From positions 1 to 32,063 of the IMG/VR virus record IMGVR_UViG_3300048929_000286: a stretch of DNA of 32,063 bases. The stretch is one strand, 5' to 3'. This document shows positions 1 through 32,063 of this stretch, piece by piece (position 1 is the stretch's first letter; each line of letters opens with the position of its first letter). The position numbers were made by a program, and so were the translations under genes. Below the pieces are notes generated by a model. The model made no database searches and had not been told where the DNA came from. It was given only the letters and a program-made list of their open reading frames with translations. This stretch comes from a virus.

Positions 1-1262
1 CACTGCCAGGACAAAAGGTACGTGTTACCATTAATAAAAAACGGGCAGGTCGGTTAGAAGGTAGGATTCTTGAAATACTAGAACCATCAGAGCTTGAAAC
101 AGCAGAGAATCCATGTCCTCATTATGGCATCTGCGGTGGTTGTACGTATCAGACTTTGCCTTATGAAGAGCAGCTTAAAATTAAAGAAAAGCAAGTTAAA
201 GATTTAATTGATAGCGTATGTGAAGATTATGAATTTGAAGGAATCAAAGGAAGTCCTATGGAAGATGGATACCGCAATAAGATGGAATTTTCTTTTGGGG
301 ATGAGTTTAAGGACGGTCCATTGGCTCTTGGTATGCATAAAAGAGGAAGCTTTTATGATGTCGTGACAACGGGGGATTGCAAGATTGTGAATTCTGATTT
401 TACGGATATCTTAAAGGCAGTAAAGGGGTATTTTGAAGCAGAAGGAACTGGATTTTATAAGAAGATGCAGCATACTGGCTATCTGCGCCATCTTCTGGTA
501 CGTCGAGCGATTAAAACGGGTGAGATTTTAATTGATTTGGTTACGACTAGTCAGGAAGATAAGGATTTAAAGCCTTTAACTGATATTTTATTGGGCTTAT
601 CTTTAAATGGTACGATTGTCGGAATCCTTCATACGTTTAATGATAGCCTGGCTGATGTGGTGAAGAATGACCGTACAGATATCTTATACGGCCAGGACTT
701 CTTTTTTGAGGAACTTTTGGATCTTACCTTTAAGATCTCTCCGTTTTCATTTTTCCAGACCAATTCACTTGGGGCAGAAGTTTTGTATGAAGCAACAAGA
801 GGTTATGTTGGGGAGACGAAGGATAAGGTTGTGTTTGACTTATATAGTGGAACTGGTACGATTGCACAGATCATTGCACCTGTTGCTAAGAAGGTTGTTG
901 GTGTGGAGATTGTTGAGGAGGCCGTGGAAGCAGCAAAAGAGAATGCGAAGCGCAATGGTCTTGAAAACTGTGAATTTATTGCTGGGGATGTATTAAAGGT
1001 TATCGATGAGATTCAGGATAAGCCAGACCTGATTATTTTGGATCCGCCTCGAGATGGGATACATCCTAAGGCGTTGGTGAAGATTATTGATTTTGGTGTG
1101 GATAAATTGGTGTATGTATCTTGTAAACCGACTAGTCTTGTGAGGGATCTTGTTGTGCTTCAGGAGAGAGGGTATAAGGTGGAGAAGGTTTGTTGTGTGG
1201 ATATGTTTCCTTCTACAGCAAACGTTGAGACCGTTTGTTTGCTGACACGGAAACTGCAGTAA
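1..1262 (+). CDS. rlmD: 23S rRNA (uracil-5-)-methyltransferase RlmD, 5' truncated by the window edge
   Basis: This enzyme methylates a 23S rRNA uridine (U1939 in E. coli numbering) using S-adenosylmethionine. The reading frame is open from position 3, so the gene starts outside the window; the TTG at 156 is internal. The first residues end a TRAM-like segment and lead into the Fe-S cysteines (CPHYGICGGC, about 111-140). The SAM-binding motif DLYSGTGTIA, the motif DPPRDGIHP and the nucleophile loop VYVSCKP follow in family order. The protein ends with FPSTANVETVCLL, close to the usual family C-terminus, and stops with TAA. It is the only gene here that looks like host core genome. The 3' end of this gene is a known integration target for some streptococcal and clostridial elements, which fits the mobile DNA that follows directly. 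Confidence 0.93.
   Translation, partial: LPGQKVRVTINKKRAGRLEGRILEILEPSELETAENPCPHYGICGGCTYQTLPYEEQLKIKEKQVKDLIDSVCEDYEFEGIKGSPMEDGYRNKMEFSFGDEFKDGPLALGMHKRGSFYDVVTTGDCKIVNSDFTDILKAVKGYFEAEGTGFYKKMQHTGYLRHLLVRRAIKTGEILIDLVTTSQEDKDLKPLTDILLGLSLNGTIVGILHTFNDSLADVVKNDRTDILYGQDFFFEELLDLTFKISPFSFFQTNSLGAEVLYEATRGYVGETKDKVVFDLYSGTGTIAQIIAPVAKKVVGVEIVEEAVEAAKENAKRNGLENCEFIAGDVLKVIDEIQDKPDLIILDPPRDGIHPKALVKIIDFGVDKLVYVSCKPTSLVRDLVVLQERGYKVEKVCCVDMFPSTANVETVCLLTRKLQ
1217..1243. other. dyad at the rlmD 3' end, possible attachment core
   Basis: Two nested inverted repeats sit about 20 bp before the rlmD stop: AGCAAAC (1217-1223) with GTTTGCT (1237-1243), and CAAACG (1219-1224) with CGTTTG (1232-1237). 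Large serine recombinases often use short imperfect dyads inside a gene end, and mobile DNA begins just after. No second copy can be sought because the right end of the element is outside the window, so this is only a candidate. Confidence 0.22.
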
Positions 1263-1392
1263 ATCAAAGGGTTTCGGGGTTTTGAAGGTGATATGAAGGT
1301 GTACTTTTATGTTAGATTGTACTGAAATATGTTTCCTCTTACCTGGGTGGGGTAAGTAAAATGAACGTTTTGGCAAAAGAGAGAGGGCTGTA

Positions 1393-3171
1393 GTGAATAT
1401 GAAGTACAAGGAATATGACGCATTTATTGCGGAAACAAAGATTTTAGATGATGAAGATAAATCATTAGATGATATTCAAAAAAAGTTATCTGAACTTATT
1501 TCAGATGATCTTGATAATGATATAAAGCGATTATTGATGTGGGACGGACAATTATTTATATGTTGCGAGATTCCTTTAGAACAAAGAGATGGGGGACAAC
1601 AATTTTTATTCCCACAGGCGATTTATACTAATGGGACAAAAATACCAGATATAGACAATTTTGAGGAAGAACGAATAATATTTTATAATCACAGATTGGA
1701 AGCAGTTACAAACGCTATAGTTAAGTTAAGATATGCAAATTATTGTTTTCAATATTGCGAAAAAAATCAGAAATACAAATACGCATTCAAAATATGTCAA
1801 TTGTTGTGTGAACAACTGAAAAATATTCCGCTTGGACATGAATGTATAGTTAGCTTTTCTCGATTGCTTGAATTAAGTTTATCTTTTTCAAATACAGACA
1901 TAATTCAGAAATTAGATGGTGTTGCAGATGAAATAATCTCAAGGGAGTATACACAGGAAAATTATCTTGAATTGCTATCAATATCACGCATAATTGTAGG
2001 TGATATTATGAAAAGTAAAAAAGAAATAATAAAAGAACTGACTAAAAGCAAATTTGTAAGCAAATTAGAAGAAATGTCTAATTATTATTTTCAGACTAAA
2101 GAATATCAGCTTTACAGAAACTGTTGTCCTAATTACATGGATTGGCTTAAAATATTAAAAAGGAACGAAAAAATTAATGCCGTGTTGTTGAAAATTGGAG
2201 AGTCATATGAATTGAACGCTGAAAAAGATGACAGTACAAATTTGGCTAAAGCTGAGTTTTATCAAATGGCAGCGTGGCATTACGCAAATATTGGTGAAAG
2301 AGAAAAGGTATATCATCTCAAAGTGAAAATAAAAAATGCTTTTAAAGAAGCAGCCTGTTCTAATGAATTTAAAACTATTTCGACTACGCAATCAATTCCT
2401 CTTGAACAATTGGAAGAAGAAACAAAGGATTTCTTTAAAGATAGTGCTGATATTACATTGGCTACTGTAAGTCATAGTAGTGATTTTATTATTGATAAAG
2501 AGAAAATTGTACTTAAGGCTGTTGAGCAAGCTAAAAATCCGTTATATATGCTGGTTAATTTTGGGCATATTGAAGGTAATAGGAAAGTATTTTCAACACA
2601 AAATACTGATGATGTTGTAAAACATATTTCATTTCAAAATTATGGCATTGAGCTAGAAGTGACTTTCTCGACAATTGTAAATTTTATTTGGAATAAAATG
2701 ATTGCTGAAGGGGTAACAGCTCAAATGGTCACTACAAGGATATGCCATTCGGAATATATGGGTGAGACACAGGCAGAGCTCATTTCTGTAGGAATAGATA
2801 GATTGTTTGCAGAAGATTATGTATCAGCATTACATATACTAGTCCCACAATTTGAAAGTTATTTCAGAACTTTTTTTGAATGGGGAGGGTTTCCGACTAC
2901 TTCTTTAAAAAACAATGGACTTCAGTATGAACAAAACTTTAATGATTTTCTAAGACAGGATTTCGTTAAGGAAACGATTGATGTAGACTTGTTATTTATG
3001 ATTGAATTTGTTATGGTTGAGCAGTTGGGTAAAAATCTGAGGAATAATATTGCGCATGGTCTAAGCGATATAAAAACATTTAGGAAGACAAACTGTTTAA
3101 TAGTGATTTATTTATTCTGGATGATTACATCTATAAAATGGAGTTTTGATACCGAGAATATTGCGGATTAA
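1393..3171 (+). CDS. DUF4209-type protein with a HEPN-like Rx4H motif
   Basis: A 592-residue, largely helical protein. Near the C-terminus (about residues 550-556) it has RNNIAHG, which matches the conserved RNxxxHG of DUF4209. The same residues fit the Rx4-6H signature of HEPN ribonucleases, so an RNA-targeting or abortive-infection role is possible but not shown. The N-terminal 450 residues look like a helical repeat scaffold. The start may be GTG 1393 (GAGAGGG five bases upstream) or ATG 1399 in the same frame. The gene is much more AT-rich than rlmD or the phage genes, which suggests separate acquisition. It stands alone between rlmD and a convergent nuclease gene. No signal peptide or clear membrane helix is seen, apart from a hydrophobic patch near the C-terminus. 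Confidence 0.6.
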   Translation: MNMKYKEYDAFIAETKILDDEDKSLDDIQKKLSELISDDLDNDIKRLLMWDGQLFICCEIPLEQRDGGQQFLFPQAIYTNGTKIPDIDNFEEERIIFYNHRLEAVTNAIVKLRYANYCFQYCEKNQKYKYAFKICQLLCEQLKNIPLGHECIVSFSRLLELSLSFSNTDIIQKLDGVADEIISREYTQENYLELLSISRIIVGDIMKSKKEIIKELTKSKFVSKLEEMSNYYFQTKEYQLYRNCCPNYMDWLKILKRNEKINAVLLKIGESYELNAEKDDSTNLAKAEFYQMAAWHYANIGEREKVYHLKVKIKNAFKEAACSNEFKTISTTQSIPLEQLEEETKDFFKDSADITLATVSHSSDFIIDKEKIVLKAVEQAKNPLYMLVNFGHIEGNRKVFSTQNTDDVVKHISFQNYGIELEVTFSTIVNFIWNKMIAEGVTAQMVTTRICHSEYMGETQAELISVGIDRLFAEDYVSALHILVPQFESYFRTFFEWGGFPTTSLKNNGLQYEQNFNDFLRQDFVKETIDVDLLFMIEFVMVEQLGKNLRNNIAHGLSDIKTFRKTNCLIVIYLFWMITSIKWSFDTENIAD

Positions 3172-3247
3172 TGTAATAGACGGGGTAGAATTTCACCATT
3201 ATAATCATGTAAGATGATGGGGTAATACCTAGTAGTACCAAAAAGGG

Positions 3248-3298
3248 TTTTGCTAAAAAGTATGGGGCATTCAATATTGTTCATACTTTTTAGCAAAA
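3248..3298. terminator. perfect 17-bp inverted repeat between convergent genes
   Basis: Arms at 3248-3264 and 3282-3298 are exact complements around a 17-nt loop. They lie between the stop of the DUF4209 gene and the stop of the minus-strand HNH gene. On the minus strand the arm is followed by CCCTTTTTGG, so it may end the HNH transcript. The plus side lacks a T-run beyond the stem. A recombination or protein-binding site is the alternative. Confidence 0.45.
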
Positions 3299-3337
3299 GC
3301 TATCTCGAGAGCAAATCTTAATGTATTCAAAAAATAA

Positions 3338-4054
3338 TCATATAGCGAGGTCGATAAATTCACGCTGACTAATTTTTAAACCACTATGACACAATCGTTC
3401 AGAGCGTGAAAAGTAGATTTTTTTGAGCATTTCTTCTTTATCTTCACATAATCCATAATGTAGTTGTCTATGACATATTGGGCATAAACAAACAATATTT
3501 GCATATACATCAAGGCTGTTTTCGAATTGGCTTTGCATTTTCATAGGTATCGCATGATGCCCCTCCATAAAGGGGTGATTAGTATTTGCTGAGATGAAAG
3601 TCTGGTGCTGTGTATTAATCTCGCATAAGTATCCGACTGATTCAATCGTCTGATTTTTTAATATGGCTGAACGTTTGAATTCTTCAATGGTATGTAATGT
3701 CTGTTCGTTTCGGGGAACAACAATATCCATGAGAGGAATAAGGGCTTGGATTGAGACAAAATTTTCACCGGATGCAAAACGACAATAATTATTTAGCCCT
3801 GCACTATACATTCGATGACCACGTTCATCTTTATCTACAAAAACCGGATCGTGATATAAGTCTTCTTTGATTATCTGTAAGTTATTTAAGTCCGTAATTT
3901 CATAAATAGTAGTTCTGATTTTTTGTTTTTGGATTAAATATGAAGATATAACATCTAGAGCACTTAAATAATGTGTAATTGTTGATGAGGAGTTACCACG
4001 GATTTTTTCGAGATATTGCATATAATATTCTTTTAACACATATATATCAGACAT
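3338..4054 (-). CDS. HNH endonuclease, McrA-like
   Basis: A 238-residue protein whose C-terminal half is an HNH nuclease. GHH sits at about 165-167, the central Asn in ANIV at 186, and CPICHRQLH at about 191-199, with a further zinc-ligand candidate Cys near 144. This arrangement resembles the McrA-type HNH domains of modification-dependent or stand-alone restriction enzymes. The N-terminal 130 residues are a helical region that may recognise DNA; I cannot assign it. The start is supported by GAGGTGAT upstream of ATG 4054. It is AT-rich and opposite in direction to its neighbours, as expected for cargo. Restriction of incoming DNA is the likely role, but a homing-type nuclease cannot be excluded. 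Confidence 0.72.
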   Translation of the reverse strand: MSDIYVLKEYYMQYLEKIRGNSSSTITHYLSALDVISSYLIQKQKIRTTIYEITDLNNLQIIKEDLYHDPVFVDKDERGHRMYSAGLNNYCRFASGENFVSIQALIPLMDIVVPRNEQTLHTIEEFKRSAILKNQTIESVGYLCEINTQHQTFISANTNHPFMEGHHAIPMKMQSQFENSLDVYANIVCLCPICHRQLHYGLCEDKEEMLKKIYFSRSERLCHSGLKISQREFIDLAI

Positions 4055-4188
4055 TACATCACCTCACAATCCTGTTCTATACCTTTTATTATAACAAAGA
4101 AGATTTGAGTTTTCTACATTTTACAACGCAAAAATACTTATTTATTTTATCTGCAAAAAAACAGAAATAAAAAAGGTAATGGGAGATA

Positions 4189-4211
4189 TTGATTTGGTGC
4201 TATACTATAAT
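4189..4211 (+). promoter_or_regulatory. possible promoter in the 4055-4524 gap
   Basis: An extended -10 element, TGCTATACT (4198-4206), overlaps a second good -10, TATAAT (4206-4211). TTGATT at 4189 is too close to act as a normal -35. It could drive the HARE protein gene through a leader of about 300 nt. The rest of the 470-bp gap holds an ORF remnant (4228-4404) and a 14-bp palindrome at 4412-4425, and nothing else that I can see. Confidence 0.35.
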
Positions 4212-4227
4212 AAGAATTGATTGTTAA

Positions 4228-4404
4228 AAGCGAGACGTTAAGAAAATAGATATTACATTAGAAGAGGAAAGAGCGAAAATACTACTTGAAATATTGAAGA
4301 TACCATTTGTATTCGGCAAAAATGGAGGAAAAGGCCAGAACCCTTTTAAAATCAAGTTTGCCCTTATTTTTTGGAAAAGACTCTTGAATTTAGTAGGTCT
4401 TTGA
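4228..4404 (+). pseudogene. open stretch of 58 codons without a start, possible gene remnant
   Basis: The frame is open from just after a TAA at 4225 to a TGA at 4402-4404. It has protein-like composition (LEEERAKILLEILKIPFVFG in the middle) but no ATG, GTG or ribosome site. It may be the tail of a decayed gene, or chance. I do not recognise it. Confidence 0.25.
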
Positions 4405-4524
4405 TATAAAATAAAAGTACTTTTAATCAGCTCATATTCTTATCGAGGATTCTCTCAATATTTCCAAAAACATGATATTTCCAATTATAGATTAATAATG
4501 AAATACGAAAGGGGTAATTAATTT

Positions 4525-5463
4525 ATGGGTTATAGCTTTTTAGATCTAGCAAAAGAAGTATTAGAACACGAAAATATATCACTGTCAGTAGAGGAAATGT
4601 GGGAAGCGGCGGGCAGATATGGCTTATTGGAGAAACTTTCTTCCTCCGGCAAGACCCCTATCCGTACCTTGTCAGCCAGAATCTATGTAGATATCAAGAA
4701 TAACCAGGATACGATATTTAAACAGGTAAGTAAACGCCCGGCAAAGTTCTTCCTGAAAGGTCAAACGGCAGGATTACAGGAGTATGAGGACAGGCAGGAA
4801 CGGACAGCAAAGAGACTTAAATTTGCAGAACGGGACTTACACATCCTGCTTTCCAGTTTTGTTAATTCCGATGAACATTTTAAATGCTCCACAAAAACCA
4901 TTTACCATGAAGTTTCTAAGCGTGAAAAGAGCGGAAAGAACAAATGGCTGCACCCGGATCTTGTAGGGGTACATTTTCCTTTTGAATCTTATACACCAAA
5001 TACCCTTAAGCTATTCGATATTTTAAAAGTGAATCCTTATAAGTTGTATTCTTTTGAAATGAAAATCAACATCAATCTTGCCAACCTCCGAGAGTATTAT
5101 TTCCAGGCAGTATCCAATTCCAGTTGGGCCCATGAAGGCTATCTGGTGGCATTACATATTACAGAAAATCCGGAATTAATGGATGAAATGCGCCGTTTAA
5201 ACAATGCATTCGGGATTGGAGTAATACGGTTGGATGCGGAGCATTTCATGCAAAGTGAAATCCTATTCTCCGCAAAGGAAAAGGAATCCCTTGACTGGGA
5301 TACCATTAACCGTCTGGTCGATAGTAACCTGGATTTTAAGAAATTCCTGGAAGACTTAATGGAAGATATCAAAGTAGGGAAGATTAAGAGTAAATATGAT
5401 GAAACCTACACCGAAGAAGAGCAGATGTGCCAGTATGCTTTAAAATGCGGAATTCTGTCTTGA
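4525..5463 (+). CDS. HARE-HTH protein with a PD-(D/E)xK-like C-terminal domain
   Basis: A 312-residue protein. Residues 1-75 (FLDLAKEVL..., then PIRTLSARIYVDI) match the HB1/ASXL-type HARE-HTH winged helix, a domain found in restriction-linked and chromatin proteins. The C-terminal half has HPDLVGVHFPFE (143-154), then FEMK (177-180) and YYFQAVSNSSWAHEGYL (191-207). This gives an acid-ExK arrangement plus a conserved Gln, as in restriction-endonuclease-fold nucleases (the COG2958-like group). The role is probably DNA binding and cleavage in defence. A ribosome site, AAAGGGG, lies about 10 bases before the ATG. An intrinsic terminator follows, so it is its own unit. No methyltransferase partner is adjacent. 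Confidence 0.72.
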   Translation: MGYSFLDLAKEVLEHENISLSVEEMWEAAGRYGLLEKLSSSGKTPIRTLSARIYVDIKNNQDTIFKQVSKRPAKFFLKGQTAGLQEYEDRQERTAKRLKFAERDLHILLSSFVNSDEHFKCSTKTIYHEVSKREKSGKNKWLHPDLVGVHFPFESYTPNTLKLFDILKVNPYKLYSFEMKININLANLREYYFQAVSNSSWAHEGYLVALHITENPELMDEMRRLNNAFGIGVIRLDAEHFMQSEILFSAKEKESLDWDTINRLVDSNLDFKKFLEDLMEDIKVGKIKSKYDETYTEEEQMCQYALKCGILS

Positions 5464-5499
5464 ATTTCTGCAAAGTAACAATTCTAATTCAAACCATAT

Positions 5500-5540
5500 A
5501 TCCCCACTGTCAGCTTTTAGCAGACAGCAGGGGATTTTTA
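5500..5540 (+). terminator. intrinsic terminator after the HARE gene
   Basis: TCCCCACTGTC (5501-5511) pairs with GACAGCAGGGGA (5523-5534) with one bulge, and a T-run (5535-5539) follows. Confidence 0.8.
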
Positions 5541-5593
5541 AATCTGACTTTGTCTATAAAATTCAAAATACTAATACCAACAAAAAATATTTT

Positions 5594-5613
5594 TGTCAAT
5601 TAACAAGTTGACG
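5594..5613. promoter_or_regulatory. operator-like dyad O1, TGTCAA-N8-TTGACG
   Basis: Half-sites at 5594-5599 and 5608-5613 with an 8-bp spacer. The same layout occurs twice more at 6893 and 6944. It lies about 60 bp before the repressor ATG, just upstream of the likely -35, as expected of an autoregulatory site. Confidence 0.62.
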
Positions 5614-5622
5614 AATAGATGT

Positions 5623-5652
5623 TTGCATTCATGGCAATGCTTACCATATAAA
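5623..5652 (+). promoter_or_regulatory. probable promoter of the repressor operon
   Basis: TTGCAT (5623-5628) and TATAAA (5647-5652) are 18 bp apart, 22 bp before the repressor ATG. A short inverted repeat, GCATT-N6-AATGC (5625-5640), overlaps the -35 and might be another binding site. Confidence 0.5.
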
Positions 5653-5673
5653 ATTCTTTATAGGGAGAAAGCT

Positions 5674-6063
5674 ATGAATACAGACCATAGATTAAGATTT
5701 GGAAAATACGTGGAGACACTTAGAAAAAGCAAAGGAAAATCTCTACGGGAAACGGCGAAAGCCATAAAAGTATCGCCACAGTTCTATAGTGAGGTTGAGA
5801 AAGGAAGAAGCAGCACCTTTACGTCAGAGAGACTGAAATCACTGGCATATTTTTTAATGCTGGATGATGAGGAAACCCACACGCTTTATGATATGGCAGC
5901 AGAATCGCGGTCATCTAATGACATTACAACACCCCAGGACTGTGCAGATTATATGCTCTGCAATTCTTATGTGATAGAGGCATTGCGGCTGTCGATGGAA
6001 ACTGGTGCAGGGGAAAAAGAGTGGCAGGTCCTGCTGAATGAATTAAAGGCAAGGAAAGGGTGA
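5674..6063 (+). CDS. Cro/CI-type HTH repressor
   Basis: A 129-residue regulator. The N-terminal XRE helix-turn-helix spans about residues 8-70 (FGKYVETLRKSKGKSLRETA, then VSPQFYSEVEKGR). The C-terminal part is short and lacks the Ser-Lys pair of LexA-like self-cleaving repressors. ATG 5674 is chosen because AGGGAGAAA lies six bases upstream; a longer frame from TTG 5593 would run through the promoter. Seven bases after its stop begins an ImmA/IrrE-like protease. This pair is known from mobile elements in which the protease removes the repressor on induction. It probably binds the three TGTCAA-N8-TTGAC dyads around this operon. Confidence 0.85.
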   Translation: MNTDHRLRFGKYVETLRKSKGKSLRETAKAIKVSPQFYSEVEKGRSSTFTSERLKSLAYFLMLDDEETHTLYDMAAESRSSNDITTPQDCADYMLCNSYVIEALRLSMETGAGEKEWQVLLNELKARKG

Positions 6064-6070
6064 ACCGATT

Positions 6071-6832
6071 ATGTACCAGCCAAAGTTAAGGAAAAAAAGA
6101 AATGGTGTTCCCATCATGTGTAATCAAGAGATCGATGCTCATGCAGAAGAATTTTTAAAAGATTATAATCCTTCCTTATTAAAGACCCCACAGCCAGTAA
6201 ACATGGAAGAATTTGCAGAATTTTATCTGGACTTGACCTTGGATTATACATACCTTTCTAATTGCGGACTGATTTTAGGCAGGATGGTATTCCAGGAGAT
6301 AGAAAGGGTCCCTATTTATCTTCCGGAAGAAAAATGTGCGGATTATCTGTATGCAAAGAGAGGTACCATGCTCATCGACAATACAGTGTTGGAAGACTGG
6401 AAGGAGTACCGGCTCCGCTCCACGATAGGACATGAATGCGGCCACTGGGTATTTCATTCGGACTTTTATGCATATGCCAAAAGCAGAAATAACCAGAAAA
6501 AAATATCAGCATCAGGAATCGTAGGATGTAAAAAAACGGATATTGAGGGTGGATTGGAGATAATCGGGAAGAAAAGGCTGGTTACTGATATAGACTGGCT
6601 GGAACATCATGCAAAATATTTCAGTGCCGCTATATTAATGCCAAAAACATCGTTTATCAATGCAGTTACAGACTTAACTGCCACCCCTTATTTTAATGAA
6701 TCAGATTTAGCAGAGAAACTTTCAGGGATATTTCAGGTATCACCCATTTCTGCCAGTATCCGGTTATCCCAGTTGGGATTCACCCAATATGCAGGCAAGA
6801 ATGCAAATACTCATGATGAAAAGACAGCTTAA
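6071..6832 (+). CDS. ImmA/IrrE-family metallopeptidase
   Basis: A 253-residue protein with the zinc protease motif HECGH at residues 121-125, inside RSTIGHECGHWVFH, and a downstream acidic region as in ImmA/IrrE proteins. In ICEBs1 the relative ImmA cleaves the repressor ImmR and so induces the element; the same role towards the upstream repressor is inferred here. The ribosome site AGGAAAGGG lies within the end of the previous gene, so the two are cotranscribed and probably translationally linked. MCNQEIDAH, 16 residues in, is a possible alternative start. A hairpin terminator follows at 6853. Confidence 0.85.
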   Translation: MYQPKLRKKRNGVPIMCNQEIDAHAEEFLKDYNPSLLKTPQPVNMEEFAEFYLDLTLDYTYLSNCGLILGRMVFQEIERVPIYLPEEKCADYLYAKRGTMLIDNTVLEDWKEYRLRSTIGHECGHWVFHSDFYAYAKSRNNQKKISASGIVGCKKTDIEGGLEIIGKKRLVTDIDWLEHHAKYFSAAILMPKTSFINAVTDLTATPYFNESDLAEKLSGIFQVSPISASIRLSQLGFTQYAGKNANTHDEKTA

Positions 6833-6852
6833 CATATTCCGGCAGATGCCAG

Positions 6853-6884
6853 GCACTCTGTGAATGACAGAGTGCTAATTTTAA
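6853..6884 (+). terminator. terminator of the repressor-protease operon
   Basis: A perfect 9-bp stem, GCACTCTGT (6853-6861) with ACAGAGTGC (6867-6875), a 5-nt loop, then TAATTTTAA. The T-run is weak, so read-through towards the early genes is possible. Confidence 0.65.
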
Positions 6885-6892
6885 AGGGAGCG

Positions 6893-6912
6893 TGTCAAGT
6901 ACATAGTTGACA
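6893..6912. promoter_or_regulatory. operator-like dyad O2, TGTCAA-N8-TTGACA
   Basis: Half-sites at 6893-6898 and 6907-6912 with an 8-bp spacer, the same layout as O1 and O3. The right half is also a consensus -35 (TTGACA), but I see no good -10 seventeen bases on, where the sequence is a T-tract. Confidence 0.65.
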
Positions 6913-6943
6913 TTATTAGACGACTTATTTTTTTTGTACCATA

Positions 6944-6963
6944 TGTCAACTAACTCATTGACA
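6944..6963. promoter_or_regulatory. operator-like dyad O3, TGTCAA-N8-TTGACA
   Basis: Half-sites at 6944-6949 and 6958-6963, 51 bp (about five helical turns) from O2, with a T-tract between them. It lies 20 bp before the first early gene, so repressor bound at O2 and O3 would cover the early control region. Confidence 0.65.
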
Positions 6964-6982
6964 GGAAAGGAGCTATACCAGG

Positions 6983-7162
6983 ATGAAGGAGAAAATGAAC
7001 TGCCCTATATGCCGGAAGCGGGCATTTGATATATGCTCATCTGCAAAAGGGGATATATTGGTAGAACTGAAATGTCCCCATTGCAGGAATATCATACAGG
7101 TCCGTTACAGGATTTGCAGTAGCCAGAAAGAGAAAATGAAAGAAGAATTAGTAACATATTAA
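6983..7162 (+). CDS. small zinc-ribbon protein, Com-like
   Basis: A 59-residue protein with two CxxC knuckles, CPIC (7-10) and CPHC (31-34), separated by ELK and followed by a basic tail. This is the pattern of small treble-clef or zinc-ribbon proteins such as the Com regulators of Mu-like phages. AGGAAAGGAG lies just upstream of ATG 6983. It is the first gene after the operator pair and so probably an early gene; a nucleic-acid-binding regulatory role is a guess. A strong terminator follows. Confidence 0.62.
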   Translation: MKEKMNCPICRKRAFDICSSAKGDILVELKCPHCRNIIQVRYRICSSQKEKMKEELVTY

Positions 7163-7205
7163 AAGAAATCTACCGAGCAAAGGGTCCGCATAAGCGCGAC
7201 ACCAA

Positions 7206-7251
7206 ATAGCCGGAGTAAAGCGGAATACCAGCTTTCTCCGGCTATTTTTTT
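7206..7251 (+). terminator. intrinsic terminator after the small zinc protein
   Basis: ATAGCCGGAG (7206-7215) pairs with CTCCGGCTAT (7236-7245), AAAGC with GCTTT extends the stem past one bulge, and T6 follows. It separates the first early gene from the replication block, so antitermination or read-through is needed unless another promoter exists. Confidence 0.82.
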
Positions 7252-7286
7252 GCCTGTTTTTTTATTCCTGCTGTTCCGCTTTACTC
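7213..7286. repeat. 13-bp perfect inverted repeat overlapping the terminator
   Basis: GAGTAAAGCGGAA (7213-7225) is the exact complement of TTCCGCTTTACTC (7274-7286). Pairing between them would break the terminator stem at 7206-7245. The partner lies downstream, so it cannot act before the terminator is made; it might act as a DNA site or affect RNA stability. Confidence 0.45.
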
Positions 7287-7307
7287 ACGGGTAAAGAAAG
7301 GAGCAGT

Positions 7308-7718
7308 ATGAGAATCAATTATGAGTTTATTAACGGAGAGAGGTTGGAAATAGAAGTGGATGACAATATTGGTGAAGTTATCATCGAAATGGAGAAAATG
7401 CAGTCCAGGAGGAACCGTGCCGAAACGAGACGGCATAATTCTCTGGAATTCATGCAGGAAAACCTTGATGGGTATCGTCCAATGCAGTTTGCTGACAATA
7501 GGGCGGATGTAGAACAAATCATAATTCATTCCGATGAGAAGGAAAGGCTGCACCGGGCCATTCAGGAACTGGATTGTAAGGATTCCATAATTGTTAAGAA
7601 ATATTATTTCGAGGATAAAACTATGGTAGAAATCGGAAAAGAATTAGGTATTTCGGCAATGGCTGTATCCAAGAGACTGAAGAAAATCCCGGATAAGATA
7701 AAAAAACTTTGGGATTAG
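7308..7718 (+). CDS. sigma-70 region 4-like phage regulator
   Basis: A 136-residue protein whose last 55 residues match sigma factor region 4: AIQELDCKDSIIVKKYYFED, then MVEIGKELGISAMAVSKRLK. The N-terminus is acidic (EIEVDDNIGEVIIEME) and unlike a core-binding region 2, so it probably regulates transcription rather than acting as a full sigma factor. The ribosome site AAAGGAG is well placed before ATG 7308. It is the first gene of the long early operon, after the terminator, where an activator or antiterminator would make sense. Confidence 0.68.
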   Translation: MRINYEFINGERLEIEVDDNIGEVIIEMEKMQSRRNRAETRRHNSLEFMQENLDGYRPMQFADNRADVEQIIIHSDEKERLHRAIQELDCKDSIIVKKYYFEDKTMVEIGKELGISAMAVSKRLKKIPDKIKKLWD

Positions 7719-7793
7719 TTTAAAAATCCATTTTCCCGTGGCTATAAGATAGAGGCTTTGAAAATGTCTCAAAAGGAAAGGTGGTTTTTAACC

Positions 7794-7940
7794 ATGAGGA
7801 CAGTGCGGATTATTGTAAGTGGAGAGGATTGTTCAAGAATTATGGTGACGAATGAGAGAACCAAAAAAGGATTCCTGTCGTTCCTTTCAGAAAAAAAGAA
7901 ATCATCGGCCATGTGCGGAAAGGATAACAGGAAAAGATGA
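7794..7940 (+). CDS. small hypothetical protein of 48 residues
   Basis: Starts at ATG 7794 with GGAAAGGTGG eight bases upstream. The product is very basic (TNERTKKG, SEKKKSSAMC). The stop overlaps the next ATG (ATGA at 7937-7940), which supports real coupled translation. I do not recognise a family. An in-frame ATG at 7764 would add 10 residues but lacks a ribosome site. Confidence 0.5.
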   Translation: MRTVRIIVSGEDCSRIMVTNERTKKGFLSFLSEKKKSSAMCGKDNRKR

Positions 7941-8296
7941 AAAAGATTTTTATATGCAGCCCTTTTCGTGGAGATGAAAAAGGAAACAGCGAAAAAGCTG
8001 CAAGGTACTGCAGAAAGGCATATGGGGAAGGTTGTCTACCGATTGCCCCGCATCTTATTTTTCCGCAATTTCTGAATGAGGATAGTCTCAAAGAGCGCAT
8101 GGATGGGATTTCCATGGGACTGGAACTGATGCAGGAGTGTGATGAAGTCTGGGTATATGGAAAGACAACGGATGGCATGGCGCAGGAAGTGAAGTTTGCA
8201 ATAGAGCATGGGATCCCGGTCTGGTTCAAAGAAATACAGGAAGGAGGAATGCCGGATGAAACTGGTAATGATTGTAACGAAGATAACGGGGAATGA
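7937..8296 (+). CDS. DUF4406/DUF7768-type protein, nucleoside deoxyribosyltransferase-like
   Basis: A 119-residue protein with the family layout: ICSPFRGDE (about 6-14), then YCRKAYGEGCLPIAPHLIFP, then MGLELMQECDEVWVYG, then GMAQEVKFAIEHGIPV. This is the Rossmann-like fold of nucleoside 2-deoxyribosyltransferase relatives that are common in phages; the substrate is unknown. Nucleotide metabolism for phage replication, or binding of a nucleotide-like ligand, is inferred. It overlaps the preceding gene by four bases and the next by 41. Confidence 0.72.
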   Translation: MKKIFICSPFRGDEKGNSEKAARYCRKAYGEGCLPIAPHLIFPQFLNEDSLKERMDGISMGLELMQECDEVWVYGKTTDGMAQEVKFAIEHGIPVWFKEIQEGGMPDETGNDCNEDNGE

Positions 8297-8639
8297 GGAA
8301 AATGACCGGGCCAGGGCTTTGGAATATTGCCGTTTTGCCGCCCATAAGGGAGCCCTGCCTATCAGCTCTTATTTGAATTTCCATAACATTTTCATGGATG
8401 AGCTTGGAACTGCGGTGGAACATTTGCTGACTTTGAGGTTGGCAAAACAGGTGAACGAAATATGGGTATTTGGAAATGAAAAAGATAAGGAAAAACGCGG
8501 TCTGATAGAGAAAGCCTGCCTGGAATATGGCAGCCGGGCAAAATACTTTGATGCTAGAGAAATCGGAGAGGAATTATTGCTGTGTACCATGTTCTCTGAG
8601 GAATTAATGGAACGATTGGAAGAGATGGAGGAATGTTAG
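8256..8639 (+). CDS. second DUF4406/DUF7768-like protein, diverged paralogue
   Basis: A 127-residue protein that repeats the plan of its upstream neighbour: MIVTKITGNEENDRARALEY, then AAHKGALPISSYLNFHNIF, then RLAKQVNEIWVFGNE. The first-strand CSPFRG is replaced by VTKITG, so the ligand site probably differs. ATG 8256 is preferred because AGGAGG lies upstream; a frame from 8208 would lie inside the first gene. It looks like a tandem duplication with changed or lost active-site residues. Confidence 0.6.
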   Translation: MKLVMIVTKITGNEENDRARALEYCRFAAHKGALPISSYLNFHNIFMDELGTAVEHLLTLRLAKQVNEIWVFGNEKDKEKRGLIEKACLEYGSRAKYFDAREIGEELLLCTMFSEELMERLEEMEEC

Positions 8640-8966
8640 ATGAGCAGTGAATTATTGAAGATGGCAGAAGGATTCTCCATGGTAGCGGAGAGCCTACGGA
8701 GCCTTGCCGGGCAGACAGAGATGGTAAATCCATGTACAGATAGAGCAGAGGATACAATGCAGAAGAAGCAGGCAGATATTGCAAAAGCAAATGCCCAGGA
8801 AAAGAAAGTGACCGTAGAGCAGATCCGGGCAGTATTGGCGGAGAAATCCCAGGACGGAAAGACGGTACAGATTAAAGAACTTCTGAAAAAATATGGTGCT
8901 GTGAAGCTGTCAGCCGTAGAAGAGAAAGATTATTCGGCACTGTTTGCCGATGCAGAGAAATTGTAA
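8640..8966 (+). CDS. conserved phage protein of unknown function
   Basis: A 108-residue, mostly helical protein. The C-terminal half (VTVEQIRAVLAEKS, then IKELLKKYGAVKLSAV) looks like a small helical domain seen in phage replication operons, sometimes labelled rRNA biogenesis protein rrp5 in databases; I regard that label as unreliable. It begins at the base after the previous stop, and its TAA overlaps the next ATG, placing it firmly in the replication operon. It may be an accessory to recombination or replication. Confidence 0.58.
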   Translation: MSSELLKMAEGFSMVAESLRSLAGQTEMVNPCTDRAEDTMQKKQADIAKANAQEKKVTVEQIRAVLAEKSQDGKTVQIKELLKKYGAVKLSAVEEKDYSALFADAEKL

Positions 8967-10096
8967 TGGAGCGGCATGCATTGTTATCCGCATCTTCTTC
9001 CAGGCGATGGCTGAACTGTACTCCGTCTGCAAGGCTGGAGCAGCAGTTCCCAGCGGACGGAGGAAGTATTTATGCAGAAGAAGGAACCGCTGCCCACGCC
9101 CTGGCGGAGCATAAGCTGAAACGTATGCTTAAGAAGCGTTCTAGGCGTCCGGTATCCGATTATGACTGTGATGAGATGGAAGATTGTACAGATGAATATG
9201 TTTCCTTTGCCATGGAACAGATTGAAAAGGCGAAACAGTCCTGCAAGGATCCGGTCATTCTCATTGAACAGCATCTGGACTTTTCCCAGTATGTACCAGA
9301 AGGGTTTGGTACCGGAGATTTAGTGATTGTGGCAGACGAAACCTTGTTCATCATTGATTTGAAGTATGGGAAAGGCATTGCTGTGGAAGCGGAGGAAAAT
9401 CCACAAATGATGCTGTATGCGTTGGGGGCATTGGAGCTTTTCGATGTGATTTATGATATTGAAAGAGTCAGCCTTACCATTCATCAGCCCCGTTTGGAAT
9501 CTGTGAGTATCTGGGAGATCACGGTGGCAGGTTTAAGAAAATGGGCAGAAGAATACCTGATTCCAAGAGCAGCATTGGCGAATAAAGGACAGGGTGAATT
9601 TGTATCCGGTTCCTGGTGTCGGTTCTGCAAAGCCAGGAATCAGTGCAGAGTCAGGACGGAGAGCTTCCTGGAACTGGCGAAAATGGAATTTCGCCAGCCA
9701 GCCCTGCTATCCGATGAAGAAATTGCAGAGGTACTGAAAAAAGCGGATGAGCTTGCCAAATGGTCGGCAGATATCTATGCCTATGCCCAGGATGCGGCAA
9801 TCACCCATGGTAAACACTGGAATGGTTTCAAACTGGTGGAGGGCAGGAGCAACCGGAAGTACAGCAGTGAAGAGGAAGCAGCGGAAGCTGCAAAGGCAGC
9901 CGGGTATACAGATATTTATAAACAGGCACTCATTGGTATTACGGAGATGGAAAAGCTGATGGGGAAAAAGAAGTTTGCCCAGATACTTGGAAAATTTGTG
10001 TATAAGCCACAGGGCAAGATTACACTGGCACCGGAGTCGGACAAAAGACAGCCGGTGGAAACAGCAGCTGCAGAAGCGGACTTTAAGGAGGAGTAA
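8966..10096 (+). CDS. DUF2800 protein, Cas4/RecB-like nuclease
   Basis: A 376-residue protein. The N-terminus LLSASSSRRWLNCTPSARLE and GTAAHALAE are typical of DUF2800. The PD-(D/E)xK core is visible as GTGDLVIVADETLFIIDLKY (about 113-132) with D-x-K and KYGKG. Cys18 and the C-terminal set C218, C221 and C227 (WCRFCKARNQC) match the four-cysteine Fe-S cluster of Cas4/AddB-type nucleases. It is likely the phage exonuclease for recombination or DNA processing. It sits next to a DUF2815 protein, its usual partner. The start overlaps the upstream stop (TAATG). Confidence 0.82.
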   Translation: MERHALLSASSSRRWLNCTPSARLEQQFPADGGSIYAEEGTAAHALAEHKLKRMLKKRSRRPVSDYDCDEMEDCTDEYVSFAMEQIEKAKQSCKDPVILIEQHLDFSQYVPEGFGTGDLVIVADETLFIIDLKYGKGIAVEAEENPQMMLYALGALELFDVIYDIERVSLTIHQPRLESVSIWEITVAGLRKWAEEYLIPRAALANKGQGEFVSGSWCRFCKARNQCRVRTESFLELAKMEFRQPALLSDEEIAEVLKKADELAKWSADIYAYAQDAAITHGKHWNGFKLVEGRSNRKYSSEEEAAEAAKAAGYTDIYKQALIGITEMEKLMGKKKFAQILGKFVYKPQGKITLAPESDKRQPVETAAAEADFKEE

Positions 10097-10101
10097 ACAA
10101 T

Positions 10102-10653
10102 ATGAATATTGAGAATAAAAATGCACCAATCACAAAAGTAATTGTACCTTGCAGATTTTCTTATCTGCATTGCTGGGAGGCGAATGCAGTAGATGGCGGG
10201 GAACCGAAGTATTCCGTATCAGCCATTATTCCGAAATCAGATACGGAAACCATTGAGAAGATTAAGGCAGCCATTGAACAGGCGAAGAAGGATTCCCTTT
10301 CCAAGTGGGGAGGGAAGATTCCTGCCAATTTGAAACTGCCTTTGCGTGACGGTGACATCGACCGTCCTGAGGATGAAGCTTATGCGGACAGCTATTTCTT
10401 CAATGCCAATTCCAGACAGGCTCCCCAGGTGGTGGATAAGAACGTGCAGCCATTCCTGGATCAGTCCGAGGTGTACTCTGGCTGTTACGGCAGGATTTCC
10501 GTCAACTTCTATGGATTCAACAATAATGGAAACCGAGGCATTGCCGCAGGGCTTGGGAATATCCAGAAGTTAAAGGACGGGGAACCTCTTGGCGGCAGAA
10601 CGAATGCAGAAGATGACTTTGAAGCGGTGGAAGAGGAAGATTTTCTTGGATAA
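10102..10653 (+). CDS. DUF2815 protein, ssDNA-binding-like
   Basis: A 183-residue protein with the DUF2815 pattern: PCRFSYLHCWEA, YSVSAIIPKSD, PLRDGD and YGRISVNFYGF, and an acidic tail (DDFEAVEEEDFLG). An acidic C-terminal tail is typical of single-stranded DNA-binding proteins, and relatives in phages are described as SSB or recombination-mediator proteins. It follows the Cas4-like nuclease by five bases with an AAGGAGGAG site. It probably coats ssDNA during replication with the polymerase and primase-helicase downstream. Confidence 0.78.
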   Translation: MNIENKNAPITKVIVPCRFSYLHCWEANAVDGGEPKYSVSAIIPKSDTETIEKIKAAIEQAKKDSLSKWGGKIPANLKLPLRDGDIDRPEDEAYADSYFFNANSRQAPQVVDKNVQPFLDQSEVYSGCYGRISVNFYGFNNNGNRGIAAGLGNIQKLKDGEPLGGRTNAEDDFEAVEEEDFLG

Positions 10654-10658
10654 ATGGT

Positions 10659-10685
10659 ACTGGGTGGACGGAGTATCCGCCCGGT
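10659..10685 (+). other. hairpin between the SSB-like gene and the polymerase
   Basis: ACTGGGTGGA (10659-10668) pairs with TCCGCCCGGT (10676-10685) with two G-U pairs and a 7-nt loop. There is no T-run, so it is not a terminator; it may affect RNA processing or relative expression. Confidence 0.35.
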
Positions 10686-10713
10686 TACATAGGGAGAAGC
10701 AGGAAAGGGCGTG

Positions 10714-12660
10714 ATGCAGATGAAACGGATACTGGCGATTGATATAGAGACTTATTCCGATGTGGACTTGATAAAATGCGGAGCTTATGCGTATGCGGAC
10801 AGCCCTGCTTTTGAAGTCCTTTTGTTTGCTTATAAATTTGATGACGAAGACACCAGGATTGTAGATTTGGCTCAGGGGGAGGAGTTGCCGGAGAAAGTAA
10901 AGGAAGCGGTGTTTAATGCTGCTGTAGTAAAAACTGCTTTTAATGCCAACTTTGAGCGGATTTGTCTGAGTAAATATTTCGGTGTCCGTCTGTCACCGGA
11001 ATCCTGGCACTGCAGCGCGGTTCAGGCGGCACTGCTTGCCCTTCCCCGGTCGTTAGAGGACGTTGGGGCGTTACTGGGGCTGGAAAGGCAGAAGCTGAAA
11101 GAGGGCAAGGATCTAATCCGCTATTTCTGCGTTCCCTGCAAGCCAACGAAAAGTAATGGGGAAAGAACTAGAAATCTTCTGGTCCATGCACCGGAGAAGT
11201 GGGAATTATTCAAAACTTACTGTATCCGGGACGTGGATGTAGAATATGCGATCCGGAAGAAGCTGAAAAAATTCCCCGTTCCTGAGCGTGAAATGGAACT
11301 TTACCTCCTGGACCAGAAAATCAATGACCGGGGCGTTCTGGTGGATAAGGAACTGGTAGGGCAGGCGGTATCCGGGGATTTGATCCATAAGGAGATTGTG
11401 ACAAAACGGGCATATGAGTTGACTGGAATGGCAAATCCCAATTCCGTTGCACAGATGAAGGAATGGCTGAATGAGCAGGGAGTGGAGGTGGAAAGCCTGG
11501 CGAAAAAGGCGGTCAGGGAACTGATCAGGGAATCCGAAGGTGAAGTGCAGGAATTGCTGAAACTACGGCTTCTGATGGCAAAGACCTCCGTGAAAAAGTA
11601 TGAAGCTATCGAGCGCAGCGTATGTTCGGACGGCAGGGTACATGGTTTACTGCAGTTTTACGGTGCGAACCGTACCGGCCGTTGGGCTGGGAGGTTGGTA
11701 CAGGTACAGAATCTCCCTCAGAACCATCTTCCTGATTTGGAGCTTGCAAGGAAGCTGGTGAAGAACGGGCGGTTTGAGGAAGTGGAGCTCTTATATGAGT
11801 CTATACCAAATGTGCTGTCAGAACTTATCCGCACTGCTTTTATTCCAATGGAGGGCTGCCGGTATCTGGTTGCGGACTTTTCTGCTATTGAAGCCAGGGT
11901 GCTGGCATGGCTGTCCGGGGAGCAGTGGAGGATGGAGGTGTTTGCCACACATGGCAAGATTTACGAGGCATCCGCTTCCGCTATGTTTCATGTGCCGATA
12001 GAAGAGGTTACGAAAGGTTCCCCATTGAGGCAGAAAGGGAAAATTTCAGAGCTGGCACTTGGGTACGGAGGAGCCGCAGGTGCACTCATTTCCATGGGAG
12101 CGATGGACATGGGAATTAAAGAAGAAGAACTTTCATCCCTGGTTTCAACCTGGAGAAAAGCCAATCCAAATATCACGCAATTCTGGTGGGAGGTGGATAA
12201 GGCTGCAATCCAGGCAGTCACCGAGAAAAAGAGGACGCAGGCAGGAAGAATTGTATTTGAATACCGTAGCGGGATTCTTTTTGTGATTCTTCCTTCGGGC
12301 AGGAAGCTGTCCTATGTGAAGCCAAGAATGGAGATGAATCAGTTTGACCGGAGAGGACTGACCTATGAGGGAATCGGAGAGAACAAGAAATGGTGCCTGA
12401 TAGAAACCTATGGGCCGAAACTGGTTGAGAACATTGTGCAGGGAACAGCCAGAGATTTATTGGCGGAGGCTATGCTTAGGGTGGATAAAGCAGGGTATGA
12501 AATTGTCATGCACTGTCATGATGAGATTATAGCAGAAGTACCGGAAGGTGAAGGCTCCGTGGAAGAACTGTGCAGGCTTATGGCAGTACCGCCAGTATGG
12601 GCAGATGTTCTGCCACTCCGGGCGGACGGATATGAGTGCAGTTTTTATAAAAAAGATTGA
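10714..12660 (+). CDS. family A DNA polymerase with 3'-5' exonuclease
   Basis: A 648-residue replicative phage polymerase. The exonuclease Exo I motif DIETYS lies near the N-terminus, with FNANFER as part of Exo II and RDVDVEYAIRKKL as Exo III. Polymerase motif A is VADFSAIEARVLAWL (about 386-400), motif B is KISELALGYGG (about 443-453), and motif C is HCHDEI (about 600-605). There is no 5'-3' exonuclease domain. Three in-frame starts exist (GTG 10711, ATG 10714, ATG 10720); ATG 10714 has AGGAAAGG at good spacing. It sits between the SSB-like gene and the VapE gene in one operon. Confidence 0.93.
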   Translation: MQMKRILAIDIETYSDVDLIKCGAYAYADSPAFEVLLFAYKFDDEDTRIVDLAQGEELPEKVKEAVFNAAVVKTAFNANFERICLSKYFGVRLSPESWHCSAVQAALLALPRSLEDVGALLGLERQKLKEGKDLIRYFCVPCKPTKSNGERTRNLLVHAPEKWELFKTYCIRDVDVEYAIRKKLKKFPVPEREMELYLLDQKINDRGVLVDKELVGQAVSGDLIHKEIVTKRAYELTGMANPNSVAQMKEWLNEQGVEVESLAKKAVRELIRESEGEVQELLKLRLLMAKTSVKKYEAIERSVCSDGRVHGLLQFYGANRTGRWAGRLVQVQNLPQNHLPDLELARKLVKNGRFEEVELLYESIPNVLSELIRTAFIPMEGCRYLVADFSAIEARVLAWLSGEQWRMEVFATHGKIYEASASAMFHVPIEEVTKGSPLRQKGKISELALGYGGAAGALISMGAMDMGIKEEELSSLVSTWRKANPNITQFWWEVDKAAIQAVTEKKRTQAGRIVFEYRSGILFVILPSGRKLSYVKPRMEMNQFDRRGLTYEGIGENKKWCLIETYGPKLVENIVQGTARDLLAEAMLRVDKAGYEIVMHCHDEIIAEVPEGEGSVEELCRLMAVPPVWADVLPLRADGYECSFYKKD

Positions 12661-12673
12661 GGAGGCTGGGAAA

Positions 12674-15055
12674 ATGAAGTTGTATGTTTCAGTGGGGAAT
12701 TCCAGAAAAGACAAAAAGTGGAATGGCGTGGAGATGGAACTGGAGGAATTCAGGAAACGGATTGCCGCAACTATCCGCACCTCGGAAACAGTAGAGCAGT
12801 ACCGAAAACTGTCCAAGGCAAGACAGGATGATATTAAAGATGTGGGCGGTTTTGTGCTTGGGAAGCTGAAAGGTGGCCGGAGGAAGAAGGACTGTGTTGT
12901 ATTCCGTTCCGGGCTGACTTTGGATATGGATTATGCTTCAAAAGACATTGCATACCAGCTTGAACTGTTCCATGACTTCCACTGTTACTTATACTCCACA
13001 CACAAACATACCATGGAAAAGCCAAGGCTCCGGCTGGTGATTCCACTGTCCAGAAATGTCACACCGGATGAGTATCAGGCAGTGGTAAGGAAAGTGGCTG
13101 AAGAAATTGGTATGGAGTTATTTGATGATACCACCTATGAACCTTCCCGGCTGATGTACTGGCCAAGCACTTCCTCAGATGGAGAATTCATATTCCGGGA
13201 GATTGAAGGTGAGATTCTGAATCCGGATATTGTCCTGCAGAAATATGAGAACTGGCATGATTCTTCCCAGTGGTCGGTGAGCAGCCGTCAGCAGATTATT
13301 GTACAGCGGGAAATGAAAAAGCAGGCGGATCCTCTTACTAAGGAAGGAACCATCGGGGCGTTCTGCCGAGCGTACTCTATTGAGGATGCTATCAAAGCTT
13401 TTCTTTCAGACATTTATACCACAAGCCAGATACTGGGGAGGTATGACTATGTCCCGGCAAATTCCCAGGCGGGGGTTGTAATCTATGATGGAAAGTTCGC
13501 CTATTCCCATCATGCCACGGATCCGGCCTGCGGTCAGCTTATGAATGCCTTTGACATGGTCCGAATCCATAAATTCGGGGAACTGGATAAAAAGGCAGAT
13601 GAAGATACGGAGAGCAGTAAGCTGCCGTCCTTCAAGGCTATGAGCGAGTTCGCCGTATCTGATGAGAAGGTAAAACTGGAACTTCTGGAAGAAAAGGAAC
13701 AGGCAGTAAAAAGAGAGTTTGCTGCGGAAAAAGATTGGAGGCTGGGACTGGAATACAACCGCCAGGGCGTGCTTGTCAACAACCTGAAAAATCTCCTGCT
13801 GATTTTGAACCATGATGAAAAACTGAAGTCCATTGTGTTTAACCAATTTAGTGATGGTATGGAGATTAGAGGGGAGGTGCCTTGGGAACATCCGGGAAAG
13901 TTCTGGAGGGATGCGGATGATTCCCAGCTTGTTTCCTATGTAGATTTAAACTATGGGAATTTCTCTGCCAGGAACTATGACATTGCTGTGACGAAGGTGG
14001 TGGATGACCGATCCTATCATCCGGTCAGAGAATTCTTAAGCTCCCTGCCGGAATGGGATAAAATACCCAGGGTAGATACTCTCTTAGTGGATTACCTGGG
14101 TGCGGTTAACAATGCCTATGTGCGTGCGGTGACCAGAAAGACATTATGCGGTGCGATAGCCAGAGTGATGAATCCAGGACGTAAATTTGACACCATGCTG
14201 GTACTGAACGGTCCGCAGGGGAAAGGAAAGTCTACGCTGATTGCAAAGCTGAGCGGAGAATGGTTCAATGACTCTCTGCTTTTAAATGATACCAGGGATA
14301 AGACCGCTGCGGAAAAACTGCAGGGCTATTGGATTCTGGAAATCGGGGAGCTGGCCGGTCTGAAAAAAACGGAGATTGAAACACTTCGTGGGTTCCTTTC
14401 CAGGCAAATTGACATTTACCGTGCTTCCTTTGGACTCAGGACAACGCCGCATCCAAGGCAGTGTATCTTTATTGGAACTACGAATGCGGAGAGCGGGTAT
14501 CTTCGGGATACCGCAGGTAACCGGAGGTTCTGGCCAGTGAAAACACCCGGTGATGCGGCAAAGTCATCCTGGGAACTGACCGAGGAGGATGTCCGCCAGA
14601 TTTGGGCTGAGGCATTGTTATATTACAAAGCAGGGGAATCCTTGTGTCTGGATAAAGTGGTGGAACTGATGGCAATCAAGGAGCAGCAGATTGCCATGGA
14701 GGTTGATGAGCGGGAAGGCATTGTGAAGGAATACCTGGAAAAGCTGCTGCCGGAGAACTGGGAGAGCATGGAACTTTATGACCGCCGGAATTATGTGAAT
14801 GGTTCTGAGTTTGGAGAACAGCGGGAAAGAGGTGTGAAAAAGCGGGAGCGTGTGTGCAATATGGAAATATGGTGTGAGTGCTTTGGAAAAGAACGCTCGA
14901 ACCTCAAGCGCCAGGACGCCAATGAGATTACAGCGATTATGGCAAATATAGATGGCTGGAGGAAATCGGATGCTAAAATCCGGTTTCCGATTTATGGAGT
15001 AGTCAGAGGGTATTGCCGGGAGGAAAATGTTACGGCAGCAAAAGGCAACAATTAG
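12674..15055 (+). CDS. VapE-type primase-helicase
   Basis: A 793-residue protein. The N-terminal third resembles an archaeo-eukaryotic primase-polymerase: TLDMDY gives the metal-binding D-x-D, and STHKHTMEKPRLRLVIPL follows. The C-terminal part is a virulence-associated-E-type P-loop helicase domain: GPQGKGKST (about 513-521, Walker A), ILEIGEL (Walker B region), FIGTTNAES (sensor 1) and GNRRFWPV. It probably primes and unwinds phage DNA for the adjacent polymerase. GAGGAGG lies upstream of ATG 12674. An upstream frame open from 12548 overlaps the polymerase gene and is not needed. The name VapE does not imply virulence. Confidence 0.88.
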   Translation: MKLYVSVGNSRKDKKWNGVEMELEEFRKRIAATIRTSETVEQYRKLSKARQDDIKDVGGFVLGKLKGGRRKKDCVVFRSGLTLDMDYASKDIAYQLELFHDFHCYLYSTHKHTMEKPRLRLVIPLSRNVTPDEYQAVVRKVAEEIGMELFDDTTYEPSRLMYWPSTSSDGEFIFREIEGEILNPDIVLQKYENWHDSSQWSVSSRQQIIVQREMKKQADPLTKEGTIGAFCRAYSIEDAIKAFLSDIYTTSQILGRYDYVPANSQAGVVIYDGKFAYSHHATDPACGQLMNAFDMVRIHKFGELDKKADEDTESSKLPSFKAMSEFAVSDEKVKLELLEEKEQAVKREFAAEKDWRLGLEYNRQGVLVNNLKNLLLILNHDEKLKSIVFNQFSDGMEIRGEVPWEHPGKFWRDADDSQLVSYVDLNYGNFSARNYDIAVTKVVDDRSYHPVREFLSSLPEWDKIPRVDTLLVDYLGAVNNAYVRAVTRKTLCGAIARVMNPGRKFDTMLVLNGPQGKGKSTLIAKLSGEWFNDSLLLNDTRDKTAAEKLQGYWILEIGELAGLKKTEIETLRGFLSRQIDIYRASFGLRTTPHPRQCIFIGTTNAESGYLRDTAGNRRFWPVKTPGDAAKSSWELTEEDVRQIWAEALLYYKAGESLCLDKVVELMAIKEQQIAMEVDEREGIVKEYLEKLLPENWESMELYDRRNYVNGSEFGEQRERGVKKRERVCNMEIWCECFGKERSNLKRQDANEITAIMANIDGWRKSDAKIRFPIYGVVRGYCREENVTAAKGNN

Positions 15056-15178
15056 CCAGATGGGCAACAAAGAAAATTGTTGCTGTTGCCGGGAAAGCTG
15101 CCTTAAATGAGTTAGAAGGGCAACAGGCGTAAAGGCAGTAATGATGAGCGTTAGCGGGCATATGTTGCTGTTGTTGCT
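15044..15178. repeat. iteron-like cluster of GGCAACA / TGTTGCY
   Basis: GGCAACA occurs at 15044, 15063 and 15119. Its complement TGTTGC[C/T] occurs at 15078, 15084, 15163 and 15172. Seven short copies in 135 bp, mostly in the gap after the primase-helicase gene, can form several alternative hairpins. The placement suggests a replication origin or binding site for a replication protein. Confidence 0.45.
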
Positions 15179-15200
15179 GATACCACCTTATATTTATGAA

Positions 15201-15244
15201 ATGATAAATAGGATAGAGGAAAATGATAAATAGGATAGAGGAAA
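15201..15244. repeat. exact 22-bp tandem duplication
   Basis: The 22-bp unit beginning ATGATAAATAGG occurs twice without a gap, at 15201-15222 and 15223-15244. Each copy carries AGAGGAAA followed by ATG. The first reading frame closes after 10 codons; the second continues into the VRR-NUC frame. It may be a recent slippage event or part of the neighbouring repeat region. Confidence 0.85.
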
Positions 15245-15327
15245 ATGTATGCAAATGCGAGTTTGCGTTCTATACGTGTAAAAACAGCAAATCGGCAGCA
15301 GAACATTTGGAAGGGAGGCTGAAAAGT

Positions 15328-15612
15328 ATGGCAGAAGAAAGACGGATAGAGATGGCCCTGCAACGGCAGGCAAAAAAGCGTGGTGGCAGGGCTGTGAAAT
15401 TCACCTCTCCGGGTTTGGATGGGGTGCCGGACCGTCTGGTGCTTCTGCCGGGTGGGAGATGTGCTTTTGTAGAGCTGAAGGCTTCCGGAAAAAAACTGCG
15501 TCCTCTGCAAGAGAAAAGGAGAACACAACTGGAAGCCCTGGGCTTTACGGTTTACTGCATAGATAGAACTGAGATGATTGGAGGTGTACTGGATGAAATA
15601 CAATCCACATGA
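15328..15612 (+). CDS. VRR-NUC domain nuclease
   Basis: A 94-residue stand-alone VRR-NUC protein of the PD-(D/E)xK superfamily. The motif DGVPDRLVLL contains the first catalytic Asp, and AFVELKA gives the E-x-K. Relatives act on branched DNA such as Holliday junctions, and small phage versions usually sit next to the SNF2-like helicase, as here. ATG 15328 has GGGAGG about 10 bases upstream; an in-frame start at 15223 in the tandem repeat would add 35 residues that do not look conserved. Its 3' end overlaps the helicase start by 20 bases. Confidence 0.85.
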   Translation: MAEERRIEMALQRQAKKRGGRAVKFTSPGLDGVPDRLVLLPGGRCAFVELKASGKKLRPLQEKRRTQLEALGFTVYCIDRTEMIGGVLDEIQST

Positions 15613-16960
15613 ATATCAGGATTATGCAAAGGAATTCATCATCGGACATCCGGTGAGCCTGCTTCTTTTAGACATGGGGTTAGGGAAAACCGTAATTACG
15701 CTGACCGCCCTTTGGGAGCTGTTGTTGGATTACTTTGAAGTCAGGCGGGTTCTCGTAATTGCACCTTTGCGTGTGGCAAGGGATACCTGGCCGAGGGAGT
15801 ATGAGAAGTGGGATCATTTAAATGGATTGCTGCTTTCTCCTATTCTTGGCTCGGAGAAAGCGAGGAAAGCGGCATTAAGCCGGAAGGCGAATGTGTATGT
15901 GATTAACCGGGAGAATGTTGAGTGGCTGGTAGGGCAGGGCAACTGGGATTTTGACATGATTATCATTGATGAGCTGTCCTCCTTTAAATCTAATAAGGCA
16001 AGGCGGTTCAAAGCTCTTAGAAAAGTAAGGGCGAAGGCACACCGGATTGTGGGCTTGACCGGAACTCCTGCACCAAACGGTCTGATTGACCTTTGGGCGG
16101 AAATTGGCATTCTGGACATGGGGCAGAGACTTGGAAGGTTTATCGGGGCGTACAGGGAACGGTTCTTTCTGCCGGATAAGCGGAGTCGGGATATGGTATA
16201 TTCCTATAAGCTGAAAGTAGGAGCAGAGGAACAAATCTATGGGTTGATTTCCGACATTACTATCAGCATGAAGGCGGTGGACTATCTGGAAATGCCGGAA
16301 TGCGTTTATAACCGGGTGGAGGTGAATCTGAGTGAGAAAGAGTATGACCTGTACCGGAAACTGGAAAAGGAAATGCTTCTCCCTTTTGAAGGCGGGGATG
16401 TGGATGCAGTCAATGCGGCGGGGCTTTCTAACAAATTGTTACAAATGGCAAACGGAGCAGTTTATGATGAAAACGGGGACGTGCGGCATATTCATGACCG
16501 AAAGCTGGACGTTCTGGAAGATTTACTGGAAGCGGCAAATGGAAAGCCGGTGCTGATGGCTTACTGGTATAAGCATGATAAACAGCGGATACAGGAACGG
16601 TTTCAGGCGGTTGAACTGGACACTTCGGAGGATTTAAAGAAATGGAACAATGGTGAGATACCACTTGCTATGATACATCCGGTATCTGCTGGGCATGGGC
16701 TGAACTTGCAGGCAGGAGGTTCTATGCTGATCTGGTTCGGACTGACCTGGTCATTAGAACTGTATCAGCAGATGAATGCCAGACTTTGGAGACAGGGACA
16801 AAGAGAAACGGTGGTGATTCATCATCTGATAGCGAAAGGCACCATTGATGAGCAGGTGTTTGCCTCTTTAGAGAGAAAGAATATCGGGCAGTCCGCACTG
16901 GTGGATGCGGTAAAGGTCAGGATTGGAGGTATCCGGGATGGATGTGGAAAGAATCTTTAA
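15593..16960 (+). CDS. SNF2-family DEAD/DEAH-type helicase
   Basis: A 455-residue ATPase. Motif I is LLDMGLGKT (about 23-31), motif II is IIIDELSS (about 122-129), motif III is VGLTGTPAPNG, and motif VI is QQMNARLWRQGQ near residue 395. The short two-domain form is typical of phage SNF2-like helicases paired with VRR-NUC nucleases. It probably remodels or unwinds DNA in replication or recombination. GGAGGTG six bases before ATG 15593 decides the start. The end overlaps the next gene by 23 bases. Confidence 0.88.
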   Translation: MKYNPHEYQDYAKEFIIGHPVSLLLLDMGLGKTVITLTALWELLLDYFEVRRVLVIAPLRVARDTWPREYEKWDHLNGLLLSPILGSEKARKAALSRKANVYVINRENVEWLVGQGNWDFDMIIIDELSSFKSNKARRFKALRKVRAKAHRIVGLTGTPAPNGLIDLWAEIGILDMGQRLGRFIGAYRERFFLPDKRSRDMVYSYKLKVGAEEQIYGLISDITISMKAVDYLEMPECVYNRVEVNLSEKEYDLYRKLEKEMLLPFEGGDVDAVNAAGLSNKLLQMANGAVYDENGDVRHIHDRKLDVLEDLLEAANGKPVLMAYWYKHDKQRIQERFQAVELDTSEDLKKWNNGEIPLAMIHPVSAGHGLNLQAGGSMLIWFGLTWSLELYQQMNARLWRQGQRETVVIHHLIAKGTIDEQVFASLERKNIGQSALVDAVKVRIGGIRDGCGKNL

Positions 16961-17423
16961 AGAATACCGGGAATGGAAACGTAACCTGGCCTTGTTAGAA
17001 TTTGAGCTGGGCAGGTTTCAGGGAATCCCGTATGAAGACGTTATCGAGAGCCTGTGTTTTTCAAAGCAACAGGGTGAGCGTATACAGACCAGCGGTACTT
17101 CCGATAAAACAGGAATGACCGCCATGGTTTACAGGCAGGTAAAGGAAAGGCTGGATGATGAGTGGTTTGATTTTTTGATGGGACGCTATAAACAGATTAA
17201 AGAAGAAATGGATTTCCTGGAATATGCCATTCGCCAACTGAGCGGGCGTCTGCCTGAGATTATATGGGATATGATTATAGAACAGGCAAGCTGGCAGGAG
17301 CTAATGATAAAATATAATGTAAGCCATGCCATGGTTGGAAAGTACAGGAAGAAAGCCGTGGAGGAACTGAAATGGATTTATGAACTGCGGGGGCAGCAGA
17401 CCGAAGCATATTTTCTGAACTGA
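16938..17423 (+). CDS. phage sigma-like / ArpU-like transcriptional regulator
   Basis: A 161-residue protein. The N-terminal half is helical (MDVERIFKEYREWKRNLALL). The C-terminal end has a helix-turn-helix like sigma region 4: MIIEQASWQELMIKYNVSHA, then VGKYRKKAVEEL. Proteins of this kind (ArpU or DUF1492-like) commonly close the early region of Bacillota phages and switch on late genes. That fits its position as the last early gene before the promoter at 18230. GGAGGT seven bases before ATG 16938 decides the start. Confidence 0.72.
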   Translation: MDVERIFKEYREWKRNLALLEFELGRFQGIPYEDVIESLCFSKQQGERIQTSGTSDKTGMTAMVYRQVKERLDDEWFDFLMGRYKQIKEEMDFLEYAIRQLSGRLPEIIWDMIIEQASWQELMIKYNVSHAMVGKYRKKAVEELKWIYELRGQQTEAYFLN

Positions 17424-17451
17424 AACAGGTCCTGAGACATTGCTGTTTCAG
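17420..17451. terminator. hairpin at the end of the early operon
   Basis: CTGAAACAG (17420-17428) and CTGTTTCAG (17443-17451) are perfect complements and overlap the stop codon of the last early gene. There is no T-run on either strand, so termination would be weak or Rho-dependent. It lies between convergent genes. Confidence 0.45.
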
Positions 17452-17461
17452 GAGCTGAAAA

Positions 17462-17827
17462 CTATACTTGTGAAAGATGGGATACTGCATCTTCCAGCGT
17501 GGCTGTAAAAAAGATATCTTTCCCGTGATTACTTTCATAGATGAAATCGTGGAGGGGTTTACTTGTATAGTGGGAGTAATCCCCTACGATAGCAATTTTG
17601 ATTCCGTAATTTATAAACTTTTGCAAGATCTCCCCGGCAAGGCAGGTGCTGAGTTTGAAAAAGTCTTCGCACACGGATGATTTGTCCAGAATGATTCTGG
17701 TACATTGGGTTTCGTATTGTACAGTTGCCATTAAGTCTAAGGCACTTTGGGTATCGGTAATCAGGAGTTCTGCTCCGGTAATCCGTGCCATTTGTATTTC
17801 GTTGTTTTGAATGATTTCTATCTTCAT
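17462..17827 (-). CDS. DUF4180 protein
   Basis: A 121-residue protein that matches the DUF4180 pattern throughout: a short N-terminal strand (MKIEIIQ), LLITDTQSALDLMATVQYET (about 21-40), IILDKSSVCEDFFKLSTCLA, then GEILQKFINYGIKIAIVGD, and a C-terminal DIFFTATLEDAV. The biochemical function is unknown; the fold may be STAS-like. It runs against the phage genes and lies between the early and late blocks, as cargo. GGAG lies 12 bases before the ATG, slightly far. A long leader with a probable attenuator lies upstream, so expression is likely conditional. Confidence 0.75.
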   Translation of the reverse strand: MKIEIIQNNEIQMARITGAELLITDTQSALDLMATVQYETQCTRIILDKSSVCEDFFKLSTCLAGEILQKFINYGIKIAIVGDYSHYTSKPLHDFIYESNHGKDIFFTATLEDAVSHLSQV

Positions 17828-17862
17828 CTTATCATTTATCTCCTTTATTATGTGCTTTGAAT

Positions 17863-17904
17863 CTAATTTAGAAAGTCAGAACGGACATCTTTATTATGTC
17901 CCAT
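17863..17904 (-). CDS. 13-codon peptide with a strong ribosome site
   Basis: On the minus strand AAAGGTGGTGATACC precedes ATG 17904, and the frame MGHNKDVRSDFLN ends with TAG. It lies between the terminator at 17955-17993 and the DUF4180 gene. It could be a second leader peptide, or the start of a gene that was replaced by DUF4180. Confidence 0.4.
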   Translation of the reverse strand: MGHNKDVRSDFLN

Positions 17905-17950
17905 GGTATCACCACCTTTCAAAAATATAAATAAGTAAACTGTTATCATG

Positions 17951-18080
17951 AAAAAAACCACATGAGTAAAGGGTTACTTTACCGATGTGGTTTCTAAAAA
18001 TGTATTTATAAGCCACATGGATACAACACGACACGATTAGCGTCCATATCCATGAATGAATTTCAGGGATAGAACGCTAA
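17951..18080 (-). promoter_or_regulatory. probable transcription attenuator in the DUF4180 leader
   Basis: Read on the minus strand, three elements follow each other. A hairpin (18074-18080 with 18037-18043, plus 18067-18071 with 18047-18051) begins at the leader-peptide stop codon. Then a segment at 18010-18018 can pair with 17985-17993. That pairing would compete with a terminator formed by 17985-17993 and 17955-17963, followed by T7 (17951-17957 on the plus strand are A). The terminator stem is extended by GTAAAG and CTTTAC. The layout matches ribosome-mediated attenuation, with a terminator and a competing antiterminator. Confidence 0.6.
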
Positions 18081-18130
18081 CTATCTGCGGCTTCTTCAAT
18101 TCTTTTGCGGTTCATAAAATACATGATCAT
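18077..18130 (-). CDS. 17-codon leader peptide upstream of the attenuator
   Basis: ATG 18130 follows AAAGGCAGGTA and encodes MIMYFMNRKRIEEAADS. Its stop codon lies within the 5' arm of the first leader hairpin. Leader peptides of this size and position control attenuation of several antibiotic-response and amino-acid genes; the inducer is unknown here. A longer minus-strand frame starting at 18328 has no ribosome site and is not favoured. Confidence 0.45.
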   Translation of the reverse strand: MIMYFMNRKRIEEAADS

Positions 18131-18155
18131 TACCTGCCTTTTTGATATGGAAATT

Positions 18156-18184
18156 AAATTATCATAAAAAGAAGGTAAAGTCAA
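18156..18184 (-). promoter_or_regulatory. probable promoter for the DUF4180 leader transcript
   Basis: On the minus strand TTGACT (18184-18179) and TAATTT (18161-18156) are 17 bp apart, with GATAAT overlapping just upstream of the -10. It starts about 25 bp before the leader peptide, and faces away from the plus-strand promoter at 18230. Confidence 0.5.
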
Positions 18185-18229
18185 ATGTTTTTTTTGTTTT
18201 TGGTAGACTAAGTGTAGACAATGAGTTGA

Positions 18230-18259
18230 TTGAAAGTTTACCGGATCCTGTGCTATGAT
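18230..18259 (+). promoter_or_regulatory. probable promoter before the packaging genes
   Basis: TTGAAA (18230-18235) is followed after 18 bp by an extended -10, TGCTATGAT (18251-18259). It is one of the better promoter matches in the window, and lies at the boundary between the early and late genes. Confidence 0.6.
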
Positions 18260-18282
18260 TAAGATGCGAAGAAATGTAAGGA

Positions 18283-18315
18283 GTCTTGTGGATTTAATTC
18301 CATGAGGCTTTTTTT
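18283..18315 (+). terminator. terminator 25-30 bp after the 18230 promoter's likely start point
   Basis: GTCTTGTGGA (18283-18292) pairs with TCCATGAGGC (18299-18308) using G-U pairs, a 6-nt loop and T7 (18309-18315). It comes before any gene, so it would cut the transcript to about 50 nt unless antitermination occurs. Confidence 0.7.
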
Positions 18316-18382
18316 CATGTCTTTGCACTGGCAGGGACTTATCCTTTCACCCTGCCGTTATATATGGAAGGAGTGAATTCAG

Positions 18383-18736
18383 ATGCCGAGAAAGCCAAAG
18401 AAGCCCTGCTGGTATCCGGGATGCCCGAATCTGACAGAGTCAGCCTATTGTGAAGAACACAGCTATCTGTATAAGACAGAGCGTACCGGAGCATCGGAGA
18501 GAGGTTATAACGGACGATGGCGGATAGCCAGGCGCAGGTATCTGAAAGAACACCCGCTGTGTGTCCGGTGCCGGGAACGTGGGAAGCTGGTGAAAGCCAC
18601 CGTAGTGGATCATATTATTCCGCACCGTGGAAATGGAGAATTGTTCTGGGATGAGTCCAACTGGCAGGCGCTGTGTAAGAATTGCCATGATAGAAAGACG
18701 ATGACGGAAGACCGTTATCAGGAATACAGATACTGA
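18383..18736 (+). CDS. phage HNH endonuclease (packaging-associated)
   Basis: A 117-residue HNH protein. Zinc ligands are in PGCPNLTESAYCEEH and PLCVRC; the HNH core is VVDHIIPHRGN (about 74-84) with DESNWQALCKNCHDRKT. Phages of this type need an HNH endonuclease together with terminase for specific DNA cleavage at cos or pac, and the gene usually lies just upstream of the terminase genes. Here several cargo genes separate it from the small terminase at 23968. GGAAGGAG precedes ATG 18383. It is followed by a strong hairpin terminator. Confidence 0.9.
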   Translation: MPRKPKKPCWYPGCPNLTESAYCEEHSYLYKTERTGASERGYNGRWRIARRRYLKEHPLCVRCRERGKLVKATVVDHIIPHRGNGELFWDESNWQALCKNCHDRKTMTEDRYQEYRY

Positions 18737-18740
18737 CACA

Positions 18741-18771
18741 GAAAAGCCTTGGGAGGTTCCCAGGGCTTTTC
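18741..18771. terminator. strong hairpin after the HNH gene
   Basis: A 14-bp stem, GAAAAGCCTTGGGA with TCCCAGGGCTTTTC, one G-U pair and a GGT loop. The stem ends in T4 on one strand and A4 on the other, so it can stop transcription from either side: HNH from the left and the SymE-like gene from the right. Confidence 0.8.
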
Positions 18772-18841
18772 ATCTGAATGTTCTTTTGTTTTTGCAGTAT
18801 CTTGGACCGGGAAAAGGTGAAAAGGGCAGGGTGTTTGAAAT

Positions 18842-18890
18842 GAGATATGAGAAGGGAACTTTCAGTTCTGGATGTTATCTCTTCTTTTTC
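18842..18890. terminator. possible terminator at the 3' end of the SymE-like gene
   Basis: GAGATA (18842-18847) pairs with TATCTC (18876-18881), with an inner GAACT/AGTTC stem. On the plus strand it is followed by TTCTTTTTC; on the minus strand by ATTTC. It starts right after the stop of the minus-strand gene. Confidence 0.35.
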
Positions 18891-19125
18891 ATCTATCCGG
18901 CTCTGCTTGATACTGTGCCTGTTCTTCACATACCATGGCGGGAGCGATGCGGATGCAGTTGTCCTCATAGAATACCTGGATTGCGTCCCCGATATGGAAT
19001 CCCAATTCCTCCAGCCACTTTCCTTCCATAGATATCTTTGGTGTGCAGGTATAAGTATTGCCGCCAATATATCGTTTGGAGTTTGAACGGCTGGCATAAA
19101 GAACTTTCATTTGCTTAGTTTTCAT
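18889..19125 (-). CDS. SymE-family toxin-like protein
   Basis: A 78-residue protein with the SymE core: KVLYASRSN, then TPKISMEGKWLEELGFHIGD (about 29-48), then IQVFYEDNCIRIAPA. SymE of E. coli is an SOS-induced, AbrB-fold type I toxin that affects RNA or the nucleoid and is silenced by an antisense RNA. AGGAGG nine bases before ATG 19125 decides the start; a longer frame to 19161 has no ribosome site. It lies opposite to the late genes in an accessory position. I see no clear antisense promoter, so a role as a transcription regulator or phage-phage exclusion factor is also possible. Confidence 0.65.
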   Translation of the reverse strand: MKTKQMKVLYASRSNSKRYIGGNTYTCTPKISMEGKWLEELGFHIGDAIQVFYEDNCIRIAPAMVCEEQAQYQAEPDR

Positions 19126-19178
19126 AAAGTATTTCCTCCTTCTTTCTTTTGGTAGAGCCATATTAAATCAAAAACAAC

Positions 19179-19206
19179 AAATTATCCAGTTGATTTTGGG
19201 GTGCAA
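19179..19206 (-). promoter_or_regulatory. possible promoter of the SymE-like gene
   Basis: On the minus strand TTGCAC (19206-19201) and TAATTT (19184-19179) are 16 bp apart, about 50 bp before the ATG. Confidence 0.35.
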
Positions 19207-19267
19207 CTTAGACAAATATTATCCGGGATTATTGTTCAGGTTATGAATTTGTGGGAGAGAAGAAAGA

Positions 19268-19356
19268 AGGGAGGGGGAGTCCGAATCTCCAGAACCTCGT
19301 CCCCTGGAAACCGCCGCCCCCCAAGACGTGAATTTTCGCAGAAACCGTCAGGGGGG
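19268..19356. other. GC-rich non-coding block, candidate cos region
   Basis: Within the 390-bp gap 19126-19515 the sequence changes sharply to G- and C-tracts. GAGGGGGAGT lies near 19271, GCCGCCCCCC ends at 19322, and a G6 block lies at 19351-19356, 28 nt from the C6 block at 19317-19322. No ORF crosses it. It lies between the HNH endonuclease and terminase genes, where 3'-cos phages carry cos. The cleavage site itself cannot be read from this sequence. Confidence 0.4.
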
Positions 19357-19455
19357 ATAGGATAATAGGTGCCTTATTTTACATAAACATATGATTTCCG
19401 CTGAATTGCTTGGAGGGGATTTTGCCAAAAAGTACCGGAAATCCATGTTTTTAAG

Positions 19456-19494
19456 CCGAGAAAAGACAGAAATTATCTGCTTTTCCCGGTTTTT
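19456..19494 (+). terminator. intrinsic terminator before the HTH/zinc-finger gene
   Basis: CCGAGAAAAG (19456-19465) pairs with CTTTTCCCGG (19480-19489) with one mismatch, and T5 follows. The next ribosome site starts at 19501, so it may limit read-through into the downstream genes. Confidence 0.65.
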
Positions 19495-19515
19495 CTGTAA
19501 GGAGGTGCAAAAGAA

Positions 19516-19965
19516 ATGACAGAGGTGCAGGAAACCAGAATACGCGAACTGAGGTTGAAAGGTTTAGGCTACCGGAGGATTGCCGCGGAGGCAGGGCTGT
19601 CCCGTGACATTGTCCGGAATTACTGCAGGAGCAAAGGATTGGCTGGATACGCCACAGCTTTGGGAAAGAATGTATCGGAACAGATTTCCCTGGGCAAAGC
19701 CTGTCTGTACTGTGGAAAGGAAATAGAGCAGCCGGCCACCGGGCGTCCGAAGAAGTTCTGTTCGGAAACCTGCCGGAGAAGATGGTGGAGGGTACACCCG
19801 GAGATTTCTGAGCAGAAGGATACCGCATTTTACACAATGACCTGTGCGCACTGTGGCAGGGAGTTTATTTCCTATGGAAACCGAAAACGGAAATACTGCT
19901 GTCACAACTGCTACATCAAAGACAGGTTCTGGAGGGGAGAAGAGAATGGAATTTCGGAGAATTAA
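19516..19965 (+). CDS. HTH protein with two zinc knuckles
   Basis: A 149-residue protein. Residues 1-45 form a resolvase/Hin-like helix-turn-helix (RELRLKGLGYRRIAAEAGLS). Two zinc sites follow: CLYCGK with FCSETCRRRW (about 62-95), and CAHCGREF with YCCHNCY (about 114-136). DNA binding is nearly certain in type, but the target is unknown. It overlaps the methyltransferase start by 20 bases and so probably works with it, perhaps in regulation or site recognition. GGAGGTG eight bases before the ATG supports the start. Related proteins are common in clostridial prophages and conjugative elements. Confidence 0.65.
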   Translation: MTEVQETRIRELRLKGLGYRRIAAEAGLSRDIVRNYCRSKGLAGYATALGKNVSEQISLGKACLYCGKEIEQPATGRPKKFCSETCRRRWWRVHPEISEQKDTAFYTMTCAHCGREFISYGNRKRKYCCHNCYIKDRFWRGEENGISEN

Positions 19966-21172
19966 AATCAAAGACCTGATACCTGCTTCCTACAATCCGA
20001 GGAAGAAGCTGAAGCCAGGGGATAAGGAATATGAGAAAATCAAACGCTCCATTGAGGAGTTTGGGTATGTGGAGCCAGTCATTGTCAATTCTGATCTGAC
20101 TATCATTGGCGGTCATCAGCGGGTTACGGTTTTATCCGATTTGGGGTATGAGGAAATTGACTGTATCGTTGTAGAGATTGACAAGATCAAGGAGAAAGCA
20201 CTCAACATTGCCCTGAATAAAATTACGGGTGAATGGAATAAGGAACTGCTGGCAGACTTGATTCGGGATTTGCAGGAATCCGATTTCGATGTGGCGTTCA
20301 CCGGATTTGAACCGCCGGAGATTGAACAGCTTTTTAATACGGTCCATGACAAAAATATCATCGAAGATGACTTTGATGTGGATGCGGAGCTGCAGAAACC
20401 GGTAGTGGCAAAGCTGGGAGATGTTTGGCTGCTTGGCAGGCATAGGTTGGTATGCGGTGATTCCACTCTGCCCGAAACATATGATGTTCTGATGGATGGG
20501 AAGAAGGCGAACCTGGTAGTGACCGATCCGCCATACAATGTAAATTATGAGGGAACGGCAGGCAGTATTCAGAATGACCACATGGAGGATGAAAAGTTTT
20601 ACCAGTTTCTCTTTGCCGCTTTTGTAAATATGGAAGCGAGTATGGAGCAGGACGCATCTATCTATGTATTCCATGCCGACACGGAAGGATTAAATTTCCG
20701 CAGCGCATTCAAGGCAGCAGGATTTTACCTGTCAGGTACCTGCATTTGGAAAAAGCAGAACCTAGTCCTTGGAAGGAGCCCTTACCAGTGGCAGCATGAG
20801 CCGGTTCTGTTTGGCTGGAAAAAGGGCGGGAAACACAACTGGTATTCCGACCGGAAGCAGACCACTATATGGGAGTTTGATCGGCCGAAACAGTCAAAGG
20901 ATCACCCGACCATGAAACCGGTGGGGCTTGTGGCATATCCAATCCAGAATTCCTGCATGAGCAACTGTATCGTTCTCGATCCCTTTGGAGGATCCGGTTC
21001 TACGCTTATTGCCTGTGAACAGACCAACCGCATCTGCTATATGGCAGAACTGGATGAGAAGTTCGTGGACGTAATTGTCAACCGATATGTGGAGCAGACC
21101 GGTTCAGCGGAAAATGTCTTTGTCATCCGCAGCGGACAGAAAATCAAATATGAGGAATTGAAAAGCGAATGA
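19946..21172 (+). CDS. ParB-domain DNA methyltransferase (N4/N6, beta class)
   Basis: A 408-residue fusion. The N-terminal ParB/Srx-like domain covers about residues 1-100 (IIGGHQRVTVL is the phosphate-loop region). The methyltransferase half has the catalytic DPPY at 194-197 followed later by the SAM motif FGGSGST near 346-352. This order places it in the beta class of N4-cytosine or N6-adenine enzymes. Such fusions are frequent phage orphan methyltransferases, which may protect phage DNA from host restriction. No cognate nuclease is adjacent. ATG 19946 has GGAGGGGAG upstream; the longer open frame lies inside the previous gene. Confidence 0.88.
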   Translation: MEFRRIKIKDLIPASYNPRKKLKPGDKEYEKIKRSIEEFGYVEPVIVNSDLTIIGGHQRVTVLSDLGYEEIDCIVVEIDKIKEKALNIALNKITGEWNKELLADLIRDLQESDFDVAFTGFEPPEIEQLFNTVHDKNIIEDDFDVDAELQKPVVAKLGDVWLLGRHRLVCGDSTLPETYDVLMDGKKANLVVTDPPYNVNYEGTAGSIQNDHMEDEKFYQFLFAAFVNMEASMEQDASIYVFHADTEGLNFRSAFKAAGFYLSGTCIWKKQNLVLGRSPYQWQHEPVLFGWKKGGKHNWYSDRKQTTIWEFDRPKQSKDHPTMKPVGLVAYPIQNSCMSNCIVLDPFGGSGSTLIACEQTNRICYMAELDEKFVDVIVNRYVEQTGSAENVFVIRSGQKIKYEELKSE

Positions 21173-21185
21173 GGTGATCACCACG

Positions 21186-21266
21186 GTGTTTTATGCGGTG
21201 GCGATGATGTTGCCGGAATCCCGTGAAACGGTTGATAACTATGGCTTCCGAAAGAATGAAAAATAA
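21186..21266 (+). CDS. small protein of 26 residues after the methyltransferase
   Basis: GTG 21186 follows AGGTGATC at good spacing, starts 13 bases after the methyltransferase stop, and encodes MFYAVAMMLPESRETVDNYG plus six more residues. I do not recognise it; the spacing and ribosome site suggest translation, but its size makes this uncertain. Confidence 0.4.
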   Translation: MFYAVAMMLPESRETVDNYGFRKNEK

Positions 21267-21288
21267 TCTGGAAAGATGGAAAATTGCA

Positions 21289-21317
21289 TTGACTTTACAC
21301 CCGTTTAGAGTGATTTA
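21289..21317 (+). promoter_or_regulatory. possible promoter of the amidoligase cassette
   Basis: TTGACT (21289-21294) is followed after 17 bp by GATTTA (21312-21317), about 30 bp before the next ATG. The -35 is good, the -10 poor. Confidence 0.33.
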
Positions 21318-21344
21318 TGTAGTACCAAAAAAAACGGAGGTATT

Positions 21345-22250
21345 ATGAAGAAAATTATAACAATTACGGAAAACAGGAAAGACGTTGTAAAGGCAATCTG
21401 TGAAATTACAGGGGAGAGTTCCCGGTACCTGGGTGTCCCAAGCTGCGGATACCAGATTGGGAAATGCATTGTGAACCGGACCGGCGAGGTGGAACTCCCG
21501 GACGGAGATGAGAAATTGGAGGATATGATTCTAACCGGTCTGGTGGAAAGAGGACTGGCGGAAAGGGATGAGGAGACAGAGGGGTTGGAGATTAAGATTC
21601 CTATGGGAGAGCATACGGGACTGAGTTTGAAGAACCTGGTCTTTATGATTCACAGCAAACAGTACCTTTTGAACAAAGCCGTTGGGAGAAGAGCTTTCCA
21701 GGTAAATGATGAGTTCCTTGTAAAATTGCAGGAGACAGAGCCGGAGGGCAGAGGAGAATTCCTGGAACTGCTCCATTCATGTAAAGGGAATGAGCGGAAC
21801 AAAGGCTTTTATTTTACAGAGGACGAGATTGTGTTTGAGGCATTTCCATTTTTAGAAAATGGGGAGGACATGGGAGCTTATGCAAAACTAGCATCGAGTA
21901 TGTGTGCGGCCGCTTTAGGCAGCAAGCGGGTGAATCCGGCAGAAACCATTGCAGAGAACGAGAAGTATTATATGCGCATCTGGCTTTTACGCCTGGGTCT
22001 TGGCGGGGTAGAGGGGAAAAAGATACGCAAGGTGATGCTTACCAATTTAAAAGGGCATTCTGCTTTCCGCACCCCGGAGGATACTGAAAGGGCAAGGGTA
22101 CGTGGTCGCCAGAGGGGAGAAGCCCGGAAACAGGCTGAGCAGGAGGTTTTAGAGCAGGAAGAAGCTGAGAGAGATTCCCTGATGAATGATTCGGTAAACC
22201 AACTGCTTTCAGAAGAAAACGTAATTACAGAGGAGAAGGAAGAACCTTAG
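21345..22250 (+). CDS. unknown cassette protein sharing a C-terminal module with the amidoligase
   Basis: A 301-residue protein. I do not recognise a catalytic family; similar proteins carry the vague label virulence-related. The N-terminal 70 residues look alpha/beta (ITITENRKDVVKAICEITGE), the middle is mixed, and the last 50 residues are highly charged and helical, probably a coiled coil. Residues 204-242 (NEKYYMRIWLLRLGLGG ... HSAFR) align without gaps to residues 256-294 of the amidoligase downstream, with 21 of 39 positions identical. That links the two proteins. It may be the substrate, adaptor or partner of the amidoligase. GGAGG precedes the ATG. Confidence 0.6.
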   Translation: MKKIITITENRKDVVKAICEITGESSRYLGVPSCGYQIGKCIVNRTGEVELPDGDEKLEDMILTGLVERGLAERDEETEGLEIKIPMGEHTGLSLKNLVFMIHSKQYLLNKAVGRRAFQVNDEFLVKLQETEPEGRGEFLELLHSCKGNERNKGFYFTEDEIVFEAFPFLENGEDMGAYAKLASSMCAAALGSKRVNPAETIAENEKYYMRIWLLRLGLGGVEGKKIRKVMLTNLKGHSAFRTPEDTERARVRGRQRGEARKQAEQEVLEQEEAERDSLMNDSVNQLLSEENVITEEKEEP

Positions 22251-22353
22251 GAAGCGGCTTAAACACATGGTTTCCCTACTTATTATCAATATAGAAGAAA
22301 CCTGTAAAAACACACGATTGATGGGAAGATTCCACCCAAATCTTTGTGTACAT

Positions 22354-22439
22354 TATGCGTAGGATTAACTGGATAAAATGTGCTTTCAGAGTGATTAATA
22401 GACTACGCATATTGAGCCTGCTCAATATGATACCAGAAA
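22354..22439 (+). promoter_or_regulatory. structured leader of the amidoligase gene
   Basis: Two perfect inverted repeats lie in the 221-bp gap. The first is TATGCGTAG (22354-22362) with CTACGCATA (22413-22421). The second is CATATTGAGC (22418-22427) with GCTCAATATG (22430-22439), only 2 nt apart. The arms overlap by four bases, so they cannot both form fully. This suggests a switch or, for the tight palindrome, a repressor operator. There is no T-run after it. Confidence 0.5.
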
Positions 22440-22471
22440 AAACGAAGAAAGCACAGGAGGCGCATAAATAT

Positions 22472-23365
22472 ATGAAAACACAGAAATTCGGGATTGAGAT
22501 TGAACTGACAGGGATTACCAGGAAAACAGCGGCAGCGGTAATTGCAGAGTATTTCGGGAGTGAAAGCTGCTACGCAGGAACCTATTACGAAACCTATGAG
22601 GCAACAGACCGTCAAGGCCGGATTTGGAAAGCTACCTTCGATTCCAGCATTATGGCAAAGAAGAAGGTGCAGGGGAGAATTGTAAGTGCGGATGATACTT
22701 ACAAAACAGAGATTGTCAGTCCCATTCTTACCTACGAAGATATTCCGGATTTGCAGGGAATCATCCGGAAGCTCCGTCACAAAGGGGCATTTGCTGGGGA
22801 GAAGTGCGGGATTCACATCCATGTGGATGCCAGCCTGTACACTCCGCAGACACTGCGGAATATGGTGAACATCATTGCAAGCAAAGAGGATATCCTTTAC
22901 AAAGCCCTGCAGATTGACCCAAGGAGGCTTTCCTACTGCAAGAAAGTGAATGAGAAGCTGATTGAAACTATTAACAAGAAAAAGCCGAAGACGATGGCAG
23001 AGCTTAAGGATCTCTGGTATGCCGAAGACCCTAACAGCAACCGGAATAAGCATTATAATTCTACCCGTTACCATGGACTGAACCTCCACGCCACTTTCAC
23101 CAAAGGTACGGTGGAGTTCCGGCTTTTCAACAGCACCACCCACGCTGGGGAGGTCAAGGCATATATCCAGTTCTGCCTGGCGGTCAGCCATCAGGCACTG
23201 GCACAGAAATCAGCATCTCCAAGACGGACGGTCACGGATAACGAGAAATACGCATTCCGGTGCTGGATGCTTCGGCTTGGACTCATTGGGGACGAATTTA
23301 AGACCTGCAGACTGCATTTTTTAAAACATCTCGATGGAAACTCAGCCTGGAGACACGGGGCATAA
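22472..23365 (+). CDS. amidoligase (COOH-NH2 ligase family)
   Basis: A 297-residue protein of the glutamine-synthetase-like amidoligase family, which joins a carboxyl group to an amine using ATP. The signatures are KFGIEIEL near the N-terminus (6-12), SPILTYEDI, CGIHIHVDAS (about 112-121) and VEFRLFNS (about 214-221). The C-terminal 39 residues form the module shared with the upstream protein. AGGAGG 11 bases before ATG 22472 decides the start; the open frame from 22346 crosses the structured leader. The next gene is a gamma-glutamylcyclotransferase-like enzyme, a pairing known for amidoligases that make and remove glutamyl-type or peptide bonds. The substrate is unknown. Confidence 0.87.
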   Translation: MKTQKFGIEIELTGITRKTAAAVIAEYFGSESCYAGTYYETYEATDRQGRIWKATFDSSIMAKKKVQGRIVSADDTYKTEIVSPILTYEDIPDLQGIIRKLRHKGAFAGEKCGIHIHVDASLYTPQTLRNMVNIIASKEDILYKALQIDPRRLSYCKKVNEKLIETINKKKPKTMAELKDLWYAEDPNSNRNKHYNSTRYHGLNLHATFTKGTVEFRLFNSTTHAGEVKAYIQFCLAVSHQALAQKSASPRRTVTDNEKYAFRCWMLRLGLIGDEFKTCRLHFLKHLDGNSAWRHGA

Positions 23366-23453
23366 GTACATAACCTTCCCCCAAGTGGCGGCTTGACCGC
23401 TCTTGGGGTGGCAGGAGGGAGAACTCACTATAAAAAGGAAAGGAAGATGCTAT

Positions 23454-23888
23454 ATGACGAAACTGTATATTGCTTATGGAAGTAACATGGATGAGGAACA
23501 AATGGCTTACAGGTGTGCGGATGCAAGAATTGTTGGTACGGCAGTAATGGAAAGCCACCGGCTGCTGTTCAAAGGCGGTAAGGATCGAGCCTACGCTACG
23601 ATTGAACCGGAGGGAGGGAGCCATGTTCCGGTTCTGATTTGGGAAATCAGCAGGGAAGATGAACGGAGACTGGACCGTTATGAAGGGTGTCCGAAGTTTT
23701 ATTATAAAAAGGAACTGCGGGTTCTTGTAAATGGAGAGAAACGCAACGCTATGGTTTACATCATGGATGAGAGAAACCCGCAAAATAAACCGAGTTACAA
23801 TTATTATGGGATTCTGGAGAGAGCTTATATTAAATATGGATTTGATGACTTTATATTAAAACGGGCTTTGGAGGAAAGCTGTCCATAA
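23454..23888 (+). CDS. gamma-glutamylcyclotransferase-like (AIG2-family) protein
   Basis: A 144-residue protein with the YGSN loop (KLYIAYGSNMDEEQM, about 3-17) and LDRYEGCPKFYYKKEL, whose Glu is the likely catalytic acid of the family. These enzymes cyclise and release gamma-glutamyl groups as 5-oxoproline. Next to an amidoligase it may reverse or trim the linkage that the amidoligase makes. AGGAAG precedes ATG 23454. A hairpin at 23379-23408 (CCCCAAG with CTTGGGG) lies between it and the amidoligase and may tune relative expression. A UUCG terminator follows. Confidence 0.87.
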   Translation: MTKLYIAYGSNMDEEQMAYRCADARIVGTAVMESHRLLFKGGKDRAYATIEPEGGSHVPVLIWEISREDERRLDRYEGCPKFYYKKELRVLVNGEKRNAMVYIMDERNPQNKPSYNYYGILERAYIKYGFDDFILKRALEESCP

Positions 23889-23910
23889 TAAACTGGTGAA
23901 TTAAGGAATC

Positions 23911-23938
23911 AGAGCTTCTTCGGAGGCTCTTTTCTTTT
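23911..23938 (+). terminator. UUCG-tetraloop terminator after the amidoligase cassette
   Basis: AGAGCTTC (23911-23918), loop TTCG, GAGGCTCT (23923-23930), then TTTCTTTT. The same CTTC-TTCG-GAGG core is used by the terminator at 27100. Confidence 0.88.
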
Positions 23939-23967
23939 ACCGGAAACACAGAAGGGGGGTGGAGCAG

Positions 23968-24447
23968 ATGGCACAGAGCGGCAGAAAACCAAAGCCTACG
24001 GCGGTAAAAGTTCTGGAGGGGAATCCGGGAAAGCGGAGTTTAAACACGCAGGAGCCAAAACCGGAGAAGAAGGCTCCACGCTGTCCGGTCTGGCTGGAGG
24101 AGGAAGCGAAAAAGGAATGGAAGCGTATGGCAAAGCAGATGGAGCAGCTTGGCATTCTCACGGAGATTGATATGGCGGCTTTTGCAGGGTACTGTCAGGC
24201 ATATGCCCGGTGGAAAGAGGCAGAGGAATTTATTACGCAGCATGGAACCATCGTAAAGACACCTTCCGGTTATTGGCAGCAGGTGCCCCAGGTTTCCATT
24301 GCCCAGACCTATCTGAAAATCATGAATAAGTTCTGTGAGCAGTTTGGGCTTACCCCCTCATCCAGAAGCCGTATTGTTTCTGAGAATGGGGAGGATAAGG
24401 AAAGCGATACCATGGAACTACTCCTGTTTAAAGGTGGTGGCCGGTAA
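23968..24447 (+). CDS. terS: P27-family phage terminase small subunit
   Basis: A 159-residue protein. The start GRKPKPTAVKVLEGNPGKR is the classic opening of P27-family small terminases, followed by the helical region (EAKKEWKRMAKQMEQLG, AFAGYCQAYARWKEAEEFI) and QVSIAQTYLKIMNKFCEQFG. It recognises phage DNA and hands it to the large subunit. ATG 23968 is eight bases after a G6 block; GTG 23959 in the same frame is an alternative. Its TAA overlaps the ATG of the large subunit, so the two are coupled. Confidence 0.93.
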   Translation: MAQSGRKPKPTAVKVLEGNPGKRSLNTQEPKPEKKAPRCPVWLEEEAKKEWKRMAKQMEQLGILTEIDMAAFAGYCQAYARWKEAEEFITQHGTIVKTPSGYWQQVPQVSIAQTYLKIMNKFCEQFGLTPSSRSRIVSENGEDKESDTMELLLFKGGGR

Positions 24448-25997
24448 TGTTTGATGAGGTAAAAGCGCAACATGCGGTCAACTTTATCAATTGCCTGAAA
24501 CATACCAAAGGCCGGTGGAGGGGAGTTCCCTTTGAACTACTGCCTTGGCAGGATACCATTATCCGGGAGGTGTTCGGTACAGTTAAGGATAATGGCTACC
24601 GTCAATACAACACCGCTTATGTGGAAATCCCGAAGAAGAATGGAAAATCGGAACTGGCAGCGGCGGTTGCTCTTTATATGACCTGCGGAGACGGGGAATG
24701 GGGTGCAGAGGTATATGGCTGTGCCTCTGACCGGCAGCAGGCGTCTATCGTATTTGATGTAGCGGTGGATATGGTGGAACAGTGTCCGGCATTAAAAAAA
24801 CGGATAAAGCCGATCATGTCGGTAAAGCGGCTGGTATATAAGCCGACCAACAGCTTTTACCAGGTGCTTTCCGCAGAAGCCTATACGAAACATGGTCTGA
24901 ATGTCCATGCTGTTATTTTTGATGAATTACATGCACAGCCGAACCGTGAACTGTTTGATGTCATGACGAAGGGATCTGGTGATGCCAGAACACAGTCGTT
25001 GTTTTTCCTGATTACAACGGCAGGAAATGACCGGAAATCGGTGTGCTTTGAACAGCATCAGAAGGCAGAGGATATTATCCTTGGGAGAAAGATTGACCCT
25101 ACGTTCTATCCGGTGATTTATGGGGCGAGGGATGGTGCGGACTGGTCATCGGAGCAGGTCTGGTATCAGACAAACCCGTCCCTGGGATACACCATTGATA
25201 TAGAAAAAGTTAGAAACGCTTATCTGAGCGCAAAGGATAATCCGGCAGAGGAGAACATTTTCCGGCAGCTCCGTCTGAATCAGTGGGTGAAACAGTCTAC
25301 CCGGTGGATGCAGATGGAGAAGTGGGATGCCTGTGCCTTTGTGGTTGATGAAGTTGAACTGATTGGCCGGGAATGTTACGGCGGTCTGGATTTGTCCAGC
25401 AGCACTGACATTACAGCATTTGTTCTGGTATTCCCACCGAGGACAGAAGAAGAAAAATATATTATCCTGCCGTATTTCTGGATACCGGAGGAGAACATGC
25501 GGCTGCGCGTACGCCGGGATCATGTACCATATGATGTGTGGGAGCAGCAGGGATTCTTGAAAACCACGGAGGGGAATGTGATACATTATGGATTTATTGA
25601 GAGTTTCATAGACGATTTGGGAAAGAAGTTTCATATTAAAGAGATTGCCTTTGACCGCTGGGGAGCGGTGCAGATGGTACAGAACCTGGAAGGGCTGGGA
25701 TTTACGGTGATTCCTTTCGGACAGGGTTTCAAGGATATGTCACCGCCCAGCAAGGAATTGATGAAACTGGCACTGGAGAAGAAACTGGCTCATGGCGGAC
25801 ATCCGGTTTTGCGTTGGATGATGGATAATATCTTTATCCGCCAGGACCCGGCAGGGAATATTAAGCCGGATAAGGAGAAGTCCACGGAGAAGATTGACGG
25901 TGCGGTGGCAACGGTTATGGCACTTGACAGAGCAATCAGGAATAGTGGAAAAGGGAGTGTAAGTGTGTATGATGAACGAGGGATTCTGGTGTTTTAA
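24447..25997 (+). CDS. terL: phage terminase large subunit
   Basis: A 516-residue packaging ATPase and nuclease. Walker A is IPKKNGKSELAA (about 61-72), Walker B is AVIFDELHAQ (about 154-163), and LFFLITTAGNDRKSVCFE is the coupling region. The C-terminal nuclease begins with GGLDLSSSTDITAF (about 310-323), and further acidic residues lie in FDRWGA and KEKSTEKIDGA. It is the usual HK97-type Terminase_1 length. It starts on the last base of the small-subunit stop codon. Confidence 0.95.
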   Translation: MFDEVKAQHAVNFINCLKHTKGRWRGVPFELLPWQDTIIREVFGTVKDNGYRQYNTAYVEIPKKNGKSELAAAVALYMTCGDGEWGAEVYGCASDRQQASIVFDVAVDMVEQCPALKKRIKPIMSVKRLVYKPTNSFYQVLSAEAYTKHGLNVHAVIFDELHAQPNRELFDVMTKGSGDARTQSLFFLITTAGNDRKSVCFEQHQKAEDIILGRKIDPTFYPVIYGARDGADWSSEQVWYQTNPSLGYTIDIEKVRNAYLSAKDNPAEENIFRQLRLNQWVKQSTRWMQMEKWDACAFVVDEVELIGRECYGGLDLSSSTDITAFVLVFPPRTEEEKYIILPYFWIPEENMRLRVRRDHVPYDVWEQQGFLKTTEGNVIHYGFIESFIDDLGKKFHIKEIAFDRWGAVQMVQNLEGLGFTVIPFGQGFKDMSPPSKELMKLALEKKLAHGGHPVLRWMMDNIFIRQDPAGNIKPDKEKSTEKIDGAVATVMALDRAIRNSGKGSVSVYDERGILVF

Positions 25998-26011
25998 TTA
26001 GAGGATTCTCA

Positions 26012-26020
26012 TGTTATACT
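26012..26020 (+). promoter_or_regulatory. extended -10 promoter of the moron
   Basis: TGTTATACT (26012-26020) lies 14 bp after the terminase stop and 52 bp before the next gene. The -35 at 25992 (TTTTAA) is poor, as is usual for extended -10 promoters. Confidence 0.45.
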
Positions 26021-26072
26021 GGATGAAATAAATAAGAATCAAAATATTCAATGGGATTTGAAGGAGGAATGT

Positions 26073-26546
26073 ATGGTCCAAGATGATGAATCTGTATTGT
26101 TAAAAGAATATTTGTATTATTATGCCATTACTTTAAAAGTTGGGCTATTCTCCATCAAGGAATATAATATTTGGTTGGATAATATTTTCCTTAACGAAGT
26201 TGATAATGAATTCCTGGTTGAGTTAGAATTTTCTTCAAATGATATAAATTCTACTATTCATATCATTAATAGTTTAATAGATCCTAATATATCAAGACTT
26301 GACTTTGATTTTGTTGGAAAGCTGTTGTTTAAAGCATTTGAAGCAAAATATCATCAAGATACTTGCATCCTGGAAGATTTAGCACATCAGGCATATAGTA
26401 TATGGAATATTTTACCTCATAATATTGCGAATAAGGAGCCATTTTACACTTTATGTTATATTGATGACCCTCTTAGTTATGGAGATGAAAAACAAACAAG
26501 AGAACTATTTCATAAGCTATTTAATTATTATGGGGTTAATCATTGA
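26073..26546 (+). CDS. hypothetical acidic AT-rich protein, moron candidate
   Basis: A 157-residue acidic, helical protein (LLKEYLYYYAITLKVGLFSI, FLVELEFSSNDINSTI, ILEDLAHQAYSIWNILP). I do not recognise it. The size, acidity and position resemble small immunity or exclusion proteins, but this is only an impression. AGGAGG precedes ATG 26073; an in-frame TTG at 26058 is disfavoured. It is clearly more AT-rich than the terminase and portal genes on each side, and has its own promoter-like element. Confidence 0.6.
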   Translation: MVQDDESVLLKEYLYYYAITLKVGLFSIKEYNIWLDNIFLNEVDNEFLVELEFSSNDINSTIHIINSLIDPNISRLDFDFVGKLLFKAFEAKYHQDTCILEDLAHQAYSIWNILPHNIANKEPFYTLCYIDDPLSYGDEKQTRELFHKLFNYYGVNH

Positions 26547-26612
26547 CAAATAGCTGTTCGTATTAAAATTCAACAGAGCCCCAAACAAAAATTTGAAAGG
26601 GAGCCGTACAGT

Positions 26613-27023
26613 ATGAAAATGCCCGATAAAATTGAAACTACAATGTTTGCACCCTGTGGAATGAACTGCTTGGTATGTTATAAACATTGTTATCATAAGA
26701 AACCTTGTGTTGGTTGTTTGAATGGCGACAATGGCAAGCCAGAGCATTGCCGGAAATGTAAAATTAAAGATTGTGTCAAAGAAAAGGAATTTTCTTATTG
26801 CTTCGAATGTACAGAGTATCCATGTAAACAAATCAAATCACTCGAAAAAAGCTATAATTCCCGTTACAATGCAAGTCTTGTGAAAAACAGCAGTACAGCA
26901 AAAGAAATAGGACTTGTGGAGTTTATGAAGTTTCAGCAGAAAGAGTATACCTGTTCTGTTTGTGGCGGTATAATCTCGATTCATGACGCTGAATGTAGCG
27001 AGTGCCAGACAAAAAGCAAATGA
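26613..27023 (+). CDS. DUF3795 cysteine-rich protein
   Basis: A 136-residue protein with the DUF3795 pattern: MFAPCGMNCLVCYKHC, then CVGCLNGDNG, CRKCKIKDC and SYCFECTEYPC (about residues 14-76). A further pair of knuckles, CSVCGG and CSECQ, lies at the C-terminus. It has more than a dozen cysteines and probably binds zinc or an Fe-S cluster; the function of the family is unknown. AAAGGGAG precedes ATG 26613. It is the second gene of an insertion between the terminase and portal, and a terminator follows. Confidence 0.78.
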   Translation: MKMPDKIETTMFAPCGMNCLVCYKHCYHKKPCVGCLNGDNGKPEHCRKCKIKDCVKEKEFSYCFECTEYPCKQIKSLEKSYNSRYNASLVKNSSTAKEIGLVEFMKFQQKEYTCSVCGGIISIHDAECSECQTKSK

Positions 27024-27099
27024 ATAAATTTGGTTTTATAAAAGAACACAATTAGAGAGTATTTTTAATATGTTTTGTCAAAAAAATGAGATTACATGT

Positions 27100-27125
27100 A
27101 GCACTTCTTCGGAGGTGCTTTTTTT
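27100..27125 (+). terminator. UUCG-tetraloop terminator closing the moron
   Basis: AGCACTTC (27100-27107), loop TTCG, GAGGTGCT (27112-27119), then T6. It lies 27 bp before the portal gene, so late transcription must read through it or restart after it. Confidence 0.9.
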
Positions 27126-27152
27126 CTGCCATTTTTAAGGAGGAAATATCCA

Positions 27153-28415
27153 ATGGGAATCGGTTCGATTTTTGGAATCAGAGATGCGAGGGATAAGCCA
27201 AGGAATAATTACAATCCTGCTTATTCCTTTTTATTTGGGCGGAGCACAAGCGGGAAGCCAGTAAATGAACGGACGGCAATGCAGACCACGGCGGTATATT
27301 CTTGTGTGCGGATACTTGCGGAAGCAGTTGCTTCCCTGCCGCTTCACATTTACCGTTATACGGATACAGGAAAGGAAAAAGTATTAGACCATACGTTGTA
27401 CAATATCCTGCATGACGAGCCGAATGGAGAAATGACCTCGTTCGTATTCCGAGAAACCTTAATGAGCCATCTGTTGATTTGGGGCAATGCCTATGCTCAG
27501 ATAATTCGTGACGGAGCCGGGAGGGTATTGGGATTGTATCCGCTCCTTCCAAATAAGATGGAGGTAGACCGCACCGAAAAAGGAGAACTTGTGTATTACT
27601 ATTCCAGGAATACTGAGGAGAACCCGAATTTCAACGACTTTGGAAGGATTGCCCTTCGTCAGCAGGACGTGCTTCACATTCCCGGTCTTGGGTTTGACGG
27701 ACTGGTTGGTTATTCTCCTATTGCCATGGCGAAGAACGCTGTGGGTATGACACAGGCCTGTGAAGAGTACGGAGCAAGTTTCTTTGCCAACGGGGCAAAT
27801 CCCGGCGGCGTATTGGAGCATCCCGGAGTGTTAAAAGACCCCGGAAAGGTGCGGGAAAGCTGGAATGCGGTCTACCGTGGTACCAATAATGCCCACAAGA
27901 TTGCGGTGCTGGAGGAAGGGATGAAATACCAGCAGATTGGTATCCCACCGGAGGAAGCACAGTTTCTAGAAACACGCAAGTTTCAAATTAATGAGATTGC
28001 CCGGTTGTACCGGATTCCGCCCCACATGGTAGGGGACTTGGAAAAGTCCAGCTTTTCCAACATAGAGCAGCAGTCTTTGGAATTCGTAAAGTATACCCTG
28101 AACCCATGGGTCATCCGCTGGGAACAGTCCTTGCAGAAGGCACTATTGCTTCCGGATGAGAAGAAGGAATACTTTATTAAATTAAATGTGGACGGACTGC
28201 TCCGCGGGGATTATCAGAGCCGGATGACCGGTTATGCCACAGCAAGGCAGAACGGCTGGGTGTCCGCCAACGATATCCGGGAACTGGAGGATTTGAACCC
28301 GATACCGGAGGAGGAAGGGGGAAACCTCTATCTGATAAACGGGAATATGACAAAGTTAAAGGATGCCGGGCTGTTTGCCAGAAATAGCACAGAAAAAGAA
28401 GAGGAACCAACTTAG
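27153..28415 (+). CDS. HK97-family phage portal protein
   Basis: A 420-residue protein that forms the dodecameric ring for DNA entry and neck assembly. Diagnostic stretches are AMQTTAVYSCVRILAEAVAS (about 42-61), HDEPNGEMTSFVFRE, GNAYAQIIRDGAGRV, DVLHIPGLGFDGLVGYSPI and RIPPHMVGDLEKSSFSNIEQ. AAGGAGG precedes ATG 27153. It follows the usual order between terminase and prohead protease. The stop lies inside a weak terminator hairpin. Confidence 0.95.
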   Translation: MGIGSIFGIRDARDKPRNNYNPAYSFLFGRSTSGKPVNERTAMQTTAVYSCVRILAEAVASLPLHIYRYTDTGKEKVLDHTLYNILHDEPNGEMTSFVFRETLMSHLLIWGNAYAQIIRDGAGRVLGLYPLLPNKMEVDRTEKGELVYYYSRNTEENPNFNDFGRIALRQQDVLHIPGLGFDGLVGYSPIAMAKNAVGMTQACEEYGASFFANGANPGGVLEHPGVLKDPGKVRESWNAVYRGTNNAHKIAVLEEGMKYQQIGIPPEEAQFLETRKFQINEIARLYRIPPHMVGDLEKSSFSNIEQQSLEFVKYTLNPWVIRWEQSLQKALLLPDEKKEYFIKLNVDGLLRGDYQSRMTGYATARQNGWVSANDIRELEDLNPIPEEEGGNLYLINGNMTKLKDAGLFARNSTEKEEEPT

Positions 28416-28447
28416 CGGTATGAGGCTGCTGGGGCAGGTTCCTTTTT
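28402..28447 (+). terminator. weak terminator overlapping the portal stop
   Basis: AGGAACC (28402-28408) pairs with GGTTCCT (28437-28443), followed by T4. The loop is long (28 nt), so it may only modulate expression of the protease gene. Confidence 0.45.
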
Positions 28448-28472
28448 GTGTGTAAGAAAGTGAGGAATACAG

Positions 28473-29183
28473 GTGAAACGGAAGTTTTGGAACTGGGTGA
28501 AGAATGAGGACAAAGGAGGAAGGACGCTGTACCTGGACGGGGAGATTTCAGACGAAACCTGGTATGGCGATGAAGTGACACCGGAACTGTTCCGCAAAGA
28601 ACTGGAATCCGGCAACGGTGATATTACGGTTTGGATTAATTCTCCGGGCGGAGATGTGTTTGCGGCGGCACAGATTTATAACATGCTGATGGACTATAAG
28701 GGAAATGTGACCGTGAAGGTGGATGCCCTGGCTGCTTCGGCTGCCTCTGTCATTGCTATGGCAGGAACTACGGTGCAGATGTCCCCGGTTGCCATGATGA
28801 TGACCCACAACCCCATGACGGTTGCCATCGGGGATTCGGAGGAGATGAAGAAAGCCGGAGCCATGCTGGACGAGGTGAAGGAAAGCATTATTAACGCCTA
28901 TGAAATCAAGACTGGGCTGAACCGGGCAAAGATTTCCCATCTGATGGATGCAGAGAGCTGGTTCAATGCCAGGAAGGCAGTGGAACTTGGATTTGCGGAT
29001 GAGATATTAGAGAACAAAAGCGGAAACAGGGAGAAAGAAAATGGGCTGGAACTGGAAGGAATGATGTTTTCCAGGGCGGCGGTTGCCAATTCCCTATTAG
29101 ATAAGTTAATCCCGAAGAAGCCGGAAAAGAAGGGAATTCCGGCAGAGCAGTTAGAAAAGCGTTTGAATCTATTAAGTCATTGA
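28473..29183 (+). CDS. ClpP-related prohead protease
   Basis: A 236-residue head maturation protease of the ClpP fold. VWINSPGGDVFAAAQIYN (about 53-70) is the oxyanion region, the catalytic Ser is in LAASAASVIAMAG (Ser89 or Ser92), the His in MMMTHNPM (112), and the Asp probably in LMDAESWF (about 164). It trims the capsid protein scaffold domain during assembly. The start is GTG 28473 with GAGGA eight bases upstream; no ATG is well placed. Confidence 0.92.
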   Translation: MKRKFWNWVKNEDKGGRTLYLDGEISDETWYGDEVTPELFRKELESGNGDITVWINSPGGDVFAAAQIYNMLMDYKGNVTVKVDALAASAASVIAMAGTTVQMSPVAMMMTHNPMTVAIGDSEEMKKAGAMLDEVKESIINAYEIKTGLNRAKISHLMDAESWFNARKAVELGFADEILENKSGNREKENGLELEGMMFSRAAVANSLLDKLIPKKPEKKGIPAEQLEKRLNLLSH

Positions 29184-29196
29184 GGAGGAAGAATCC

Positions 29197-30405
29197 ATGA
29201 AACAGATTTTAGAATTAAGGGAAAAAAGAGCGAAGGCATGGGAAGGGGCAAAGAAATTCCTGGATGAGAAGCGTGGGGAGGACGGCTGCCTTAGTACGGA
29301 GGATACTGGTGCGTATGAAAAGATGGAGGCAGATGTGGTAAACCTGGGCAAAGAGATTGAGCGTCTGGAACGCCAGGCTGCCATTGATCTGGAACTGTCA
29401 AAGCCAACCAGTACACCAATTACCAACAAACCAAACGGGAATCCATCCGGTGAAGAAAAGACGGGCAGGGCAGGCAAGGAATACCGCAGGGAGTTCTGGA
29501 ATGCCATGCGAAAGAAGAACTACTACGATGTAAATAATGCTCTGCAGATTGGCACGGACTCCGAGGGTGGGTATTTAGTGCCGGATGAGTTTGAGCAGAC
29601 GCTGGTGCAGGGGCTGGAGGAAGAAAATATGTTCCGTACTTTGGCAACCATAATCCAGACTTCCAGCGGTGACAGGAAAATTCCGGTTGTGGCGACGAAG
29701 GGAGAGGCTTCCTGGGTAGATGAGGAAGGACAGATTCCGGAGTCTGATGATTCCTTCGGACAGATATCCATTGCGGCTTATAAGGTGGCAACCATGATTA
29801 AAGTCTCTGATGAGCTGTTGAATGACAGCGTGTTTAATATGGAAGCCTATATCTCCAATGAGTTTTCAAGAAGAATCGGCGCGAAAGAGGAAGAAGCATT
29901 CCTTGTGGGTGACGGCAAGGGGAAACCTACCGGAATTTTCAATTCTGCCGGCGGAGCTTCCGAGGGTGTGACCACAGCCACGGCAAACATTACTTTTGAT
30001 GATGTGATGGATCTTTTCTATTCTGTGAAAAGCCCGTACCGTAAGAAATCCACTTTTGTGATGAACGATTCCACAGTAAAGGCACTCCGTAAGCTGAAGG
30101 ACAATAACGGCACCTATATCTGGCAGCCTTCCGTGCAGGCAGGACAGCCGGATACGGTTTTAAACCGTCCCGTAGTGACTTCTGCTTATGCACCGGTCAT
30201 TGCGGCAGGGGGAAAAGTCATTGCTTTTGGGGATTTCAAGTATTACTGGATTGCCGACAGACAGGGGCGTTCCTTTAAACGTCTGAATGAGTTATTTGCG
30301 GCCACCGGCCAGGTTGGATTTCTTGGAAGTCAGAGAGTGGACGGCAAGCTGATTCTGCCGGAAGCGGTGAAAGTGCTGGCCATGAAGGCAGCAAGCGGTG
30401 CCTGA
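29197..30405 (+). CDS. HK97-family major capsid protein
   Basis: A 402-residue protein. The first 100 residues are a charged coiled coil, the delta or scaffold domain normally removed by the protease. The capsid fold follows with SEGGYLVPDEFEQTLVQGLE (about 124-143), SWVDEEGQIPESDD, IKVSDELLNDS, FLVGDGKGKPTGIFN and KVLAMKAA at the end. GAGGAGG precedes ATG 29197, and the gap to the protease gene is 13 bp. The gap after it (30406-30466) holds a T7 run without a convincing stem. Confidence 0.95.
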   Translation: MKQILELREKRAKAWEGAKKFLDEKRGEDGCLSTEDTGAYEKMEADVVNLGKEIERLERQAAIDLELSKPTSTPITNKPNGNPSGEEKTGRAGKEYRREFWNAMRKKNYYDVNNALQIGTDSEGGYLVPDEFEQTLVQGLEEENMFRTLATIIQTSSGDRKIPVVATKGEASWVDEEGQIPESDDSFGQISIAAYKVATMIKVSDELLNDSVFNMEAYISNEFSRRIGAKEEEAFLVGDGKGKPTGIFNSAGGASEGVTTATANITFDDVMDLFYSVKSPYRKKSTFVMNDSTVKALRKLKDNNGTYIWQPSVQAGQPDTVLNRPVVTSAYAPVIAAGGKVIAFGDFKYYWIADRQGRSFKRLNELFAATGQVGFLGSQRVDGKLILPEAVKVLAMKAASGA

Positions 30406-30466
30406 ATCAATTTTTGAGGATTTGCTTTAGCGGGCAGGTCTTTTTTTATGTGGAAAGGAGGCATCT

Positions 30467-30742
30467 ATGGTAGTTACATTGGAAGAAATCAAGGAATATG
30501 TACGGATTGACAGCATTGGTGAGGACGATTTCCTGCTGAGCTTGTGTGCCACATCAGAAAGTCTGTGCAGTGACATTTTACACCGGACGTTTGATGAGAT
30601 GGAGGAAGTGCCGGATCCGGTGAAGACGGCCGTGCTGTATGGCATTTCCTACTTGTACGAGAACCGGGAGCAGGCGGATTTCAAAGATTTGACATTGATG
30701 CTGAAGTGCCTGCTGTTTGGGCAGAGGGACGAGGTGTTCTGA
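30467..30742 (+). CDS. head-tail connector protein, gp6-like
   Basis: A 91-residue helical protein starting VTLEEIKEYVRIDSIGEDDF, the standard opening of HK97 gp6-like connectors, with DPVKTAVLYGISYLYENRE at about 51-69. It forms the adaptor ring below the portal. AAAGGAGG precedes ATG 30467, and the stop overlaps the next ATG. Confidence 0.9.
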   Translation: MVVTLEEIKEYVRIDSIGEDDFLLSLCATSESLCSDILHRTFDEMEEVPDPVKTAVLYGISYLYENREQADFKDLTLMLKCLLFGQRDEVF

Positions 30743-31074
30743 TGAAGATCGGACAGTGGCGGGAGCGTATCCTTATCCAAAAAAATAATATCACGAAGGA
30801 TAAGATCGGAAACCAGAAGAATGTATGGGTAGATTACTATTCCTGCCACGCTTATGTGAATAACCTGTCCGGCCGGGAATACTGGGAGGCGGCACAGGTG
30901 AACCAGGAGGCTTCCCTCTATTTTATTGTGCGGTACTGCAGGGAACTGGAATCCATGGACAGCACCTTATACCGGATTATGTTCAAAGAGGAAGTTTACA
31001 ATATCACCTTCGTGGATTTCATGCAGTACCAGAAGAAAACCATCAAGCTGAGGGCAGAGAAAGTGAAGAGGTAG
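30742..31074 (+). CDS. phage head closure protein, SPP1 gp16-like
   Basis: A 110-residue beta-rich protein. MKIGQWRERILIQKNNITKD, then WVDYYSCHAYVNNLSGREYW, and a final KKTIKLRAEKVKR match head closure (stopper) proteins. It seals the packaged head and joins the tail. ATG 30742 overlaps the previous stop; the longer open frame from 30706 lies inside the connector gene. Confidence 0.88.
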   Translation: MKIGQWRERILIQKNNITKDKIGNQKNVWVDYYSCHAYVNNLSGREYWEAAQVNQEASLYFIVRYCRELESMDSTLYRIMFKEEVYNITFVDFMQYQKKTIKLRAEKVKR

Positions 31075-31077
31075 GGT

Positions 31078-31467
31078 ATGGCAGAACGAAGGGTAAACGT
31101 GGATCAGATGGCAGATGCCATTGCTCAGTCTATGGCTGAGTTTGCGGATTTATCTAATGAAGTAATGAAGGAGTGTGTCACAGAAACCAGTAAGTCTGTG
31201 AAGAAAGAAATACAGGAAAATGCCCCGGTGCGTACCGGAAAGTACAAGAAAAGCTGGGCGGCGAAGAAGGTGAAGGAGAATGCCAATTCTCTCACCATGG
31301 TGGTACACAGCCGTGACCGGTATCAGATTGCACATCTTCTGGAACACGGACATGCGAAACGGGGAGGCGGACGGGTGGCTGCCATTCCACATATTGCTCC
31401 GGCGGAACAGAGAGGAGCAGAAGAACTGGTTTCCAGAATCGAAAGGGGATTTCGGGATGAACCATGA
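31078..31467 (+). CDS. HK97 gp10-like morphogenesis protein
   Basis: A 129-residue protein with NAPVRTGKYKKSWAAKKV (about 44-61) and HLLEHGHAKRGGGRVAAIPH (about 86-105), both characteristic of the HK97-gp10 family of neck and tail-completion proteins. It starts three bases after the head closure gene and overlaps the next gene by 11 bases. Confidence 0.9.
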   Translation: MAERRVNVDQMADAIAQSMAEFADLSNEVMKECVTETSKSVKKEIQENAPVRTGKYKKSWAAKKVKENANSLTMVVHSRDRYQIAHLLEHGHAKRGGGRVAAIPHIAPAEQRGAEELVSRIERGFRDEP

Positions 31468-31774
31468 ACAGGTAGTGGAAATGGCAGAGGAAACAGGACT
31501 GCCATTTGCCTATGACCATTTTGTAGAGGGACAGTCCCCGGAGCCGCCCTTTTTAGTCTTTCTTTATCCGGGTTCCAACAATTTTGCGGCGGACGGGATC
31601 ATTTATTTCAAAGTGAACCGACTGCATCTGGAACTGTATACCGATGAGAAATCCATAGAACTGGAAGAAAAGGTCGAGGCTGTGCTTACCAGGCATGGCA
31701 TTTTTTATGGGAAAAGCGAAGTATGGATTGAGTCAGAAAATCTGTACGAGGTACTGTATGAAATGGAGGTTTAG
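31457..31774 (+). CDS. tail completion / terminator-type protein
   Basis: A 105-residue protein (AEETGLPFAYDHFVEGQSPE, FLVFLYPGSNNFAADG, then YTDEKSIELEEKVEAVLTRH) with the length and position of a tail terminator, between gp10-like and the major tail protein. GAAAGGGGAT precedes ATG 31457; the longer frame from 31280 overlaps gp10. Confidence 0.78.
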   Translation: MNHEQVVEMAEETGLPFAYDHFVEGQSPEPPFLVFLYPGSNNFAADGIIYFKVNRLHLELYTDEKSIELEEKVEAVLTRHGIFYGKSEVWIESENLYEVLYEMEV

Positions 31775-31777
31775 TGA

Positions 31778-32063
31778 GTGGGAAATAAAGTGAAGTTCAA
31801 TCTGTGCAATGCCCATTATGCACCGATTAAGACAGGAGAAAATGGGGAGAGTACCTTCGGGACTCCGGCGGCACTTCCGGGAGCGGTGTCCATCAGCCTG
31901 GATCCCAATGGAGAGCCGGAATCCTTTTATGCGGATGGCATTGAGTATTACATTATCAATAACAATATGGGCTATGACGGGGATTTAGAGCTTGCTATGA
32001 TTCCAGAGTCCTTCCGCACGGACATTTTGAAGGAAGAAACAGATGCTAACAAGGTGCTGGTAG
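31778..32063 (+). CDS. major tail protein, phi13-type, 3' truncated by the window edge
   Basis: The first 95 codons are present from GTG 31778, seven bases after GGAGGT. The sequence VKFNLCNAHYAPIKTGENGE, then FGTPAALPGAVSISLDPNGE, then IEYYIINNNMGYDGDLELA matches the N-terminal half of phi13-family major tail proteins, the tube subunit. The frame is open to the end of the window. Confidence 0.88.
   Translation, partial: MGNKVKFNLCNAHYAPIKTGENGESTFGTPAALPGAVSISLDPNGEPESFYADGIEYYIINNNMGYDGDLELAMIPESFRTDILKEETDANKVLV

Follow-up and report, generated by a model that had tools for sequence, protein, structure and literature searches.

The locus and its elements

The stretch of DNA analysed here (the window) comprises 32,063 nucleotides of the virus record IMGVR_UViG_3300048929_000286, which carries phage genes (helicase, HNH, terminase and others). 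Between two plus-strand genes, one for a transcription regulator (16923-17423, PHROG 36) and one for an HNH protein (18383-18736), lies a minus-strand unit made up of a leader and a gene of the DUF4180 family. An earlier note on this DNA had described a promoter, a ribosome site, a 17-codon ORF whose stop codon sits at a hairpin, an antiterminator and a terminator with a T7 run, followed by a second mini-ORF with a strong ribosome site and then DUF4180. Every one of these elements was found in that order on the minus strand, with the second mini-ORF at 17904-17863 and DUF4180 at 17827-17462. The features are as follows.

17402-18201, minus strand: foreign insert holding the leader, DUF4180 and the end of the regulator gene (~20 nt, altered), by alignment to the viral contigs L008-L010
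18158-18184, minus strand: candidate promoter TTGACT-15-GATAAT with an A-rich tract upstream; weak, from sequence
18133-18140, minus strand: leader ribosome-binding site (RBS) AAGGCAGG; moderate match, from sequence
18077-18130, minus strand: leader ORF of 17 codons, MIMYFMNRKRIEEAADS*, from sequence
From the in-frame ATG at 18124, minus strand: the leader read as MYFMNRKRIEEAADS*, 15 codons, Arg-Lys-Arg at residues 6-8, from sequence
18107-18124, minus strand: 5' arm of helix P0, leader codons 1-6 counted from ATG 18124, by folding and shuffles
18030-18085, minus strand: P1 hairpin with the leader stop codon inside, fold -24.1 kcal/mol
18013-18023, minus strand: antiterminator 5' strand UAUCCAUGUGG, whose partner CCACAUCGGUA (17990-17980) lies in the terminator
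18000-18016, minus strand: 3' arm of P0, GUGGCUUAUAAAUACAU, overlapping the antiterminator strand, by folding
17951-17992, minus strand: intrinsic terminator, 15-bp stem with one mismatch and U7, -16.4 kcal/mol
17863-17904, minus strand: second mini-ORF of 13 codons, MGHNKDVRSDFLN*, with a near-perfect Shine-Dalgarno sequence (SD) AAAGGTGGTGAT, from sequence
17462-17827, minus strand: DUF4180 gene, 121 aa, predicted STAS-like fold, PF13788 E 5.8e-40

The promoter upstream of the leader fared less well than the other elements, for although the sequence is present at 18184-18158 its spacer is short, it does not appear in the output of a consensus scan and it must be regarded as weak. The leader SD could serve either ATG 18130 or ATG 18124, and the peptide begun at the latter, MYFMN-RKR-IEEAADS, has an AGG upstream at a suitable distance. 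Immediately before DUF4180 a three-codon ORF (ATG-ATA-AGA-TGA, encoding MIR; 17835-17824) stands close behind an SD and overlaps the DUF4180 start by ATGA, an arrangement in which translational coupling is possible.

A single foreign insert

In three related viral contigs (L008-L010) the similarity to the window, mostly 93-96% identity on either flank of the unit, breaks off after 17401 and resumes at 18202, with only about 25 bp where the window has the insert 17402-18201. The portion past the stop codon of the regulator gene (17424-18201, 778 bp) has a GC content of 36%, against 44% for the window, and the content of the insert is the promoter, the leader and DUF4180, with no other cargo. 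Judging from the sequence, leader and DUF4180 are together one foreign unit of ~780 bp, the cargo of a prophage or gut phage. The final codons of the regulator gene differ between the window and L008-L010, so the likely source of the unit is a related phage in which it was already present and from which it was transferred by recombination.

Other insertions may be present in these genomes. Just downstream of a large-terminase-like gene the window has two genes (26058-27023), one of no known family and one DUF3795, that resemble another cargo insertion. In L010 a minus-strand pair (5564-6213), resembling by eye a RelE/Phd-type toxin-antitoxin system, follows not far downstream of the HNH gene, and the region around that gene seems to be a cargo site.

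Folding of the leader and dependence on ribosome position

The leader has a fold z-score of -7.07, and none of 200 shuffled sequences was equally stable. Folding also pairs leader codons 1-6 with the antiterminator strand in a helix (P0), and a duplex of this quality arose in no more than 3 of 1000 shuffles. The earlier note had the order of the elements right but missed this helix; because of P0 the predicted 'on' state is an early stall and not one at the stop codon.

The ribosome was modelled as a blocked stretch of RNA, with codons counted from ATG 18124. The probability of the antiterminator was 0.12 without a ribosome, 0.96-0.99 with the P site anywhere in codons 1-10 and 0.07-0.02 with the P site at codons 14-15 (0.02 at the stop); without a ribosome and at the stop the terminator forms instead. 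This dependence on ribosome position was stable for footprints from -11/+14 to -17/+18. When the upstream part was replaced by dinucleotide shuffles the gain over the free state was equalled in 2/400 and the gain over the stop state in 6/400, with both gains together in a single case of the 400; when only the region from the stop codon to the terminator was shuffled both were equalled in 4/400. Short ORFs are admittedly common, and 17% of those in the window carry a basic-X-basic motif, yet with such a fold score and with switch behaviour in only 1/400 shuffles it is very improbable that ORF, hairpins and terminator came together by chance.

Timing matters as much as position. With 192 nt exposed, which places the polymerase approximately on the U tract, the antiterminator had a probability of 0.96 for a ribosome at codon 7, whereas with the leader free or the ribosome at the stop the terminator stood at 0.62, rising to 0.98 at 194 nt. 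With the ribosome on codon 1 the antiterminator was already losing at 192 nt (0.23 vs 0.47 for the terminator), so stalls at the start codon may induce less. After the whole stem has emerged the terminator wins whatever the position of the ribosome, and control must therefore be kinetic, during transcription, as in other attenuators.

A mechanism can be proposed on this basis. With no ribosome, codons 1-6 would bind the antiterminator strand (P0), the terminator would form and transcription would end. A ribosome at the stop codon would melt P1 but leave P0 free to form, again giving the terminator. A ribosome held in codons 1-10, however, would block P0 and allow P1 to fold, and the freed strand would then take the 5' arm of the terminator; with that arm captured RNA polymerase would continue into DUF4180. 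Two hallmarks of an attenuator were found, namely a leader ORF with an RBS upstream of an intrinsic terminator and, by computation only, mutually exclusive terminator and antiterminator structures chosen by ribosome position. Computation shows the elements, the alternative pairings, how these depend on where the ribosome is and when, and the foreign insert, and we consider it probable that a ribosome-mediated transcription attenuator controls DUF4180 as prophage cargo.

Expression might instead be constitutive, driven from a promoter-like site on the 3' side of the terminator (17922-17893, TTGAAA/CATAAT, a 10/12 match in the consensus scan) that could possibly bypass the switch; the terminator would then only insulate DUF4180 or shield phage genes on the sense strand. 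A DUF4180 gene in another phage contig, L016, does have its own near-consensus promoter without a leader. The scan gave 7 sites compared with 3.5 in shuffles, however, so single promoter matches mean little, and since constitutive expression also fails to account for P0, for a leader ORF with an RBS and for the effect of ribosome position we regard it as unlikely.

The signal

The computed switch gives good support to the attenuation reading of the earlier note; its suggestion of drug sensing has a specific clue, Arg-Lys-Arg, that falls short of proof. If an attenuator does operate here, the signal is probably a ribosome-targeting drug, that is, a translation inhibitor that stalls ribosomes early. 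Any drug holding ribosomes at codons 1-10 would favour the antiterminator, so that Arg-Lys-Arg would not be required, and inhibitors acting at the start codon would also be expected to switch the leader on. The same breadth leaves room for an attenuator that responds to something else (amino-acid starvation, the nascent chain, or a ligand, be it a small molecule or a protein), as the model is turned on by any ribosome held on codons 1-10; the leader has no run of regulatory codons, however, and no Rfam family reached its gathering score, and such signals appear improbable.

Basic-X-basic at residues 6-8 occurs in 2.2% of the 416 short ORFs of the window, and 17% of the same ORFs have it somewhere among residues 1-14; its position in the leader is suggestive only. 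It is the position found in known leaders. With erythromycin or telithromycin ErmDL (MTHSM-RLR) halts the ribosome when codon 7 occupies the P site and codon 8 the A site (PMC8298421), and by analogy a macrolide- or ketolide-type stall at Arg6-Lys7-Arg8 would be the first candidate inducer. The behaviour of ErmDL also depends on the residues ahead of the motif, which are different in the window leader; in the variant MDTLN-RLR arrest was relieved or lost (PMC8298421), and the window leader likewise has Asn before the basic motif, which counts against a macrolide stall.

Comparison with known leaders

One close likeness is to Mef(E)L of mef(E)-mel in Streptococcus, a transcription attenuator leader (MTASMRLR) with the motif at residues 6-8 (PMC4335068). 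Both have a promoter, a short leader with basic-X-basic at 6-8 and a Rho-independent terminator, and the anti-attenuator that Mef(E)L forms on an early ribosome stall, at the transcriptional level (PMC4335068), has a computed counterpart in the window. The peptides differ (MTASMRLR against MYFMNRKRIEEAADS), no DNA similarity was found, and the target of Mef(E)L is an efflux/ABC-F operon whereas that of the window leader is a STAS-like phage cargo gene. ErmDL and ErmKL of Bacillus share the Arg6-X-Arg8 register, and erm(K) is transcriptionally attenuated (PMC8298421, PMC4335068), but the rest of the peptide is unlike and the target of ErmDL is a 23S rRNA methyltransferase. As a member of the ErmDL/Mef(E)L type the window leader has basic-X-basic at residues 6-8, provided that translation begins at 18124; an MTxSM-like N-terminus as in the peptides listed in PMC4335068 is absent, with MYFMN instead, and the gene downstream is DUF4180, of no resistance family, and not a macrolide resistance gene.

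MsrDL (MYLIFM) of msrD controls transcription attenuation through a drug-stalled ribosome at a terminator (PMC10314930), as proposed for the window leader, but it stalls at its own stop codon (PMC10314930), where in the window model a ribosome leaves the terminator on. The model thus speaks against an MsrDL-type stop-codon stall as the 'on' state (antiterminator 0.02 at the stop). The Gram-positive leaders of the ARE-ABCF genes vmlR, cplR and lmo0919 have a premature terminator and sense drug stalling through an upstream ORF (uORF) (PMC10201436), as the window leader would, although their uORFs have only 3-4 codons (MRI, MIN, MKL, MAGN) and cplR also sequesters the SD (PMC10201436). The toiL uORF of topAI-yjhQ in E. 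coli is a drug-sensing uORF on a non-resistance gene (PMC12121999), as the window leader would be, and is switched on by stalls from several drug classes (PMC12121999); it differs in acting through translation repression and Rho-dependent termination (PMC12121999).

Search for relatives of the leader

Upstream of no gene was a relative of the leader found. The patterns used covered plasmids, phages, viral contigs and 84,980 species genomes and gave no homologue; Clostridia genomes are the likeliest place for one. At the DNA level, plasmids and phages gave just 33-base chance matches in Flavobacterium phages; patterns for the leader peptide and for the hairpin had no match in viral contigs, and two matches in genome contigs were both the same alphaproteobacterial repeat-protein coding sequence. 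A literature search for the peptide gave no match. Among the Rfam cis-regulatory families none reached its gathering score, the best being trpB (29.4 bits vs 59), and the matches to trpB, RsaD and SpR14, all below threshold, were rejected.

The absence of the leader from other DUF4180 genes would fit a relic, an idea also raised in the earlier note, in which recombination joined DUF4180 to a leader that had served an ABC-F or resistance gene, with no adaptive link even if its mechanics are perhaps intact. An 11-bp direct repeat, ACATAATAAAG, located in the mini-ORF (17899-17889) and just 5' of the DUF4180 SD (17853-17843), could be the scar of such a fusion, and the SD of the 13-codon ORF is stronger than that of DUF4180. 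On the other hand, the pairings are intact and seldom matched by shuffles, no source gene for the leader was found in plasmid or phage DNA or in viral contigs, and leader and DUF4180 move as one insert. A relic is possible but less likely, and control of DUF4180 by the attenuator is preferred.

The DUF4180 protein

The protein matches PF13788 over positions 2-112 of 112 (136 bits vs a gathering score of 25, E 5.8e-40), while PADLOC, PHROGs and NCBIfam have no family for DUF4180. The sole paper found to name DUF4180 lists proteins none of which had been characterised, among them an alpha/beta hydrolase with a DUF4180 domain (PMC10920822). An AlphaFold2 model built with five viral relatives (L014-L018, 52-57% identical) reached a pLDDT of 90.4 and a pTM of 0.84; a model from the lone sequence (pLDDT 36.5) was discarded. 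The top Foldseek matches of the former were the STAS domains of Bacillus RsbS, mycobacterial RsfB, the stressosome and SLC26 carriers (probability about 1.0, E about 1e-3, TM-score 0.4-0.5), and the model thus points to a STAS fold as in stress-signalling proteins of bacteria. SLC26 STAS domains were also listed by phmmer, with insignificant E-values. Ser60/Thr61 are plausibly placed for a phospho-acceptor, but neither is invariant across the two alignments used (A1 and A2) taken together, and no invariant antagonist serine of the SpoIIAA/RsbS type occurs in them.

The predicted fold provides a first biochemical idea for DUF4180, partner switching or stressosome-like signalling, and an early-stall sensor, if true, would be the first clue to the condition under which it is used. 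On the structure model DUF4180 may be a stress-response or partner-switch component useful to a lysogen under translation stress. A more far-reaching proposal, and a tentative one, is that lysogens use it, apart from the resistance genes already known, in an uncharacterised response either to translation inhibitors or to an arrest of translation brought about by phage. If drug sensing proved true, attenuators of this kind would extend to phage cargo genes other than resistance genes.

DUF4180 in other phages and plasmids

DUF4180 is a recurrent cargo of other phage contigs. It lies between the tail chaperone and tape measure genes in L016 and L017, and between tail genes beside a GNAT gene in L018 (identities partly by eye), and at none of these three was there an attenuator leader. 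In two plasmids, of Enterococcus and Subdoligranulum, an alpha/beta hydrolase gene is directly upstream of DUF4180 (L003:5220-6363, L004:5142-6363). The pairing of an alpha/beta hydrolase with a STAS-like protein is reminiscent of RsbQ and the sigma-B energy-stress pathway.

The repeat AAATTCCAGTTTGT, which flanks DUF4180 in other phages, was considered as a possible mobile-cassette end and was rejected: its 16-base core had 17 viral matches, all of them chance-like, and the expected partner repeat was found at none of the 17. A short motif, TAAATTCCAGTTTGT / AAATCGGAATTT, is absent from the window unit and lies right at the DUF4180 stop codon in unrelated phages and in an E. faecium plasmid; a second, related copy mostly stands a short way ahead of the gene or of the pair it belongs to (L003:5110, 6362; L016:3974, 4362; L017:3974, 4362; L018:3506, 3893, 4381; L014:4362). 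Taken alone, the 16-base core has only chance matches elsewhere. The motif looks like one end of a small mobile cassette.
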